This document shows, in pieces, positions 1 to 56,154 of a DNA stretch of 56,154 nt (the stretch's first letter is position 1; every line of letters begins with the position of its first letter). Origin of the DNA: Candidatus Elulimicrobium sp. (lineage in GTDB: Bacteria > Omnitrophota > Gorgyraeia > Zapsychrales > Fredricksoniimonadaceae); NCBI GenBank assembly GCA_020720365.1, contig DYOU01000002.1:26903-83056 (forward strand). Direction: 5' to 3'. The translations under genes and the position numbers were made by a program. A model generated the notes under the pieces. That model had not been told where the DNA came from. It ran no database searches and saw only the letters and a list, made by a program, of their open reading frames with translations.

Positions 1-55
1 GCCAGACAGATGGATCGGCGAAGGAAGCAGTGGCCAGGGCTAAAGCTGAAGCAGA
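1..55 (+). repeat. 55-bp perfect direct repeat, copy 1
   Basis: Bases 1-55 are identical to bases 526-580, a spacing of 525 bases or exactly 175 codons, in the same reading frame of the coiled-coil gene. Identity at the DNA level, including third codon positions, points to recent duplication or gene conversion within the repeat region. Confidence 0.9.
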
Positions 56-3000
56 AGCTCAGGTCAAGGCGGCGCAGGAGAATGCAGCGGCAGCGATCTC
101 GGAAGCTAAAGCGGAAGCAGAGGCTTCCATTGTTAAGGCGCAAAAAGAGTCCGCCGCAAAGGCGGATCAGTTACAGCGTGATCTGACGGCAAAGGTCACA
201 CAGACAGATAGTGCCGCGAAGGAAGCGGAAGCTCAGGCTAGAGCGGATGCTGAAGCAGTTGTGGTGAAAGTGAAGGCCGATGCTAATGGGAAGATTGATC
301 AATTCCAGAAAGCTTTGGCTGAGGCCAAGGCATTGAAAGTACAAGCAGAAGCACAGGCGCAGGAGAAAGTGTCTTTTGCGCAGGCCGAAGCGAAGCGTCA
401 GATAGAGCAAGCAAAGGCAGAGGCTCAAAAGAAGGTGCTGTTAGCAGAGAGTCAGTTGGCGGGAGTGAAAGAAGTGTCAGCGGTAAAGTTGAATCAGATG
501 CAGAGTGATCTGACAGCGAAGCTTAGCCAGACAGATGGATCGGCGAAGGAAGCAGTGGCCAGGGCTAAAGCTGAAGCAGATGCAGCGATGGTTAAAGTGA
601 AGGCGGAGGCAGCAGCACTTTTATCTCGTGAACGGGATGATCATACAGCCAAGATAGGTTCACTTGAAAAATTGTTAGCTCAGGAGCGTTCATTAAAAGC
701 ACAGGCAGATGCGCAAATTCAGCAAAAGGTATCACAGGTGCAGCAAGAAGCAAGGAGTCAAGTCGAACAAGTTAAGGTAGATGCGCAGCAGAAGGTCTTG
801 GCGGCTGAAACTTTGTTAGCCAAGGTTAGACAAGATTCCGATGTGAAACTTAATCAGCTGCAGGGGGATATGACGGCGAAGGTAAGTCAGACAGATGTTT
901 CTGCCAAGGAGTTACTAGCGAAAGCTAAAGCGGATGCGGAGGCTTCGGTTATCAAAGTGAAAGCAGAGGCAGAGTCTTTGCTTATTCGTGAACGTACGGA
1001 TTCCGCAGAAAAGATAAGTTTATTGGAAAAGTCTTTAGCTCGGGAACGTTCATTAAAGGCGCAGTTAGAGTCTCAGGTTCAAGAGAAAGTAGGACAGATT
1101 CAAGCGGAAGCGAAGAGGCAGGTGCTGGTCGCAGAGAGTTCTTTAGCGAAGTCTAAAGCAGAGGCTGAGGTAATGAGCGCTCAGGAAATTGCCAATGCAA
1201 CGGCAAAGATCAGTCGCCTAGAAAGCTCTCTGGCTGAAGCGAAGGACCTGGTTATGAAGGCTCAAGTTCAGGCGCAGGCAAAAGTTGAACAGTCGCAGGG
1301 TAGCTCAGCCCAAAGAATCAGCATTTTAGAAAAAGCGTTGGTGGATGCTAGACGGCAATCTGAACAAGCCAAGTCGGAATCAGAGAGGATCCATCAGGTT
1401 AAATCAGAGCTGCAGGCGCGAGCTATTAAAGCAGATACAGCGGCTAAAGAGTTGATCGCCAAGATAAAAGAGGATGCGGATATTCAGGTTAAGACGGCTC
1501 AGGAAAAAGTAGCTGCTGCTTTAACGGCAGCTAAAACAGAAGCTCAGAGGGATGCTCAGCACAGGATCGCTTCATTGGAAGAGTTATTGGCAAAGTCAAA
1601 AGAAGAAGCGGAGATGAAGTTGAATCAGTTGCGGCAGGACCTGACGGTTAAAGTTTCTCAGACGGAAGGTTCATCGCAACAGGTTACAGCTAGGGTTAAA
1701 GCTGAAGCGGCGGCGGCTGTTGCAAAAGCGAAAGCGGAGGCGGAGTCGATGGTTGCCACCGTTCGTTCGGACGCGGCCGCCAAGACAGCTCAGTTTGAAA
1801 AGTCTTTGGCGGAAGCCAGGGAGGCGCTGCTTCATGTGAAAGAGGAATCGTCAGCAATGTTAAGAAAGGCTCAAACAGGCGAAGCGGCAAAGTCGGCGGC
1901 GTTTGAAAAGAATATCAGCGAACGGGAAGCACTGCTCAAGCAAAAAACGTCTATGATGCAGGGTTTATTGGCAGAAAAATCGCAGTTGGAAAAATCTTTG
2001 GCTGAAACGCAGTCTGCTTTAAAACAAAAAATTGATATATCGTCTTCTGAGTTGACGAAAGAAAAAGAGGGTATGTTGATTAGAGTGAAAGACCTGGAGA
2101 ATCAATTGCGAGCGAGTGAAATCCTGGCAGAATCGAAGTTAAAGCAAACGGCAGTGCCTTTGAAGGATAAGATCGCTTTCCTGGAGAATCAATTAGACCT
2201 ATCACAGAAGTTATATACAAATCAGGAAGCTTTAGTGAAAGATATGGTGGCTAAGAGAGATGAGTTGATGAAAGGTATTTCTGATACTGAAAATGAACGG
2301 CAAATGTTAAAAGTTCGTGTGACGACTTTGGAAAATAAATTAGCAGAAGCTGAGACTGTCCTGCCGGCGCGTTTAGCGCAGGCTAAGGCGCCTGTAGAGG
2401 TTAAGTCTGCCCAGCAACAGGCGGAGATCGCTCGTTTAAGCGGCTTGTTAACGGGAAAAGAACAATCAGCGACGGCATTGCGTCAGGAGAAAGAACAGCT
2501 GTCAGGAGCTTTAGCTGTATTGCAAAAGAACAAAGCCTTACTGGACAAGAAGTTTTCCGAAAGTGATGCGCAATTAAAATTGTTTCAGGCTTCAATTAAT
2601 CAGCGTATTGAGGAGGCTCGCTATCCTTTAGAGGAGACGCTCAGGTCTTTGGAAAAGAATCTTTTTGAGAAAGATACTGCTTTAAAAGATAAAGACGCGG
2701 AACTTTTGCGTATTTCCAAAGAACGGAATGCGTTAATGAACCAGGCTTCACAAGTTGAGGATGCGCGTAAGAATATGGAAGCCAAGCTGGCTTTGTTTGA
2801 AGCGCAGAATAAAGATCTTTCTATAGCGGTGGCCGACAAGATTGCTTTGGCAAAAGAACCTCTGGAGAAGGAGTTGTTGATGGTAAAAGAGCAGTTGAAG
2901 AATGCCCAGTCCAGCGCTCAGGAAACATTAGCGCAGGTTAAGGGTGGATGGGATTCCCGGATTAATGATCTTTCACAGAAGTTGGAAGTGAATACACGGC

Positions 3001-3881
3001 TGTTAGCAGAGAAAGAACGTGCGTTCTCAAAGCTTGCCGCTGAACAGTCTGATTTGAAACGCAGCTTGGAATTAGCCTTAAGTGATAAACAGCTTGTTGA
3101 AGCGGATCTTACGAACTTTAATGATTCTATTAAGTTAAAAGATGTACAGTGGATGGCAAAATTAAAGGAGAGTGAAGCCCAATGGCAATCTAAAGTGGCG
3201 GCTTTACAGGAAGAATTGGGGGGATTAAAGAAGTCTTTTGATAGTCAGGTTTCACAATCTCGAGCTGGGGTTGAAGATAAACTGTTTATTTTGGAGAAGT
3301 CTCTTAAAGAAAAAGAAATGCAGCTTCGTGATCGGGAGTTGTCTTTGTCACAGGCTCATTTAAGGTTGGAGAGCCTGGAAAAAGATCTGCAGCTGCTTAA
3401 GGAGGATCGTTCTTCTGTAGAAGAGGATTTGAAGGGGCGGTTTAATGCGGCTGAGATAGCATTGAAAGAGAAGGAAGATCGCTTGAAAGTTGTTCAGAAA
3501 AATACAAAAGATCTTTTACAGGGGAAGGAAAGTATTGCTTCTGAATTGGCATCTTTAAGGGTGGAGAAGGCCAGGCTTGAAGCTCAGTTGGCGCAATCTG
3601 AAAAGGCAATGGCCTTAGCCCAGGGAGGTGCGCAGCAGCAGCTTCAGCAGAAAGATCAATCTATTCGCGGATTAACGGAACAGGTGTCACAGTTAAATCA
3701 GATCAAGTCAGGGGTTGAAGCCCAGAACAGTTTATTAAAGGTTAAGATTGAAGAATTGGAAGGGACATTGAAAGAAAAAGAGTCAAGCCTTGGTCAGATC
3801 GAAGAACAGTCGACTTCCAAAGAAGAGTATCTTAAGGCAGTGCAAGATGAACTTCAAGGCGCGATGGAGCTTATTAAGTAG
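1..3881 (+). CDS. Giant coiled-coil protein, 5' end outside window (partial)
   Basis: The reading frame is open from the first complete codon (base 3) to the stop at 3879-3881, so the gene begins upstream; the GTG at 30 is just an internal valine codon. About 1290 residues are visible and all of them look alpha-helical and coiled-coil. The first half (to about residue 640, counting from base 30) is rich in Ala/Lys/Glu with recurring AKAEAEA-like runs and a returning QTDGSAKEA-like block. The second half is a more classical Leu/Glu/Lys coiled coil with four evenly spaced prolines (710, 788, 866, 944). I see no cysteine, very few aromatics, no membrane segment and no enzymatic motif. It ends 14 bases before the wecA-like gene and may be co-transcribed with it. 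A structural or scaffolding role is inference; the family is not recognised. Confidence 0.85.
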   Translation, partial: QTDGSAKEAVARAKAEAEAQVKAAQENAAAAISEAKAEAEASIVKAQKESAAKADQLQRDLTAKVTQTDSAAKEAEAQARADAEAVVVKVKADANGKIDQFQKALAEAKALKVQAEAQAQEKVSFAQAEAKRQIEQAKAEAQKKVLLAESQLAGVKEVSAVKLNQMQSDLTAKLSQTDGSAKEAVARAKAEADAAMVKVKAEAAALLSRERDDHTAKIGSLEKLLAQERSLKAQADAQIQQKVSQVQQEARSQVEQVKVDAQQKVLAAETLLAKVRQDSDVKLNQLQGDMTAKVSQTDVSAKELLAKAKADAEASVIKVKAEAESLLIRERTDSAEKISLLEKSLARERSLKAQLESQVQEKVGQIQAEAKRQVLVAESSLAKSKAEAEVMSAQEIANATAKISRLESSLAEAKDLVMKAQVQAQAKVEQSQGSSAQRISILEKALVDARRQSEQAKSESERIHQVKSELQARAIKADTAAKELIAKIKEDADIQVKTAQEKVAAALTAAKTEAQRDAQHRIASLEELLAKSKEEAEMKLNQLRQDLTVKVSQTEGSSQQVTARVKAEAAAAVAKAKAEAESMVATVRSDAAAKTAQFEKSLAEAREALLHVKEESSAMLRKAQTGEAAKSAAFEKNISEREALLKQKTSMMQGLLAEKSQLEKSLAETQSALKQKIDISSSELTKEKEGMLIRVKDLENQLRASEILAESKLKQTAVPLKDKIAFLENQLDLSQKLYTNQEALVKDMVAKRDELMKGISDTENERQMLKVRVTTLENKLAEAETVLPARLAQAKAPVEVKSAQQQAEIARLSGLLTGKEQSATALRQEKEQLSGALAVLQKNKALLDKKFSESDAQLKLFQASINQRIEEARYPLEETLRSLEKNLFEKDTALKDKDAELLRISKERNALMNQASQVEDARKNMEAKLALFEAQNKDLSIAVADKIALAKEPLEKELLMVKEQLKNAQSSAQETLAQVKGGWDSRINDLSQKLEVNTRLLAEKERAFSKLAAEQSDLKRSLELALSDKQLVEADLTNFNDSIKLKDVQWMAKLKESEAQWQSKVAALQEELGGLKKSFDSQVSQSRAGVEDKLFILEKSLKEKEMQLRDRELSLSQAHLRLESLEKDLQLLKEDRSSVEEDLKGRFNAAEIALKEKEDRLKVVQKNTKDLLQGKESIASELASLRVEKARLEAQLAQSEKAMALAQGGAQQQLQQKDQSIRGLTEQVSQLNQIKSGVEAQNSLLKVKIEELEGTLKEKESSLGQIEEQSTSKEEYLKAVQDELQGAMELIK
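526..580 (+). repeat. 55-bp perfect direct repeat, copy 2
   Basis: This is the second copy of the sequence at 1-55. It encodes the QTDGSAKEAVARAKAEA block. Related but diverged blocks begin near residues 58 (QTDSAAKEA), 287 (QTDVSAKEL) and 543 (QTEGSSQQV), so it belongs to an irregular repeat family with spacing of about 110-120 residues at its tightest. Confidence 0.9.
2157..2861 (+). repeat. Four 78-residue coiled-coil repeats marked by proline
   Basis: Counting from base 30, prolines 710, 788, 866 and 944 are exactly 78 residues apart. Each sits in a similar setting: a small or basic residue, then Pro, Leu or Val, an acidic or basic residue, then a heptad-like run ending in a Leu-x-x-x-Leu pattern (VPLKDKIAFLENQL, APVEVK, YPLEETLRSLEKNL, EPLEKELLMVKEQL). 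The next period (around 1022) lacks the proline, although weaker relatives follow near 973 and 1080. Confidence 0.7.
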
Positions 3882-3895
3882 AGAGGGAATGGCGC

Positions 3896-4966
3896 ATGCT
3901 GGCATCCTATAAGTATTTATGGGGAATGATGGGGGAATTCCTTGAGCCTTTTGGAATGGGCTTTATGCTCGTTCTTCTCTTAACGCCGGTCATGATCATT
4001 ATTGCGAACAAGTTTGGTATATTGGATCAGCCGTCTGCGCGTAAGATCCATCATCAGCCAGTTCCTCGCTTGGGAGGCCTGGGGATCATTATTGGCTTCT
4101 GGGTGGTAGCTTCTTTTCATTTGCCTTTATCGAAACAATTCTGGGCGATCCTGGTTGGTGGGACGATCGTTGGCCTGATGGGGGTAGCGGACGATATACG
4201 CCCTCTTTCATCACGTATTCGCTTGATGGGTCAGTTGGTAGCTTCTTTTATTGTTATGTCGTCGGGATTAATGGTGTCGTTTTGTCCAAAAGAGTGGTGG
4301 GGCGTGTTGTTGGCCGGGGTCATTACTATTATTTGGATCCTTGGGATCGTTAATTCGGTTAATTTTGCAGATGGGCTTGATGGTCTTGCCACGGGGATGG
4401 TAGGGATATCTACAGTATTTTTCTTTTTGATCGCGTCTTATTTGCGTCAGGTGGATGTGGCCCTGATAGCGGCCATTCTTGTGGGATCCTGCGTCGGTTT
4501 TCTAGTTTATAATTTTAAGCCGGCCAAGATATATTTAGGGGATGGCGGTAGTACTTTTCTTGGATTTATTGTGGCGTGTATTGCTTTATACGGTGGTTGG
4601 TCGGCCGATGGTTTTGTTGTTGCGCTGGGTGTCCCTACTATTATTCTCGGGGTTTTGATCTTTGATATGATCTATATTACGGTCGCGCGGATCAAGAATG
4701 GGTCTGTGCGTTCGTTCAGGCAGTGGATGGATTTTACAGGGAAAGACCATTTCCATCATCGTTTGTTAAGTCTTGGATTTACTGAAGTAGGGGCTGTGAG
4801 TTTGATCTATTTGATTCACGTTGTTTTGGGGTTAAACGTCTTGGTTCTTGAAAAATTGAGGAATCCTTTAGTAGTTTTTATTATGGGAGTGCAGTCTTTT
4901 CTGGTTTTTCTGATTATTTTACTTTTGATGCGGGTTGGCCGAGGAATATCGGAGAAAAAGGTATAA
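3896..4966 (+). CDS. WecA/TagO-type polyprenyl-phosphate sugar-1-phosphate transferase
   Basis: Glycosyltransferase family 4 of the MraY/WecA superfamily (356 aa, usual length, about ten membrane helices). It would transfer a sugar-1-phosphate, often HexNAc-1-P, from a UDP-sugar to undecaprenyl phosphate at the inner membrane and so start the lipid-linked glycan. Visible signatures: DQPSARKIHHQPVPRLGG (44-61), the VADD aspartates (98-100), NFADGLDGLA (156-165), LGDGGS (214-219) and the WecA-type HFHHR (285-289). The HHR motif favours WecA/TagO over MraY, and there is no mur/fts context. The start at 3896 follows a GA-rich stretch; ATGs at 3926 and 3929 are possible alternatives. It heads the polysaccharide operon. 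The exact sugar cannot be read from sequence. Confidence 0.92.
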   Translation: MLASYKYLWGMMGEFLEPFGMGFMLVLLLTPVMIIIANKFGILDQPSARKIHHQPVPRLGGLGIIIGFWVVASFHLPLSKQFWAILVGGTIVGLMGVADDIRPLSSRIRLMGQLVASFIVMSSGLMVSFCPKEWWGVLLAGVITIIWILGIVNSVNFADGLDGLATGMVGISTVFFFLIASYLRQVDVALIAAILVGSCVGFLVYNFKPAKIYLGDGGSTFLGFIVACIALYGGWSADGFVVALGVPTIILGVLIFDMIYITVARIKNGSVRSFRQWMDFTGKDHFHHRLLSLGFTEVGAVSLIYLIHVVLGLNVLVLEKLRNPLVVFIMGVQSFLVFLIILLLMRVGRGISEKKV

Positions 4967-4968
4967 AA

Positions 4969-5991
4969 ATGAAGAGGGAGATCACTGTTCGGACATTTAG
5001 ATTTTTAGTGACTCAAGGGGTGATCCTTATCGGGATCATGTTCGCTTTTTTGGTTTTAGCTTGTTTCTTTTTTGTCCGGAATGCTACGCATTGGCATGTA
5101 GCGAATATTGAACAGGATCTCAAAGTTTTTGCTGAACAAGCGGAAAGGTCTGCCGAGGTCCCTAAAAGAGGTGATTTGGGGGCGTATACATTTTTTATTT
5201 TGAATACAGAAGGAAAATATGTACTGCCGCGATTGCCTCGTTCAGATGAGAGTGAGAAAGTTTGGCAGGAATATGAGCTGAAGATCATTTATGAGATGCA
5301 GAAACGCCGTGAAGGTTGGAGTTATTATCCGGAACGCGGCCGTTGGGATTTCAGGAATGGCCGCTATATGCTGCGGTATCTATATTTACCGAATATGGGA
5401 TGGATCGTGGCGGGTGAGGGATATTTGCCAGGAGTTCTTGTTTTGCTGGAAGAGATGCTGACTCCTGCTCTGTTCATTGGTATGGGCTTGATCGCTTTGG
5501 CCGCCTTTGTTTTTATGCTGATCAATGCCAATTGGCATTTTCATCGGGTGATTCGAGCGATCCTGCGGTCACAGGAAAATAATTTTATTGCCGTTGACGG
5601 GATACCCCCTTCAGTCAAGAAAGATCCTCGTACTTTATTCAGAGCAGAAGACCGCCTGCCTGCGATGAGTGAAGCCGATGGAATAATCCGTGGCCCCTCT
5701 CGCCGTTCCTTCTCTGCGGCGGTTGAAGACTTACCAGAAGAGCACGGGGCTGCCGTATCGCGGATAGAAGAGCCGCGACGGCCTTCATCGGTTCCGGTGA
5801 AGCTGGAGCCTCGCATCTCCGTATCTCCTCAGGAGGCCAGCAAGGCTGAACAAAGAGTTTCAGTTTTGTTAAAAGAGGAACCACCGCATCGCCGGGAAGT
5901 TCTGGGGGCTGTTCCGATCGACACTAGCGATATCCGTTCGCCGATCCTTCGTCGGGCGATCGAAGAGTTGAGAGAGGTAAAAAATAAATAA
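4969..5991 (+). CDS. Two-helix membrane protein with Cache-like periplasmic domain
   Basis: A 340-residue protein with a first membrane helix at about 14-35, an extracytoplasmic domain at about 38-160, a second helix at about 164-186 and a low-complexity, Pro/Arg/Glu-rich cytoplasmic tail to residue 340. The domain has features seen in small Cache sensor domains: a W-x-Y-Y segment (117-120), then W-D-F-R-N-G-R-Y and a hydrophobic strand ending GWIVAGEGYL (144-153). No HAMP, kinase, GGDEF or methyl-accepting domain follows, so any output must go through the tail or through a partner such as the neighbouring ATPase or HD-GYP protein. It starts 3 bases after the wecA-like stop and overlaps the next gene by one base. 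The Cache assignment is by pattern only. Confidence 0.65.
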   Translation: MKREITVRTFRFLVTQGVILIGIMFAFLVLACFFFVRNATHWHVANIEQDLKVFAEQAERSAEVPKRGDLGAYTFFILNTEGKYVLPRLPRSDESEKVWQEYELKIIYEMQKRREGWSYYPERGRWDFRNGRYMLRYLYLPNMGWIVAGEGYLPGVLVLLEEMLTPALFIGMGLIALAAFVFMLINANWHFHRVIRAILRSQENNFIAVDGIPPSVKKDPRTLFRAEDRLPAMSEADGIIRGPSRRSFSAAVEDLPEEHGAAVSRIEEPRRPSSVPVKLEPRISVSPQEASKAEQRVSVLLKEEPPHRREVLGAVPIDTSDIRSPILRRAIEELREVKNK

Positions 5992-6815
5992 TGTATACTC
6001 AACATTGGAATCTTTATGAGAAGCCTTTTGAGTTAACTCCGGATCCGAAGTATGTTTATTATTCAAAGGCGCATGAAGAAGCTTTGTTGAGGCTTATTTA
6101 TACGGTTCGGGATGCCAAGGGAGCTATGATGCTTACAGGAGCTTATGGCTGCGGTAAGACGGTATTGAGTCGGGTTTTTTTGAATGAAATGGTTGGCGCC
6201 AGCCGTTTTGAAGTAGCCTTGATCACCAATCCCCGGTATAACGCCAAGGAACTGCTGATTGAAATCATTTATCAGTTGGGGGGAGAGCGCCATGATTACA
6301 AATCCAAGGGAGAGCTTTTACATCTTTTTAATGATATTATCTATCGGAACCTTGAGATGCATAAGGAGACGGTGATCGTGATCGATGAGGCTCAGGCGAT
6401 CGAGGATCTGGAAACGTTTGAAGAGTTGCGGCTGTTGTTGAATTTTCAGCAGAATAATCGTTTTCTGATAACCTTGGTCCTTATTGGTCAACCTGAACTG
6501 AGGCTTCGCCTGAAACAACTGCCGCAGTTGAAGCAGCGGCTTATTATTGAGTATCATTTAAATCCTCTCGACGAAAAAGATTGTATGCAGTATATTGACC
6601 ATAGGCTGCGTATCGCCGGAGCTCAGAAAGAGATCTTTGATCCGAAGGCCAAGAAGCTGATCTTTAAATATTCTTCAGGGATCCCCCGGGTGATCAATGG
6701 GATTGCCGATATTTCTTTATTAGTAGGGCTTTCAGAAGGCCGGACAGTTGTTGATGAACAATTGGTGGAAAAGGTCGTTCAGAATGGGCAAATGGAGACG
6801 TCATGGTCCGCTTGA
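5991..6815 (+). CDS. ExeA/GspA-like AAA+ ATPase (exosortase-locus type)
   Basis: A 274-residue AAA+ ATPase: Walker A GAYGCGKT (50-57), Walker B VIVIDEAQ (128-135), sensor-1 strand LVLIGQPEL (162-170) and the following LKQRL arginine. The N-terminus (WNLYEKPFELTPDPKYVYYS) is typical of the ExeA/GspA family and of the secretion ATPase found in many exosortase/PEP-CTERM exopolysaccharide loci. Unlike full-length ExeA there is no membrane helix or peptidoglycan-binding C-terminus. It overlaps both neighbours (1 base upstream, 13 bases downstream), placing it firmly in the operon. The role, energising or gating export, is inferred from context. No exosortase or PEP-CTERM protein is seen in this window. 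Confidence 0.85.
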   Translation: MYTQHWNLYEKPFELTPDPKYVYYSKAHEEALLRLIYTVRDAKGAMMLTGAYGCGKTVLSRVFLNEMVGASRFEVALITNPRYNAKELLIEIIYQLGGERHDYKSKGELLHLFNDIIYRNLEMHKETVIVIDEAQAIEDLETFEELRLLLNFQQNNRFLITLVLIGQPELRLRLKQLPQLKQRLIIEYHLNPLDEKDCMQYIDHRLRIAGAQKEIFDPKAKKLIFKYSSGIPRVINGIADISLLVGLSEGRTVVDEQLVEKVVQNGQMETSWSA

Positions 6816-7897
6816 TCAATATCATTAAACAGAATTTAAAGAAGCCAGCATCAGCACAAGAGCCTTTATTAGCGCCAGTGCCATTGGTGGCATCGAATCC
6901 GGAAGAGCAGTTTAAAGAGAATCCTTTTCGCAAGAAGGTTGTGTCAGCTCAGGATGAAAAGAGGGCCAAAGCCAAGTCCGGAGGAGATCTTAAAGAGGTT
7001 TATTTTCTGGTCCATAGTGCGGCACGGCTTGCGTTCGATCAGATCTTGCATAAGGATAAGATTACGGAAGCGATCATTCGCGTAGCGGATATCTTTGAAG
7101 CCGATCCGTATAGTGAATTATTACTAATGGGGTACTCTTTTTCAAAGAAAAGTTATCTTCCTGCGCATATTACCAATGACGTGATCTTTACTGTTGCTTT
7201 TGCCCGCTCACTGGGTTTTGAGAGGGCGGAAGTGATTGGCCTGGGGATCGCTGCGTTCTGTCATGACCTGGGGATGTCGAATTTTGAGGGAATATCCAAG
7301 AAAGGCCAGCAGTTGACGCAGCAGGAGATCGAGGATATCAAACAGCATCCCTTGCGTTCGGCAGAGCTTGTGCGTCCGGTTTTTTCTGAGACGATCGCAG
7401 CGGTGGTGATGGATATTCATGAGAGGGAGAACGGTCAGGGTTATCCCCGGGGGATTCCGGCTGTCCAGATCCATCTTTGGGCCAAGATCATCGCTGTAGT
7501 CGATACCTTTGAAGCTTTGACGCATCCTCGGGTGTTCCGTTCGGCGTATAGTCCGTATGAAGCCATGAAGATGATCATTAAAAAGAAGGATATTCTTTTT
7601 GATGATGTGGTGGTTAAAAGATTCATTGATTTTATGTCGATCTACCCTGTTGGAGCCTTGGTAAATCTTAATAGCGGGGAAGTGGCGATTGTGGTAGGCA
7701 GTCATGCGGGCTCACCAACAAGGCCTTTGGTCAAGGTAGTCATTAATGAGAACCGGGAGATCGAAGAGAATGGAGTATTGATCAATTTGGTTGAGAGGGA
7801 ATTTGTTTATATCACGGGGGCTGTTGAGCCCGATAAAGAAAAAGAACTGTTGTATTTTCTTAAACCACGCGGACTGGTGGATCTCGATGAGGTGTAA
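6803..7897 (+). CDS. HD-GYP domain protein with degenerate signature
   Basis: A 364-residue cytoplasmic protein: a charged, probably flexible N-terminus (1-60), then an HD-GYP module (about 65-300) and a C-terminal beta-rich segment. HD-GYP proteins normally hydrolyse c-di-GMP or cGAMP at a binuclear or trinuclear iron centre. Visible ligands: His122, His154-Asp155, His182, His206 and Asp234, followed by the AVVDTFEALT helix. The usual HHExxDGxGYP reads I-H-E-R-E-N-G-Q-G-Y-P (205-215), so the first His of the pair and the Asp are replaced. Activity may be weakened, or the protein may act as a nucleotide sensor. The ATG at 6803 is preceded by GGAGA and overlaps the ATPase gene by 13 bases, implying coupling. 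Confidence 0.88.
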   Translation: MVRLINIIKQNLKKPASAQEPLLAPVPLVASNPEEQFKENPFRKKVVSAQDEKRAKAKSGGDLKEVYFLVHSAARLAFDQILHKDKITEAIIRVADIFEADPYSELLLMGYSFSKKSYLPAHITNDVIFTVAFARSLGFERAEVIGLGIAAFCHDLGMSNFEGISKKGQQLTQQEIEDIKQHPLRSAELVRPVFSETIAAVVMDIHERENGQGYPRGIPAVQIHLWAKIIAVVDTFEALTHPRVFRSAYSPYEAMKMIIKKKDILFDDVVVKRFIDFMSIYPVGALVNLNSGEVAIVVGSHAGSPTRPLVKVVINENREIEENGVLINLVEREFVYITGAVEPDKEKELLYFLKPRGLVDLDEV

Positions 7898-8765
7898 AAG
7901 ATTTTTATTATTTTTTATGTCAGTTATGCTGGTGGTGTCGATCTTGTTCAGCGGCATGCCTCTGGCGGCAGAAGCTCCGCAGCCGTTGAGCGTGAATGAA
8001 GCAACGCGCCAGACAATGATCACCGAATACGGGAAAGATATTATGGCAAAAAGTGCGGCTGCCCTCAATCCTCAGCCGCCAGTTCAGCAGAATTATGACA
8101 GGGAGCGGGATCAGATCGCGAATCAGTTGACGCTCTTTACAGAGAATGAAGATATCAAATACATTATTGTTGAAGGGGATACACTGACGATCAGTTATAA
8201 GGACCGGGATCAGATCAGTCGTGCGGCTTATAAAGTCTCTGAAACAGGAGAAATATTTGTTCCTGTGTGCGGGAGTATAAAAGTGGCAGGGCTCAATCGC
8301 CGTCAGGCGAGGGAGCGGGTGGAGATGATGCTGAAGGAATATATTCGGGATCCGCGGGTATTAATATCGATCAATACCGATGGAAAAGTTATGATCTTTG
8401 GCGCGGTCTTGAGCCCGGGCGTTCTTGAGATCAGGCCTAAGTGGACGGTGTTGGAAGCGATACTGTCTTCTGGCGGGTTTAATCGGCAGACGGCGGAATT
8501 GGCTAGTGTTATTGTTATGCGAGGGCCTATGGAGAAACGTTCAATGTTAAAGTTGAATTTGAAGAAGCTGGTCACTAAAGGGGATGCCAGCGATAATATA
8601 TTCATTAAGCCGGGTGATTTTGTATATGTTCCGATGACGTTGATCAGTAATCTGGATGCCTTCTGGGGCACTATGTCCAAGTATCTGATGTGGTGGTATG
8701 GTTTAGGTGGCGGTCAGCCTGTCGTGAACGGGAATGATTGGAATTATGGAGGATTACCAAAATAA
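7887..8765 (+). CDS. Wza/BexD-like polysaccharide export protein
   Basis: A 292-residue outer-membrane polysaccharide export protein. Residues 1-30 form a signal peptide (basic MRCKR, hydrophobic core, LAAEA end); there is no convincing lipobox, unlike classical Wza. The polysaccharide export domain starts near VEGDTLTISYK, and one or two SLBB-like domains follow (GEIFVPVCGSIKVAGL, VMIFGAVLSPGVLEI, LEAILSSGGF), ending in the IKPGDFVYVP strand. ATG 7887 was chosen over an upstream in-frame start at 7791 because it begins directly at the signal peptide and has AGGT-like sequence around it. It overlaps the HD-GYP gene by 11 bases and the next gene by 1 base. It probably forms the outer-membrane exit for the polymer. 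Confidence 0.9.
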   Translation: MRCKRFLLFFMSVMLVVSILFSGMPLAAEAPQPLSVNEATRQTMITEYGKDIMAKSAAALNPQPPVQQNYDRERDQIANQLTLFTENEDIKYIIVEGDTLTISYKDRDQISRAAYKVSETGEIFVPVCGSIKVAGLNRRQARERVEMMLKEYIRDPRVLISINTDGKVMIFGAVLSPGVLEIRPKWTVLEAILSSGGFNRQTAELASVIVMRGPMEKRSMLKLNLKKLVTKGDASDNIFIKPGDFVYVPMTLISNLDAFWGTMSKYLMWWYGLGGGQPVVNGNDWNYGGLPK

Positions 8766-10990
8766 TGGAACAGTCTTATGAAGTCCCGTTATCAGAGTAT
8801 TGGCGCATTTTAAAGAAAAGAAAAGTAACGATCATGGCTGTTTTTACGGCAGTCGTGATGGCGACGGTAGTCTTTACTAAAATGCAAACCCCTGTTTATC
8901 AGGCTTCGATAGACCTTAAAGTAGACAGGAATGCTCTTTTTGAGAAGGATGCGGCAGCGGCCAGCGCTGGAGGGAAATCTCTTGACCTGGGGACGGAGAT
9001 GCGTATTTTTAAAAGCCTCAATGTCCTTTCTAAAGTGGTTGAAAAAGTAGAAGTGCTTCCTTTGGGAACCACTGAGCGTATGCAGGCGCTTAACTCATTG
9101 GCGTTAAGCTATCAGAACCGTATCAGTGTTGAACAGATCCCGGATACGACCATCATTATTATTCGCGCTACGGCGGAAAGCCCGGAGAAGGCCTCTTTGC
9201 TGGTGAGTGCTGTGGCGGATGTTTATATTAGTGAGAATACCCATGGCAAACGCCGTCAGCTGGATTCTGTGCTGAAGTATATTGATACACAGCTGGAGGA
9301 TTATAAAAAACAATTATCAGAGCTTGAAGGGCGTTTGTTGAAGTTTAAACAGGACGAGAAAGTCTTTACGGTTACGCCTGAAGTCAAGGCTAATTTGGAT
9401 CGTGTGGGCGTAGAACGGACGTTTGATTTTGAAAATGAGATGTTAAAGATAGATGGGGATATCAAAGAGTTGGCAGAGATCCTTGATACCAAGAAGCAGA
9501 ATGGTTCGCTGAAGGTTCTTTCTTCAGAGGAATTATCGAATAATTTTATTTTTATCGGACTTAAGCGCAGGCTTTTACAGCTGGAATTTGAACGATTCCT
9601 TTTATTGGTCGACTACACTGAAAAACATCCTGTTGTTATTGAAAAAGATCAGATTATCGCGGATACAAAGAACCGTATGGTTGAAATGATCAAGGATCAT
9701 TCTACCGGGCCGTATGATGCGGATATGGATGCGGATCTTTCGATGGTTGTTAAAAAGCTTTTTCTGGAGAGTCGGAGGGAAGTGTTGTATCGGACGATTA
9801 ATCGTTATTATAGCGATGAAGGATCTCTTTCGGTGAATCAGCGCGATTATATAAGCATGACCCGTGAGCAGGAGAGGATCGTTACAGCGTATAACACGTT
9901 GTTGACCAATAAAGAAGAAACGCGTTTATCGATGGCAAAGGTCGATGGGCAGACGGTCACGGTGGTTTCACAGGCTTCGGCCGGGAAAGACCCCATATCT
10001 CCCAAAGCCAGTATGAATTATCTGGTCAGTATTCTTGCCGGTATTGTTCTGGGAATGATGGCGTGTTTTCTGCAGGAGAGTATGGACACGACGATCAGTA
10101 CTATTTCGGATGTGGAGCATAAGCTGAATCTTTCTGTATTGGGGATCATTCCGATGATGAAGATGGACGACAACGCTATTCTGTCTGAAGAATCCCCTGA
10201 AAAAGTGGTGCCTAAGATCGATACGCTGGTGACATTGTATGAGCCTCGTTCCTGGTTGTCGCAGAGTTTCAAGATCCTGCGTGCCAACCTGCTACAGGTT
10301 CTTAAGCCGAATGATAAAAAAATCGTTCTGTTTACAAGCTCTGAACAGCAGGAAGGTAAATCCACAGTGATTGCGAACGTGGCTATTTCCATGGCTCAGA
10401 TGGGGAAGCGGACGCTGTTGGTCGAACTAAATCTGCGCCGGCCTACCTTATATAAACGCTTTGGCCTGAAGCGGGAACCGGGGATGACGGATGTCCTGCT
10501 GGGTAAAGTAAATTGGCAGGAAGCGCTGAAGACGCCGACGGATATTATTGCCGGGGGCTTGGATATTGACCGGCTTCTTAAAATGCCGGGGCTTGATAAC
10601 TTGCGCGTGATCACGGCAGGCCATTCGATCGACAATATTTCTGAACTGTTGAATTCTTCAAAGTTTGAAGAATTTATGGCGGATGTCCGGAAGCATTTTG
10701 ATATTGTGCTGATGGATTGCCCTCCGGTGCTGCCGGTTCCTGATGCCATGACGATGGGGTGCCGTGTGGATGGTGTTGTGATGATCTACAAGGTTGGCAA
10801 GACCTCTAGGGATATGCTGAAAATGGCCAAGTCTCGTCTGGAGCATGCCAATACGCGTATTTTAGGGATTGTATTGAATCAGATCAAGGCTGAAGAACAG
10901 GTAGGGGCTAGTGCGTATCATTTTCGTGAGTATGTTGAAACTAAGCCTAAAGGACCATTTGCTGCCGCTGACTGGTTTTTCAAAGGATAG
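8765..10990 (+). CDS. Wzc-like chain-length determinant / BY-kinase-type ATPase
   Basis: A 741-residue inner-membrane co-polymerase. An N-terminal Wzz domain (first helix at about 22-42), a long periplasmic coiled-coil region (about 150-400), a second helix near 420-440 (YLVSILAGIVLGMMACFL), then a cytoplasmic P-loop domain from about 500. Walker A is SSEQQEGKSTV (about 525-535) and Walker B is VLMDCPP (about 649-655). The Walker A' motif, normally D-x-D-x-R, reads E-L-N-L-R (554-558), so both aspartates are changed. The C-terminus has only two tyrosines rather than a dense Tyr cluster. ATG 8765 overlaps the wza-like stop by one base and was preferred to 8738. It would control chain length and export, but kinase activity is doubtful. 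Confidence 0.9.
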   Translation: MEQSYEVPLSEYWRILKKRKVTIMAVFTAVVMATVVFTKMQTPVYQASIDLKVDRNALFEKDAAAASAGGKSLDLGTEMRIFKSLNVLSKVVEKVEVLPLGTTERMQALNSLALSYQNRISVEQIPDTTIIIIRATAESPEKASLLVSAVADVYISENTHGKRRQLDSVLKYIDTQLEDYKKQLSELEGRLLKFKQDEKVFTVTPEVKANLDRVGVERTFDFENEMLKIDGDIKELAEILDTKKQNGSLKVLSSEELSNNFIFIGLKRRLLQLEFERFLLLVDYTEKHPVVIEKDQIIADTKNRMVEMIKDHSTGPYDADMDADLSMVVKKLFLESRREVLYRTINRYYSDEGSLSVNQRDYISMTREQERIVTAYNTLLTNKEETRLSMAKVDGQTVTVVSQASAGKDPISPKASMNYLVSILAGIVLGMMACFLQESMDTTISTISDVEHKLNLSVLGIIPMMKMDDNAILSEESPEKVVPKIDTLVTLYEPRSWLSQSFKILRANLLQVLKPNDKKIVLFTSSEQQEGKSTVIANVAISMAQMGKRTLLVELNLRRPTLYKRFGLKREPGMTDVLLGKVNWQEALKTPTDIIAGGLDIDRLLKMPGLDNLRVITAGHSIDNISELLNSSKFEEFMADVRKHFDIVLMDCPPVLPVPDAMTMGCRVDGVVMIYKVGKTSRDMLKMAKSRLEHANTRILGIVLNQIKAEEQVGASAYHFREYVETKPKGPFAAADWFFKG

Positions 10991-10991
10991 G

Positions 10992-12440
10992 ATGCGTATA
11001 GGACAGGCTCCTGTGGCTATGGTGGCGGCGGTTGCGGTCATGGCCGCTTTCTGTTTGTTTTTTGGTTATTTTATTTCAGTGGCTCCGGCTCAATTTCCGT
11101 TACTGGCGGTGGTTGGGCTTTTTGTTTTCGTATTGGCTTTCTTCAGGATGGATGTTGCCCTTGTGCTGTTGATTATTGCGATGCTTTTCTCTCCTGAGAT
11201 ATCAGCGGGAAGCCTTTCTCGCAGCAGAGAGATTGCGATTCGTATTGAGGATTTTCTGATTGTTATATTGGCAATGGCTTGGTTTGCCCGGGCGGCGGTA
11301 CATAAGAATGCTGAGGTTATCCCGAAGACGGCGGTGAACGGATGGGTGGGGCTTTATTGTGCGGCCTTTTTTATTTCGACGGCGAACGGGATCATTACTT
11401 CGCATGTGAATCCGCTTAAAGCATTCTTTTATATTTTAAAATACCTCGAATATTTTATTTTGTTTTATTTAGCCGCCGGGACGATACACAGCAAGAAGAA
11501 TCTGTATGTGTATTTGGCTGCTTTATTGATCACTTTTGCCTGTGTAAATATTTATGCATCGGGGCAAGTCCAGCTTACAGGACGTGTGTCGGCCCCTTTT
11601 GAGGGAGAGGTGGGAGAGCCTAATACTCTGGGCGGTTATCAGATGCTCATGCTTTGTGTTACCTTGGGCCTTTTTTGTCATGCGCGTACCAGAAAAATGA
11701 GTTTACTTCTAGGGATCCTGGCGGTCTCTACACTTTGGCCGTTCCTTAATACATTATCCCGAGCGTCGTATATGGCGCTTGTTCCTGCGTATTTAATGTT
11801 GATCATTTATAATCGGTCACCGAGAAAGAACCTCTTGATTATTGTTTTCCTGTTGTCTGTAGTAGCGGCGGGATTGTTTATGCCCCAAAAGGTCAGGGAT
11901 CGTATCGCTTATACGTTCAAGCCGCAGTATCAGGAGACGATCAAGACTGTAGAAATTATGGGGATCAAGCTGGATCCATCATCTTCAGCGCGCTGGAATG
12001 ATTGGGAGAGGGCGATCTATAAATGGAAGAAAGCGCCTTTCTTTGGTTATGGATTGACCGGAACTTCATTTATCGATGGCCAGTATATTAATAATCTGAT
12101 CGAGCTTGGAGGGGTCGGTTTTATTTCATTCGCGATCCTCATTTGGGGAATGCATAGGGAGGTTCTACGAGTTTATCGTGGTTCGGATGATTGGGTAGTT
12201 CAAGGGCTTTCGCTCGGTTTTGCGGCAGGGAATATTGGGATTCTTTTTCATGCCGTCACGGCTAATACGTTTATCCTGATCCGGATCATGGAGCCTTATT
12301 GGTTTATGGCGGCGATGATCTTGATCTATCCGCGGTTGGAAGGCAGTACCATGCCGTTAACGTCAAAGATGTCCGGCAGACGCAATATCGATATGGTTCT
12401 TGGAGAGACAGGCGTCAGCCGGCCGGTAGACGCGACATAG
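10992..12440 (+). CDS. O-antigen ligase/polymerase-like (Wzy/WaaL superfamily) membrane protein
   Basis: A 482-residue protein with about 11-12 membrane helices and a large extracytoplasmic loop. The loop segment SSARWNDWERAIYKWKKAPF, the following GYGLTG and the NNLIELGGVGF helix are typical of the O-antigen ligase/Wzy_C superfamily, as is LSRASYMALVPAYLML before it. Such proteins polymerise lipid-linked repeat units or ligate finished glycan to an acceptor; sequence alone does not separate the two. ATG 10992 follows AAAGGATAG just after the upstream stop and starts at the first helix, so it is better than 10911, which would overlap the kinase gene by 80 bases. Confidence 0.88.
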   Translation: MRIGQAPVAMVAAVAVMAAFCLFFGYFISVAPAQFPLLAVVGLFVFVLAFFRMDVALVLLIIAMLFSPEISAGSLSRSREIAIRIEDFLIVILAMAWFARAAVHKNAEVIPKTAVNGWVGLYCAAFFISTANGIITSHVNPLKAFFYILKYLEYFILFYLAAGTIHSKKNLYVYLAALLITFACVNIYASGQVQLTGRVSAPFEGEVGEPNTLGGYQMLMLCVTLGLFCHARTRKMSLLLGILAVSTLWPFLNTLSRASYMALVPAYLMLIIYNRSPRKNLLIIVFLLSVVAAGLFMPQKVRDRIAYTFKPQYQETIKTVEIMGIKLDPSSSARWNDWERAIYKWKKAPFFGYGLTGTSFIDGQYINNLIELGGVGFISFAILIWGMHREVLRVYRGSDDWVVQGLSLGFAAGNIGILFHAVTANTFILIRIMEPYWFMAAMILIYPRLEGSTMPLTSKMSGRRNIDMVLGETGVSRPVDAT

Positions 12441-12455
12441 GGGGTTGAGGGATCT

Positions 12456-13280
12456 ATGGAAATTTATGAAGCGAATAAATATAGCAAATTGGGGATCAAG
12501 GTTTGGCCGTTAATGGTGGGTGAATTATGGGGGGCTCGGGAGCTGGTGTGGCAGCTTTTTATCAGGAATTTCTCTGTTCGTTATAAGCAATCTCTCTTGG
12601 GTTTTGCCTGGGCCATTGTGTTGCCGTTAATGGCGATCGGGACTTTTGTTCTTTTGAAGAAAGCCGGTATTGTGGATATAGGTTCGACGGAGGCTCCTTA
12701 TCCGGTTTTCGCCTTGATCGGATTATCTGTATTTCAGCTTTTTTCTTCAGGATTGACAGTGGGGTGCGGCGCATTAGTGAAGGCCGGCGATATGATCGCT
12801 AAAGTCAATTTCCCCAGAGAAGTGCTGGTGCTGGCAGCGGCTGCTTCCGTAGTATTTGATTTTCTGGTGAAGCTGGTCCTGATTGTCTGTGTGTGTGGAG
12901 CATTTCATTTTATGCCGTCGATCGGATCTGTATTTTTTCTTTTTGCGGTTATTCCGATCATTTTGTTGACCTTGGGGTTGATGTTTTTCTTTTCATTAGC
13001 GAATGCCATTTTTCGTGATGTGGCGCAGATCGTTTCTATCGGAGGGACATTTCTGATGCTCTTGACGCCGGTATTGTATCCTGTTCCCGACCGGGGGTTA
13101 TTTTTCTTTCGCTTGAATCCTTTGACGGCTTTAGTGGAAGGGCCGAGGGATCTTTTTATTTCAGGCCGTATTAGTGATCCGTCGGGATTTTTTGTCGCAG
13201 CGGTGTTGTCCGTCATTATCTTTTTGACTGGTTGGCGGGTTTTTCATATGGTGGAAGCAAAAATCCCTGAAAGATTGTAG
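12456..13280 (+). CDS. ABC-2 type polysaccharide exporter permease (Wzm-like)
   Basis: A 274-residue integral membrane subunit with six helices. The N-terminal cytoplasmic stretch ELVWQLFIRNFSVRYKQSLL followed by GFAWAIVLPL is characteristic of ABC-2 permeases of polysaccharide exporters (Wzm, TagG, KpsM). It would pair with the ATPase encoded immediately downstream to move an undecaprenyl-linked glycan across the inner membrane. The ATG at 12456 has GAGGG eight bases upstream. The 76-base gap to the ATPase gene is the only sizeable gap in this operon and contains an imperfect TTTCTTTC/GAAAGAAA inverted repeat with a long loop, of uncertain meaning. Confidence 0.92.
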   Translation: MEIYEANKYSKLGIKVWPLMVGELWGARELVWQLFIRNFSVRYKQSLLGFAWAIVLPLMAIGTFVLLKKAGIVDIGSTEAPYPVFALIGLSVFQLFSSGLTVGCGALVKAGDMIAKVNFPREVLVLAAAASVVFDFLVKLVLIVCVCGAFHFMPSIGSVFFLFAVIPIILLTLGLMFFFSLANAIFRDVAQIVSIGGTFLMLLTPVLYPVPDRGLFFFRLNPLTALVEGPRDLFISGRISDPSGFFVAAVLSVIIFLTGWRVFHMVEAKIPERL

Positions 13281-13356
13281 GAATTTCTTTCTTGATTTTG
13301 TTTTAAGTACGAATAAATTTCATAGGAATGAAAGAAAGAGTGAAGAGGAGAAGCCG

Positions 13357-14580
13357 ATGGCAGTTGTTTTAAAGGCGGATAATGTAGGAAAGAAATTTTC
13401 TCGTACACTCAGTCAGATGATGTTTTACGGCGCGCAGGATATGGCCGCAAGCGTTTTTGGGGCTATTCCTGATAGTCAGCTTCTGCGTAGCGGTGAATTC
13501 TGGGCAGTGAATGATGTTAGCTTTGAATTAAGGCGCGGCGAATCATTGGGGATCATTGGACCGAATGGTTCAGGAAAGACGACATTATTGCGGATGTTGA
13601 ACGGGATTTTTATGCCGGATACCGGGCGTATTGAATTGAACGGACGGATCGGCGGGTTGATCCATGTCGGGGCGGGGTTTCATCCTTTGTTGACGGGCAG
13701 AGAGAATATTTATGTGAACGGGGCCATTCTTGGCATGAGCCGGAAAGATATAGACAGGAAGTTTGCTGCGATTGTTGATTTTGCAGATATCGGGGAATTT
13801 CTGGATTCGCCGGTACGTCAGTATTCATCGGGGATGTATATTCGTCTGGGTTTTTCGATTGCGGTCCACAGTGATCCGGATATTCTATTGATCGATGAAG
13901 TTCTTTCTGTTGGAGACCGGGATTTTTCTTTAAAATGTTATCAGAAAATGCAGGAGATCCGTGAACGTGGAGCAACGATCGTCTTGGTCTCTCACAATGA
14001 ATATGTGATCCGGGAACGATCTCAGCGCGCGCTTTATTTGCGGCATGGCCGTCCGGTATTCCTGGGGCCCAGTGAAGAAGCGATCAGTTTATATATTAAG
14101 GATGATCTGGAGTTAAAGGCCATTCGTTCAAAAGAAAAGAGGGCAGAGCCGCAGCAAGGGGTATCAAAGAAGGCGGAGATCCTGGGGTTGAGGTTTCTTG
14201 ATAAAGATGAGAATCCGGTGTCAGGGATATCTACAGGTAAATTATTGCGCGTGGAGGTATTTTTTGAAGCTTTTGGTACGATCGCGCAGCCAGTATTCTC
14301 CGTTAACTTTTATACGGATAATGGATTGGTGTACAGTGCGAATAATGCCTACGAAAACATTGTTCTTTCTGATCTGAAGCCGGGCAGGGGAAGGTTGATA
14401 TTGACGTTGCCTCAATTACATCTTCCTACAGATACGTACTATGTATCCGTGATGATATCAGAAAAGAATCCAGCTGACTTTATTGATTGCCAGCATTTTG
14501 CTTATACGTTGATAGTGGAACGGGCTCCCAATGCCCGCGGCACATTGAAATTATCAACGGCTTGGGCATTGGAGGTTTAA
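13357..14580 (+). CDS. Polysaccharide ABC exporter ATPase with C-terminal Wzt-type domain
   Basis: A 407-residue ATPase. Walker A GPNGSGKTT (about 67-75), the LSGGQ-equivalent YSSGM (156-160) and Walker B ILLIDEVLS (about 176-184) with H-loop LVSHN. The short signature and the RLGFSIAVHSDPDILL segment are typical of the Wzt/TagH/KpsT exporter group. Residues about 265-407 form an added beta-sandwich-like domain resembling the Wzt C-terminal carbohydrate-binding domain, which in studied cases recognises a modified non-reducing chain end. That implies a terminal modification, perhaps by one of the methyltransferases in the locus (inference). ATG 13357 has AGGAG nine bases upstream. It ends directly against the next start codon. 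Confidence 0.92.
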   Translation: MAVVLKADNVGKKFSRTLSQMMFYGAQDMAASVFGAIPDSQLLRSGEFWAVNDVSFELRRGESLGIIGPNGSGKTTLLRMLNGIFMPDTGRIELNGRIGGLIHVGAGFHPLLTGRENIYVNGAILGMSRKDIDRKFAAIVDFADIGEFLDSPVRQYSSGMYIRLGFSIAVHSDPDILLIDEVLSVGDRDFSLKCYQKMQEIRERGATIVLVSHNEYVIRERSQRALYLRHGRPVFLGPSEEAISLYIKDDLELKAIRSKEKRAEPQQGVSKKAEILGLRFLDKDENPVSGISTGKLLRVEVFFEAFGTIAQPVFSVNFYTDNGLVYSANNAYENIVLSDLKPGRGRLILTLPQLHLPTDTYYVSVMISEKNPADFIDCQHFAYTLIVERAPNARGTLKLSTAWALEV

Positions 14581-15747
14581 ATGCCCGGCAAATGTCTTGT
14601 TGTCATTCCAGATCCTATTGAAAGCATCCGTGTTAAGGGCTTGGACCGAGGCTTGGGGTCTTATTTTAATCCGGCCGGTTTTTTTGATAAGGTTTATTTA
14701 ATATCTCCGATGGAGCCCGGACGGAAAAGTTTGGATGGTTTTGAGATCATTCCGGCGAAAGACGTTCAATTGCCGGTACTATTAAGGGAACTCAAGGCTG
14801 ATGTGGTGAGGGCGTATGGGGGGAAATGGCCGATGGAGATGGCTGTTTTCTTTCGAGCGCAAGGGATCCCGGCCGTTGTTTCTATTCATGACCGCCGGCC
14901 GGAGCTTTTGTATCCGTCGATCCGATGGGCTGATATCGTCCTTTGCGTATCGGAGCAGTCGCGTCAGCTGGTGTTGCGGTATCATCCTGATCCTTCACGT
15001 GTTTGGCTCAGGCCTAATGGGGTTGACCTGGATAGGATGAAGAAACTTTTACCGGATCAATACGCCAGCCTTAAGCATCGTTACGGGTTTGAGAAAGTTG
15101 TTCTTCATATTGGCCGTAAATCACCGGAAAAGAATATTGAGCTATTGATCAGAGCTTTGCGATATTTGCCGTCTGGGGTTGGCCTGGTGATGATCGGACC
15201 AGGGGATGATCAGTCTTTGCGTTATTTGGCGGAAGAGACCGGGGTTTTATCACGATGTGTGTTCATTGAAACAGTACAGAATTCCGATTTGCCAGCCTAT
15301 TATAGTTGGGCTGATTGTTTTTGCCTGCCCAGTTTTGATGAAGCCATGAGTAATGTGGCTTTGGAGGCGATGGCCTGTGGCTGTCCGTCAGTATTCTCAA
15401 CTGCTTCAGCGGCGGGTGTCGGAGTACAGGATGACCGGGAAGCTTTAGTCCTTGATCATGGGCAGGATGCGAGCGGGCTGGCAGAAGCGATAATGCGGGT
15501 ATTATCTGATGAAGCATTAGCGCAAAGGCTGGTGAAAGAGGCCGGCTTGGCTGTGAAGAAGTTTGATGTGAAGATAACGTCACGAATGGAAGCCGATCAG
15601 TATCAGAAGATCCTTCAGATGCAGGCAGACGGGTTGTTGGCACGTTCACCATGGGATCATGCGGCTAGAAAGATCGATCATTGTAAAATACGGCTGGAGC
15701 GTAAATGCGTCCGGATGTTTTCATTGGGGAAAGGGGCTTATGTTTGA
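14581..15747 (+). CDS. Glycosyltransferase family 4
   Basis: A 388-residue retaining GT-B glycosyltransferase. The C-terminal nucleotide-sugar half begins near GRKSPEKNIELLIRAL and carries the GT4 E-x7-E motif in FDEAMSNVALEAMACG (about 251-266). A GGAGG ribosome site lies within the end of the preceding ATPase gene, and the ATG abuts its stop codon. The donor and acceptor sugars cannot be inferred. It is the last + strand gene before the minus-strand GT39 gene, and its stop overlaps a 26-codon hydrophobic ORF starting at 15740. Confidence 0.9.
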   Translation: MPGKCLVVIPDPIESIRVKGLDRGLGSYFNPAGFFDKVYLISPMEPGRKSLDGFEIIPAKDVQLPVLLRELKADVVRAYGGKWPMEMAVFFRAQGIPAVVSIHDRRPELLYPSIRWADIVLCVSEQSRQLVLRYHPDPSRVWLRPNGVDLDRMKKLLPDQYASLKHRYGFEKVVLHIGRKSPEKNIELLIRALRYLPSGVGLVMIGPGDDQSLRYLAEETGVLSRCVFIETVQNSDLPAYYSWADCFCLPSFDEAMSNVALEAMACGCPSVFSTASAAGVGVQDDREALVLDHGQDASGLAEAIMRVLSDEALAQRLVKEAGLAVKKFDVKITSRMEADQYQKILQMQADGLLARSPWDHAARKIDHCKIRLERKCVRMFSLGKGAYV

Positions 15748-15820
15748 GATCGCAGGTTGGGTCGGAATGATCACATTGATTATTGCTTATTCTGGAGTTT
15801 ATTTGGTGTTAAGGGGGTAA
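15740..15820 (+). CDS. Possible 26-residue hydrophobic peptide or gene remnant
   Basis: An ATG inside the last codons of the GT4 gene opens a 26-codon frame, MFEIAGWVGMITLIIAYSGV and six more residues, which is almost entirely one membrane helix. The start overlaps the upstream stop in the same coupled fashion as true genes in this operon. The N-terminus resembles the first helix of small membrane proteins that begin E-I-x-GW-x-G. Its 3' end runs into the 3' end of the convergent GT39 gene. It may be a real micropeptide, the stump of a longer gene cut by insertion of the reverse gene, or chance. Confidence 0.3.
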   Translation: MFEIAGWVGMITLIIAYSGVYLVLRG

Positions 15821-17534
15821 AAACCGACAGGTCATTGTATTTTTTCTCGCTGGCCGTTGTTCTTAAACGGTCGAGGATGGGGCGGGATGTCTTGCTGGCG
15901 GATTTAATTAAGCTTGGCAGGATAAAAAATACCGGATGGCTGTTTTCCTGAAGGATGGCTATGTATTGGGTTTCTGTATCAAGAGTGACCACAGGGCGAT
16001 GCAGGTAGTAGCGGAAGAACTGGTCATGCCCTTTGAGCGCGTAGATGGGAATATGGGCGGGTAATGTTTCTTCAGCTGAATACAGATCTTCTCGCAGTGT
16101 CCATGAAGTTTCCTTGATCATGGGGGCTTGCCTGGTTCCCCAGGAATGAAGAGAACCACCGCAGATGAGCAGGGTTAGCCCTAGCGCAAAGATTCTTTCC
16201 AATGAACTACGTTGGTAGATAAAAACAAGGCCTTCAGCCATCAGTAGAAAAATAAAGGGTAGAAGCCCGATCCAGAAACGTTCATAGAGAACGACTGGCC
16301 GGGCAAGCCACATTCCGATCGGAAGCAGTAGAAGGATCATAAGCAGGATTGTAGCTTGGGGGCTTCTTCTCCAGAAGCGGGTAAGGCCAAGGATCAGGAG
16401 GAGAAAGGCCGCTCCGTTCAAATAATTCCAGGGAGTCGAGAGAAGGGCGTTCCAGAGATTTATTGGAAAGTGTGTTAGAAGCCCTTGAGGTTGATGCGCG
16501 TTAACTTCTACAAAAGTTCTCAGGATAAAGGGTGAGACTACCAGTGTGAAGGCAATAGCGGTTATTCCGATGCTTTGCCAGCATTTATGGATTCCGGCAG
16601 GCAGAGGTTTGTGAGTGAACTGAGCCAGGATTGAAAGGCCGCAAAGATGAAGAGTTATAGCGGCAAAGAAAGCTATGCTCAGGCTGTGGAAGAAATAACC
16701 TGTTACGACGAGGATAGGAAAGAATATCTTGTGAGTTGTTTTAGGCGCTTTCAGCATGGATAGGGTGAGCAGGATGAGCAGGGTCGTTGTCAGGATGTAT
16801 CCTGAGTATCCCCTGGCCGTTGAGCTCCAGGCGATATGCGCGGGAGAAATAGCGAGAAATCCGGCGGTGATGAGCATGATTTTAGCTGAAAACAGACGTC
16901 TTCCAATGAACCAAGTGGTAAAAATGCCAACTAGCCCAAGGATCAATGAAGGTAAGCGGACAGCCCATTCAGTAAGGCCGAAGAAGGCTGAAGAGGCGAT
17001 CGCCAAAGGTGTGTAACCAATATGCTGGCTGGTCATGAATCGTCCTTCGTCACCGAAGAAAGAGCGCGGTCCGATTGAATAAACGGTGCTGAATAATTCA
17101 TCATAGCACAGACCTCGGGGCATGAGGGTAAGCCGCAGGAGTAATGCGGCGGCCAGCAGGCTTAAAATGAAGATGATCTCTAAAGTGGATGGCAGAGGAA
17201 TTTTGATCCAATGTTCGGTTGGCCGTTTGTTTTGCAGAATGAAGATCCCCGTTAAGGTAAAGGTAAAACACAATAAAGCGGTGCCTGTTAGAAGAAGGGC
17301 ACTTTTATGGATGGTTGTTTGCAAGAGGGTGATCGTTGCTTCGCTGACAATGCCGTCGGATGAAAAAATGGCAGATAATGGGGTTATTAAGGTGGCGACA
17401 ATAAGTTCCGTCGGAATAAAATATGTGAATAATGCTGCGATGGAGAGAAGGATCCCGCAGGAACCGCTCAGGATCAGAAGAATTCTCGATAAAAGAGGGG
17501 TTGTAGATAGTTGAAGAAAATGAAGAATAGCCAT
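15780..17534 (-). CDS. GT39/ArnT-like membrane glycosyltransferase
   Basis: A 584-residue GT-C enzyme with roughly 11-12 membrane helices. The early loop R-G-L-C-Y-D-E-L-F carries the acidic pair typical of GT39/ArnT (PMT) proteins, followed by SQHIGYTPLAIASSAFFG and the EWAVRLPSLILG segment. These enzymes use polyprenyl-phosphate sugars and act on the periplasmic side. This is the only minus-strand gene within the glycan locus. A strong promoter (17542-17569) positions the transcription start on, or one base from, the A of the ATG, and I see no ribosome site, so the mRNA is probably leaderless. The acceptor is unknown. Confidence 0.85.
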   Translation of the reverse strand: MAILHFLQLSTTPLLSRILLILSGSCGILLSIAALFTYFIPTELIVATLITPLSAIFSSDGIVSEATITLLQTTIHKSALLLTGTALLCFTFTLTGIFILQNKRPTEHWIKIPLPSTLEIIFILSLLAAALLLRLTLMPRGLCYDELFSTVYSIGPRSFFGDEGRFMTSQHIGYTPLAIASSAFFGLTEWAVRLPSLILGLVGIFTTWFIGRRLFSAKIMLITAGFLAISPAHIAWSSTARGYSGYILTTTLLILLTLSMLKAPKTTHKIFFPILVVTGYFFHSLSIAFFAAITLHLCGLSILAQFTHKPLPAGIHKCWQSIGITAIAFTLVVSPFILRTFVEVNAHQPQGLLTHFPINLWNALLSTPWNYLNGAAFLLLILGLTRFWRRSPQATILLMILLLLPIGMWLARPVVLYERFWIGLLPFIFLLMAEGLVFIYQRSSLERIFALGLTLLICGGSLHSWGTRQAPMIKETSWTLREDLYSAEETLPAHIPIYALKGHDQFFRYYLHRPVVTLDTETQYIAILQENSHPVFFILPSLIKSASKTSRPILDRLRTTASEKKYNDLSVFTPLTPNKLQNKQ

Positions 17535-17541
17535 TAAACCT

Positions 17542-17569
17542 ATTATATAATTAAACGTCGGTGTGACAA
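17542..17569 (-). promoter_or_regulatory. Near-consensus sigma70-type promoter for the GT39 gene
   Basis: Reading the minus strand: TTGTCA (17569-17564), a 16-base spacer, then a perfect TATAAT (17547-17542). Seven bases follow and then the ATG at 17534, so initiation at the usual distance falls at the start codon itself. Confidence 0.75.
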
Positions 17570-17601
17570 CTGTTAATACGGGTTAATAGGAGTGTTGGTC
17601 T

Positions 17602-19479
17602 GTGTGTGGAATAGCCGGTTATATTTTAAAGAGGGCCATTGATCGGCCGCTTGCCGTTAGCCGGGCATTGTTGTCCGAAATTCGTCGACGCGGGCCTGAT
17701 GATGAGGGTGTTTGCCTGATCGATCGAGCTGAGAAACGGGTGTATTCTTTTGCCACAGATCGTTCTCATGTCGCAGTGACGGCAGAGTTGCCATCCTGGG
17801 AGTGTGATCCTGTTGGGCATGATTGTGCATTGTTTCATACGCGTTATTCCATTATTGATACATCGGCAGGAGGTCATCAGCCTTTTCAGAGCCAGGATGG
17901 TTCCTGTATAGCTGTGTTCAATGGAGAGATCTATAATTATCTGGAATTGAAAGAGGAGTTGTCCGAGAAAGGTGTTCATTTCAGAACAGCCTCAGATACT
18001 GAAGTTCTGCTTGAGGGATATGCTTATTGGAAAGAAGACCTTTGGGCAAAGTTAAATGGTTTTTGGGCAGTGGCTCTGTATGATCGGAGGGATGGATCGA
18101 TTGTCCTTTCCCGGGACAGGCTGGGAGTTGCGCCTTTTTATGTGCGTGAGACGTCGGAGGGTATTTTCTTTTCCAGCCTTATTGAACCATTAAAGGCTGT
18201 GGCTGGCCGCCCTCGGATCAACCTCCCTGTGGTCAGTCTTTTTATTGAGCAGGGAGTAAAAGATACCGACGGCCGAACATTCTATGAAGGCATCTATTCT
18301 CTTCTTCCGGCGGTAGCTTTTCATTTATTGCCGGGGATGGGGCAGATTAAACAGGCACGTGTAAAAGAGTATTGGCGGCTGCCGGATACCCATGAGGTTC
18401 TTACGGATATTTCTTTTACTGAAGCGGTAGAAACTTTCCGGGACCTCTTTTTTGATGCCGTTCGGTTACGTTTGCGTTCTCATGTTAACCTTGGTTTTGA
18501 GTTGAGCGGAGGGCTGGATAGTTCTTCGGTGGTAGCGGCAGCGGCAGAACTGTCAGGGAAGAAGTTGACGGCCTATACGTTGAAGGTTCGGGGGTGTGAT
18601 GAAGAGCCATTTGCGCGGGCTATGTTGAAAAGGTACAGCTTGGATTATAGGGTCGTTGCGGATCTCGAAGCGAATCTGTCAGGGGGAGCAGAGGCGTTCG
18701 CCTCTGTGATGGAAGAGCCTTACGATAATCCGGCGAATTTTTTGCACCATGAACTTTTAAAAAGGATGAAGTGTGAAGGCATCTCTGTTATTTTAACAGG
18801 AGCCGGAGGGGATGAGGTGCTGGCTGGGTATGAGGCCTCTTTCTGGCCTTCAGCATATAGGGAATGGCGGGGGCGCAGAGGAGAGCTTTTATCTGCAGAA
18901 TGGTATGAGTTCCGGCGGAGGTTCTTGACTGTTAGCGAGACTCAAAAAACCATGAGCAGTTATTGTAAAGCCCTTCAGCGGATGGTGATGCCTTGGAAGA
19001 AACCGAAGCCGGTGGGACGGACAGGTATTTTAAAAAGGTCTTACGCTCAAGAGCGGCGGTATCATATCACCACAGCCTTGTTACCGTATTACTTGCGCAG
19101 TACGGATCATTATACGATGAATATTCCCCTTGAACATCGTTTCCCTTTTCTGGATTACCGGCTGGTGGAGTTTGGGGTCCGCCTTCCGCCGGAATATCTT
19201 TTTAAGGATGGGTTTACAAAGTTTATTCTGCGTAAGGCTATGGAGCCCTACCTTCCAAGGGAGATCTTGTGGCGCAAGAAGAAATTCGGGTTTCCTTTTG
19301 CGCACAAGGAATATTTTTTAGGCCGGGGAAGTGATTGGGATGTGCATTTGAAACGTGCGCAGGGCTTGGGCCTTTTTGATGCGCAGTGTTCGTATGATGT
19401 TTTGGCTGTGGAAGATCAGCATTTATTATGGCGGCTCTTATCGACAGGGGTATGGTTGAAGTCAGTGGAGGGCGCATGA
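17602..19479 (+). CDS. asnB: Glutamine-dependent asparagine synthase-type amidotransferase
   Basis: A 625-residue class II amidotransferase fused to an asparagine-synthetase domain. The start is GTG, fixed by the essential nucleophile Cys2 (M-C-G-I-A-G-Y) and by AGGAG about 10 bases upstream. Glutaminase motifs: RGPDDEG (30-36), HTRYSIID, NGEIYNY (107-113), TASDTE. The synthetase P-loop is ELSGGLDSSS with S302-S307, and EHRFPFLDYRLVEF lies near the C-terminus. Homologues in O-antigen and exosortase loci amidate sugar acids or other small acceptors rather than aspartate. Given the surroundings, a glycan-modifying role is at least as likely as asparagine synthesis. It overlaps the next gene by four bases (ATGA). 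Confidence 0.9.
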   Translation: MCGIAGYILKRAIDRPLAVSRALLSEIRRRGPDDEGVCLIDRAEKRVYSFATDRSHVAVTAELPSWECDPVGHDCALFHTRYSIIDTSAGGHQPFQSQDGSCIAVFNGEIYNYLELKEELSEKGVHFRTASDTEVLLEGYAYWKEDLWAKLNGFWAVALYDRRDGSIVLSRDRLGVAPFYVRETSEGIFFSSLIEPLKAVAGRPRINLPVVSLFIEQGVKDTDGRTFYEGIYSLLPAVAFHLLPGMGQIKQARVKEYWRLPDTHEVLTDISFTEAVETFRDLFFDAVRLRLRSHVNLGFELSGGLDSSSVVAAAAELSGKKLTAYTLKVRGCDEEPFARAMLKRYSLDYRVVADLEANLSGGAEAFASVMEEPYDNPANFLHHELLKRMKCEGISVILTGAGGDEVLAGYEASFWPSAYREWRGRRGELLSAEWYEFRRRFLTVSETQKTMSSYCKALQRMVMPWKKPKPVGRTGILKRSYAQERRYHITTALLPYYLRSTDHYTMNIPLEHRFPFLDYRLVEFGVRLPPEYLFKDGFTKFILRKAMEPYLPREILWRKKKFGFPFAHKEYFLGRGSDWDVHLKRAQGLGLFDAQCSYDVLAVEDQHLLWRLLSTGVWLKSVEGA

Positions 19480-20702
19480 GGATTGCTTATATTGTGGATA
19501 GTTTTCCTGTTGTATCGGAAACGTTTATCCTGCGCCAGATCCAGGGACTGCGGCGAGAAGGGCATGAGGTCCTGATCTTTGCAGGTGCTTCTTCGCATCG
19601 AATACCTCAGGAACATTCAGGGATTGATCCGTTGTTGTTAGCGCGTGTGCGGCTTTACAATGTGAAACCGCAACAAAGTTGGCGTCGGGTATTAAAGGCG
19701 ATGGCTATTTTTCCCTATTTTATTGTACGCGCTCCGCAGTCCTGGTTTCGTTCATTGGATATCTTTAAGTATGGCGCTGAAGCCAGTTCACTTAATTTTT
19801 ATTTTCAGGCGTTCACGTTCAGTGAAGCCGCTGGATATGACGCTGTTGTTGCGCATTTTGGCCCGAATGGGATTGTGGGAGCGCGAATGAAAGCCTTGAA
19901 GGTTTTTCGTGGGCGGTTATTTTGTTTCTTTCATGCGTATGATCTGACGTCTTATGTGCGGCGCATGGGTGGTAATGTTTATGAAGAGCTCTTCCGGTAC
20001 GCAGAAAAAGTTTTTGCGGTCAGTGAGCGAGGGCGGCGGATGTTGATAGCCTTGTCTTGTCCGACAGAAAAATTGGCAGTCTTTCACATGGGGGTCGATC
20101 CGGAAGCGATGGTTTTCAGGCCGAGGGATATTGATCCGGGGAAGCGGGTAAAGCTTGTTTCTGTTGCCAGGCTTGTAGAAAAGAAGGGGATTGTTTTTGG
20201 CCTTGAAGCTGTCAAGACGCTCATTGAGCGGGGGTATGATATTCAGTATGAGGTGATCGGGGATGGCCCTTTGCGTACAGAGTTGGAGTTAAGGGCAGAG
20301 CGTTTGGGTTTAAAAGCCCGGGTAAATTTTACCGGAATGAAGGATCCAAATTTTGTTCGTCATGCGTTGAACGTATCTGATATATTTCTTTTACCAAGCG
20401 TTACGGCGGATACAGGAGATGAGGAAGGCATACCCGTGGTCTTGATGGAAGCTTTGGCAGAGGGCATAGCTGTTGTGGCATGTAATAGCGGAGCGGTTGG
20501 AGAGATCGTTATTGACGGAGAGACAGGGGTCCTGATCTCTTCGGCTGATGCGGGGCTGATTGCCGATGGTGTTTGCCGGATACTGAAAGATCCTTCGGCG
20601 GTCAAAATAATGAGCAGGGCTGGCCGGCGGTTGGTAGAAAGACAGTATAATACTCATGTGTTGGATCAGGCGTTGGTGGTTGAATTAAAAGGAAAGCAAT
20701 AA
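19476..20702 (+). CDS. Glycosyltransferase family 4, WcaL/AmsK-like
   Basis: A 408-residue GT-B enzyme beginning MRIAYIVDSFPVVSETFIL, a typical start for WcaL/colanic-acid-type GT4 proteins. The C-terminal half has SVARLVEKKGI and the motif GDEEGIPVVLMEALAEG with the E-x7-E pair. ATG 19476 forms an ATGA overlap with the amidotransferase stop and was preferred to 19428. It is coupled to the downstream methyltransferase by a one-base overlap. Substrates unknown. Confidence 0.9.
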   Translation: MRIAYIVDSFPVVSETFILRQIQGLRREGHEVLIFAGASSHRIPQEHSGIDPLLLARVRLYNVKPQQSWRRVLKAMAIFPYFIVRAPQSWFRSLDIFKYGAEASSLNFYFQAFTFSEAAGYDAVVAHFGPNGIVGARMKALKVFRGRLFCFFHAYDLTSYVRRMGGNVYEELFRYAEKVFAVSERGRRMLIALSCPTEKLAVFHMGVDPEAMVFRPRDIDPGKRVKLVSVARLVEKKGIVFGLEAVKTLIERGYDIQYEVIGDGPLRTELELRAERLGLKARVNFTGMKDPNFVRHALNVSDIFLLPSVTADTGDEEGIPVVLMEALAEGIAVVACNSGAVGEIVIDGETGVLISSADAGLIADGVCRILKDPSAVKIMSRAGRRLVERQYNTHVLDQALVVELKGKQ

Positions 20703-21418
20703 TGCTGTTGCAATGGTTAAGGACTTTATGGGGCCATCGATTCCTGTGTCCGGTTTGTGGATACAGCGGTGTTTTTCATATGGTTTCTCCTTCCACTGGC
20801 CGGCGAGAACACGCGCGCTGTCCGGCATGTGGCGCGCTGGAACGTCAGCGCCTTCAGTATTTAGTGATGGAGGAAGTCCTGAAGGATATGGATACTCGTC
20901 AAATGTCCATGTTGCATGCTGTTCCTGAAAAGATATTTATTGATAAGCTTCGCGCCACCTTTGGACACTATGTTACAACCGGTGTCAGCGGAAAGAGTAT
21001 GGATTTTCGCTTTGATCTCACATCGATCCCTTTTACAGAAGCTACATTTGATGTATTTTTCGCTTCACATGTACTGGAAAATGTAGCGAATGATCTTTTA
21101 GCGATGAGGGAAGTTCAACGGGTACTGAAGCCGGGCGGATTCGCTTTTTTGCCAGTGCCTGTGATTGGGGTAAAGACGATTGAATATCTTGAACCTAATG
21201 CGCAAGAAGAAGGCAATGTCCGTTGCCCGGGAGAAGATTATTTTGAGCGGTTGCGTTCGGTGTTCAGTAAAGTGAAGATTTATACGAGTGACCATTTTTT
21301 ACAGAAGTACCAGTTGTATTGTTATGAGGACCGGACACATTGGCCAGAAACAATGCCGTTACGACCAAAAGTGACGGGCTTGAAGCACATGGATTATGTA
21401 CCGGTTTGTTTTAAATAA
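20702..21418 (+). CDS. Zinc-ribbon-bearing SAM-dependent methyltransferase
   Basis: A 238-residue class I methyltransferase of the Methyltransf_11 type. The N-terminus carries a four-cysteine zinc-ribbon-like module: Cys16/Cys19 (CPVCG) and Cys40/Cys43 (CPACG). The fold follows: a LHAVPEK segment in place of the usual glycine-rich SAM loop, DLTSIPFTEATFDVFFASHV, and LKPGGFAFLPVPV. Both features are common in methyltransferases of glycan clusters. It probably methylates a sugar or lipid-linked glycan, and could provide the chain-end mark read by the Wzt-type domain, which is inference. It starts on TAATG with the upstream gene. Confidence 0.82.
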   Translation: MLLQWLRTLWGHRFLCPVCGYSGVFHMVSPSTGRREHARCPACGALERQRLQYLVMEEVLKDMDTRQMSMLHAVPEKIFIDKLRATFGHYVTTGVSGKSMDFRFDLTSIPFTEATFDVFFASHVLENVANDLLAMREVQRVLKPGGFAFLPVPVIGVKTIEYLEPNAQEEGNVRCPGEDYFERLRSVFSKVKIYTSDHFLQKYQLYCYEDRTHWPETMPLRPKVTGLKHMDYVPVCFK

Positions 21419-21464
21419 AGTTATTTTAATAAACAGAGGATCGTAGGGGAAAGGGAGTGAGTGT

Positions 21465-22970
21465 ATGAAGAAGAATCAGGCCGGTTTATTGTATTTGTGG
21501 CTTGGCGGGATGGCTTTGCTTGGAGGGGTTTTGCTGTATCTTATTTCAGCGCCATTTGGATTGGGGCTTATTCCGGATTCTATTGCTTATATTCAGGGAG
21601 CAAAACATTTAGCGCTGGGGCAGGGCTATCTGGGGTATGACAAAGCGGCACAGTTAATGCCTAATAATTGGTATCCGCCGGGCTTGTCCATATTCTTAGC
21701 GCTTGGCTGGTTTTTGGGGTTAAGTACTTTGGAATGGGCACGTATGCTCAATTCACTGCTGTTCGGAGTCAATATTTTTTTGGTGGGAGCTATCGTCTTT
21801 TATGTAACACGGGCTCAGTATGCGTCGTTAGTATCATCAGGGGTATTTTTAACATCTGTGTATATGCTGCAGGAGCATAGCCGGCTGATATCCGAGCCTT
21901 TGTTTATTATGTTTCTTTTGGGGTGGGTATTGGCTATGTTTGTTTTTATGCGCACAGAGGATCGTCGATTTCTTTATATAGCGGCTCTTTGTGCGGGTAT
22001 TTCCGGAGTTGTGCGTTATGCGGGTATCCCTGTGATCGTGGCGTGTACGGGGTGGTTATGGATATGGGGACGTCAGAAGAAATGGCAGTTGGACGGTGTA
22101 TTTTTCTTTTTGACCGCTGGGATATTACCGGCGTTTCTTTTTATTCGCAACAGCCTTTTGACAGGGCATATATCGGGGCGGTCGTTCAGTTTTCTTGGAC
22201 TGGACCAGGGAGGCGTTCTGGTTGCGGTTAATTCGTTCTCGGAATGGTTGTTGCCGTCGAGAGTTCCTGCCGTTTTGCGTTGGCTGGTGCTGGGAGTGTG
22301 TTGTATGGCCTTAGGCCGATGGGTGGTATCCCGGTGGATCCGGTTAACGCAAGATGTTCGACAGGTGCTTTCGTTCATGCTGTTTTTTGTTTGTGTTTAT
22401 TTGGCAGGCAGCGTTGGATTCAAGATGTTTACCCGAGGCGATTTTGTGTTGAGCTCCAGATTGCTTGCGCCTGTTTTTACGTTGATGATCATTGGTGTGG
22501 GTATTATGACATCGATGTTGTTAAAACCATTGACGCTGATGAAGAAGCTCGCAGTTGGGATCCTGATCGTTTTTATCTGTTTAACAACAGCCCGTTCTGT
22601 TCAGCTGGCGAGGATCCTTTACAAGCAGGGGATTGATTATTCATCCCAGGCATTGACGGCATCCAAGCTGGCGGAAACGTTGAGGTCTCTGGATGACCGT
22701 GTGCCTTTATATTCTAATAAGCCTGAAGCGCTCTATCATTTGGCGGGGCGTCCGGCTGTGAGGATTCCCTGGGCAGGAGAAGATCCGTCTTATTTTCCGG
22801 CGATAGGTATGGCGGTTGTTGATTTCAAGGAAAAGCATGGGATAGCGGTTATTTTTGATACGACGAGGTTTGTTCCCAGCCCGTCATGGAGGAGCCTGAA
22901 AGAGTCTTTAGGGCTTGAGATATTAATGACAGATACAGCCGGTGATATTTATGGAGTCAGGAAGAAGTGA
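21465..22970 (+). CDS. GT39-like multi-pass membrane glycosyltransferase
   Basis: A 501-residue protein with about 10-12 helices. The first periplasmic loop has GLGLIPDSIAYIQGAKHLAL, with an Asp at the position of the GT39 acidic motif, followed by NNWYPPGLSIFLALGW, a pattern seen in ArnT-like and uncharacterised GT-C proteins. ATG 21465 follows AAAGGGAGTG. A 46-base gap precedes it. It ends by overlapping the next gene at GTGA. It probably transfers a sugar from a polyprenyl-phosphate donor outside the membrane; the acceptor is unknown. Confidence 0.78.
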   Translation: MKKNQAGLLYLWLGGMALLGGVLLYLISAPFGLGLIPDSIAYIQGAKHLALGQGYLGYDKAAQLMPNNWYPPGLSIFLALGWFLGLSTLEWARMLNSLLFGVNIFLVGAIVFYVTRAQYASLVSSGVFLTSVYMLQEHSRLISEPLFIMFLLGWVLAMFVFMRTEDRRFLYIAALCAGISGVVRYAGIPVIVACTGWLWIWGRQKKWQLDGVFFFLTAGILPAFLFIRNSLLTGHISGRSFSFLGLDQGGVLVAVNSFSEWLLPSRVPAVLRWLVLGVCCMALGRWVVSRWIRLTQDVRQVLSFMLFFVCVYLAGSVGFKMFTRGDFVLSSRLLAPVFTLMIIGVGIMTSMLLKPLTLMKKLAVGILIVFICLTTARSVQLARILYKQGIDYSSQALTASKLAETLRSLDDRVPLYSNKPEALYHLAGRPAVRIPWAGEDPSYFPAIGMAVVDFKEKHGIAVIFDTTRFVPSPSWRSLKESLGLEILMTDTAGDIYGVRKK

Positions 22971-23896
22971 AGCCAAAGATCAGTGTGATCATCCCTACGT
23001 TTAATCGATCTAACCTTGTTCGTCGGGCTATAGACAGTGTCTTGGCTCAGACGTATCGGGATTTCGAATTGCTCGTTGTTGATGATCACTCTCCTGTTCC
23101 GGTGGCAGAAGCTTTGACGGGGATCAGTGACCCCCGATTACATTTGATCCGTCATGAAAAGAATTCAGGAGCACCAAAAGCGCGTAATACAGGGATCATT
23201 CAGTCATGCGGTGAGTATGTATCTTTGCTTGATGATGACGATGAATTCCTTCCGCAGTATTTAGAGCGTCTTATGGCCAAGTTGAGCCAGTGTCCTTTAC
23301 GGACAGGGGTTGTTCATGGGGGCATCCGTTTTCTTGGGGCGGGAGGAGAAGTGATCCAGGAGTCTCTTCCGAAACTGAAGGGTAATATCCGCAGTCATTT
23401 ATTACGCGGAGAAAAAGATTCTAATGTGATGGGCCTCGTTCGTCGTCAGTGTTTTACTGATGTTGGATTGTTTGATGAGCAACTGTCGAGTTGTCAGGAT
23501 TGGGATATGTGGTTAAGGATATCTGAACAGTATGATTTTGACATTTTGGAAGAGGTTGTTGCATTGTATCATTGTCATGGTGCGCAGTTGTCGAGTGATT
23601 TTCGTTCATTGATCAGGGGGAGAACTCGAATGATCGAAAAACACCGGGCTTTGTTCGCGCAGGATCCGCAGGCATTGATCATTCATTTAAAGCGTTTAGG
23701 AAAGCTGCACGCGCTTAATGGCACATGGAAGGATTCATGGCACTGGTTTTCGGAAGTTGCGGCTATAGACCGGGTGGAAGTGTTCAAGGTCATTGCGTGG
23801 TTGTTATGGGATTACCCCTATGCAAAGTGGGTTTCTCCGGTCAAGGGGTTCCGTACATATCATGATATGCCTTTGGCCTTCCAGGAGAAACGATGA
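22967..23896 (+). CDS. Glycosyltransferase family 2 (GT-A)
   Basis: A 309-residue inverting GT-A enzyme. The nucleotide-binding strand is SVIIPTFNRSNLVRRAIDSV, with VVDDHSP, the DxD region LLDDDDEF (about 85-92) and the acceptor-side motif QDWDMWLR. The start is GTG 22967 overlapping the previous TGA. It has no membrane segment, so it acts at the cytoplasmic face. It overlaps the next gene by four bases. Confidence 0.9.
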   Translation: MKPKISVIIPTFNRSNLVRRAIDSVLAQTYRDFELLVVDDHSPVPVAEALTGISDPRLHLIRHEKNSGAPKARNTGIIQSCGEYVSLLDDDDEFLPQYLERLMAKLSQCPLRTGVVHGGIRFLGAGGEVIQESLPKLKGNIRSHLLRGEKDSNVMGLVRRQCFTDVGLFDEQLSSCQDWDMWLRISEQYDFDILEEVVALYHCHGAQLSSDFRSLIRGRTRMIEKHRALFAQDPQALIIHLKRLGKLHALNGTWKDSWHWFSEVAAIDRVEVFKVIAWLLWDYPYAKWVSPVKGFRTYHDMPLAFQEKR

Positions 23897-24891
23897 AAGT
23901 TCTTTTTGTCAGCAACAGTAATCCGTATTTTCATAATACTAATCATTATCGCCTGCGGGCGTTGAAAGCTTTAGGTCATGATATTGTTGTTTTTGATGTT
24001 CGGGCGAAATTTTTTCATCCCCGTTTGAGAGAATGGTTTTCTGGATTGGATAAGCTCGACAGGGATTGGATCAACCATCGATTAGTCGCGGCAGCCGGAA
24101 AAGAGCGTCCGGATGTGTGTCTGGTGGTGGGTGGGGTTCCGGTTCTCCAGCAGTCGATCCAGTCGATCCGCTCACTGGGGATCCTTTGCATCCTTTGGAC
24201 AACAGATGCCCCGCATCCTCAGTTTTTTGCGAATATCATTCGAACAGCGCCATTCTACGATAGGGTTTTCTGTGCAGGGTCAGAAGCGGTAGACCTATTG
24301 GCGGTGAGTGGATATTTTCAGACAAGATGGCTTCCTTTTGCGGCTGATCCGGGATTGCATGTGCCTGTCATCTTGACTTCCGAGGATCGTGTGCGGTATG
24401 AAAGGTTGGTGTCTTTTGTGGGGTCGTATTATCCAAACCGTCAGGAAATTCTGGAATCGCTGGTAGAGTTTCGTCCGGGGATATGGGGCCCGCATTGGGA
24501 TAAAGTTGATGCTCATTCGCTTCTTTTTCCATTTATCGAGGCTCGGCCGGTCGATTTTAGTGAATGGATCAAAATATATACGGCAGCCAGGATCGTTATT
24601 GTTATTCATTATCAGGATGGACAGGTGCCTTGTCATCAGGCTAGCCCCAAGTTGTTTGAAGCCATGGCCTGTGGAGCTTTTGTTATATGCGATAGCCAGA
24701 AGGATGCCAGGCAATTGTTCAGGGATGGAGAGCATGTTGTGTTCTTTGCCGGTGTTAATGATCTTAAAGAGAAAGTGCGTTATTATCTGGAGCATCCGCA
24801 GGAGCGTCAAAAGATCGCAGAAGCTGGACGTCAGGAAGTGACGGCCAAGCATGCGTATGAATGCCGGATCAAGGAGCTGCTGGGGCCATGA
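23893..24891 (+). CDS. CgeB-like glycosyltransferase (GT1/GT4-type fold)
   Basis: A 332-residue GT-B-type protein resembling the CgeB/spore-maturation group: N-terminal MKVLFVSNSNPYFHNTNHYR, a middle LWTTDAPHPQFF segment and a C-terminal SPKLFEAMACGAFVICD motif with a single conserved Glu. These proteins are annotated as glycosyltransferases although substrates are mostly unknown. ATG 23893 overlaps the GT2 stop, and the stop is shared with the ATGATG start of the next gene. Confidence 0.8.
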   Translation: MKVLFVSNSNPYFHNTNHYRLRALKALGHDIVVFDVRAKFFHPRLREWFSGLDKLDRDWINHRLVAAAGKERPDVCLVVGGVPVLQQSIQSIRSLGILCILWTTDAPHPQFFANIIRTAPFYDRVFCAGSEAVDLLAVSGYFQTRWLPFAADPGLHVPVILTSEDRVRYERLVSFVGSYYPNRQEILESLVEFRPGIWGPHWDKVDAHSLLFPFIEARPVDFSEWIKIYTAARIVIVIHYQDGQVPCHQASPKLFEAMACGAFVICDSQKDARQLFRDGEHVVFFAGVNDLKEKVRYYLEHPQERQKIAEAGRQEVTAKHAYECRIKELLGP

Positions 24892-26327
24892 TGACATTGA
24901 TCGATCGACATAAGGTGAAGTTATGGGGTGTTGTTCTGGTTGTACTGATGGCGGCCTATTTTTTTCAATATTGTTCAATACCGTTATCGCATGATGAACA
25001 GCATTATATTTCTGCCGGAGTCCTGGTGAAGGATCAGGCTTTATATACGGAAGTTCCGTATTTTCAAACGCCGTATTTGCCATTTTGTTATCAGACGGTC
25101 TTTGCCTTGAGCGGAGCGGGTGGATATTGGTTAAAAGCCAGGATCCTGAATTTTTGTTTTCTTGTATTTGCGGCGTTCTTTTTATATCTTGTTTTATTAC
25201 GGTTCTCCAAGGACAAGGGTTTGGCAGCACTCCTTTTGTTGATATTCCTATTGACTGGAGTATTGTGGTCTTCGACTGGATTTGCTGATAATAATGTTCC
25301 GTCCATGGCTGTTTTCTTGGGAGGAATGTATTTTCTTGTGTGCAGTGTTCAGGGGGAACGGCCTCTCTTGAATGCGTTCTTATCCGGCTTGCTTCTGACG
25401 GTAGCGGCAGGGATGAAATTGTATTATGTCATATTCGCTCTGCCGCTCGCATTCTTTTTGATCCATCAAACAAAGTCATTGAAACTTGTTCTGGTTTGGT
25501 TAGCGGGAGCTGTGTGCGGGGCCATGCCGTCGCTGATCCTTATGTTTTTCTGGCCGCAGGAGTTTATTTTCAATAATTGGACATATCATAAGCTTACCAA
25601 GTTATGGTGGGTGCGGCAGGACAGTTTGGAGATGGTGGTTTGGAAAACATCGTTACATTTCATGAAGAGAACATTTTTGTTCAAATATTCCAACCTGGGT
25701 ATTTCAGGCCTTGCGTTCTTGGGGCTTGTATTAGCGTCCGGGGCTTTTTTACGACGGGGTAAGGGTTTGCTGATTTGGCTGCTGGGCATGTTTGGTGCGG
25801 CATTGGTTTCTTTAATGATGTTGCGGCCATTGTATATTCAGCATACTTTGCTTTTATTGATCGTGGTGGTGTTTGTTCCGGCGGTTGTATGGCCATTATT
25901 GACCCAGCGGCAGAGGCATTTCTTTAAAATGACTGTTTGGGTTGTGTGTTTCTTATCGATATTGAGCGGAGGGAAGAGGATTTTATTGTTTTTAATTAAA
26001 GAGGCGCCGCCACCTATAGTTGAAGTGAGCCGGGTCAACGTTCATTTGAAGGGAATAGATGGAAAGGCGGCAACCCTGGCACCTTTATATGCATTGGAGG
26101 CAGGTCTTGATGTGTATCCCTCAATGGCAACAGGCGTTTTCTTGTATCGTTTATTGAAAGCAGAGCGGCGGGATGAGGTTTGGCAGAATGATCCACCTGC
26201 GGTGATTATAACAGGGATAGAGGGAGCTATGTTTGACGGCCCTTTTGATGCTTATGCATTGAGGAATGGTTACCGGAAGATTGAGGATCGATCGATCAGG
26301 ATGAATATTTATGTGAGGGGCTTGTGA
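24888..26327 (+). CDS. GT39-like multi-pass membrane glycosyltransferase
   Basis: A 479-residue GT-C type protein with about ten helices. The first loop contains CSIPLSHDEQHYISAGVL, carrying the Asp-Glu pair typical of the ArnT/PMT family, and VPYFQTPYLPFCYQTVFA follows. ATG 24888 (or 24891) overlaps the upstream TGA, so 24861 was rejected. This is the third GT39-like gene of the locus; all three would need lipid-phosphate sugars, which the DPM1-like GT2 at 27610 could make. It overlaps the next GTG by four bases. Confidence 0.8.
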   Translation: MMTLIDRHKVKLWGVVLVVLMAAYFFQYCSIPLSHDEQHYISAGVLVKDQALYTEVPYFQTPYLPFCYQTVFALSGAGGYWLKARILNFCFLVFAAFFLYLVLLRFSKDKGLAALLLLIFLLTGVLWSSTGFADNNVPSMAVFLGGMYFLVCSVQGERPLLNAFLSGLLLTVAAGMKLYYVIFALPLAFFLIHQTKSLKLVLVWLAGAVCGAMPSLILMFFWPQEFIFNNWTYHKLTKLWWVRQDSLEMVVWKTSLHFMKRTFLFKYSNLGISGLAFLGLVLASGAFLRRGKGLLIWLLGMFGAALVSLMMLRPLYIQHTLLLLIVVVFVPAVVWPLLTQRQRHFFKMTVWVVCFLSILSGGKRILLFLIKEAPPPIVEVSRVNVHLKGIDGKAATLAPLYALEAGLDVYPSMATGVFLYRLLKAERRDEVWQNDPPAVIITGIEGAMFDGPFDAYALRNGYRKIEDRSIRMNIYVRGL

Positions 26328-27613
26328 GAATAGGGATACTGGGAGCAGGAATATCCGGATTAGCAGTAGCTACCATGATCAAGGAAGCCGGTCTCGGGGA
26401 TGTGCGTATTCTGGAGAAAGCAAAGTCTCCGGGAGGGTTGGCATCAACGCGAGTGACGGATGGTTATGTGTTCGACCTTCACGGCGGGCATGTATTTAAT
26501 ACCCCTTTCGATGATGTGCGTCAGTGGGTTTTTGACCGTATGCCGATGAGTGAATGGGTCTTTCAGATGCGCAAGGCTAAATCTTTATTTAAGCAGCGCG
26601 TGATCGATTATCCGTTTGAGTTTGCCCTGTATCAGCTTCCTATTGAAGATGGGCTTGAATGTTTTAATGGCTTTCAGGATGCCTGCCGCGGAGATGAGCC
26701 CGAGAATTATTATGACTGGCTTATTTGGAAATTCGGCCGTCCGATCGCGATGAAGTATATGATCCCGTATAACGAGAAGATCATGTCGTATGATCTGAGG
26801 CAAATGAGTACCAGGTGGGTTAAAGGAAAAATGCCTCTTCCGTCATTCAAGGAGGTAGAGTTGGCTTTTCGTTCCAAAGATCCGACAGAGCGGGTGATGG
26901 CGCACGCATCATTCCATTATCCCCGGCGCGGAGGGATACAGTCATTGATTGATATTATCAGTTCGCCGTTGAAGGATGAACTTACGCTGGATTACGCCGT
27001 TAGGTCGGTAGAGCTTGATAAAAAAGAGTGGGTAGTCAACGGAGAATATCGGTTTGATCAATTGATATCGACGATATCATTGAAGTCGCTGGTCAGGATG
27101 ATGCCTCAGGCTCCATCGGATGTGACGCGGGCAGGGTTAGGCCTCAGGACGAACAGTGTAACGACAACCCTTTGTGAATGTGAGCCGAATGATATTTCCT
27201 GGCTCTATATTCCGGACAAGAAGATGTGCCTGCACCGTATGGTTTTCCAGGGAGGTTTTTCGCCTGAGAATTGTCCAGAAGGCGTAGGGATGGGGTCAAG
27301 TGTAATGCTGGAGTCGACAGGAAGGGTGGACCCTCAATTGCAGATCAGGGATGTGAATAATAAGAGCGGGATCCCGTCACTTCAGCTGGGGCGTATTATC
27401 GACGGGTCGTACGCGGATTCATATATTGTTTATGATCATGAATATGCTGATAATCTGGCCAAGATCATCCCGTATATAAAGTCGATGGGGATTCATTGTC
27501 TGGGGCGTTTTGCGCAATGGCAGTATTACAATATGGATGTTTGTATCAAGAAGGCATTTGAAATGGTGGATGTCTTAAAAGCGCAGCATAAAAAGTCTGC
27601 GGGGTTGAAATGA
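26324..27613 (+). CDS. FAD-dependent amine-oxidase/UDP-galactopyranose-mutase-like flavoprotein
   Basis: A 429-residue flavoprotein. The Rossmann FAD motif is IGILGAGISGLA, followed by ILEKAKSPGGLAST and the HGGHVFNTP segment seen in UDP-galactopyranose mutase and protoporphyrinogen-oxidase-like proteins. In glycan loci such proteins often isomerise or oxidise nucleotide or lipid-linked sugars. Without a strong UGM-specific match the precise reaction is open. The start is GTG 26324 overlapping the previous stop, and it overlaps the downstream GT2 gene by four bases. Confidence 0.78.
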   Translation: MRIGILGAGISGLAVATMIKEAGLGDVRILEKAKSPGGLASTRVTDGYVFDLHGGHVFNTPFDDVRQWVFDRMPMSEWVFQMRKAKSLFKQRVIDYPFEFALYQLPIEDGLECFNGFQDACRGDEPENYYDWLIWKFGRPIAMKYMIPYNEKIMSYDLRQMSTRWVKGKMPLPSFKEVELAFRSKDPTERVMAHASFHYPRRGGIQSLIDIISSPLKDELTLDYAVRSVELDKKEWVVNGEYRFDQLISTISLKSLVRMMPQAPSDVTRAGLGLRTNSVTTTLCECEPNDISWLYIPDKKMCLHRMVFQGGFSPENCPEGVGMGSSVMLESTGRVDPQLQIRDVNNKSGIPSLQLGRIIDGSYADSYIVYDHEYADNLAKIIPYIKSMGIHCLGRFAQWQYYNMDVCIKKAFEMVDVLKAQHKKSAGLK

Positions 27614-28323
27614 AAAAGATTATGATTGTCACGCCTATCGCGAATGAGGAGTTGACTGTGGAGCGGCAGATCCGTCAGATCGCGGCCTTGAATATGCCTG
27701 GGCTTGAACTTATTTTTGTAATGGATGATTATTCCAAGGATCAGACGCGCTCGATCATTGAGCGTTGCGGGCAGGAATTTTCCTGGCTTCATTTGGAGTT
27801 CTTTCCGATGTCGACCGGGGTAGTTTCATGTTATTTGAAGGGGCTTCAGACGGCATTGTCTCGGGGGGCTGATTATGTGATAGAGATGGACGGCGGGTTA
27901 AGCCATGATCCTTCCCTGATCCCTGGGTTTGTGGCTCATTTGAACGCAGGGGCAGATTGTGTGTTCGGTTCCCGTTTTCTGAAAGGTGGCGGATTTGACG
28001 GCCTTCCCTGGTATCGTTATGCCGTCAGTCGGTACGGGACGCTTCTGGCTAATGGGGTATTAGGGACTCGCTTGAGTGATATGACGAGTGGGTATGAAGC
28101 TTTTACGGTGGATGTTTTACGGCGCCTTCCTTTGGATGATTTCTTCTCTGTTCGTACGACTCATTTTTATCAGACGGAAATGCATTATTACTGCCATCGG
28201 CTTAATGTGGTTGAGGTGCCTATTATTTTTCATGGTTCATCAACAAGTTTAAAACCGAAGGAATTTCTGCGTTCACTGAAAGTGCTGATGGCAGTTAAGC
28301 AGCGGGAGCCGTTAAAAAGATGA
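27610..28323 (+). CDS. GT2, dolichyl-phosphate-mannose-synthase-like
   Basis: A 237-residue soluble GT-A enzyme of the DPM1 type: IMIVTPIANEE, FVMDDYSKDQT, the metal-binding region IEMDGGLSHDPSLI and FGSRFLKGGG followed by YRYAVSRYGTLLAN. It lacks the C-terminal membrane helices of many bacterial relatives. The canonical DAD triad reads D-G-G here. It could charge undecaprenyl phosphate with a sugar for the three GT39-like enzymes, an inference from family and location. It overlaps both neighbours by four bases. Confidence 0.85.
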   Translation: MKKIMIVTPIANEELTVERQIRQIAALNMPGLELIFVMDDYSKDQTRSIIERCGQEFSWLHLEFFPMSTGVVSCYLKGLQTALSRGADYVIEMDGGLSHDPSLIPGFVAHLNAGADCVFGSRFLKGGGFDGLPWYRYAVSRYGTLLANGVLGTRLSDMTSGYEAFTVDVLRRLPLDDFFSVRTTHFYQTEMHYYCHRLNVVEVPIIFHGSSTSLKPKEFLRSLKVLMAVKQREPLKR

Positions 28324-29063
28324 ATTTTGTTAAGGAACAAAAAGAGCGTGAACGGCTTTTCCGGGAGAAAGATATTCCGTTCGAACAATTTACCCTGCGG
28401 GAAAAGACCGGCTGGTGGAATGCGGTAGAGCTTGAAAATGTTTTTTCTGTGTTGCGCTGGTTCCCTGGGGCAAGTCTATTGGATGTTGGCGCAAGTGATG
28501 GCCGTATGTTGACATTTGTCCGCCGAAGGGATCCCCGGGCGTATTTGGCAGGTATAGATTTTGCTTTAAATCCGCTGTTAATCCTTCGTCAGAAAGATAG
28601 TCAGGCGGGAGTTGTTTGCGCGGATGCCACGACACAGGTTTTTCAGCCGGGTTCTTTTGATCGGGCGGTTTCTTTACAGGTCATTCAGCAAATCCCTTCA
28701 GCACAAGAGCGTCATAAGGCTTTTCGGGCCGTTTGGCAGGCACTTAAGCCGGGTGGTCTTTTTGTCATTACCGTTCTTCTTCGAGCCTCATGGAAGAATC
28801 TTGTGTTAAATGGAAAAGAGGGGACATTGCTATCAGCTCCGGATCTATATGTCTATCTTTACGACAAGGACGAATTGAGGGAGGCTTTGGAACAGGCCGG
28901 ATTCGAATCGGGTGTTATGAGGACGATCAATAACTTACCCGTTCGCTATCTTAAATGTTTAGGGGTTTTAGGTGTGAGGATCGACTTGTTGATCAGCCGG
29001 TTTTTCCTGGATATAAGCGCGCAAAAAGGACGCTATTTACTCGCGGTATGCAAAAAAAGATAA
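28320..29063 (+). CDS. Class I SAM-dependent methyltransferase
   Basis: A 247-residue methyltransferase with the glycine-rich SAM motif SLLDVGASDGRML (about 54-66), acidic GIDFALNP, then the post-motif FDRAVSLQVIQQIP and LKPGGLFVITVL. This is the usual layout for small-molecule or sugar O-methyltransferases. It overlaps the GT2 stop by four bases and the following GT4 start by 16 bases. The substrate is not determinable; sugar methylation is likely from context. Confidence 0.85.
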   Translation: MNFVKEQKERERLFREKDIPFEQFTLREKTGWWNAVELENVFSVLRWFPGASLLDVGASDGRMLTFVRRRDPRAYLAGIDFALNPLLILRQKDSQAGVVCADATTQVFQPGSFDRAVSLQVIQQIPSAQERHKAFRAVWQALKPGGLFVITVLLRASWKNLVLNGKEGTLLSAPDLYVYLYDKDELREALEQAGFESGVMRTINNLPVRYLKCLGVLGVRIDLLISRFFLDISAQKGRYLLAVCKKR

Positions 29064-30166
29064 ATATTGTTCATCTTATTCCTGCGATCAGTTTTGGCGG
29101 TGGAGCTGAAAATGTACTTTATCATTTGCTGAGGACTATCGATCGCTCGAGATTTCAGATGACGGTGCTTTATTGGGGGCCGAATGATGATATGGCGGCA
29201 GATTTGCGTGATATGGGAGTGAAGGTTATTAAACTGTCTTTCAAAAGAGTTATTTCAGTAGATTCTGTTCTAGAGATTGCCAGGGCTGTGAAGGCCGTGA
29301 AGGGCGATCTGTTGCATACCCATTTTATGGACGCAGATTTGCTGGGTTTTTTGACGACTCGATGGATCAGGATTCCTTTGATCGCGCAAATACACAGTTT
29401 CCCATTTCCTGTTTGCAAGCGGCATGCTTGGCGATATTGGTGGATGTCTCTTGGGATAAGCCGGATCATCAGTGTTTCTCAAACCGTGAAGAAGTATATT
29501 GTTTCTAAGACCGGGATTGGAGAGGAGCGCTTCAGAGTTGTCTATAACGGGATCGATCTGAAGGTCTTCGATCAGAGAGTACAGAAGGCCGATCGGGCGG
29601 CCTTAAGGCAGGCGTTTAAGATAAGTGAAGATGACAGGGTGATCGGTAATGTATCGAGGCTTATTCCGGATAAAGGCCAGGAATTTCTGATTCGGGCTAT
29701 GCCGGTGATCTGCCAGGCTTTTCCGGTGGTAAAACTTTTGATTGTGGGTGATGGCCCCTTGAGAGCAGGGCTTGAACACCTGGCATGTTCGCTGGGGGTT
29801 GCGGAGCGTATTATATTTGCCGGCAAGCGAAGGGATGTTCCGGAATTATTGAGCATAATGGATTTTTTTGTGTTTCCTACGTTCCACGAGGCGTTTGGTA
29901 TTTGCGTACTGGAGGCGATGGCCGCAGGGATCCCTATTATTGCGACGGATGATGCGGCTATTCCTGAAATTATAACGCATGGAGAGAATGGATGGTTGGT
30001 ATCGCCAGGCAGTAGTGAACAGATCGGAGAGGCATTAAAGCGGTTATTGTCGAATGCTGAATTAAGCAGAAGGCTGGCGGAGAATGCCCGGGAGCGCGTG
30101 AAGGCGTTCTCTCTTGAGCAGATGAGGGTGGTGTATGAGCAGGTTTACAGGGAGAGCGTTCATTAA
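29048..30166 (+). CDS. Glycosyltransferase family 4
   Basis: A 372-residue GT-B enzyme. It begins MQKKINIVHLIPAISFGGGA, the typical N-terminal glycine loop of GT4, with NVSRLIPDKGQEFLIRAMP in the donor half and E-x7-E in FHEAFGICVLEAMAAG. ATG 29048 is preferred to 28955, which would lie deep inside the methyltransferase gene. A one-base overlap couples it to the next GT4. Confidence 0.92.
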   Translation: MQKKINIVHLIPAISFGGGAENVLYHLLRTIDRSRFQMTVLYWGPNDDMAADLRDMGVKVIKLSFKRVISVDSVLEIARAVKAVKGDLLHTHFMDADLLGFLTTRWIRIPLIAQIHSFPFPVCKRHAWRYWWMSLGISRIISVSQTVKKYIVSKTGIGEERFRVVYNGIDLKVFDQRVQKADRAALRQAFKISEDDRVIGNVSRLIPDKGQEFLIRAMPVICQAFPVVKLLIVGDGPLRAGLEHLACSLGVAERIIFAGKRRDVPELLSIMDFFVFPTFHEAFGICVLEAMAAGIPIIATDDAAIPEIITHGENGWLVSPGSSEQIGEALKRLLSNAELSRRLAENARERVKAFSLEQMRVVYEQVYRESVH

Positions 30167-31272
30167 TGAGGACAGTTCTTTATTTACATAACTCATCCCA
30201 GATTAGCGGCGGAGAACGCAGCCTGCTGGGATTGTGGTCATTATTGGATCGGGAGCGCTATCGTCCGGTGGCGGTATTACCATCGGAAGGTCCTTTGGCC
30301 GATGAGGCCAGGAAGTTGGGCGTTATGGTGGTTATTCTTTTAATTCCATCATGGCGGCCAATGGCCTGGCCGGTGTTATGTCAGGTGCGCAGGGTGTTGA
30401 TTGATCTTGTTCGGAAGGAAAAGGTACGGGTGATCCATTCGTACAGTCCGAGGAATAATATCATGGTTGTTTGGGTTGCCCGTTCTTGTCGTGTGAAAGT
30501 CATCTGGCATGAACGGAATATACCTGTTGCCGGAGAGGCGGATATAAGCCGGATGTTTCAGGGCTGGCCGGATGCTTTGATCTGTAATTCACAGGCCGTG
30601 GCGGCCAGGTTTGTGCCATCGTCAAAAGTGCGCGTGATCCATAATGGTGTTGATGCCTCGGTTTTTGTTATGTCCAGGGATAAGGTGGATGCCAAAAAAG
30701 ATTTAGGGTTGATGGATCGAAAAGTTGTCGGGGTTACGGCGAATTTAAGCCCTCGCAAGAGGCTTGATGTGTTCTTGAAAGTTGCGGCGGAAGTGATGGG
30801 AAATGAAGCCGGGGTTTTTTTTCTGGTTGTTGGAGGGGCTTATGGCCCGGACAGCCGTGGAAGAGAGGCATTGTTACGAAAGCAGGCAGATGACCTGGGG
30901 TTGACCGAACGGATTATTTGGACGGGTTTTCAGGAAGATGTCCGTCCTTATCTGACGGCCATGGATGTTGTGTGCCATCCTACAGATAAAGAAGCTTGTT
31001 CACGATCGATCCTTGAGGCTATGGCCGTGGCTAAACCTGTTGTTGCTTTTGCAGATGGAGGCAATCCTGAAATTATTGAGGATGGCAAGAGCGGGATACT
31101 GGTTTACCCTTGTGATATCAAGGCAATGGCCGCAGCTATTGGCCTACTTTTGAATGATCCGGAGAGGCGCGAGCGGCTGGGGATGGTGGCGCGTGCGAGG
31201 GTGGGGCTGGATTTTTCACTTCGGATGAATGCCGAGCAGACAATGGGGTTATATCAAACTTTATGCATATAG
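30166..31272 (+). CDS. Glycosyltransferase family 4
   Basis: A 368-residue GT-B enzyme starting MRTVLYLHNSSQISGGERS, with GVTANLSPRKRLDVFLKVA and the E-x7-E motif within KEACSRSILEAMAVAKPVV. It overlaps by one base with the upstream gene and by ten with the downstream gene. It is paralogous in general layout to the genes on either side but clearly diverged. Substrates unknown. Confidence 0.92.
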   Translation: MRTVLYLHNSSQISGGERSLLGLWSLLDRERYRPVAVLPSEGPLADEARKLGVMVVILLIPSWRPMAWPVLCQVRRVLIDLVRKEKVRVIHSYSPRNNIMVVWVARSCRVKVIWHERNIPVAGEADISRMFQGWPDALICNSQAVAARFVPSSKVRVIHNGVDASVFVMSRDKVDAKKDLGLMDRKVVGVTANLSPRKRLDVFLKVAAEVMGNEAGVFFLVVGGAYGPDSRGREALLRKQADDLGLTERIIWTGFQEDVRPYLTAMDVVCHPTDKEACSRSILEAMAVAKPVVAFADGGNPEIIEDGKSGILVYPCDIKAMAAAIGLLLNDPERRERLGMVARARVGLDFSLRMNAEQTMGLYQTLCI

Positions 31273-32381
31273 GGATAGATGCGCGAGAGATACGGAATGG
31301 TGTTTATACCGGCATAGGCAGGGCATTGATCCATTTTTTGCGTTATTTTGATTCAGCGGATCATCAGGATCAGTGTGTTTTGTTTTCAGATAAACCGCTG
31401 CCGTTCAAGTTTGGCAGTCGGATAACGCATGTCTTGATCCCTGAATCTGTAACGCTGTGGTGGGATCAAGTTTTGTTGCCGATGGCAGTGAACGCCGCTT
31501 ATTTGGATCTGTTCTTCTCTCCATATTACAAGATCCCGTTGGCGGCGCATTGTTGTAAAGTTTCAGCGGTCCTGGATGTGATGTATTTGACGTATCCGCC
31601 TTATGCCAGCCGGCATTCATGGATACAGAAGCTGTATTATTCTGTGATGGGCAAGGTGTATGCTCATGGCGTAGACCGGATCTTTACATCATCGTTGTAT
31701 TCAAAAAAAGATATTATTGCTGTTTATGCCGTTGATCCCTTACGGATTGAGGTAATACCTCTTGGGGTTAGCGACGGGTTTGTTCCTTTGATCAGGAAGA
31801 GTGAAGCGGCTGAATTGAAATCAGCGTTGGGGATATCAGAACGCTATCTTTTGTATGTCGGAAATTTTAAGCCGCATAAGAATGTTTCTGTCTTGCTGAG
31901 GGCTTTTTCATTCATCTGTCCATTGATGCCGGATCTTTCACTGGTCCTGGTAGCTCCGAAGCAGGGGAGTGAACCTCTTTTGCGTTTGGCCAAAGAACTA
32001 AGGATTGAAGAGCGGGTGATCTTGACCGGAGCGATCAGTGATGAGTCAAAATTGCGGTTATTGTATGGCGGAGCAGAGGTCTTTGTCCTGCCCTCATTGT
32101 ATGAAGGGTTTGGGATACCTCCTGTAGAGGCGATGGCCTGTGGGATTCCGGTTGTTTGTGCTGATGCGACCTGTTTGCCGGAAACATGTGCGGGAGCCGC
32201 TGTTATGGTAGAGCCCGAATCGGTTGAGGCGTATCGAGAGGCTTTGATGAGGCTTTTGACAGACGAAGAATACCGAGAAGCGTTGAGAGTGAAAGGGTTG
32301 GACCGGGTATTATCGATCAGGGAATACGATTTTGGCCGTCGGTTGCATGATCTTTTCAGGAGGATAGCGGGGCATGCTTGA
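31263..32381 (+). CDS. Glycosyltransferase family 4
   Basis: A 372-residue GT4 enzyme of the mannosyltransferase-like subgroup that begins IGIDAREIRNGVYTGIGRAL. The donor half has LLYVGNFKPHKNVSVLLRAF and the E-x7-E motif YEGFGIPPVEAMACGIPVV, which is very typical for this subgroup. It overlaps the upstream gene by ten bases and the GT9 gene by eight. Confidence 0.93.
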   Translation: MHIGIDAREIRNGVYTGIGRALIHFLRYFDSADHQDQCVLFSDKPLPFKFGSRITHVLIPESVTLWWDQVLLPMAVNAAYLDLFFSPYYKIPLAAHCCKVSAVLDVMYLTYPPYASRHSWIQKLYYSVMGKVYAHGVDRIFTSSLYSKKDIIAVYAVDPLRIEVIPLGVSDGFVPLIRKSEAAELKSALGISERYLLYVGNFKPHKNVSVLLRAFSFICPLMPDLSLVLVAPKQGSEPLLRLAKELRIEERVILTGAISDESKLRLLYGGAEVFVLPSLYEGFGIPPVEAMACGIPVVCADATCLPETCAGAAVMVEPESVEAYREALMRLLTDEEYREALRVKGLDRVLSIREYDFGRRLHDLFRRIAGHA

Positions 32382-33384
32382 TCAACAGCTCATTAAGGAT
32401 ATCAATAAAATTCTGTATATTTCACCAGGAGGAATTGGGAATCTGGTATTGGCTGTTCCAGCCTTGCGCACATTGCGCAAGTCGTTTCCGAAGGCGAGAA
32501 TTACTCTTTTGACGGCAGAACAGGGCGTTCATCATCTGATCGAGCATGAAGGCCTGGTTGATGATGTTTATATTGCGGATAGGAGTCAGGCATCGATATG
32601 GCAGTTTGTGACGGACCTTCGAACCAGGCGTTTTGACCTGGCATTGACGGCGGGAACCGTTGACCCTTTTTCGGCAGGGGCATTGATGTGGCTTTCAGGG
32701 ATTCGTGTGCGGGCAGGTGAAAATATTCAGGGGCGAGGCTTTTTGTATACGGTGAAAGTTCCGCATACGCCGCATTGTCATGAGTGCGAAGGGGCATTGA
32801 ATATTGTGGAGTCGTTGGGGTTGGAGCCTGTGCAGTTGAGGCCTGATCTGTGTCCGACATCAGAAGAGATGCAGTTCGCGGAGACCTTTTTATTGAGGAA
32901 TGGCTGGTCTCGAGGAGATCTTTTGGTTGGGGTTCATGCAGGGTCTTCGCTGAACGCCGCAGAGCAAAAACGTTGGCCGAAAGATAACTTTGTGGAAGTC
33001 ATTAAACCGTTGCTTCAGAAAAGTGTCAAAGTTCTTTTAATTGCAGGACTTGCCGAGAGATCTTTGACAAGGATGATCCAGAGAGAGTTGGGTGATGGAG
33101 TGATCAATACCGATGCGGCTTTAACGTTACGTCAGACGGTGGCGGCCATCTATTGCTGTCGTTTATTTATCAGTAATGACAGTGGGATAGCGCATATTGC
33201 CGCTGCTTTGGGGATCCCTTTGGTCGTATTGTTCGGGCCTACAGATCCGGCACGAATAGCGCCTAAAGGCCAGAAGGTTGTTCTTCTTCAGACGGCCAGG
33301 GAGGCTCCGGTTTCAGAGATCAGTGTTCAGCAGGTTCAGGCTGCAGTGAATGGCTTGATGAAAGGGGTTTTGTCGAACGAATGA
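32374..33384 (+). CDS. Glycosyltransferase family 9 (heptosyltransferase-like)
   Basis: A 336-residue GT-B enzyme of the WaaF/WaaC/RfaQ family: ILYISPGGIGNLVLAVPALR at the N-terminus, VGVHAGSS near 186, KRWPKDNFVEV, and NDSGIAHIAAALGIP with LFGPTDPAR near 267-290. Family members add ADP-heptose to LPS core, and others use different donors. Its presence supports an LPS-type outer membrane but does not prove that heptose is used. Confidence 0.9.
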   Translation: MLDQQLIKDINKILYISPGGIGNLVLAVPALRTLRKSFPKARITLLTAEQGVHHLIEHEGLVDDVYIADRSQASIWQFVTDLRTRRFDLALTAGTVDPFSAGALMWLSGIRVRAGENIQGRGFLYTVKVPHTPHCHECEGALNIVESLGLEPVQLRPDLCPTSEEMQFAETFLLRNGWSRGDLLVGVHAGSSLNAAEQKRWPKDNFVEVIKPLLQKSVKVLLIAGLAERSLTRMIQRELGDGVINTDAALTLRQTVAAIYCCRLFISNDSGIAHIAAALGIPLVVLFGPTDPARIAPKGQKVVLLQTAREAPVSEISVQQVQAAVNGLMKGVLSNE

Positions 33385-34547
33385 ACCCCATAATAAAAAA
33401 GATCAGAGTCCTTCATATTATTACGCGGCTTGATCCTGGCGGATCGGCGATGAATACGCTGGAGACGGTCCGCCGGCTGGATCCTGAACGGTTTGATGTA
33501 GAGCTTTTGAGTGGGAAGACGGTTGATCCCGATGGGCAATCATTGGGTTTTATTTCTCTTTATGGGCTCCGGTGTTCTTTTATTGAAGACCTTGTGCGGA
33601 ATATCCATTTGATCAAAGATGTGAAGGCGTGGATAGCCTTGTATACCCGGATCAAGCAAGGCCAGTATGATATTGTGCATACGCATTCATCAAAGGCAGG
33701 GATCATGGGCCGATGGGCCGCTCGTTTGGCGGGGGTCAGGCATATTGTGCATACGCCTCATGGGCATGTTTTTTATGGCTATTTCTCAAGTGTGTTGACG
33801 GGTATATTTATAATGGCTGAACGGTTTACGGTGTGTGTGACCGACAGGTTGATCGAATTGACCACAAAGGGCGTGGAGGAACATTTGACTTTGGGGATCG
33901 GTCGTAAAGAGCAGTGGTCCGTTATTCCGAGCGGGATCGATCTTGAAATGTTCAGGTCTGATGAGGATTCTCGTCGTATAACTCGGCGAGAGTGGCAGGT
34001 CTCCGAGGATGATATCCTTGTGGTAAGCGTTGGCCGGCTGGAAGAGGTGAAAGGGCAGGTGTATCTTATTAATGCTTTGCCTCAGGTTCTGAAAGAATGC
34101 CCTGCGGTGAAATTAATGCTGGTAGGAGATGGGCATGAGCGTTCATCGCTTGAAGAACACTCGATGCGCTTAGGCGTCAAGGACAGGGTGATCTTTGCGG
34201 GCTTTTGTGAAGATGTCCGTCCGTATTTAAATGCGGCGGATATTTTTGCTTTGGCTTCTTTGAATGAAGGCATGGGGCGGGCGGTCGTTGAGGCGATGGC
34301 TTGCGGAAAGCCGGTTATTTTGTCTCGGGTCGGGGGGATGCAGGGGTTGATCGAAGATGGGAAAGAAGGGTTTCTTGTTTCAGCCAAAGACGGCAGCGCC
34401 TGGGCTGGGGCTCTGGGGAAGTTGGCCAGCGATCATGAGCGGCGGGAGGGGATGGCGGCGAGTGCGCTTCGACGGGCAAATGAGTATTTCAGTGTGGAGG
34501 TAATGGTGAAGAAGATCGAGCTGGTTTATGAGGATTTATTGAAATGA
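33381..34547 (+). CDS. Glycosyltransferase family 4
   Basis: A 388-residue GT4 enzyme with VLHIITRLDPGGSAMNTLET at the start, THSSKAGIMGRWAARLAGV and HTPHGHVFYGYF in the acceptor half, VSVGRLEEVKGQ and the E-x7-E motif NEGMGRAVVEAMACGKPVI. The HTPHGHVF segment is typical of GT4 proteins of capsule and O-antigen clusters. It overlaps both neighbours by four bases. Confidence 0.93.
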   Translation: MNPIIKKIRVLHIITRLDPGGSAMNTLETVRRLDPERFDVELLSGKTVDPDGQSLGFISLYGLRCSFIEDLVRNIHLIKDVKAWIALYTRIKQGQYDIVHTHSSKAGIMGRWAARLAGVRHIVHTPHGHVFYGYFSSVLTGIFIMAERFTVCVTDRLIELTTKGVEEHLTLGIGRKEQWSVIPSGIDLEMFRSDEDSRRITRREWQVSEDDILVVSVGRLEEVKGQVYLINALPQVLKECPAVKLMLVGDGHERSSLEEHSMRLGVKDRVIFAGFCEDVRPYLNAADIFALASLNEGMGRAVVEAMACGKPVILSRVGGMQGLIEDGKEGFLVSAKDGSAWAGALGKLASDHERREGMAASALRRANEYFSVEVMVKKIELVYEDLLK

Positions 34548-35212
34548 TCTGTGCGATCCATCAGCCGCAGTATTTGCCATGGCTGGGATATTTCGATAAG
34601 ATGTCCCGTGCGGATGTGTTTGTTCTTTTGGATAATGTGCAGTTCAAGAAGAATGAGTGGCAAAATCGAAATCGTATCCGAACGTCTAATGATGAAGGAT
34701 GGCAGTGGCTGACGGTGCCTGTGTGCCATGAATTCGGACAGAATATTAATGAAGTGAAGATCAAGCCGACGGTAGACTGGCGCAGCCAGCACCAGCGGGC
34801 ATTTGAAGCAAATTATGCGAGAGCTCCATATTTCAAGAGCTTTTGGCCTGAAATACGTTCCTTGTATGAGAAGGAGTGGTTGATCCTGGGAGATCTTAAT
34901 ATCGCTTCAGTGCAATTATTGGCCAGGCTTCTGGGAATAAAGACCCGGATCGTTATTGCGTCGGACTTGTCTGTGAGCGCTGTCAGGACGCAGCGCTTGA
35001 TCGATATTTGCCGTGCAGTCGATTGCGGGACGTATCTGGCCGGTGCGGGTGCGGAAGATTATATGGATTTCGATCTTTTTCAGGCTTCGGGGATAAAGAT
35101 GGAGGTGCAGCAGTACGAACATCCGGTTTATCCGCAGCTATGGAGTTCGCCTTCAACGCCGTTCATCTCTCACTTATCGGCTGTGGATCGTTTGTTGAAT
35201 ACAGGAGAATAA
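34544..35212 (+). CDS. WbqC-family protein
   Basis: A 222-residue protein with the family's hallmark N-terminus AIHQPQYLPWLGYFDKMSRA and FVLLDNVQFKKNEWQNRNRI. WbqC-like proteins recur in O-antigen and capsule loci. The family's biochemical role is not settled, although involvement in amino-sugar or glycine-linked modification has been proposed. ATG 34544 overlaps the GT4 stop. This is the last gene of the tightly overlapping run that began at 21465; a 90-base gap with a candidate promoter follows. Confidence 0.88.
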   Translation: MICAIHQPQYLPWLGYFDKMSRADVFVLLDNVQFKKNEWQNRNRIRTSNDEGWQWLTVPVCHEFGQNINEVKIKPTVDWRSQHQRAFEANYARAPYFKSFWPEIRSLYEKEWLILGDLNIASVQLLARLLGIKTRIVIASDLSVSAVRTQRLIDICRAVDCGTYLAGAGAEDYMDFDLFQASGIKMEVQQYEHPVYPQLWSSPSTPFISHLSAVDRLLNTGE

Positions 35213-35237
35213 ACCGTTATAGATCTAGAAAGAAATC

Positions 35238-35266
35238 TTTACGATAATTGTTCAACGCGCTATAGT
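35238..35266 (+). promoter_or_regulatory. Candidate sigma70-type promoter before the Dabb gene
   Basis: TTTACG (35238-35243), a 17-base spacer and TATAGT (35261-35266), four and five matches to the two consensus hexamers. It lies in the first sizeable gap of the glycan block and would drive the Dabb/PIG-L/DegT genes. Confidence 0.45.
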
Positions 35267-35302
35267 TGCATAAGACCAATTTTGAAAAAAGGGGTGAATG
35301 TT

Positions 35303-35605
35303 ATGATCAAACATATTGTTTTATGGAAACTCAAGGAAACGGCTCATGGGAAAAGTAAACTTGAGAATGCCAAAATTATCAAGGAAATGTTGGAGTCTTT
35401 GCAAGGAAAGATCCCGGGGTTGTTAAAGATCGAAGCCGGTATTGATTTCAGCGCAACGGAACAGTCAGCGGATATCGTTCTTTACTCCGAGTTCAGTTCA
35501 CGTGAGGCTCTCGAGGATTATCAGACGCATCCGTTACATGAAGCGGTAAAGATCTATTTGATGGGAGCTCGTTACGAGCGTCGTATTGCTGATTACGAAA
35601 TTTGA
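35303..35605 (+). CDS. Dabb (stress-responsive alpha/beta barrel) family protein
   Basis: A 100-residue protein starting MIKHIVLWKLKETA, the standard opening of Dabb-domain proteins, with the central IEAGIDFS and LYSEFSSREALEDYQTHPLH segments of the dimeric ferredoxin-like barrel. ATG 35303 is preferred over an upstream TTG at 35282 because AAAGGGGTG lies about 8 bases before it. Members range from plant stress proteins to small bacterial enzymes; the function here is unknown. Confidence 0.85.
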   Translation: MIKHIVLWKLKETAHGKSKLENAKIIKEMLESLQGKIPGLLKIEAGIDFSATEQSADIVLYSEFSSREALEDYQTHPLHEAVKIYLMGARYERRIADYEI

Positions 35606-35626
35606 TGATAACAGAGAGATTTCTTT

Positions 35627-36247
35627 ATGAATATCCTGGCGATTGGCGCCCATCCAGATGATATAGAATTGGGTTGTGCGGGTACTATGTTGCGTTATGC
35701 GCGTTTGGGACATAATGTCTATTACCTTATTTTGAGTGATGGCAGTAAAGGTGGCGATGCGCAGATTCGCCGGGCTGAGCAAGAAGCTGCTGCGGACAGG
35801 GTTGGGGTGAAGAAACTTTTTTGGGGAATGTCGGTAGATACGAAATTTTCTGTTGATAGCGAGCTGATCGCTATCATTGAGTCTGTTTGCGCTGAAGTAA
35901 AGCCCGATGAAGTTTTTGTGAATTATGAAGAGGACTCTCATCAGGATCATCGTGCGGTGGCTAAATGTGTGGTGGCGGCGACCCGTTATGTCTTGAGGGT
36001 GCTTTTTTATGAGGACTATACGTCCATCAATTTTCAGCCGGACATATTCGTTGATATTTCTGAAGTGATCGAAGATAAGATCGCGGTAGTTAAGTGTCAT
36101 CGTTCCCAGGTTGACCGTCAGCATCCTTGTCGTATCGATATGTTGGAGAGTATTAAGGCCGTGGCGCATTTTCGCGGTTTTCAGGGGAAAGTACGTTACG
36201 CTGAAGGTTTTAAATCGTTACGTTATTTGAAATTGATCGATCGATGA
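35627..36247 (+). CDS. PIG-L/LmbE-family deacetylase
   Basis: A 206-residue zinc-dependent deacetylase. Metal and catalytic motifs: AIGAHPDDIELGCAGT (about 5-20) and the C-terminal EDSHQDHRAVAKCV with the third ligand His. Family members remove acetyl groups from N-acetylglucosamine-containing or similar substrates. Directly followed, with an ATGA overlap, by a DegT aminotransferase, it fits a pathway that makes or remodels amino sugars (inference). Confidence 0.9.
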   Translation: MNILAIGAHPDDIELGCAGTMLRYARLGHNVYYLILSDGSKGGDAQIRRAEQEAAADRVGVKKLFWGMSVDTKFSVDSELIAIIESVCAEVKPDEVFVNYEEDSHQDHRAVAKCVVAATRYVLRVLFYEDYTSINFQPDIFVDISEVIEDKIAVVKCHRSQVDRQHPCRIDMLESIKAVAHFRGFQGKVRYAEGFKSLRYLKLIDR

Positions 36248-37296
36248 AGCTGATCCCGCATTCCCGGCCTTTGGTAGGTAAAGAAGAATTGTCTGCTTTG
36301 ACAAGGGTGGTTCGTTCGGGATATCTATCGACGGGAATTGAAGGCGAAGCCCTGAGGAAAGAAATTGCGCGCCAATTCGGGTTAAAAGATTCAGCGGTGG
36401 TATCTTCAGGGACGGCCGCGCTGCATTTGGCTTTAGCGGGTTTAAAGGTTGGGCCTGGAGATGAAGTGATCCTTCCGACCTATGTGTGCACGGCGTTATT
36501 GAACGCAGTCCATTATGTGGGGGCAGTGCCGGTTTTGTCAGATGTATGTTTTGCAGATGGCAATATTGATCCGAAAGATGTTGCCCGGCGGATAACATCG
36601 CGGACGCGCGCGGTCATCGTTCCTCATATGTTCGGGTTTCCTGCGGACATGAAGGAACTTTTGAAGTTGAAGATCCCGTTGATCGAGGATTGCGCGCAAG
36701 CCGCTGGAGCAAAAATCGGGAACAAATGTGTTGGCAGTTTCGGGCGGGCCGCTATTTTTTCGTTCTATTCAACCAAACTGATGGCTTGCGGTGAAGGTGG
36801 AGTGCTGGCATCGCCTGATCACAAGGTGATGAAAGAGGCAAGGGATCTGTTATCTTATGATCACCGGCAGGAGTATCGCCTGCGCTTTAATTACAAGTTG
36901 TCGGATCTTCAGGCCGCTGTTGCCAGGGCACAATTAAAAAAGCTCCCGTCAATGCTTTTGCGCAGGCGTAAGATCGCGGAGGATTATATGCGGGTGCTTG
37001 AAGGGGCCGGAGTTGTTCTTCCGTCTTCAAGACAGGGGACAGAGCCGTCATTCTATCGTTTTGTGTTAAAGGTCAAAGATCCTGTTCTTGTGATGTCTTT
37101 AATGAGAAAGCGGGGGATTAATGTGGAGAGGCCATTATTCAGGCCATTACATTATTATCTGGGCCTTACCGGATATCCTGTAGCGGACAGGTTGCAGAAG
37201 GAGAGTGTTTCTCTTCCTCTTTATCCTTCCTTGACGGCAGGAGAATTGGAGCGGATCAAGACGAGTATCGTGGATGTACTTAAGCGTTTTTCATAA
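36244..37296 (+). CDS. DegT/DnrJ/EryC1-type sugar aminotransferase
   Basis: A 350-residue PLP-dependent aminotransferase acting on nucleotide-linked keto sugars. Motifs: SSGTAALHLAL, the EDCAQAAGA phosphate/ring segment and the Schiff-base lysine K178 in FYSTKLMACGEGGVL. R-L-R-F-N-Y-K-L-S-D-L-Q-A-A follows, as is usual in this family. It probably converts a 3- or 4-keto nucleotide sugar to an amino sugar. It overlaps the deacetylase gene by four bases and closes the glycan locus. Confidence 0.93.
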   Translation: MKLIPHSRPLVGKEELSALTRVVRSGYLSTGIEGEALRKEIARQFGLKDSAVVSSGTAALHLALAGLKVGPGDEVILPTYVCTALLNAVHYVGAVPVLSDVCFADGNIDPKDVARRITSRTRAVIVPHMFGFPADMKELLKLKIPLIEDCAQAAGAKIGNKCVGSFGRAAIFSFYSTKLMACGEGGVLASPDHKVMKEARDLLSYDHRQEYRLRFNYKLSDLQAAVARAQLKKLPSMLLRRRKIAEDYMRVLEGAGVVLPSSRQGTEPSFYRFVLKVKDPVLVMSLMRKRGINVERPLFRPLHYYLGLTGYPVADRLQKESVSLPLYPSLTAGELERIKTSIVDVLKRFS

Positions 37297-37364
37297 GTGC
37301 CCTGAGCCTCGTGACGGGGTATTAGGATAATAGGAAAAGTGGTGTGTTAAAGACAGGAGGAGTG

Positions 37365-37859
37365 ATGAATAAGGTATTCGGTTTGTTAGTGGCAGTTGTT
37401 TGTTGTATATCATCAGGATTTGTTTATGCAGAGGATATTGTAGTCGCTATCGGGAAACAGGTGTCATTTGATTATACATTGACGGTTGATAAAGAAGTGG
37501 TTGAGACAAGTCAGGGCAAGAAACCTTTAGAGTATAATCCTGGGCGAGGTGAATTGATCCCAGGTCTTGAGAAGGAAATGTTGGGTATGAAAGTGGAGGA
37601 GTCCAAGACGGTTGTTGTTAAACCTGAAGAGGGCTATGGAGCGGTTCGTGCGGATGCGTTCCGTGAATTTGAACGTGCCAAGCTTCCGGCTGATCTTGTT
37701 CCTGAAGTTGGTATGGTATTAGAGATGCAGGATGAGAAGGGGACAGCTTTCCCTGCTGTTATTTCTGAAGTGTCAGAAAAAGCAGTAAAGTTGAATTTTA
37801 ATCATCCGCTGGCAGGTAAAGAGCTCACGTTTGATGTTAAAATAGTGGCGGTTAAATGA
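37365..37859 (+). CDS. Exported SlyD-like FKBP peptidyl-prolyl isomerase
   Basis: A 164-residue protein with a signal peptide (about 1-22, ending SGFVYA) and a complete FKBP domain with SlyD-type features: QVSFDYTLTVD, GRGELIPGLEKEMLGM, PEEGYG and the family-defining LNFNHPLAGKELTFDVKIV end. SlyD is usually cytoplasmic; this version would fold proteins in the periplasm. No His-rich metal-binding tail is present. ATG 37365 follows a clear AGGAGG and was preferred to 37344. It overlaps the CcdA-like gene by four bases. Confidence 0.88.
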   Translation: MNKVFGLLVAVVCCISSGFVYAEDIVVAIGKQVSFDYTLTVDKEVVETSQGKKPLEYNPGRGELIPGLEKEMLGMKVEESKTVVVKPEEGYGAVRADAFREFERAKLPADLVPEVGMVLEMQDEKGTAFPAVISEVSEKAVKLNFNHPLAGKELTFDVKIVAVK

Positions 37860-38518
37860 TTCTGCAGGGAGGTTCGGCTGATTACGCGGTTGTGTTAGCG
37901 GCAGGTGTGTTGACGAGTTTTACCCCTTGTACGTATCCTTTATTGCCTGTTACGGCTGCCGTTGTAGCGGGGGCGAATACTCAAGGAGGGCGCTTGAACG
38001 GCTTCTTCTTGTCGTTGATTTATGTCCTGGGTTTGGCCGTTTCGTATAGTTTATTGGCTTTGGCGGCAGTATTGACTGGCCAGGTTTTTGGCAGTATTCA
38101 GAATAATCCGGTTGTTTTTCTGGTGATCGGAAATATTATTTTGTTTTTTGCCTTGGTCTTGTTGGATGTGATCCCGTTTCCGATGTTCAGCCTGAATGTG
38201 GCCGGAGGGCGGCCAAAGAATCTGTGGGCGATCTTTGTAATGGGGGCAGCGTCCGGCTTTGTGGTCGGCCCTTGTACAGCGCCGATATTAGGGACGCTTC
38301 TGGTTTTTATCGCCACAAAACAGAATATTGTTTTTGGAATGTCCCTGTTGTTTGTTTTTGCTATCGGGTTAGGGACTTCATTGATCCTGGCAGGAACCTT
38401 TAGTGGTTTTTTATCCGCCCTACCGAAATCAGGGAAGTGGATGAATGGAGTTAAGAAAGCAGCGGGGCTTGTACTGATCATTATTGCCGAGGTATTGTTT
38501 TTAAAAGCGGGTGGATAA
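37856..38518 (+). CDS. CcdA/DsbD-like transmembrane thiol-disulfide transporter
   Basis: A 220-residue membrane protein with six helices. Two conserved cysteines lie in the symmetrical motifs TPCTYP (about 23-28) and GPCTAP (about 138-143), the pair that relays electrons from cytoplasmic thioredoxin to the periplasm in CcdA and the DsbD core. It sits between an exported FKBP and a TlpA-like thioredoxin, its likely periplasmic partner. Confidence 0.9.
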   Translation: MILQGGSADYAVVLAAGVLTSFTPCTYPLLPVTAAVVAGANTQGGRLNGFFLSLIYVLGLAVSYSLLALAAVLTGQVFGSIQNNPVVFLVIGNIILFFALVLLDVIPFPMFSLNVAGGRPKNLWAIFVMGAASGFVVGPCTAPILGTLLVFIATKQNIVFGMSLLFVFAIGLGTSLILAGTFSGFLSALPKSGKWMNGVKKAAGLVLIIIAEVLFLKAGG

Positions 38519-38546
38519 AATTTCTGTTAATAAAAAAGGAGAAAGC

Positions 38547-39032
38547 ATGAAGTTTATAATGTCAATGATTGTAACGGGGATGATGTTGTTTTCAGCTGGG
38601 TGTGTTAATGCCGGCCTATATGATCACCCTTTGGTAGGAAAGAAAGCGCCTGATTTTAAATTAACGTATCATAAAGGTGGTGAAGCGTCGTTGGAAGGCC
38701 TTCGCAAGGACGGTAGTGCTGTCATATTCTTTTGGGCAACCTGGTGCCCTCATTGTCGTGAGCAGATCAATCAGATGGATGCACAGCGGTCTGTTCTTGA
38801 AAAAATGGGAGCGGCAGTGATCTTGGTTGATATTGGAGAGTCTCCGGCGGTAGTTGAGAAATTCCTAGCGGCCAAGAAGTATGACATTAACGTTTTGCTG
38901 GATAAGGATTCATCGGTGGCCGAAGCGTATCAGGTGGTTGGAGTTCCGACGATCGTTTTGATCGGGGCAGATGGTTCTATTCGGGATATTTCAAACGTAT
39001 TTCCTGAGAATTACGCGCAGCTCTTAAAATAA
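38547..39032 (+). CDS. TlpA-like periplasmic thioredoxin-fold protein
   Basis: A 161-residue exported protein with a signal sequence, ending in FSAGC that could be a weak lipobox, then a thioredoxin fold with the active site W-C-P-H-C (Cys66/Cys69) in FFWATWCPHCREQI and cis-proline region VVGVPTIVLIG. The CPHC site is DsbA-like but the overall pattern is TlpA/ResA. ATG 38547 has AAAGGAG upstream. It probably receives electrons from the neighbouring CcdA-like protein to reduce periplasmic disulfides. Confidence 0.88.
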   Translation: MKFIMSMIVTGMMLFSAGCVNAGLYDHPLVGKKAPDFKLTYHKGGEASLEGLRKDGSAVIFFWATWCPHCREQINQMDAQRSVLEKMGAAVILVDIGESPAVVEKFLAAKKYDINVLLDKDSSVAEAYQVVGVPTIVLIGADGSIRDISNVFPENYAQLLK

Positions 39033-39064
39033 ATGGCTGGGGGAAAGAATTTTTCTTAAATAAG

Positions 39065-39094
39065 TTGACAGCACGCTCATTTGTGTGGTATTAC
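39065..39094 (+). promoter_or_regulatory. lexA promoter placing the start at the initiation codon
   Basis: TTGACA (39065-39070), an 18-base spacer and TATTAC (39089-39094). Six bases separate the -10 box from the lexA ATG at 39101, so a transcript started at the usual distance would begin at the ATG. No recognisable LexA operator of the Escherichia or Bacillus type is visible. Confidence 0.6.
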
Positions 39095-39100
39095 TGATTT

Positions 39101-39700
39101 ATGACAAACGACAATCTAACACTCAAGCAAAAAGAAGTTCTGAAGTTTATTTATGAGCAGATCAGGTTCAAGCATTTTGCCCCTACCATCCGTGAAATAG
39201 GCGAACATTTTGGGTTATCTTCAACGGGCACTGTCAGAGATCATCTTGCGGCTCTGGTGAGGAAGGGGTACATTCGAATGGCAGAGGGTAAGTCGCGAGC
39301 TATTGAACTGGTGAAAGAGGCTTTGTTTCAGGTACCTGTACTAGGTCGGGTACAGGCCGGTCAGCCGGTTTATGCCGCTGAAGATCTGCTAGGGTATTTA
39401 AATCTGGATCAATTTGTTTTTCCAGATCCGGATGTTTTTGCGCTCAAAGTGCGAGGGCTGAGCATGCGAGATGCCGGGATCATTGAAGGTGATTTCGTCC
39501 TGATCCGTAAGCAGGAACATGCGCAGCCTGGAGATATTGTTGTGGCACTGATCGGAGATGAAGCGACAGTCAAGCGTTTGGCTAAACGGGGTGGTAACTT
39601 TTTTCTTGATCCGGCGAATACGGACTTTACTCCGATCCCTTTGACAGCTGAAGCATCGATTATTGGTAAAGTTTTACAAGTTGTGAGAGATTATTCGTAA
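39101..39700 (+). CDS. lexA: LexA SOS repressor
   Basis: A 199-residue autocleaving repressor. The N-terminal winged helix-turn-helix (LTLKQKEVLKFI, FAPTIREIGEHFGLSSTGTV) is followed by the linker cleavage site Ala86-Gly87 in GRVQAGQP and the S24-type protease dyad Ser121 (RGLSMRDAGI) and Lys158 (EATVKRLA). Spacings match the Escherichia coli protein (Ala84-Gly85, Ser119, Lys156). The start fits the family N-terminus; no ribosome site precedes it. The operator recognised by this lineage cannot be derived from one site. It is followed closely by a DNA methyltransferase. Confidence 0.95.
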   Translation: MTNDNLTLKQKEVLKFIYEQIRFKHFAPTIREIGEHFGLSSTGTVRDHLAALVRKGYIRMAEGKSRAIELVKEALFQVPVLGRVQAGQPVYAAEDLLGYLNLDQFVFPDPDVFALKVRGLSMRDAGIIEGDFVLIRKQEHAQPGDIVVALIGDEATVKRLAKRGGNFFLDPANTDFTPIPLTAEASIIGKVLQVVRDYS

Positions 39701-39717
39701 TTTCTTTGGAGAATGGA

Positions 39718-40581
39718 ATGACAAAATCAACGGATGAAACATTTAACGGTTTATCCGCGAAAGAGTGGACGGTCCTCAGCAAGAATGTCTGGAATGATGT
39801 CAGCTCACCTCGTCAATCGGTTCATATGCTTCATGGAGCTACATTTCCCCAGGCTTTGGCAGATAGGGTTTTAAGCTTGTATTCCAAGCAGGGAGATATT
39901 GTTTTTGATCCCTTTGCCGGAATTGGAACAACGGTGATTGCTGCGGCCAAGATGGACAGGATAGGGATAGGGATTGAGCTTCAACAGCAGTTTTCTGATA
40001 TAGCCGCGAATCTTATTGATAAAGAGAAGACAGATCTTTTTGGCAGTAAACAATTGCTGCGTCATGAGGTGATCTGCGATGATTGCAGGTCGCTGGAAAA
40101 ACATTTATATTCAAGTTCAGTGCAGTTGACATTGTCAGCGCCTCCGTATCCCAATATGAATACGCGGCCGCCGCATCCGAAAGGCCCTGGACGACCCAGG
40201 AAGGTTGACGTGGTTGAAGAAATGAGCGAACGAGTTCCGGCGCATAGTTTGCGTCAGGATGATTTCGGAAATTTCGGATATGCCATGTACCTGGATGAAT
40301 TGAAGAGGGTTCTTAAAAAGGTTTTAAATGTTACGCGTGAGGGAGGATATAGCGTTTGGGTGGTACGTGATCAACGCGATACCTATAATAGCGCGCAGTA
40401 TGTTCCGGTGCATGCAGATATTATTTCTATTGGAGTTGTGGCTGGATGGAAGCATCATGACTTGATTGTTTGGGATCAGAATGATCAGCGCCGACTGATG
40501 TTGCTGGGGTATCCTAATGTATTTTACTCAAACATGAATTGTTCGTATCTTATCGTGTTTCGTAAACCTAAAGATGAATAA
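39718..40581 (+). CDS. Solitary N4/N6 DNA methyltransferase with unusual motif IV
   Basis: A 287-residue amino-DNA methyltransferase of the N-4/N-6 group. Motif I DPFAGIGTT (64-72) is followed by IGIEL. Motif IV, normally S/D/N-P-P-Y/F, reads S-A-P-P-Y-P-N (140-146), with Ala at the first catalytic position. Motif I precedes motif IV closely, with a presumed target-recognition part after it. That part carries an AT-hook-like P-G-R-P-R-K (157-162). No restriction endonuclease gene lies nearby, so it is probably an orphan regulator or a divergent enzyme. ATG 39718 follows TTGGAG; a TTG at 39706 is the alternative. Confidence 0.82.
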   Translation: MTKSTDETFNGLSAKEWTVLSKNVWNDVSSPRQSVHMLHGATFPQALADRVLSLYSKQGDIVFDPFAGIGTTVIAAAKMDRIGIGIELQQQFSDIAANLIDKEKTDLFGSKQLLRHEVICDDCRSLEKHLYSSSVQLTLSAPPYPNMNTRPPHPKGPGRPRKVDVVEEMSERVPAHSLRQDDFGNFGYAMYLDELKRVLKKVLNVTREGGYSVWVVRDQRDTYNSAQYVPVHADIISIGVVAGWKHHDLIVWDQNDQRRLMLLGYPNVFYSNMNCSYLIVFRKPKDE

Positions 40582-40608
40582 AGATTTTTTAAAATGAATG
40601 GAGTTGCT

Positions 40609-40983
40609 ATGAGAATTGTTCAGCCGAAGAGTGCGTCCAAACCAGCGGGTCCGTATAATCATGCTGTTATAAGCGGAAACCTGGTTTTTTGTGCGGGACA
40701 GATACCTCTTGAGCCGTCTACCGGGAATGTCGTGGCCGGGGGCATTGAAGAGCAGACAACACGGGTATTTGAGAACATCAAGCTGGTGTTAGCCGATGCG
40801 GGTACTTCTATTGAAAAGATTATTAAAGTGACGGTGTATTTGAAGGATCTTAATGATTTTGCAGGAATGAACAAGATCTATAGTCAGTATATTCCGTCAA
40901 GTTTTCCGGCTCGGTCTACGTTGCAAGTGGCGCGTATTCCGAAAGATGTTTTAGTTGAGATCGAAGTGATCGCCGAAGCTTAA
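40609..40983 (+). CDS. ridA: RidA-family enamine/imine deaminase
   Basis: A 124-residue trimeric-barrel protein. It opens RIVQPKSASKPAGPYNHAV and continues LVFCAGQIPLEP, with the active-site arginine near residue 102 in FPARSTLQVARIP and the closing LVEIEVIA strand; all match RidA (YjgF/YER057c/UK114). RidA hydrolyses reactive 2-aminoacrylate and similar imines produced by PLP enzymes. ATG 40609 follows GGAGTTGCT and was chosen over 40594. Confidence 0.93.
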   Translation: MRIVQPKSASKPAGPYNHAVISGNLVFCAGQIPLEPSTGNVVAGGIEEQTTRVFENIKLVLADAGTSIEKIIKVTVYLKDLNDFAGMNKIYSQYIPSSFPARSTLQVARIPKDVLVEIEVIAEA

Positions 40984-40991
40984 TATTTGGG

Positions 40992-41020
40992 TTGACAGGT
41001 TTAATGGATTCAAGTATTGT
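40992..41020 (+). promoter_or_regulatory. Promoter of the cobalamin riboswitch operon
   Basis: TTGACA (40992-40997), a 17-base spacer and TATTGT (41015-41020): a perfect -35 and a 4/6 -10. Transcription would start near 41027, just upstream of the aptamer. Confidence 0.65.
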
Positions 41021-41045
41021 TCTGATATTATTGGTATAGATGAAG

Positions 41046-41183
41046 ATATAGGCGTTTTTGAGAAGATCCTTTTAAAAACTTAATTGGGAAATCCTGTGAT
41101 CCGGCAGTGTGTCGGATAGTCAGGAACGGTCCCGCCGCTGTAACCGGATTTTATTATCCGGAAGTCAGAATACCGGCCTGTAT
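41046..41183 (+). promoter_or_regulatory. Cobalamin (B12) riboswitch aptamer controlling the cob/btu operon
   Basis: The conserved core is plain: AATTGGGAA, GTG, the CCCGCCGCTGTAA junction (41131-41143) and the B12 box AGTCAGAATACCGGCC (41163-41178). The closing stem pairs ATATAGGC (41046-41053) with GCCTGTAT (41176-41183). It lies between ridA and cobC and would repress the downstream seven-gene operon when cobalamin is plentiful. Confidence 0.95.
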
Positions 41184-41226
41184 TGAGTATGACATACTGC
41201 GTGAGACAGTATTGATAGTTTTGAAA

Positions 41227-41289
41227 TTAAGGACCGACAACGGGTAAGATCCTTAAGCACTCTTTCAACAGAGAGCTTAAGGATTTTTT
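41227..41289 (+). terminator. Riboswitch expression platform: antiterminator and intrinsic terminator
   Basis: The terminator stem pairs 41250-41263 with 41270-41283 (14 positions, one A-A mismatch, 6-base loop) and is followed by six T. An alternative stem pairs TTAAGGA (41227-41233) with TCCTTAA (41250-41256), enclosing a CCG/CGG inner pair, and is mutually exclusive with the terminator. The only Shine-Dalgarno-like sequence before cobC, TAAGGA (41278-41283), lies within the terminator's 3' arm, so the hairpin could also block translation. Confidence 0.88.
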
Positions 41290-41294
41290 ATTTT

Positions 41295-41912
41295 ATGACA
41301 AAATTATATTTGATACGTCACGGTCAGACTGATTATAGCCGTGATAAGAAATATTGCGGTTCCAGGGATGTGCCTTTAAATGCTGAAGGGATGTTACAGG
41401 CGGAAAAACTGGCGCGACGATTTTCTCATGTTGCTGTAGATGCAGTTTATGCCAGTGATCTTCGCAGGGCGATTCAAACAGCCGGGATATGTTTTAAAGA
41501 ATCCAGAGTGATAGTATGGCCATCTTTTCGTGAAATGGATTTTGGAGTCCTTGAAGGTTTGGGCTATGAAGATGCCATGAAAAATTTTCCGGCCATTTAT
41601 GATGCATGGATCCATACTCCGCTGGATGTTACCCTTCCGCAGGGTGAGTCTTTTGGTCATTTCTGTGAGAGAGTGGACGATGGGATGAAGTTGTTATTGG
41701 CGGAGAATAAGGGGAAGTCGATTGCCCTGATTACTCATGGAGGGCCGATACGGGTTATTTTATGTCATGCTCTGGGACGGGGAGTCAAAGATTTCTGGTC
41801 GATTAAGCAGGACAATGCCGCACTGAATATGATTGAATATCATGAGGGCAGGGCGGCAGAGGTGGTCAGTATTAATGATACGGAGCATTTAACCCGTAGT
41901 GAGGATATATGA
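41295..41912 (+). CDS. cobC: Alpha-ribazole phosphatase (histidine phosphatase family)
   Basis: A 205-residue histidine phosphatase: the phospho-acceptor motif is LIRHGQTDYS (Arg8-His9-Gly10), with the second active-site histidine in LITHGGPIRVI. The family also includes phosphoglycerate mutases, but position as first gene of a riboswitch-controlled cobU-cobT-cobS operon makes alpha-ribazole-5'-phosphate (or adenosylcobalamin-5'-phosphate) dephosphorylation the likely job. It follows the terminator directly and overlaps cobU by four bases. Confidence 0.88.
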   Translation: MTKLYLIRHGQTDYSRDKKYCGSRDVPLNAEGMLQAEKLARRFSHVAVDAVYASDLRRAIQTAGICFKESRVIVWPSFREMDFGVLEGLGYEDAMKNFPAIYDAWIHTPLDVTLPQGESFGHFCERVDDGMKLLLAENKGKSIALITHGGPIRVILCHALGRGVKDFWSIKQDNAALNMIEYHEGRAAEVVSINDTEHLTRSEDI

Positions 41913-42448
41913 GAAAATTTATTTTTGTTGTAGGAGGCGTTCGCAGCGGTAAAAGTTCTTATTCTGTTGAGTTGGCGAGATCTTCGGGGGGATCGGTTGT
42001 TTTTGTAGCGACATGTACGTTTCAGGATGAGGAAATGGCAGAACGGATCAAACGTCATCAGCGGTCGCGGCCAGCATCCTGGGAGGTTATTACGGAAGGA
42101 ATGGATCCGGGTAGTGTGATTGAGAAAGCAATGTCATTGTCAAAGGTTGTGCTGGTTGATTGTCTGGGGATGTGGGTGTTTAATTTGATGGAGCGTTATC
42201 CGGAAGATGGTTCAATTGAAGCTGCTTTTGAACATTTATCCGATATCTTAAGGAAGGTGAAGGGGGTCGTGATTATTGTGTCGAATGAGGCTGGATGCGG
42301 GGTTGTACCGGCGTATGAATCGGGAAGGCGGTTTCGGGATCTGATCGGACGCTTGAATCAAATAATGGCTAGGGAGGCAGATGAGGTTGTTTTGATGCAG
42401 GTGGGAATACCAGCACAATTAAAGACGGCGAAAGGAAGGATAGGATGA
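41909..42448 (+). CDS. cobU: Adenosylcobinamide kinase / guanylyltransferase
   Basis: A 179-residue bifunctional enzyme that phosphorylates adenosylcobinamide and transfers GMP to make AdoCbi-GDP. The P-loop is VVGGVRSGKSSYS (about 7-19), followed by VATCTFQDEEMAERIKRHQ and RPASWEVITE, the classic CobU/CobP pattern in which a conserved His (in KRHQ) accepts GMP. VIIVSNEAGCGVVP later matches the family. Overlaps with cobC and cobT imply translational coupling. Confidence 0.95.
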   Translation: MRKFIFVVGGVRSGKSSYSVELARSSGGSVVFVATCTFQDEEMAERIKRHQRSRPASWEVITEGMDPGSVIEKAMSLSKVVLVDCLGMWVFNLMERYPEDGSIEAAFEHLSDILRKVKGVVIIVSNEAGCGVVPAYESGRRFRDLIGRLNQIMAREADEVVLMQVGIPAQLKTAKGRIG

Positions 42449-43503
42449 GAGCGTTGGAGCGTATACGAAGGGATATTCAAAAGATCGATTTTTCTTTAGC
42501 AGCAGATACACAACGACGATTGGATCATTTAACCAAACCTCAGGGCAGCTTGGGTCGGCTTGAAGTATTGGCGAAGCAGGTGGTGGATATTACAGGCCTT
42601 CGGAATCCTCTATTGACGCATAAGGTGATTTTTGTAATGGCCGGGGATCATGGAGTTACGGAAGAAGGTGTGAGTGCTTTTCCAAAGGAAGTGACACCCC
42701 AGATGGTAATGAACTTTCTTCGGGGAGGCGCGGGTATTAATGTTTTGGCTCGTCATGCCGGGGCAAAGGTGGTTGTGGCGGATCTGGGAGTAGCCGTTGA
42801 TCTTGCGCCGCATCCTGAGTTAGTGATAAAGAAGGTCGGGTATGGTACAAGGAATATGGCACGTGGTCCGGCTATGACAAGGGAGGAAGCGGTCCAGTCG
42901 ATAGAGAATGGGATAGACATTTTTGAGCGTGAATTTAAGAATGGGGTGCATCTTTCTGCGACAGGGGAGATGGGGATTGGAAATACAACTGCGGCGAGTG
43001 CTATTGCGGCTGTGATCACAGGCCGGTCGATTGAGACGGTTACAGGAAAAGGGACAGGTATTAATGATGAAGCCTGGATCAGAAAAGTAGCGGCTATCAG
43101 AAAAGCTATTGATCTGAATAAGCCGGATGCCAAAGATGCGATAGAGGTTCTTTCCAAGGTAGGTGGTTATGAGATCGGCGGATTGGCGGGAGTCATCCTG
43201 GCTTCAGCTTCCCGGCGGGTTCCAGTTGTGGTCGATGGTTTTATTTCTTCTGCGGCGGCACTCATTGCCGTTACGATCGAGCCGAAGGTTAAAGATTATA
43301 TGATCGCTTCGCATACATCTGTGGAGCAGGGGCATAAAGTAATATGGGACTATCTTCATTTAAAGCCGATCCTGGATCTTGATCTGAGATTGGGTGAAGG
43401 GACCGGAGCCGCTTTGGCCATGGGGATCGTTGAAGCCGGAGTGAAGATATTGAATGAGATGGCGACTTTTGAAATAGCTGGAGTATCCCCACAGCAGAGT
43501 TGA
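42445..43503 (+). CDS. cobT: Nicotinate-nucleotide:dimethylbenzimidazole phosphoribosyltransferase
   Basis: A 352-residue enzyme that activates the lower-ligand base (classically DMB) to alpha-ribazole phosphate. Motifs: TKPQGSLGRLE at 31-41, MAGDHGVTEEGVSAFP, GGAGINVLARHAG and GEMGIGNTTAASAI, and the catalytic base Glu318 in LGEGTGAALAMGI, equivalent to Glu317 of the Salmonella enzyme. Length is normal. It works with CobC and CobS in nucleotide-loop assembly. Confidence 0.97.
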   Translation: MRALERIRRDIQKIDFSLAADTQRRLDHLTKPQGSLGRLEVLAKQVVDITGLRNPLLTHKVIFVMAGDHGVTEEGVSAFPKEVTPQMVMNFLRGGAGINVLARHAGAKVVVADLGVAVDLAPHPELVIKKVGYGTRNMARGPAMTREEAVQSIENGIDIFEREFKNGVHLSATGEMGIGNTTAASAIAAVITGRSIETVTGKGTGINDEAWIRKVAAIRKAIDLNKPDAKDAIEVLSKVGGYEIGGLAGVILASASRRVPVVVDGFISSAAALIAVTIEPKVKDYMIASHTSVEQGHKVIWDYLHLKPILDLDLRLGEGTGAALAMGIVEAGVKILNEMATFEIAGVSPQQS

Positions 43504-43504
43504 A

Positions 43505-44239
43505 ATGATGAGACAATTATTGATCGCTCTTCAATTTTTAACAATTCTTCCTGTCCGAATCAAGGAGTTGATTCGGGGGGAGGATTATCGAGGGGTGCTG
43601 GCTTATTTTCCTCTGGCAGGGATGGTTTTGGGAGGAATCATGGCGGTGCCTGCGCTCTTGCTTGGATTTTTGCCGTCATTGGCATTAGCAGCAGCTCTTG
43701 TGGCCGCCGGAACCCTGATAACCGGTGGTTTGCATTTGGATGGGTTAGCGGATTCTTGTGACGGCATCTTCAGCGGTGGATCGCGGGACAGGATTTTAGA
43801 GATCATGCGCGACAGTCGTATTGGCACATTTGGTGCGGTAGGTGTGGCTATGGTTTTGATCCTTAAAGTTTCATTCTTGGCCGGTTTTGAACACGTCGTT
43901 ATGGTGAAGATGATGGTCCTTGCTTTGGTTTTTGCGCGTTGGGTCCAGTCATTCGCTTGTGCGCAGTTCGCGTATGCCCGGACAGAGGGGAAAGCAAATT
44001 ATTTCTTTCAGTATGCATCAATGAAAGATGCAGGGGTCGGCGGATTTTTTCTTATGGTGATGCTGATCATCTTTGTTGGAGTGAAAGGTGTGCTAATAGG
44101 TATTTCAGCTCTTGTTCCGGTGGTATTGTTCTTGCATTGTGTGAATAGACGGATACAGGGGATGACGGGAGATACTGTGGGCGCGTCAAGTGAGATCGCG
44201 GAAGTGAGTTTTCTTTTTTTTAGCCTGGTGTTTGTATGA
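43505..44239 (+). CDS. cobS: Adenosylcobinamide-GDP ribazoletransferase (cobalamin synthase)
   Basis: A 244-residue integral membrane enzyme with about six helices that joins AdoCbi-GDP and alpha-ribazole (phosphate). The conserved cytoplasmic motif GGLHLDGLADSCDGIFSGG carries the metal-binding aspartates, followed by LEIMRDSRIGTFG. Two adjacent ATGs (43505, 43508) are possible starts and no strong ribosome site is seen, so it may rely on coupling to cobT, whose stop is one base away. It overlaps btuF by four bases. Confidence 0.95.
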   Translation: MMRQLLIALQFLTILPVRIKELIRGEDYRGVLAYFPLAGMVLGGIMAVPALLLGFLPSLALAAALVAAGTLITGGLHLDGLADSCDGIFSGGSRDRILEIMRDSRIGTFGAVGVAMVLILKVSFLAGFEHVVMVKMMVLALVFARWVQSFACAQFAYARTEGKANYFFQYASMKDAGVGGFFLMVMLIIFVGVKGVLIGISALVPVVLFLHCVNRRIQGMTGDTVGASSEIAEVSFLFFSLVFV

Positions 44240-45078
44240 AGATAGTAGAAGCCGTTCAGGTCAGCCTTGTATATATTTTATTGTTCTGTGGAGCCGTATT
44301 CGCCGATAATCTGGAATTTCACAGGATTGTTTCTCTGGGGCCGATGATCACAGAAGAGCTTTACTTGCTTTCAAGCCAGGATCGGCTGGTGGGTTGTACA
44401 GCGTATTGTGAAAGGCCGGAGGCGGCGAGATTGAAAGAACGCGTGGGGAATGTTCAAGAGATCAATATTGAAAAGATTGTTGCGTTGAAGCCGGATGTGA
44501 TCTTTGCGACAGCGCTGACAGACCCAAAGGCGAAAGATAAATTGCGCAGCTTGGGGTTACGGATCGTGGACGTTCCCAATGCCAGTAATTTTGAGGAGAT
44601 CTGTCAGAATTTTATGGAGTTAGGGCGGACGGTTGGTAAAGAGGAGCTGGCCGCTGAGATCGTTGCTGATGCACGTGAGCGGTTAGAGGCCTTGAGCCGA
44701 AGGGTTTCAGGGGTACGTAAGCAGAACATTTTCGTTCAAGTGGGATCGAATCCATTGGTGACGATCGGCCAGGGGTCATTTGCAAATGATTTTATTCAGT
44801 TTGCCGGTGGTGTGAATATTGTTCAGCAGTCAGGGTATTTGCATTATTCGCTTGAGCAGGTATTGGTGAGTGACCCTGATGTGATCTTTATTTCCAGTAT
44901 GGGGTTTGATGGTGAGAAAGAAAAAAAGAATTGGGGGAAATTCACCTCATTAAAAGCTGTTCGGGATCATCGGGTATTTGTCGTGGATCAGAATTTGTTG
45001 TGCAGCCCTACGCCAGCCAGTTTTGTTGACTTGTTGAAGATTATTATAGATCATTTGCACCCGGAGATTATTCAATGA
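44236..45078 (+). CDS. btuF: Corrinoid ABC transporter substrate-binding protein
   Basis: A 280-residue periplasmic-binding protein of the BtuF/FhuD class III type. The signal peptide (about 1-23, ending CGAVFA) is followed by two lobes joined by a long helix: FHRIVSLGPMITEELYLL, VGNVQEINIEKIVALKPDVI and, in the C-lobe, FVQVGSNPLVTIGQGSFANDFI. Iron-siderophore binders share the fold, but the operon and its riboswitch point to corrinoids. Confidence 0.9.
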   Translation: MKIVEAVQVSLVYILLFCGAVFADNLEFHRIVSLGPMITEELYLLSSQDRLVGCTAYCERPEAARLKERVGNVQEINIEKIVALKPDVIFATALTDPKAKDKLRSLGLRIVDVPNASNFEEICQNFMELGRTVGKEELAAEIVADARERLEALSRRVSGVRKQNIFVQVGSNPLVTIGQGSFANDFIQFAGGVNIVQQSGYLHYSLEQVLVSDPDVIFISSMGFDGEKEKKNWGKFTSLKAVRDHRVFVVDQNLLCSPTPASFVDLLKIIIDHLHPEIIQ

Positions 45079-46067
45079 AATCCGCTGCCTGGGTATTCTG
45101 GATTATAGCCTTGATCCTGATTTTGGCAGGGGTTAGCGGCTGGTCATTATCGGTAGGTGCGGCAGGGATTCCTGTGAACAAGATCTGGCCTCTTTTTCTT
45201 CAAGGGCCGGGGAATACTGAGTACAGTATTGTATTTGATGTTCGCCTGCCGCGGGTTATTTTAGGGTTCGCGATCGGCGGAGCTTTGAGCCTTGCTGGTG
45301 TTATCTTGCAAGGGATGTTCCGCAATCCTTTGGTTGAACCGTATACGCTGGGGATCTCGGGAGGCGCAGCATTAGGGGTGGCGATCAATATTTTTCTGGG
45401 TCTGGCAGGAGCTGGCCGTTTTACATTTCCTCTTTGTGGTTTCCTGGGGGCAGGGGTTGTGATCGGGTTTCTGTATGTTGCCAGTTTTACAAGAGGCATG
45501 GTAAAACTTCAGGGGTTACTTTTGACGGGCGTGATGATCAGTTTTATTGCTTCCTCGCTGGTGATGCTACTGATGGCTTTGTCGAACAGTGAAAGTTTGA
45601 GCGGTATCGTTTTTTGGATCATGGGATCATTGAGTGAATCTGATGGGCTTTTAATCACGGGGATGGTCATGACAGCACTGCTTCTTCTGATGGTTTCGTA
45701 TTTTTTTTGCCATCACTTGAATGCTTTTGCTTTGGGAGAGGTTGAGGCCCGGCATTTAGGGATCTCTGTAGAGAGGACCAAGAAGAGCCTTTTTTTTATT
45801 TCTGCTGTATTGACAGGTTTTTGTGTGTCGGTAGCTGGAATGATCGGTTTTGTGGGGTTGGTTGTCCCTCATTTTATGAGAAAAGTTGTGGGGCATGACC
45901 ATCGCATCTTGTTGGTCGCATCATTTTTAGCTGGAGCGATCTTTTTGATTGTGTGTGATACGATCGCACGGACGGTGATTGCGCCGCTCGAACTTCCGGT
46001 AGGTGTGATCACAGGTATTGTTGGCGGAAGTATTTTCGTTTATGCCTTGGCTAGAGGAGAGGCCTGA
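45075..46067 (+). CDS. btuC: Corrinoid ABC transporter permease (FecCD family)
   Basis: A 330-residue permease with about ten helices. Family signatures are VFDVRLPRVILGFAIGGALS, NPLVEPYTLGISGGAALGV, the central GMVKLQGLLLTGVM and AGMIGFVGLVVPHFMRKVVG, followed by the ATPase-coupling HDHR. It would form the translocation channel as a dimer with BtuD. It overlaps btuF by four bases and is two bases from btuD. Confidence 0.93.
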   Translation: MKSAAWVFWIIALILILAGVSGWSLSVGAAGIPVNKIWPLFLQGPGNTEYSIVFDVRLPRVILGFAIGGALSLAGVILQGMFRNPLVEPYTLGISGGAALGVAINIFLGLAGAGRFTFPLCGFLGAGVVIGFLYVASFTRGMVKLQGLLLTGVMISFIASSLVMLLMALSNSESLSGIVFWIMGSLSESDGLLITGMVMTALLLLMVSYFFCHHLNAFALGEVEARHLGISVERTKKSLFFISAVLTGFCVSVAGMIGFVGLVVPHFMRKVVGHDHRILLVASFLAGAIFLIVCDTIARTVIAPLELPVGVITGIVGGSIFVYALARGEA

Positions 46068-46069
46068 GG

Positions 46070-46855
46070 ATGCTTGAGATCAGGGATCTGACCTGTGGGT
46101 ATGGGGCAAAGGCTGTCATTGCGGCGATTAATTTTGATGTCAGGAGTGGAGATTTCTTTGGAGTGATTGGTCCGAATGGCTCAGGGAAGACAACGTTATT
46201 GCGGGCATTGTCAAGAGAGATCCCCGCTATGAAGGGAGAAATTGTACTGAATGGACAGAACCTTTTGGATATTCCTCAACGGGATCTGGCTCAGATAGTG
46301 ACGGTGGTTTCACAGATCGTCCCTTTTTCTGATATGACAGTAGAAGAGTTTGTACTTCTGGGGCGTATTCCGTATTTTCAGCCAATGCAGTTTGTTGAAT
46401 CCAGGAAAGATTATGAGATGGCATTGGAAAGTATGACGTTAACCGATACGCTGCGCCTGAAGGATAAGCGTATTACTCATTTGAGCGGAGGAGAGCGGCA
46501 GTTGGTCCAGATCGCCAGGGCATTGGCCCAGGAACCTAAATTATTGCTGCTTGATGAACCGACCGCTCATTTGGATATTGCTCATCAGGCGATCGTGATG
46601 GACCTCTTAAAGAAGTTGGCACTTAATTTGAATTTAACAGTGGTAATGGTCCTTCATGACTTGAATTTGGCCAGTGAATATTGTGATCGGCTGCTTTTGA
46701 TCGATCAAGGCGAAGTGCATTCGCTGGGACGTCCGGAAGACGTGATCCAATATCAGTCTATTGAGAAGGTGTATCAGACCGTTGTTGTTGTATTGAAGAG
46801 CCCTGTTTCAGGAAAACCGCATGTGATGATCGTTCCTGAGGCAAAAAGGGGTTGA
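46070..46855 (+). CDS. btuD: Corrinoid ABC transporter ATPase
   Basis: A 261-residue ATPase: Walker A GPNGSGKTTLL (about 35-45), Q-loop near VVSQIVPF, signature LSGGERQLVQIARAL, Walker B LLLLDEPTAHLD and H-loop VLHDLNLA. This is the FecE/BtuD/FhuC pattern. The operon ends here. A 14-bp palindrome (TTACAA-GT-TTGTAA, 46862-46875) begins seven bases after the stop. Confidence 0.94.
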   Translation: MLEIRDLTCGYGAKAVIAAINFDVRSGDFFGVIGPNGSGKTTLLRALSREIPAMKGEIVLNGQNLLDIPQRDLAQIVTVVSQIVPFSDMTVEEFVLLGRIPYFQPMQFVESRKDYEMALESMTLTDTLRLKDKRITHLSGGERQLVQIARALAQEPKLLLLDEPTAHLDIAHQAIVMDLLKKLALNLNLTVVMVLHDLNLASEYCDRLLLIDQGEVHSLGRPEDVIQYQSIEKVYQTVVVVLKSPVSGKPHVMIVPEAKRG

Positions 46856-46869
46856 TTGGTTTTACAAGT

Positions 46870-46899
46870 TTGTAAGGGTGAAGTTTCTGATTGTATTAA
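46870..46899 (+). promoter_or_regulatory. Tentative promoter for the btuB-like gene
   Basis: TTGTAA (46870-46875), an 18-base spacer and TATTAA (46894-46899), four matches in each hexamer. The -35 box coincides with the right half of the palindrome at 46862-46875. Transcription would give a leader of about 275 bases containing the second riboswitch. Between this element and the aptamer (46900-46964) I see nothing else except a shared 14-mer at 46937-46950. Confidence 0.35.
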
Positions 46900-46964
46900 G
46901 AATCAAAGGTTCCATTCCCTAGCACAACATGTTCTTTTTTAAGTACGAATGGTTTGAAAATGTC

Positions 46965-47098
46965 ATATTGGATCCACGGTCTTGATCGGGGTGCCGTCTT
47001 GAGGGAGTGTCGAGGCGGTCAGGGAAATCGTGTGAAAGTCACGAGTAGTCACGCTGCTGTGAAGAGCTTAATGCTCAAGCCAGAATACCTGCCAGTAT
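46965..47098 (+). promoter_or_regulatory. Cobalamin (B12) riboswitch upstream of the TonB-dependent receptor
   Basis: Core elements: AGGGAAATCGTG, the CACGCTGCTGTGAA junction (47050-47063), and the B12 box AAGCCAGAATACCTGCC (47077-47093). The closing stem pairs ATATTGG (46965-46971) with CCAGTAT (47092-47098), one G-U pair. No T-tract terminator lies between the aptamer and the gene; the 47099-47179 segment is AT-rich and ends in AGGAGAG before the ATG, so control is probably at translation initiation. Confidence 0.93.
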
Positions 47099-47179
47099 AT
47101 TTGTGCCGATACCGCGGAATGACGGTGTGACGGTGCGTATAAATTTTAATAAATTTTATTTTAATGATCAGGAGAGCAG

Positions 47180-49177
47180 ATGAAAAAATGTTTGGGATTG
47201 GTTGTATGTATGTGGGTGATGTGGATGGGGGCTGTCCATGCGGAGACCCTTGATCTGGGGAATATCGTGGTGACGCCGAACCGTGTGGCAGAAGACGTAG
47301 CGCATGCGCCGTCGAATGTGTCTGTGATCGGACGGTATGAGATTGAACGTTCGAACGCCGGTACAGTAGGAGAAGTCCTGAAGTCTGTGGCAGGGGTGGA
47401 TGTGACGAATCATGGGAGTTCATATAGTACGGAGGTTGATATTCGAGGATATGGAGACGCTTCGGTGTCGAATGTGCTGGTGCTTGTTAATGGCCGCAGG
47501 ACAAATTCGATGGACATGTCGGGTCCGGATTGGCAACAGATCCCTTTGGATTCTGTAGAACAAGTAGAGATCATTCGAGGAGGCGCATCTGTCATGTATG
47601 GTGATAAAGCCACGGGAGGTGTGATCAATATCATTACGAAAGAAGGCATCGGGAAGGATTCGGTAGCTTTATTTTCAGAGTTTGGTAGTTATAATTCCAT
47701 GAAGGCCGCGATGGAAGCGTCAGGTGCTCGTGAAAAACTATCGTATTATATTTATTCTGATTATTCGATGACAGATGGGTATCGGGATAATAGTCAGATC
47801 GAAGCCAGAGATGCCCAGGTGAGGACGTCATATAAGCTCAGCGATCAGGTGAAGTTTTCCTTGGAAGGTGGATGGCATCGAGAGTATTACGGGCTTCCAG
47901 GGAACTTGAGAGACAGCGACCTTCGCACAAAAGACCGCAGGGATACGAGAACTCCGGATGATCACGGGGATACGTCAGACGGGTTTATTAAGCTGTCGAG
48001 TGATCTTATCCCGTGGGATGCGTCGGGAGAGTTTGGGAAGTTGGTGGTTGATTATTCACATCGTGAACGTCAGACATATGACTGGTATGGGCCTCAAACA
48101 GCATTCTTTTCGCAAAAAGGGCTGATCAAGAGTGATGCCGTTGCCGTGAAGCATGTATGGGAGCATGACGTAGCAGGCAAGGGCGTCAGTCTGATTACGG
48201 GGATGGATTATTCCGATGACCGTAATCATGTCCTGGCGGGAAGCCCTGCCGGAGATGGTGACAATTTGATCATTACGAAAAGGTCGCTCGGGTTTTATAA
48301 TAATTCTGAAGTTGAGTTATTAGAGAATGTCTTTATTGACGGCGGGATTAGGCATGAGTCGGCCAAGTATATTTTCGATCAGTATAATGTCCTGGCTTAT
48401 AATACCCAGGAGCCGAGTGTGGATGCGTATTCAGGCGGGTTACGTTATGATTATGCTAAAGGGTCTAATGTATTCGTGAAGGTGCAAAACACATTCCGCT
48501 TTCTGGCATCGGATGAGTGGTATCAGACCTGGAGTACGCCGCCGGCTTTGAATATGGATCTGGAACAGCAGACAGGGATCGAGTACCAGGCAGGAGTGAA
48601 GCACAATTGGAATGACACGTTAGACGTATCCGTGACGCCATTCTTGAGCAAGAATAAGAAGGAGATATTCTATGATTATCTTAACTTTCTTAATTCTAAT
48701 TATGACCGTACGCGAAGGAAGGGTGTGGATGTAAGTACAAGGCTTGATATGCAGAGTCTGGTGCATTCAACTTTTTTGAGTAGCTGGGATATTCTGATGA
48801 ATTATTCGTATCTGGATGCTCGATTCGGGAAAGGGAATTATAATGGAAAGGTTGTGCCGAGGGTGCCGGCCCATCGGTTCTCTTTAGGAACAGATATCGG
48901 GTTCCCTAAGGGGGTTACATTGAATGTGACAGGAAGGTTTATCGGGTCGCAGTATAAGAATAATGACCTGAGAAACGAGTATTCCCGGACAAAGCCTTTT
49001 ATTGTAGCGGACACAAAGCTCTCGTATAAGCTTAAAAAGAACCTTGATGTTTATGCGGGTGTTAACAATGTCTTTAATGAGAAGTATAATGATTATACCA
49101 GTGAGGATTCAGGGATGTCCTATAATTATCCGGCACCTGAACGGAATTACATCGGCGGGATGAAGGTGCGGTTTTAA
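47180..49177 (+). CDS. btuB: TonB-dependent cobalamin receptor, BtuB-like
   Basis: A 665-residue outer-membrane receptor. The signal peptide (about 1-21, ending AVHA) is followed by the TonB-box region LDLGNIVVTPNR, a plug domain (VLKSVAGVDVTN, VDIRGYG, EQVEIIRGGASVMYGDKATG, GVINIITKEG) and a 22-strand-type barrel ending with a C-terminal phenylalanine. VYAGVNNVFNEKYNDY is the usual penultimate motif. Length is slightly above that of Escherichia BtuB. The upstream riboswitch and the neighbouring btuFCD operon argue for corrinoid uptake. ATG 47180 follows AGGAGAG. Confidence 0.93.
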   Translation: MKKCLGLVVCMWVMWMGAVHAETLDLGNIVVTPNRVAEDVAHAPSNVSVIGRYEIERSNAGTVGEVLKSVAGVDVTNHGSSYSTEVDIRGYGDASVSNVLVLVNGRRTNSMDMSGPDWQQIPLDSVEQVEIIRGGASVMYGDKATGGVINIITKEGIGKDSVALFSEFGSYNSMKAAMEASGAREKLSYYIYSDYSMTDGYRDNSQIEARDAQVRTSYKLSDQVKFSLEGGWHREYYGLPGNLRDSDLRTKDRRDTRTPDDHGDTSDGFIKLSSDLIPWDASGEFGKLVVDYSHRERQTYDWYGPQTAFFSQKGLIKSDAVAVKHVWEHDVAGKGVSLITGMDYSDDRNHVLAGSPAGDGDNLIITKRSLGFYNNSEVELLENVFIDGGIRHESAKYIFDQYNVLAYNTQEPSVDAYSGGLRYDYAKGSNVFVKVQNTFRFLASDEWYQTWSTPPALNMDLEQQTGIEYQAGVKHNWNDTLDVSVTPFLSKNKKEIFYDYLNFLNSNYDRTRRKGVDVSTRLDMQSLVHSTFLSSWDILMNYSYLDARFGKGNYNGKVVPRVPAHRFSLGTDIGFPKGVTLNVTGRFIGSQYKNNDLRNEYSRTKPFIVADTKLSYKLKKNLDVYAGVNNVFNEKYNDYTSEDSGMSYNYPAPERNYIGGMKVRF

Positions 49178-49214
49178 TAGGATACGGGCTCTTGTTCTTT
49201 TGGTTAAGAAAGTA

Positions 49215-49254
49215 AACAGGCATATTGGGTTGAAATACACTCAATATGCCTGTT
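49215..49254 (+). terminator. Strong hairpin after the receptor gene
   Basis: Left arm 49215-49230 pairs with 49239-49254 over 16 positions with a single G-U pair and an 8-base loop. The T-run after it is poor (CTATTGACATTTTT), so it may act as a terminator, an mRNA-end stabiliser, or both. It is the main feature of the 49178-49546 gap. Confidence 0.65.
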
Positions 49255-49422
49255 CTATTGACATTTTTAGCTGGTTTTGGACTGCTCGTTTTATTCATGA
49301 GATAGTAGCCGTCAGTTCGGACAGGATTCCCCGATCGTTATGATCAGAATCTTTATATTTTTTTATTGTCTACAAGCTGTTTTTGCGTGTTGTCATGTTT
49401 TATGGAAAAGGAGAAGGGGAGA

Positions 49423-49442
49423 AGGAGTATCTCCTATTTTTT
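49423..49442 (+). terminator. Small hairpin with T-tract upstream of htpG
   Basis: AGGAG (49423-49427), loop TAT, CTCCT (49431-49435), then ATTTTTT. The stem is only five base pairs, but the T-tract follows directly. It would attenuate read-through into htpG. The rest of this gap, apart from the hairpin at 49215, shows no convincing gene; a 54-codon ORF at 49340-49504 was considered and not called. Confidence 0.35.
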
Positions 49443-49546
49443 ATATTGAAAGAATGCCGGCTATGTGGTTTAATCCGGGGGTGAAATTTAGTTATTTGTT
49501 GTAGATTGTGTAAAATTAGTCAAGCAAGAACAAGGAGATGGCAAGT

Positions 49547-51391
49547 ATGGACAGCAAGAATAATTCACAGACATTTGAATATAAGGCAGAGATGAAGCAG
49601 CTGCTTCAATTGATCGTACACTCTCTTTATACGCATCCGGAAGTATTCCTACGCGAACTGGTATCCAATGGTTCGGATGCGCTGAACAAGCTGCGGTATC
49701 GTCAATTGACAGAAGAGAATATTCTGGATAAAGGTAAGGAGCTTGAACTTAAGATCACGGTAGACCCCAAGGAGCTGTTGTTCACTATTTCTGATAACGG
49801 GATAGGAATGACCAAAGAGGACCTGACCGATAATATCGGGACAGTTGCCCGTTCAGGGACTCTTGAATACCTTAAGAAGATGAAAGAAGAAAAGAAAGAT
49901 ACAGGAGATCTGATCGGCCAATTCGGTGTTGGTTTTTATTCGGTATTTATGGTGACGGATGAAGTGACTATTGAAACCCGGCACGCGGATAAAGACTCCA
50001 AAGGATATCGCTGGGTTTCGTCGGGAGAGTCTACATTTATGATCGAAGAGATTGCTAAAGAAGACAGGGGGACCAAAATCTCTTTTAAGTTCAAGGATAA
50101 TGCCAAAGAGTATGCGGATGAGTATAAGCTCCGTCAGATCATCAAGAAGTATTCAAACTTCGCGGATTTTCCGATCATGATTGGTAAAGAGAAGGTAAAT
50201 ACGGTGGAAGCTCTGTGGCGCAAGGGTGAGGCTGATGTTAAAGATGAAGAGCGCAATGAGTTCTATAAGTTTGTGACCAATGACTATGAAGATCCTTTGT
50301 TCAGCCTGCATTTGTCCGTGGAAGGGTCGGGTGCTGAATTCAAGGCTTTGTTGTTTATTCCGCAAAGAGCGCCATTTGATCTGATGCGGATGCATCAGCA
50401 TAAGACCGTTCAGCTTTATTCCAATAAGATCATGATCATGGAAGACTGTAAGGAACTTCTTCCTGAATATCTTCAGTTTATTCGCGGGGTGGTCGATACC
50501 AGCGATCTTCCGCTCAATGTGTCGCGAGAGGTTGTGCAGGCGTCCCCGTCGATGAGTAAGATCAGGACGGCGATGGTCGGCAAGATCTTGCAGTGGCTTC
50601 AGAGAATGGCGGCTAAAGAAACGGAAAAATATCTGACGTTCTATAAAACTTTAGGTCCGTTGTTCAAGACCGGGTTAAATACGGATTTTGCGAATCGCGA
50701 TAAACTTATTGAATTATTGCGTTTTGAGAGTTCCACGCAGAAAGAAGGAGAAATGACTTCCTTTAAAGATTATGTGGGAAGAATGAAAGAGAGTCAGAAA
50801 GAGATCTATTATTTGACCGGAGACAGCCGGGCTCAGGTTGAACATAATCCGAATCTCGAGTATTTCAAGAAGCATGAGATCGAGGTTCTTTTTCTGACTG
50901 AGCCTGTGGATGTGTATGAGATCCAGTCGATCACAGAGTATGAAAAGAAGACAGTTAAGTCGATCGATAAAGGGGATATAGAATTGGCCGGCACAGATGA
51001 GAAGAAAGAGGATGATCTTTCCAAATCTCTGGTTGGATTATTCAAGGAGACTTTGAAGGATAAAGTCGAGGACGTGAGAGTTTCCAGGCGTCTGGTTGAT
51101 TCTGCCGTGACATTGGTTACCGGCAACAGCGGTATGGATCGTCAGATGGAACGCGTTATGAAAATGATGGGGCAAGAGGCTCCTCCAGCCAAGCGGATCA
51201 TGGAAGTGAATATTGACCATCCGGTATTAAAGAATCTGTCGCGCCGTTACTTGGCGAATACGTCCGATGAAATTTTGAAGAAGTGCATTGTTCAGTTGTA
51301 TGAGAGCGCACAGTTGATGGATGGAGAATTGTCTTCCAAGTTTGATTATGTGAAACGCATGACGGACATCATGGAAGAAGCCACTAAATAA
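49547..51391 (+). CDS. htpG: HtpG (bacterial Hsp90 chaperone)
   Basis: A 614-residue ATP-dependent chaperone. The GHKL ATP site has SNGSDALNKLRY, DNGIGMTKEDL and GQFGVGFYSVFMV; the middle domain has SLHLSVEGSGAEFKALLFIP and RGVVDTSDLPLNVSRE; the C-terminal dimerisation domain ends near residue 614 without the eukaryotic MEEVD tail. ATG 49547 was chosen because AAGGAG at 49532-49537 would be adjacent to the alternative ATG at 49538 but is correctly spaced for 49547. Length is close to Escherichia coli HtpG. Confidence 0.97.
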   Translation: MDSKNNSQTFEYKAEMKQLLQLIVHSLYTHPEVFLRELVSNGSDALNKLRYRQLTEENILDKGKELELKITVDPKELLFTISDNGIGMTKEDLTDNIGTVARSGTLEYLKKMKEEKKDTGDLIGQFGVGFYSVFMVTDEVTIETRHADKDSKGYRWVSSGESTFMIEEIAKEDRGTKISFKFKDNAKEYADEYKLRQIIKKYSNFADFPIMIGKEKVNTVEALWRKGEADVKDEERNEFYKFVTNDYEDPLFSLHLSVEGSGAEFKALLFIPQRAPFDLMRMHQHKTVQLYSNKIMIMEDCKELLPEYLQFIRGVVDTSDLPLNVSREVVQASPSMSKIRTAMVGKILQWLQRMAAKETEKYLTFYKTLGPLFKTGLNTDFANRDKLIELLRFESSTQKEGEMTSFKDYVGRMKESQKEIYYLTGDSRAQVEHNPNLEYFKKHEIEVLFLTEPVDVYEIQSITEYEKKTVKSIDKGDIELAGTDEKKEDDLSKSLVGLFKETLKDKVEDVRVSRRLVDSAVTLVTGNSGMDRQMERVMKMMGQEAPPAKRIMEVNIDHPVLKNLSRRYLANTSDEILKKCIVQLYESAQLMDGELSSKFDYVKRMTDIMEEATK

Positions 51392-51407
51392 AGTTCGCGA
51401 TCACAAT

Positions 51408-51458
51408 AAACGGGGCACATTCGGTTTTTAGGAAATCAATGTGTCTCGTTTTATTTTT
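51408..51458 (+). terminator. Intrinsic terminator after htpG
   Basis: AAACGGGGCACATT (51408-51421) pairs with AATGTGTCTCGTTT (51438-51451) over 14 positions with two G-U pairs, followed by TTATTTTT. It ends just before the ribosome site of the next gene. Confidence 0.75.
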
Positions 51459-51465
51459 GGAGATT

Positions 51466-52407
51466 ATGGCGAGATTTTCTTTTACAACAAGAGCGTGCAC
51501 GATCTTGGCCTTTGCGGCGATCTATATTATTTGGGGATCGACGTATTTGGCTATCCGGTTTACGTTAGAGACGTTGCCGCCTTTACTGACTGCGGGAACC
51601 AGATTTTTTTTGGCCGGAGCGATCTTGTATGGTTGTATTCGGATCAGACGCAGGGTTTCCGCCCCAACGGGCAAGCATTGGTTAGCCTCTTTTATCGTGG
51701 GAGGATTGTTATTGTTGGGAGGCAATGGGGCTGTTGTTTTGGCTGAACAGACTTTCCCATCGGGCCTGGCATCACTTTTTATTGCGATTGTTCCGCTTTT
51801 GATGGTGCTTATTGAGTGGCTTATGTTCCAAGGGGAAAGGCCTTCTTTTAATGTTTTTACGGGGATTGCGGTCGGCATCTTTGGTGTAGTGTTATTGATC
51901 ATGCCAGCTTTTTGTCATGTGGCAGGAATGCAGTGGGATGGTAAGGGTGTTCTTCTTTTAATAGGGGCCGCACTATCATGGTCTTTTGGTTCAGTCTTTG
52001 CGCGCAGAGTGGCACAGCACAAGGAGATCTTACTGTCAGCCGGGATGCAAATGATAGCGGGTGGATTGCTTTTGTTCTTTGTGGGTGTTTGTCGGGGAGA
52101 GTTATTCACAGTCCATTTTACGGTATTCAGTATTCGTTCTGTGGGTGCGTTTTTCTATCTGATTGTATTCGGGTCATTGATCGGATTCAGTTCTTATATA
52201 TGGCTGCTTAAGAATGCAGGGACAGCCAGGGCGTCGACGTATGCTTTTGTTAATCCGTTAGTGGCTGTTTTTCTGGGATGGTGGCTGGCAGGTGAGATTG
52301 TTTCATCAGTAACGCTTTTGGCAGCGGCGATGGTTATAACGGCTGTTGGGATCATCACGTTCGACCAAATAAATGATCAGGACACAATAGATCTTAAGAA
52401 AATCTGA
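51466..52407 (+). CDS. EamA-family (DMT superfamily) transporter
   Basis: A 313-residue membrane protein with ten helices in two EamA repeats: IYIIWGSTYLAIRFTLETLP and GTRFFLAGAILY in the first, LLIGAALSWSFGSVFARR and FVNPLVAVFLGWWLAGE in the second. Family members export amino acids, metabolites or drugs; no substrate can be named. ATG 51466 follows TTGGAG at eight bases and replaces an upstream ATG at 51439. It converges on metH with a 9-base gap. Confidence 0.9.
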   Translation: MARFSFTTRACTILAFAAIYIIWGSTYLAIRFTLETLPPLLTAGTRFFLAGAILYGCIRIRRRVSAPTGKHWLASFIVGGLLLLGGNGAVVLAEQTFPSGLASLFIAIVPLLMVLIEWLMFQGERPSFNVFTGIAVGIFGVVLLIMPAFCHVAGMQWDGKGVLLLIGAALSWSFGSVFARRVAQHKEILLSAGMQMIAGGLLLFFVGVCRGELFTVHFTVFSIRSVGAFFYLIVFGSLIGFSSYIWLLKNAGTARASTYAFVNPLVAVFLGWWLAGEIVSSVTLLAAAMVITAVGIITFDQINDQDTIDLKKI

Positions 52408-52416
52408 TATATTTTT

Positions 52417-55400
52417 CTAGAGGAGCGGGCCAAGCCATTTTCTGGCTTGCTCGATTGTCCAGCCTTTACGTTTGGCGTAATCTGCAAGTTGGGTAGTGTC
52501 AATATGTCCGATAGGGAAATAAACCGACTTCGGACAGGAAAAATAATAGCCGCAGACTGAAGCGGCGGGAAACATCATAAAGGTTTCCGAGAGTGTGATC
52601 CCTGTCTTTTCAGTTGCGTTAAGAATAGAGAAGAGCTGTTCTTTTTCGGTATGATCAGGACAGGCGGGATAGCCTGGTGCCGGACGAATACCTCTGTAGT
52701 GACCAGCGAAGATTTCGTCGTTTGAAAGATTCTCCTCCGGCGCATAACCCCAGTATTCTTTCCGTACCATTTCATGAAGAACTTCGGTGAATCCTTCAGC
52801 CAGTCGATCCGCCAACGTTTTAAGCATAGTAATTCGGTAGTCATCGCCGTTGGCTTTCTGGATCGCGGTTTCCAGGCCAATGCCGCCGGTTACAGCGAAT
52901 GTTCCCATATAACTTTTCACGCCGCTACTTTTAGGGGCAATAAAATCCGCAAGGCAATAGTAAGGTTCACCGGATACTTTTTCAACTTGTTGACGGAGCA
53001 TGGAAAATCTGGTCAGGATAGCAGAACGGGTATCATCGGTATAAATTTCAATATCATCTCCAATGCTGTTAGCGGGGAAGATGCCGAAGATGCCATTGCA
53101 ACGCAGAAGATCTTTCGCCACGAACTCTTGAAGAAGATCGTTGGCATCGTTAAAAAGTTGAGTAGCTTCTTCTCCTTGCCTGGCATCATTAAGGATAGCC
53201 GGGTAACGGCCCTTCAAGCCCCAGGCTAAAAAGAAGAAAGACCAGTCAATTCGCTCAATGATACGGCGAATATCAAAATGATTGACCGTTTGGACACCCA
53301 GAAAAGATGGTTTGGAGATTTTGGCGGCAGCCCAGTCGGTGGTAAATTTCTTTTCACGAGCCAGATCAATCGAAAGCAGTTTTCGCGACATTGCTTCCTG
53401 AGAGAAAGTTGTACGCACTTCTGCCTGCTTGATTTTGACATCAAGAATATACTGGTTTTTGATTTCGGAGTTCATCAGGCTTCTGCAAACACCGACGCCT
53501 CGAGAGGCATCTTTCACATGAACAACAACCCCCTGATAGGCAGGCGCAATTTTTACAGCAGTGTGGTTTTCTGAAGTGGTAGCGCCACCAACGAGAAGAG
53601 GGATCGTAAATCCGGCTTTTTGCATTTCGGAGGCGACCAGGGTCATTTCATCGAGGGATGGAGTGATAAGTCCTGAGAGCCCGATGATATCAGCTTTGTG
53701 CTCACGCGCGGCTGCCAATATTTTTTCACAGGAGATCATGACACCGATATCAATGATCTCAAAGTTATTGCATGCCAGAACAACGCCGGCGATATTCTTA
53801 CCGATGTCATGCACGTCACCTTTAACAGTGGCCATAAGGATCTTTCCGGCGCTCCTTGAACTTCCGGTTTTATCTTTTTCGATCATCGGCTGAAGGATGG
53901 CGACTGCTTTTTTCATGACCCGCGCGCTTTTTACGACTTGAGGCAGGAACATTTTACCAGCGCCAAAAAGATCGCCAACATGGTTCATGCCGTTCATCAA
54001 AGGGCCTTCAATGATCATTAGAGGACGGGGATATTTCGTGAGAGCCTCTGTCAGGTCGATCGCAATAAAATCTGTAATGCCTTTCACCAGGCAATGGGCG
54101 AGGCGTTCCTCAACGGGAGCAGAACGCCAGGCTTGATCTTCAACAGTCTTTTTGTCTTTAGATTTCATATTTTCGGCAAATGTCACGAGCCGTTCCGTAG
54201 CGTCAGTCCGGCGGTTCAGGATCACATCTTCAATGCGTTCTAAAAGATCCTTGGGGACCTCATCGTAGACTGCGATCATTCCTGCATTGACAATACCCAT
54301 ATCCATGCCGGCTTTGATCGCATGGAAGAGAAATGCCGAGTGCATGGCTTCGCGCATGGAGTCATTCCCGCGAAAAGAAAAGGACACATTACTCACCCCT
54401 CCTGAAATGCGGCAGTGGGGGAGTGTTTGTTTAATCTCTGCGATGGCTTCAATAAAGTCTAAGGCATAGTTATTATGCGCATCAATTCCGGTGGCTACGG
54501 CAAAGATGTTGGGGTCAAAGATAATATCTTCCGGCGGGAATCCGATCTCTTTTGTAAGGATGTTGTAAGCGCGGGTACAAATAGCTATCTTGCGGGCTTT
54601 AGTGTCAGCCTGGCCGTCCTCGTCAAAGGCCATAACGACAGTTGCTGCGCCGTATTTTTTGATGAGTGAGGCGCGGGATTTAAAAGCGGCTTCACCTTCT
54701 TTAAGTGAAATGGAATTGACGATCGCTTTGCCTTGAATGCATTTAAGACCGGCTTCAATCACATCCCATTTTGAAGAATCGATCATGACCGGTACGCGGG
54801 AGATGTCGGGTTCAGAGGCAATGAGGTTGAGAAATTTGACCATGACGGCTTTTGAGTCCAGCATAGCTTCATCCATATTGACATCGATCGCCTGGGCACC
54901 TGCTTCAACCTGCTGACGGGCAACCGATAATGCCTCTTCATAGTGTCCGTCAATGATCAGTTTGGCGAATTTCTTTGATCCGGTTACATTTGTGCGTTCA
55001 CCAATGTTCATGAAGTTTGAACTTGACCGTAAAACTAAAGGTTCAAGTCCCGTATAAGAAGAGATCGGTGTTATTATTGGCCGTTGGCGCGGGGGAAGGT
55101 CTTTAACTGCCGCATAAATAGCGCTGATATGATCAGGTGTTGAGCCGCAGCAGCCGCCAAGAATATTGGCTAAACCGCTATCGGCAAATTCACGGAGAAG
55201 GGCGGCCATTTGGTCCGGGGTTTGATCGTATTGCCCGAACTGGTTGGGAAGCCCTGCATTGGGATAAGCGCTGATAAAGCAAGGCGCGAGTTTAGCCAGT
55301 TCCATTATGTGCGGACGCATATCTTTGGCGCCTAGCGCACAGTTGAATCCAAAAGCTAGCGGCTGGGCATGTTTGAGCGATAGCCAGAAAGCCTCAGACG

Positions 55401-56094
55401 TCTGTCCGGAGAGGGTTCGGCCGGAGGCGTCTGTAATGGTGCCGGATATGGCAATAGGTAAAGGGGTTGAGGTGGTTTCATTAAATGTGAGAGCGGCGAA
55501 TACCGCGGCTTTGGCGTTAAGGGTATCAAAGATCGTCTCGATCAGAAGAATATCGACACCGCCTTCAGCCAGGGCTTGGATCTGCGCGCTATAAACGTTT
55601 ACTAATTGATCAAAGGTAACGGCTCTATAAGACGGATCATTAACATCCGGAGAGATCGACGCCGTCCTGTTGGTGGGGCCGATCGATCCTGCGACAAAAC
55701 GTGGTTTTGAAGGATCTTTTTTGGTAAATTTATCGGCGGCAGTGCGGGCCAGGCGGGTTGCGCAGATGTTTAATTCATGGATCAGGTGTTCCATATGATA
55801 ATCAGCCATACTGACCGCATTCGCGTTAAAAGTATTTGTTTCAATAATGTCGGCGCCAGCATCAAGGTACAACTCGTGAATTCCTTGAATAATGTCGGGT
55901 TGAGTGATAGCGAGAAGGTCGTTATTGCCTTTGAGGTCGGAAGTCCAATCCTTGAAGCGGCCCGAAGTCCCTCCGCGGTAGTCTGTTTCAGTTAAAGAAT
56001 GGCGCTGGATCATGGTTCCCATGGCACCGTCAAGAATAAGGATGCGCTTGTTCAGCGCCAGGGTGATGGGATGGGTGGTAAAGGATTTATTCAT
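52417..56094 (-). CDS. metH: Cobalamin-dependent methionine synthase
   Basis: A full-length 1225-residue MetH (Escherichia coli 1227). In order: the homocysteine domain (about 1-325) with zinc cysteines in GFNCALG and GGCCGS; the methyltetrahydrofolate domain (about 350-620; [14 protein letters not shown]); the cap and B12-binding domains (about 640-890) with the cobalt-ligand motif DVHDIGKN, His near 763; and the reactivation domain with the SAM motif [15 protein letters not shown] near 1145. It methylates homocysteine from methyl-THF. A Shine-Dalgarno AAGG lies eight bases before the ATG. No riboswitch is visible in the 60 bases upstream. It is a direct user of the cobalamin taken up by the neighbouring operon. 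Confidence 0.98.
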
Positions 56095-56154
56095 GGATAA
56101 AACCTTAATAGAAAGCTATATTAAAGTCAACATTCACTTTAGGTGTTATTAAGG

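Follow-up and report, generated by a model that had tools for sequence, protein, structure and literature searches.

A giant coiled-coil rod gene and its conserved partner beside a WecA-to-Wzy exopolysaccharide set in Omnitrophota

The locus

A 100-N gap of contig G000:C59, from an Omnitrophota MAG, immediately precedes the window (the whole 56,154-nucleotide stretch of DNA that was analysed), which opens inside a giant coiled-coil gene, here called the rod gene, and holds only its 3' part (Table 1). The gene is much larger than this: it starts at contig base 23392 (L002:15893), 3.5 kb upstream of the window, and is read in pieces of 880, 223 and 1,292 residues set apart by two 100-N gaps, whose true size is not given by the N count. 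(What this means operationally is that the rod's length, at least 2,396 residues or at least about 7.2 kb plus two scaffold gaps, is a lower bound.) The part in the window has no cysteine, 5 prolines and 16.5% alanine. Over the whole known gene the hydrophobic pattern peaks at a helical period of 3.62 residues with a ratio of 2.91 (at most 1.51 in 20 shuffles), and we infer that the protein assembles as a coiled coil. The rod's N-terminus is signal-peptide-like, judged by eye, in this species and in relatives, which suggests that the rod is exported, apparently via Sec.

A first-pass annotation had described a cysteine-free coiled coil 14 bases ahead of wecA, followed by genes for a Cache-like protein, an ATPase and an HD-GYP protein, and this is indeed the arrangement of the window. 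The Cache-like gene follows wecA after a 2-base gap, and the overlaps at the starts of the ATPase, HD-GYP and Wza genes are of 1, 13 and 11 bases, respectively. The end point of that annotation, 7897, falls inside the run of genes, which extends through Wza, Wzc and Wzy_C to 12440.

Table 1. Features of the locus (window coordinates unless a contig is given)
Feature	Position	Strand	Evidence or remark
P0, small exported-looking gene	L002:14878-15900, upstream of window, same contig		directly before rod gene
Rod gene (giant coiled coil), 3' part, 1,292 aa	1..3881	+	open frame base 3 to 3881, 5' open; helical periodicity
Three successive 78-residue units	2136..2792	+	repeat HMM: 2136-2315 (22.8 bits, partial), 2328-2558 (43.7), 2568-2792 (41.8)
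Conserved rod C-terminal tail ELQGAMELIK	3849..3878	+	tail motif
Spacer rod gene-wecA, 14 bases	3882..3895	+	no terminator or promoter-like element seen
WecA-type glycosyl-1-phosphate transferase	3896..4966	+	PF00953 Glycos_transf_4 122.3 bits (cut-off 27); TIGR02380 98.8, below 326
Membrane protein: Cache-like sensor domain, disordered linker, conserved C-terminal tail	4969..5991	+	alignment, AF2 model
XrtA/PEP-CTERM-associated-type ATPase (ExeA-like AAA)	5991..6815	+	TIGR03015 219.5 bits; AAA_22 83 bits; alignment
HD-GYP-like protein, altered signature	6803..7897	+	PF13487 (HD_5) 79.5 bits; alignment
Wza-type polysaccharide export protein	7887..8765	+	PF02563 57.7 bits; TIGR03027 93.6 bits
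Wzc-type chain-length/tyrosine-kinase protein	8765..10990	+	TIGR01007 143.7 bits, over cut-off; Wzz 40.2 bits
Wzy/O-antigen ligase-type membrane protein (Wzy_C)	10911..12440	+	PF04932 48 bits; start as listed, the gene may begin further 3'

The genes from wecA to Wzy (the sugar set) are recognized at different levels of certainty. WecA scores over the cut-off for its Glycos_transf_4 domain and stays below the level of the TIGR02380 (ECA_wecA) model. The Cache-like protein has no Pfam or NCBIfam match; its AF2 model has a pLDDT of 72.7, and the best Foldseek matches, to Cache and chemoreceptor structures, have E values of 4e-3 to 1e-2, with none at 1e-3. The ATPase aligns with TIGR03015 over the full length of the model at a score below the curated cut-off of 324.5 bits, and is probably best regarded as related to that family rather than as a member of it; a PDB sequence search yields no match at 1e-5, and its earlier designation as a motor is without support. 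c-di-GMP phosphodiesterases of the HD-GYP type carry the signature HDxGK and HHExxDGxGYP. The protein of the window keeps HD, HP, HE and GYP, and departs from the signature at two positions: in all 10 aligned rows, Met replaces Lys and Ile or Val replaces the first His. The second-messenger control that had been proposed for the locus is uncertain in view of this altered signature.

The rod and its partner gene P0

Rods of relatives range from 262 to 5,134 residues (the largest rod gene found, in G058, is 15.4 kb), with both ends conserved and a very variable middle. Length varies even within a genus, from at least 2,396 residues in the window's species down to 284 in G003, which keeps the rod only as a stub with an N-terminus still conserved at 48% over 289 columns. 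The C-terminal tail motif is found by regular expression in 13 of 20 readable rod C-termini, and by eye in that of G009 as well.

The middle of many relatives' rods is built of a 78-residue helical repeat marked by P-x8-P. The count is limited to units scoring above 32 bits, because 27 reversed rods, which have none above that score, reach 31.6 bits; the repeat HMM was built from units of the same rods that it scored. Such units number 29 in G058, 26 in G015, 13 in G009 and 3 in the window's rod, which is poor in canonical units. Of the three units listed in Table 1, a genome search with the repeat returns the middle one (G000:C59:29230-29460). In G033, G038, G052 and G063 the repeat occurs together with a C-terminus that lacks the tail, and these may be merely similar coiled coils. 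Repeat matches also occur in G039 and G050, for which the P0 of G050 is the one further feature looked at.

A Pfam-type domain scan finds no adhesion domain and no enzyme domain in the rod parts scanned. There is likewise no SLH match in the regions covered, which are window:30-3878 and L002:15893-18500, from the rod pieces on either side of the 223-residue piece B, and P0. Conserved ends joined by a variable, repeat-built middle suit a tether or fibre better than an enzyme.

P0 is the rod's conserved partner, and the two genes make up one module. P0 is an exported-looking protein composed of a β domain, a linker and a long helix. A rod ORF lies directly 3' of P0 in 16 of the 19 P0 loci examined; in the other three, P0 is fused to a helix (G392) or the contig ends (G028 and G297). 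G398, where the sole coiled-coil frame is SMC-like, is left out of this count, as is a match in G264 (E 7.7e-9, in a 1,341-codon frame). Foldseek relates P0 to generic barrels, such as F1-ATPase domains, with none at E 1e-3. In G236, an ORF that precedes wecA (L031:2-373) is P0-like by eye; its best BLAST E value is 0.33 and it is absent from the profile matches.

Adjacency of rod and wecA among relatives

Among 81 genomes of the order that were searched, 10 have a close orthologue of the ATPase: eight of these have the rod next to wecA, G049 does not, and in G020 the contig begins inside wecA. The positional link that had been proposed between coiled coil and wecA is accordingly upheld by the gene neighbourhood: in 8 of the 9 close loci that can be read, wecA is immediately preceded by a long coiled-coil ORF. 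These loci are not independent events, since they belong to just three families within a single order. Control loci differ. A coiled coil stands upstream in none of the 25 more distant ones (11 at 37-45% ATPase identity and 14 at 49-55%) and in 1 of 3 at 60-63% (G151, a 317-residue ORF whose N-terminus is not signal-like), several of the control contigs carrying little upstream sequence. This recurrence in close loci relative to controls rejects the notion of a chance neighbour in one genome only. The gene order of the sugar set is constant in the close loci.

P0 and the sugar set occur together in 8 of the 81 genomes (Fisher p 4.7e-5, not corrected for relatedness). The two are also found apart: the set is absent from 10 of 18 P0 genomes, and is present with no giant rod in G049 and G151. 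G001-G003, which belong to the window's genus, have no ATPase of the set that passes the orthologue threshold. In G004, G006 and G061 the rod is divided between two contigs, so that the stretch from P0 to wecA can be followed unbroken in just four genomes (G009, G015, G058 and G071); in the window's genome it is interrupted by gaps.

Transcription signals between rod and wecA

The first-pass annotation suggested that the rod, WecA, Cache-like, ATPase and HD-GYP genes could be one operon encoding one envelope apparatus for glycan assembly, and named a terminator and separate promoter between rod and wecA as evidence that would count against this. In the window there are none, 14 bases being too short for one, and the spacer of G071 is shorter still (10 bases); the constant gene order and the frequent adjacency also favor a single operon. 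Hairpins with T-rich tails do follow the rod gene in G004, G009 and G015 (-28.7, -32.2 and -25.3 kcal/mol; that of G009 escapes a scan confined to loops of at most 8), and a promoter-like TTGAC-N15-GTCAA precedes wecA in the same three genomes and, with one change, in G006. The evidence that the annotation named against itself is present in these relatives and absent from the window. Rod module and sugar set look like separate transcription units in several relatives, to judge by these elements, and each module also occurs alone. Of the proposal, the conserved positional link stands; the single transcription unit and single apparatus are unlikely. In the window's species, with its 14-base spacer, the sugar set probably depends on read-through.

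Function of the rod module

The rod module is the neighbour and probable partner of an exopolysaccharide export set. The reading that we favor, at a probability of roughly 0.45, is of an exported rod that acts with P0 as an envelope fibre or scaffold. The ORF of the window would be the C-terminal part of a giant α-helical, Sec-exported rod lying in the periplasm or on the cell surface, with its ends docked to envelope machinery and P0 at one end; beside a WecA-to-Wzy set, it would organize or anchor the exported polysaccharide. What weighs against this reading is that P0 genomes often have no such set, that G049 and G151 have the set with no giant rod, that G003 retains a mere stub, that canonical repeat units are few in the window's rod, and that some rods lie near pilus/T2SS-type genes.

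The rod might instead be a pilus-associated fibre, or one by which the cell adheres to a host or to prey, and share with the sugar set only its use at the surface. Genes for T2SSE, T2SSF and PilM near the rods of G400 and G008 are compatible with a role not tied to polysaccharide, and an adhesin role has been proposed for giant ORFs of Omnitrophota (PMC10066038). We consider this quite unlikely, in that the scanned rod parts have no adhesion domain and the sugar-set adjacency is far commoner than in control loci.

It is distinctly improbable that rod and set are mere neighbours inherited, with no common function, from the ancestor of two families (f1 and f5). Separate regulatory signals in relatives, the free loss of either module and the relatedness of the close loci would all fit. 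On the other hand, the adjacency is kept in both families though genes further upstream differ: G071 has SurE and an HD-GYP regulator there, and the window's genome and G009 have MntP and a DNA-alkylation-type gene.

That the rod is a ruler that sets the length of polysaccharide or another surface polymer, for which its conserved ends, freely variable middle, nearby Wzc and Wzy genes and the precedent of WbdD (PMC3482155) can be cited, is highly improbable given rods found with no Wzc/Wzy genes and the span of rod lengths within one genus. A phage tape-measure origin is rejected: two rod parts and P0 have no PHROGs match, and P0 is unmatched in a phage collection.

The favored fibre or scaffold can be taken a step further, to a proposal that is improbable as it stands. 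P0 and rod would form an undescribed envelope system. In it the rod, of a length particular to each species (262-5,134 residues), would run from one conserved docking end to the other as a continuous tether or a tape measure; some lineages would have recruited it to polysaccharide export, others to pilus/T2SS-type loci. The module is apparently undescribed; the open PMC literature, to which the search was confined (subscription journals and preprints lie outside it), yields no description of the rod family.

Omnitrophota are mostly uncultured and very small, and have many giant genes with no assigned use (PMC10066038). The rod family, recognizable by its conserved ends, its repeat, its partner gene and its recurring neighbourhood, opens one kind of giant to testing. 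Should the rod prove to be a tether or ruler, the different lengths that it has in different species would amount to a natural experiment on building long cell-surface structures.

Comparison with known systems

The sugar set resembles the exopolysaccharide loci of XrtA/PEP-CTERM systems (TIGR03015, TIGR03027, TIGR03007/TIGR03018), which have the same gene kinds side by side; the best family matches of the ATPase and the Wza protein are to PEP-CTERM-system models, all below curated cut-offs. To our knowledge, the system as described includes neither rod nor P0. An exosortase (PF09721) scores over cut-off at G000:C193:345-1118, on another contig and not near the window. Exosortases are found in 10 of 14 genomes searched, and are absent from G006, G009 and G015, which have rod and set.

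The giant ORFs described in Omnitrophota exceed 20 kb, many with predicted transmembrane helices and some proposed as adhesins; the word 'coiled' is absent from the main text of that account (PMC10066038). The rod is of the same phylum and differs in being a coiled coil with a signal-like N-terminus and in its length of at most 15.4 kb, which is under the 20-kb criterion.

Omp-α of Thermotoga and SlpA-type connectors are exported coiled-coil rods that bridge envelope layers, and have both an SLH domain and an anchor in the outer membrane. In contrast, the scanned rod parts and P0 have no SLH match, and the rod, if straight, would be many times longer than the width of the periplasm.

The coiled coil of WbdD acts as a ruler, and WbdD is cytoplasmic. 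It is also a kinase/methyltransferase, whereas the rod looks exported and its scanned parts have no enzyme domain. What the rod appears to share with WbdD, a coiled-coil regulator of the length of O-antigen chains (PMC3482155), is a coiled coil linked to polysaccharide, in the case of WbdD to its length.

The P0-rod module

The gene P0, small and exported-looking, lies directly upstream of the giant coiled-coil (rod) gene; in the window's genome it encodes 340 residues and overlaps the rod start by 8 bases. A profile made from nine P0 proteins (A5) matched, at 1e-6, 19 of the order's 81 genomes, G398 among them being dropped, and, at 1e-8, 16 of 384 genomes over the phylum. Nineteen P0 loci were examined, G297 and 18 from the order; at 16 of them a rod ORF follows directly, at spacings from overlap to 19 bases, and elsewhere P0 is fused to a helix (G392) or ends with the contig (G028, G297). 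In the AF2 model of P0, residues 29-106 form a beta domain and 230-339 a single long helix, the linker between them being of low confidence. We regard this module itself as a stronger and newer fact than the adjacency of the rod to the sugar set, that is, wecA and the polysaccharide genes following it.

The window occupies G000:C59:26903-83056. Its 5' end directly abuts a 100-N scaffold gap, and the upstream sequence of the contig (L002) encodes the same kind of coiled coil, beginning at contig base 23392. Two 100-N gaps (placeholders, which fix neither true size nor reading frame) interrupt the rod gene, leaving open pieces of 880, 223 and 1,292 aa and a total of at least 2,396 aa, with a signal-like hydrophobic stretch at the N-terminus and zero cysteine in every piece. 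Both gaps are flanked by direct repeats in the DNA, divergent and 62-147 nt long (window 1-3881, L002:15893-19701), which probably account for the broken assembly there.

Full rods (signal-like start to stop) beside the sugar set measure 5,134 (G058), 4,119 (G009), 3,730 (G015) and 1,687 aa (G071), and those away from it 3,913 (G035), 3,426 (G057), 3,115 (G047), 598 (G400) and 262 aa (G050). Cysteine is nearly but not always absent (0 to 3 per protein). Self-identity peaks at lag 78 in G009 and G058 and at lag 156 in G015; proline pairs nine apart number 26 in G058, 27 in G015 and 16 in G009 (shuffle means 0.95, 1.23 and 0.79, respectively). The repeat-unit core, in majority residues, is [LIV]-P-x-K-[LIV]-x-x-A-K-x-P-L. 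Units above 32 bits number 29 in G058, 26 in G015, 13 in G009 and 3 in the window's rod, which is thus partly different, being rich in Ala and having few canonical units; none was found in any of the 27 rods tested in reverse. The unit profile matches two places in the window's own genome and, at 1e-8, 24 of the 81 genomes of the order, including some rods in other neighbourhoods.

The rod ends are conserved. Within the window's family the N-terminal part is alignable over about 220-420 residues at 26-48% identity. In particular, G003, of the window's genus, retains a 284-aa stub that matches the N-terminal part of the rod from the window's genome at 48% identity across 289 aligned columns, lies at the same genomic place and is preceded by the same small gene and MntP; neither P0 nor the sugar set was found in G003. 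A C-terminal tail motif is present in 13 of 20 readable rod C-termini by pattern, and in G009 by eye; it is missing in G003, G033, G038, G052, G063 and, strictly, G050.

The sugar set

Features of the rod and sugar loci
Feature	Location	Strand	Remark
Rod gene, 3' part	window 1-3881	+	
Transferase gene	window 3896 start		WecA-type by family search
Cache-like gene	window 4969-5991		
ATPase gene	window		AAA ATPase; TIGR03015 nearest family
HD-GYP-like gene	window 6803-7897		HD domain by family search
Wza gene	window 7887 start		Poly_export/SLBB by family search
Wzc gene	window, 3' of Wza		Wzz/GNVR kinase by family search
Wzy-type gene	window, 3' of Wzc		Wzy_C by family search
TTGAC-N15-GTCAA(AAT) element	L010:7512-7539	-	before wecA
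TTGAC-N15-GTCAA(AAT) element	L011:11802-11829		before wecA
TTGAC-N15-GTCAA(AAT) element	L012:11841-11868		before wecA
G003 rod stub	L080:2229-3083		
Exosortase match	G000:C193:345-1118		window's genome

The coiled coil, wecA and following genes were found where the first-pass annotation had placed them. Successive genes from wecA up to Wza are separated by 2, -1, -13 and -11 bases, and an ABC exporter pair and glycosyltransferases lie further downstream of the Wzy-type gene; together they make up a locus for the export of exopolysaccharide or O-polysaccharide. The sole exosortase match in the window's genome is on a different contig, and none was found in G006, G009 or G015, all three of which carry both the rod and the sugar set.

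The Cache assignment, though plausible, is unproven. The Cache-like protein carries a conserved C-terminal motif (~IDTxxIxSPxLRKxIEExR) after a disordered linker, which may be a dock for another sugar-set protein. Against the HD-GYP signature, the HD-GYP-like protein keeps HD, HP, HE and GYP (aligned rows, n=10), with Lys replaced by Met and one His by Ile or Val in 10 of 10 rows, so that c-di-GMP hydrolysis should not be assumed.

Rod and wecA: one unit or two

At E up to 1e-95, 10 of the order's 81 genomes have an ATPase orthologue; at 1e-85, 25 of 384 genomes drawn from across the phylum do. A long coiled-coil ORF lies directly upstream of wecA in 8 of the 10 genomes with a close orthologue (the window's genome, G004, G006, G009, G015, G058, G061 and G071); G049 has none within 8,967 bases upstream, and the G020 contig begins inside wecA, leaving its upstream side unreadable. 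At control loci, a coiled-coil ORF of at least 300 aa was seen at none of 11 whose ATPase is 37-45% identical, none of 14 at 49-55% and 1 of 3 at 60-63%; among these controls, L040, L041, L031, L039, L030 and L020 offer little upstream sequence (611 to 3,689 bases). The coiled coil does belong at this place, and the earlier description of its link to the sugar genes as one of position only was apt.

Hairpins with T-rich tails follow the rod stop codon in G004 (-28.7 kcal/mol), G009 (-32.2) and G015 (-25.3), and after them, before wecA, stands TTGAC-N15-GTCAA, which could be both -35 box and operator. Among 94 loci its stricter form is confined to these three genomes and their named copies; G006 has a copy with one change (L009 spacer), without such a hairpin. 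Spacers in G058 (345 bases) and G061 (191) contain TTGAC hexamers without a strong hairpin, and that of G071 is 10 bases. Signs of a terminator and separate promoter are thus seen in G004, G009 and G015, but none in the window, whose 14-base spacer (rod stop at 3881) lacks any element of this type. With hairpins and element between them, the rod module and sugar set appear to be separate units in a number of relatives; in the window's species they would have been joined through loss of the spacer.

Rods in other neighbourhoods

Of 81 genomes, 18 carry P0 and 10 the sugar set, with 8 carrying both (Fisher p 4.7e-5, relatedness ignored). G049 and G151, and possibly G142 and G236 (where there is little upstream sequence), have the sugar set without a giant rod. 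Rods without the sugar set lie behind an HD-GYP regulator and ahead of metabolic genes (G047, G063), ahead of an M17 peptidase (G401), or ahead of a pair of proteins, one weakly Cache-like and one weakly Wzc-like (G035, G057; 20-23% Wzc similarity, the Pfam GNVR score of one falling below cut-off and the other having no match). Those of G400 and G008 are near T2SSE, T2SSF and PilM genes, which suggests that rods also serve pilus/T2SS-type loci. At L087, L090 and L071, rod or P0 is near T2SSF/PilM (G008), T2SSE (G400) or a prepilin-like gene identified by eye (G392).

A functional link of the rod module to the sugar set is probable, and the module likely provides a rod of the envelope or cell surface. 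If each formed a single straight helix, the rods (computed for G071, G015, G009 and G058) would span ~250-770 nm. The width of the periplasm is far below this, so that a periplasmic rod would need to run along the surface or fold back.
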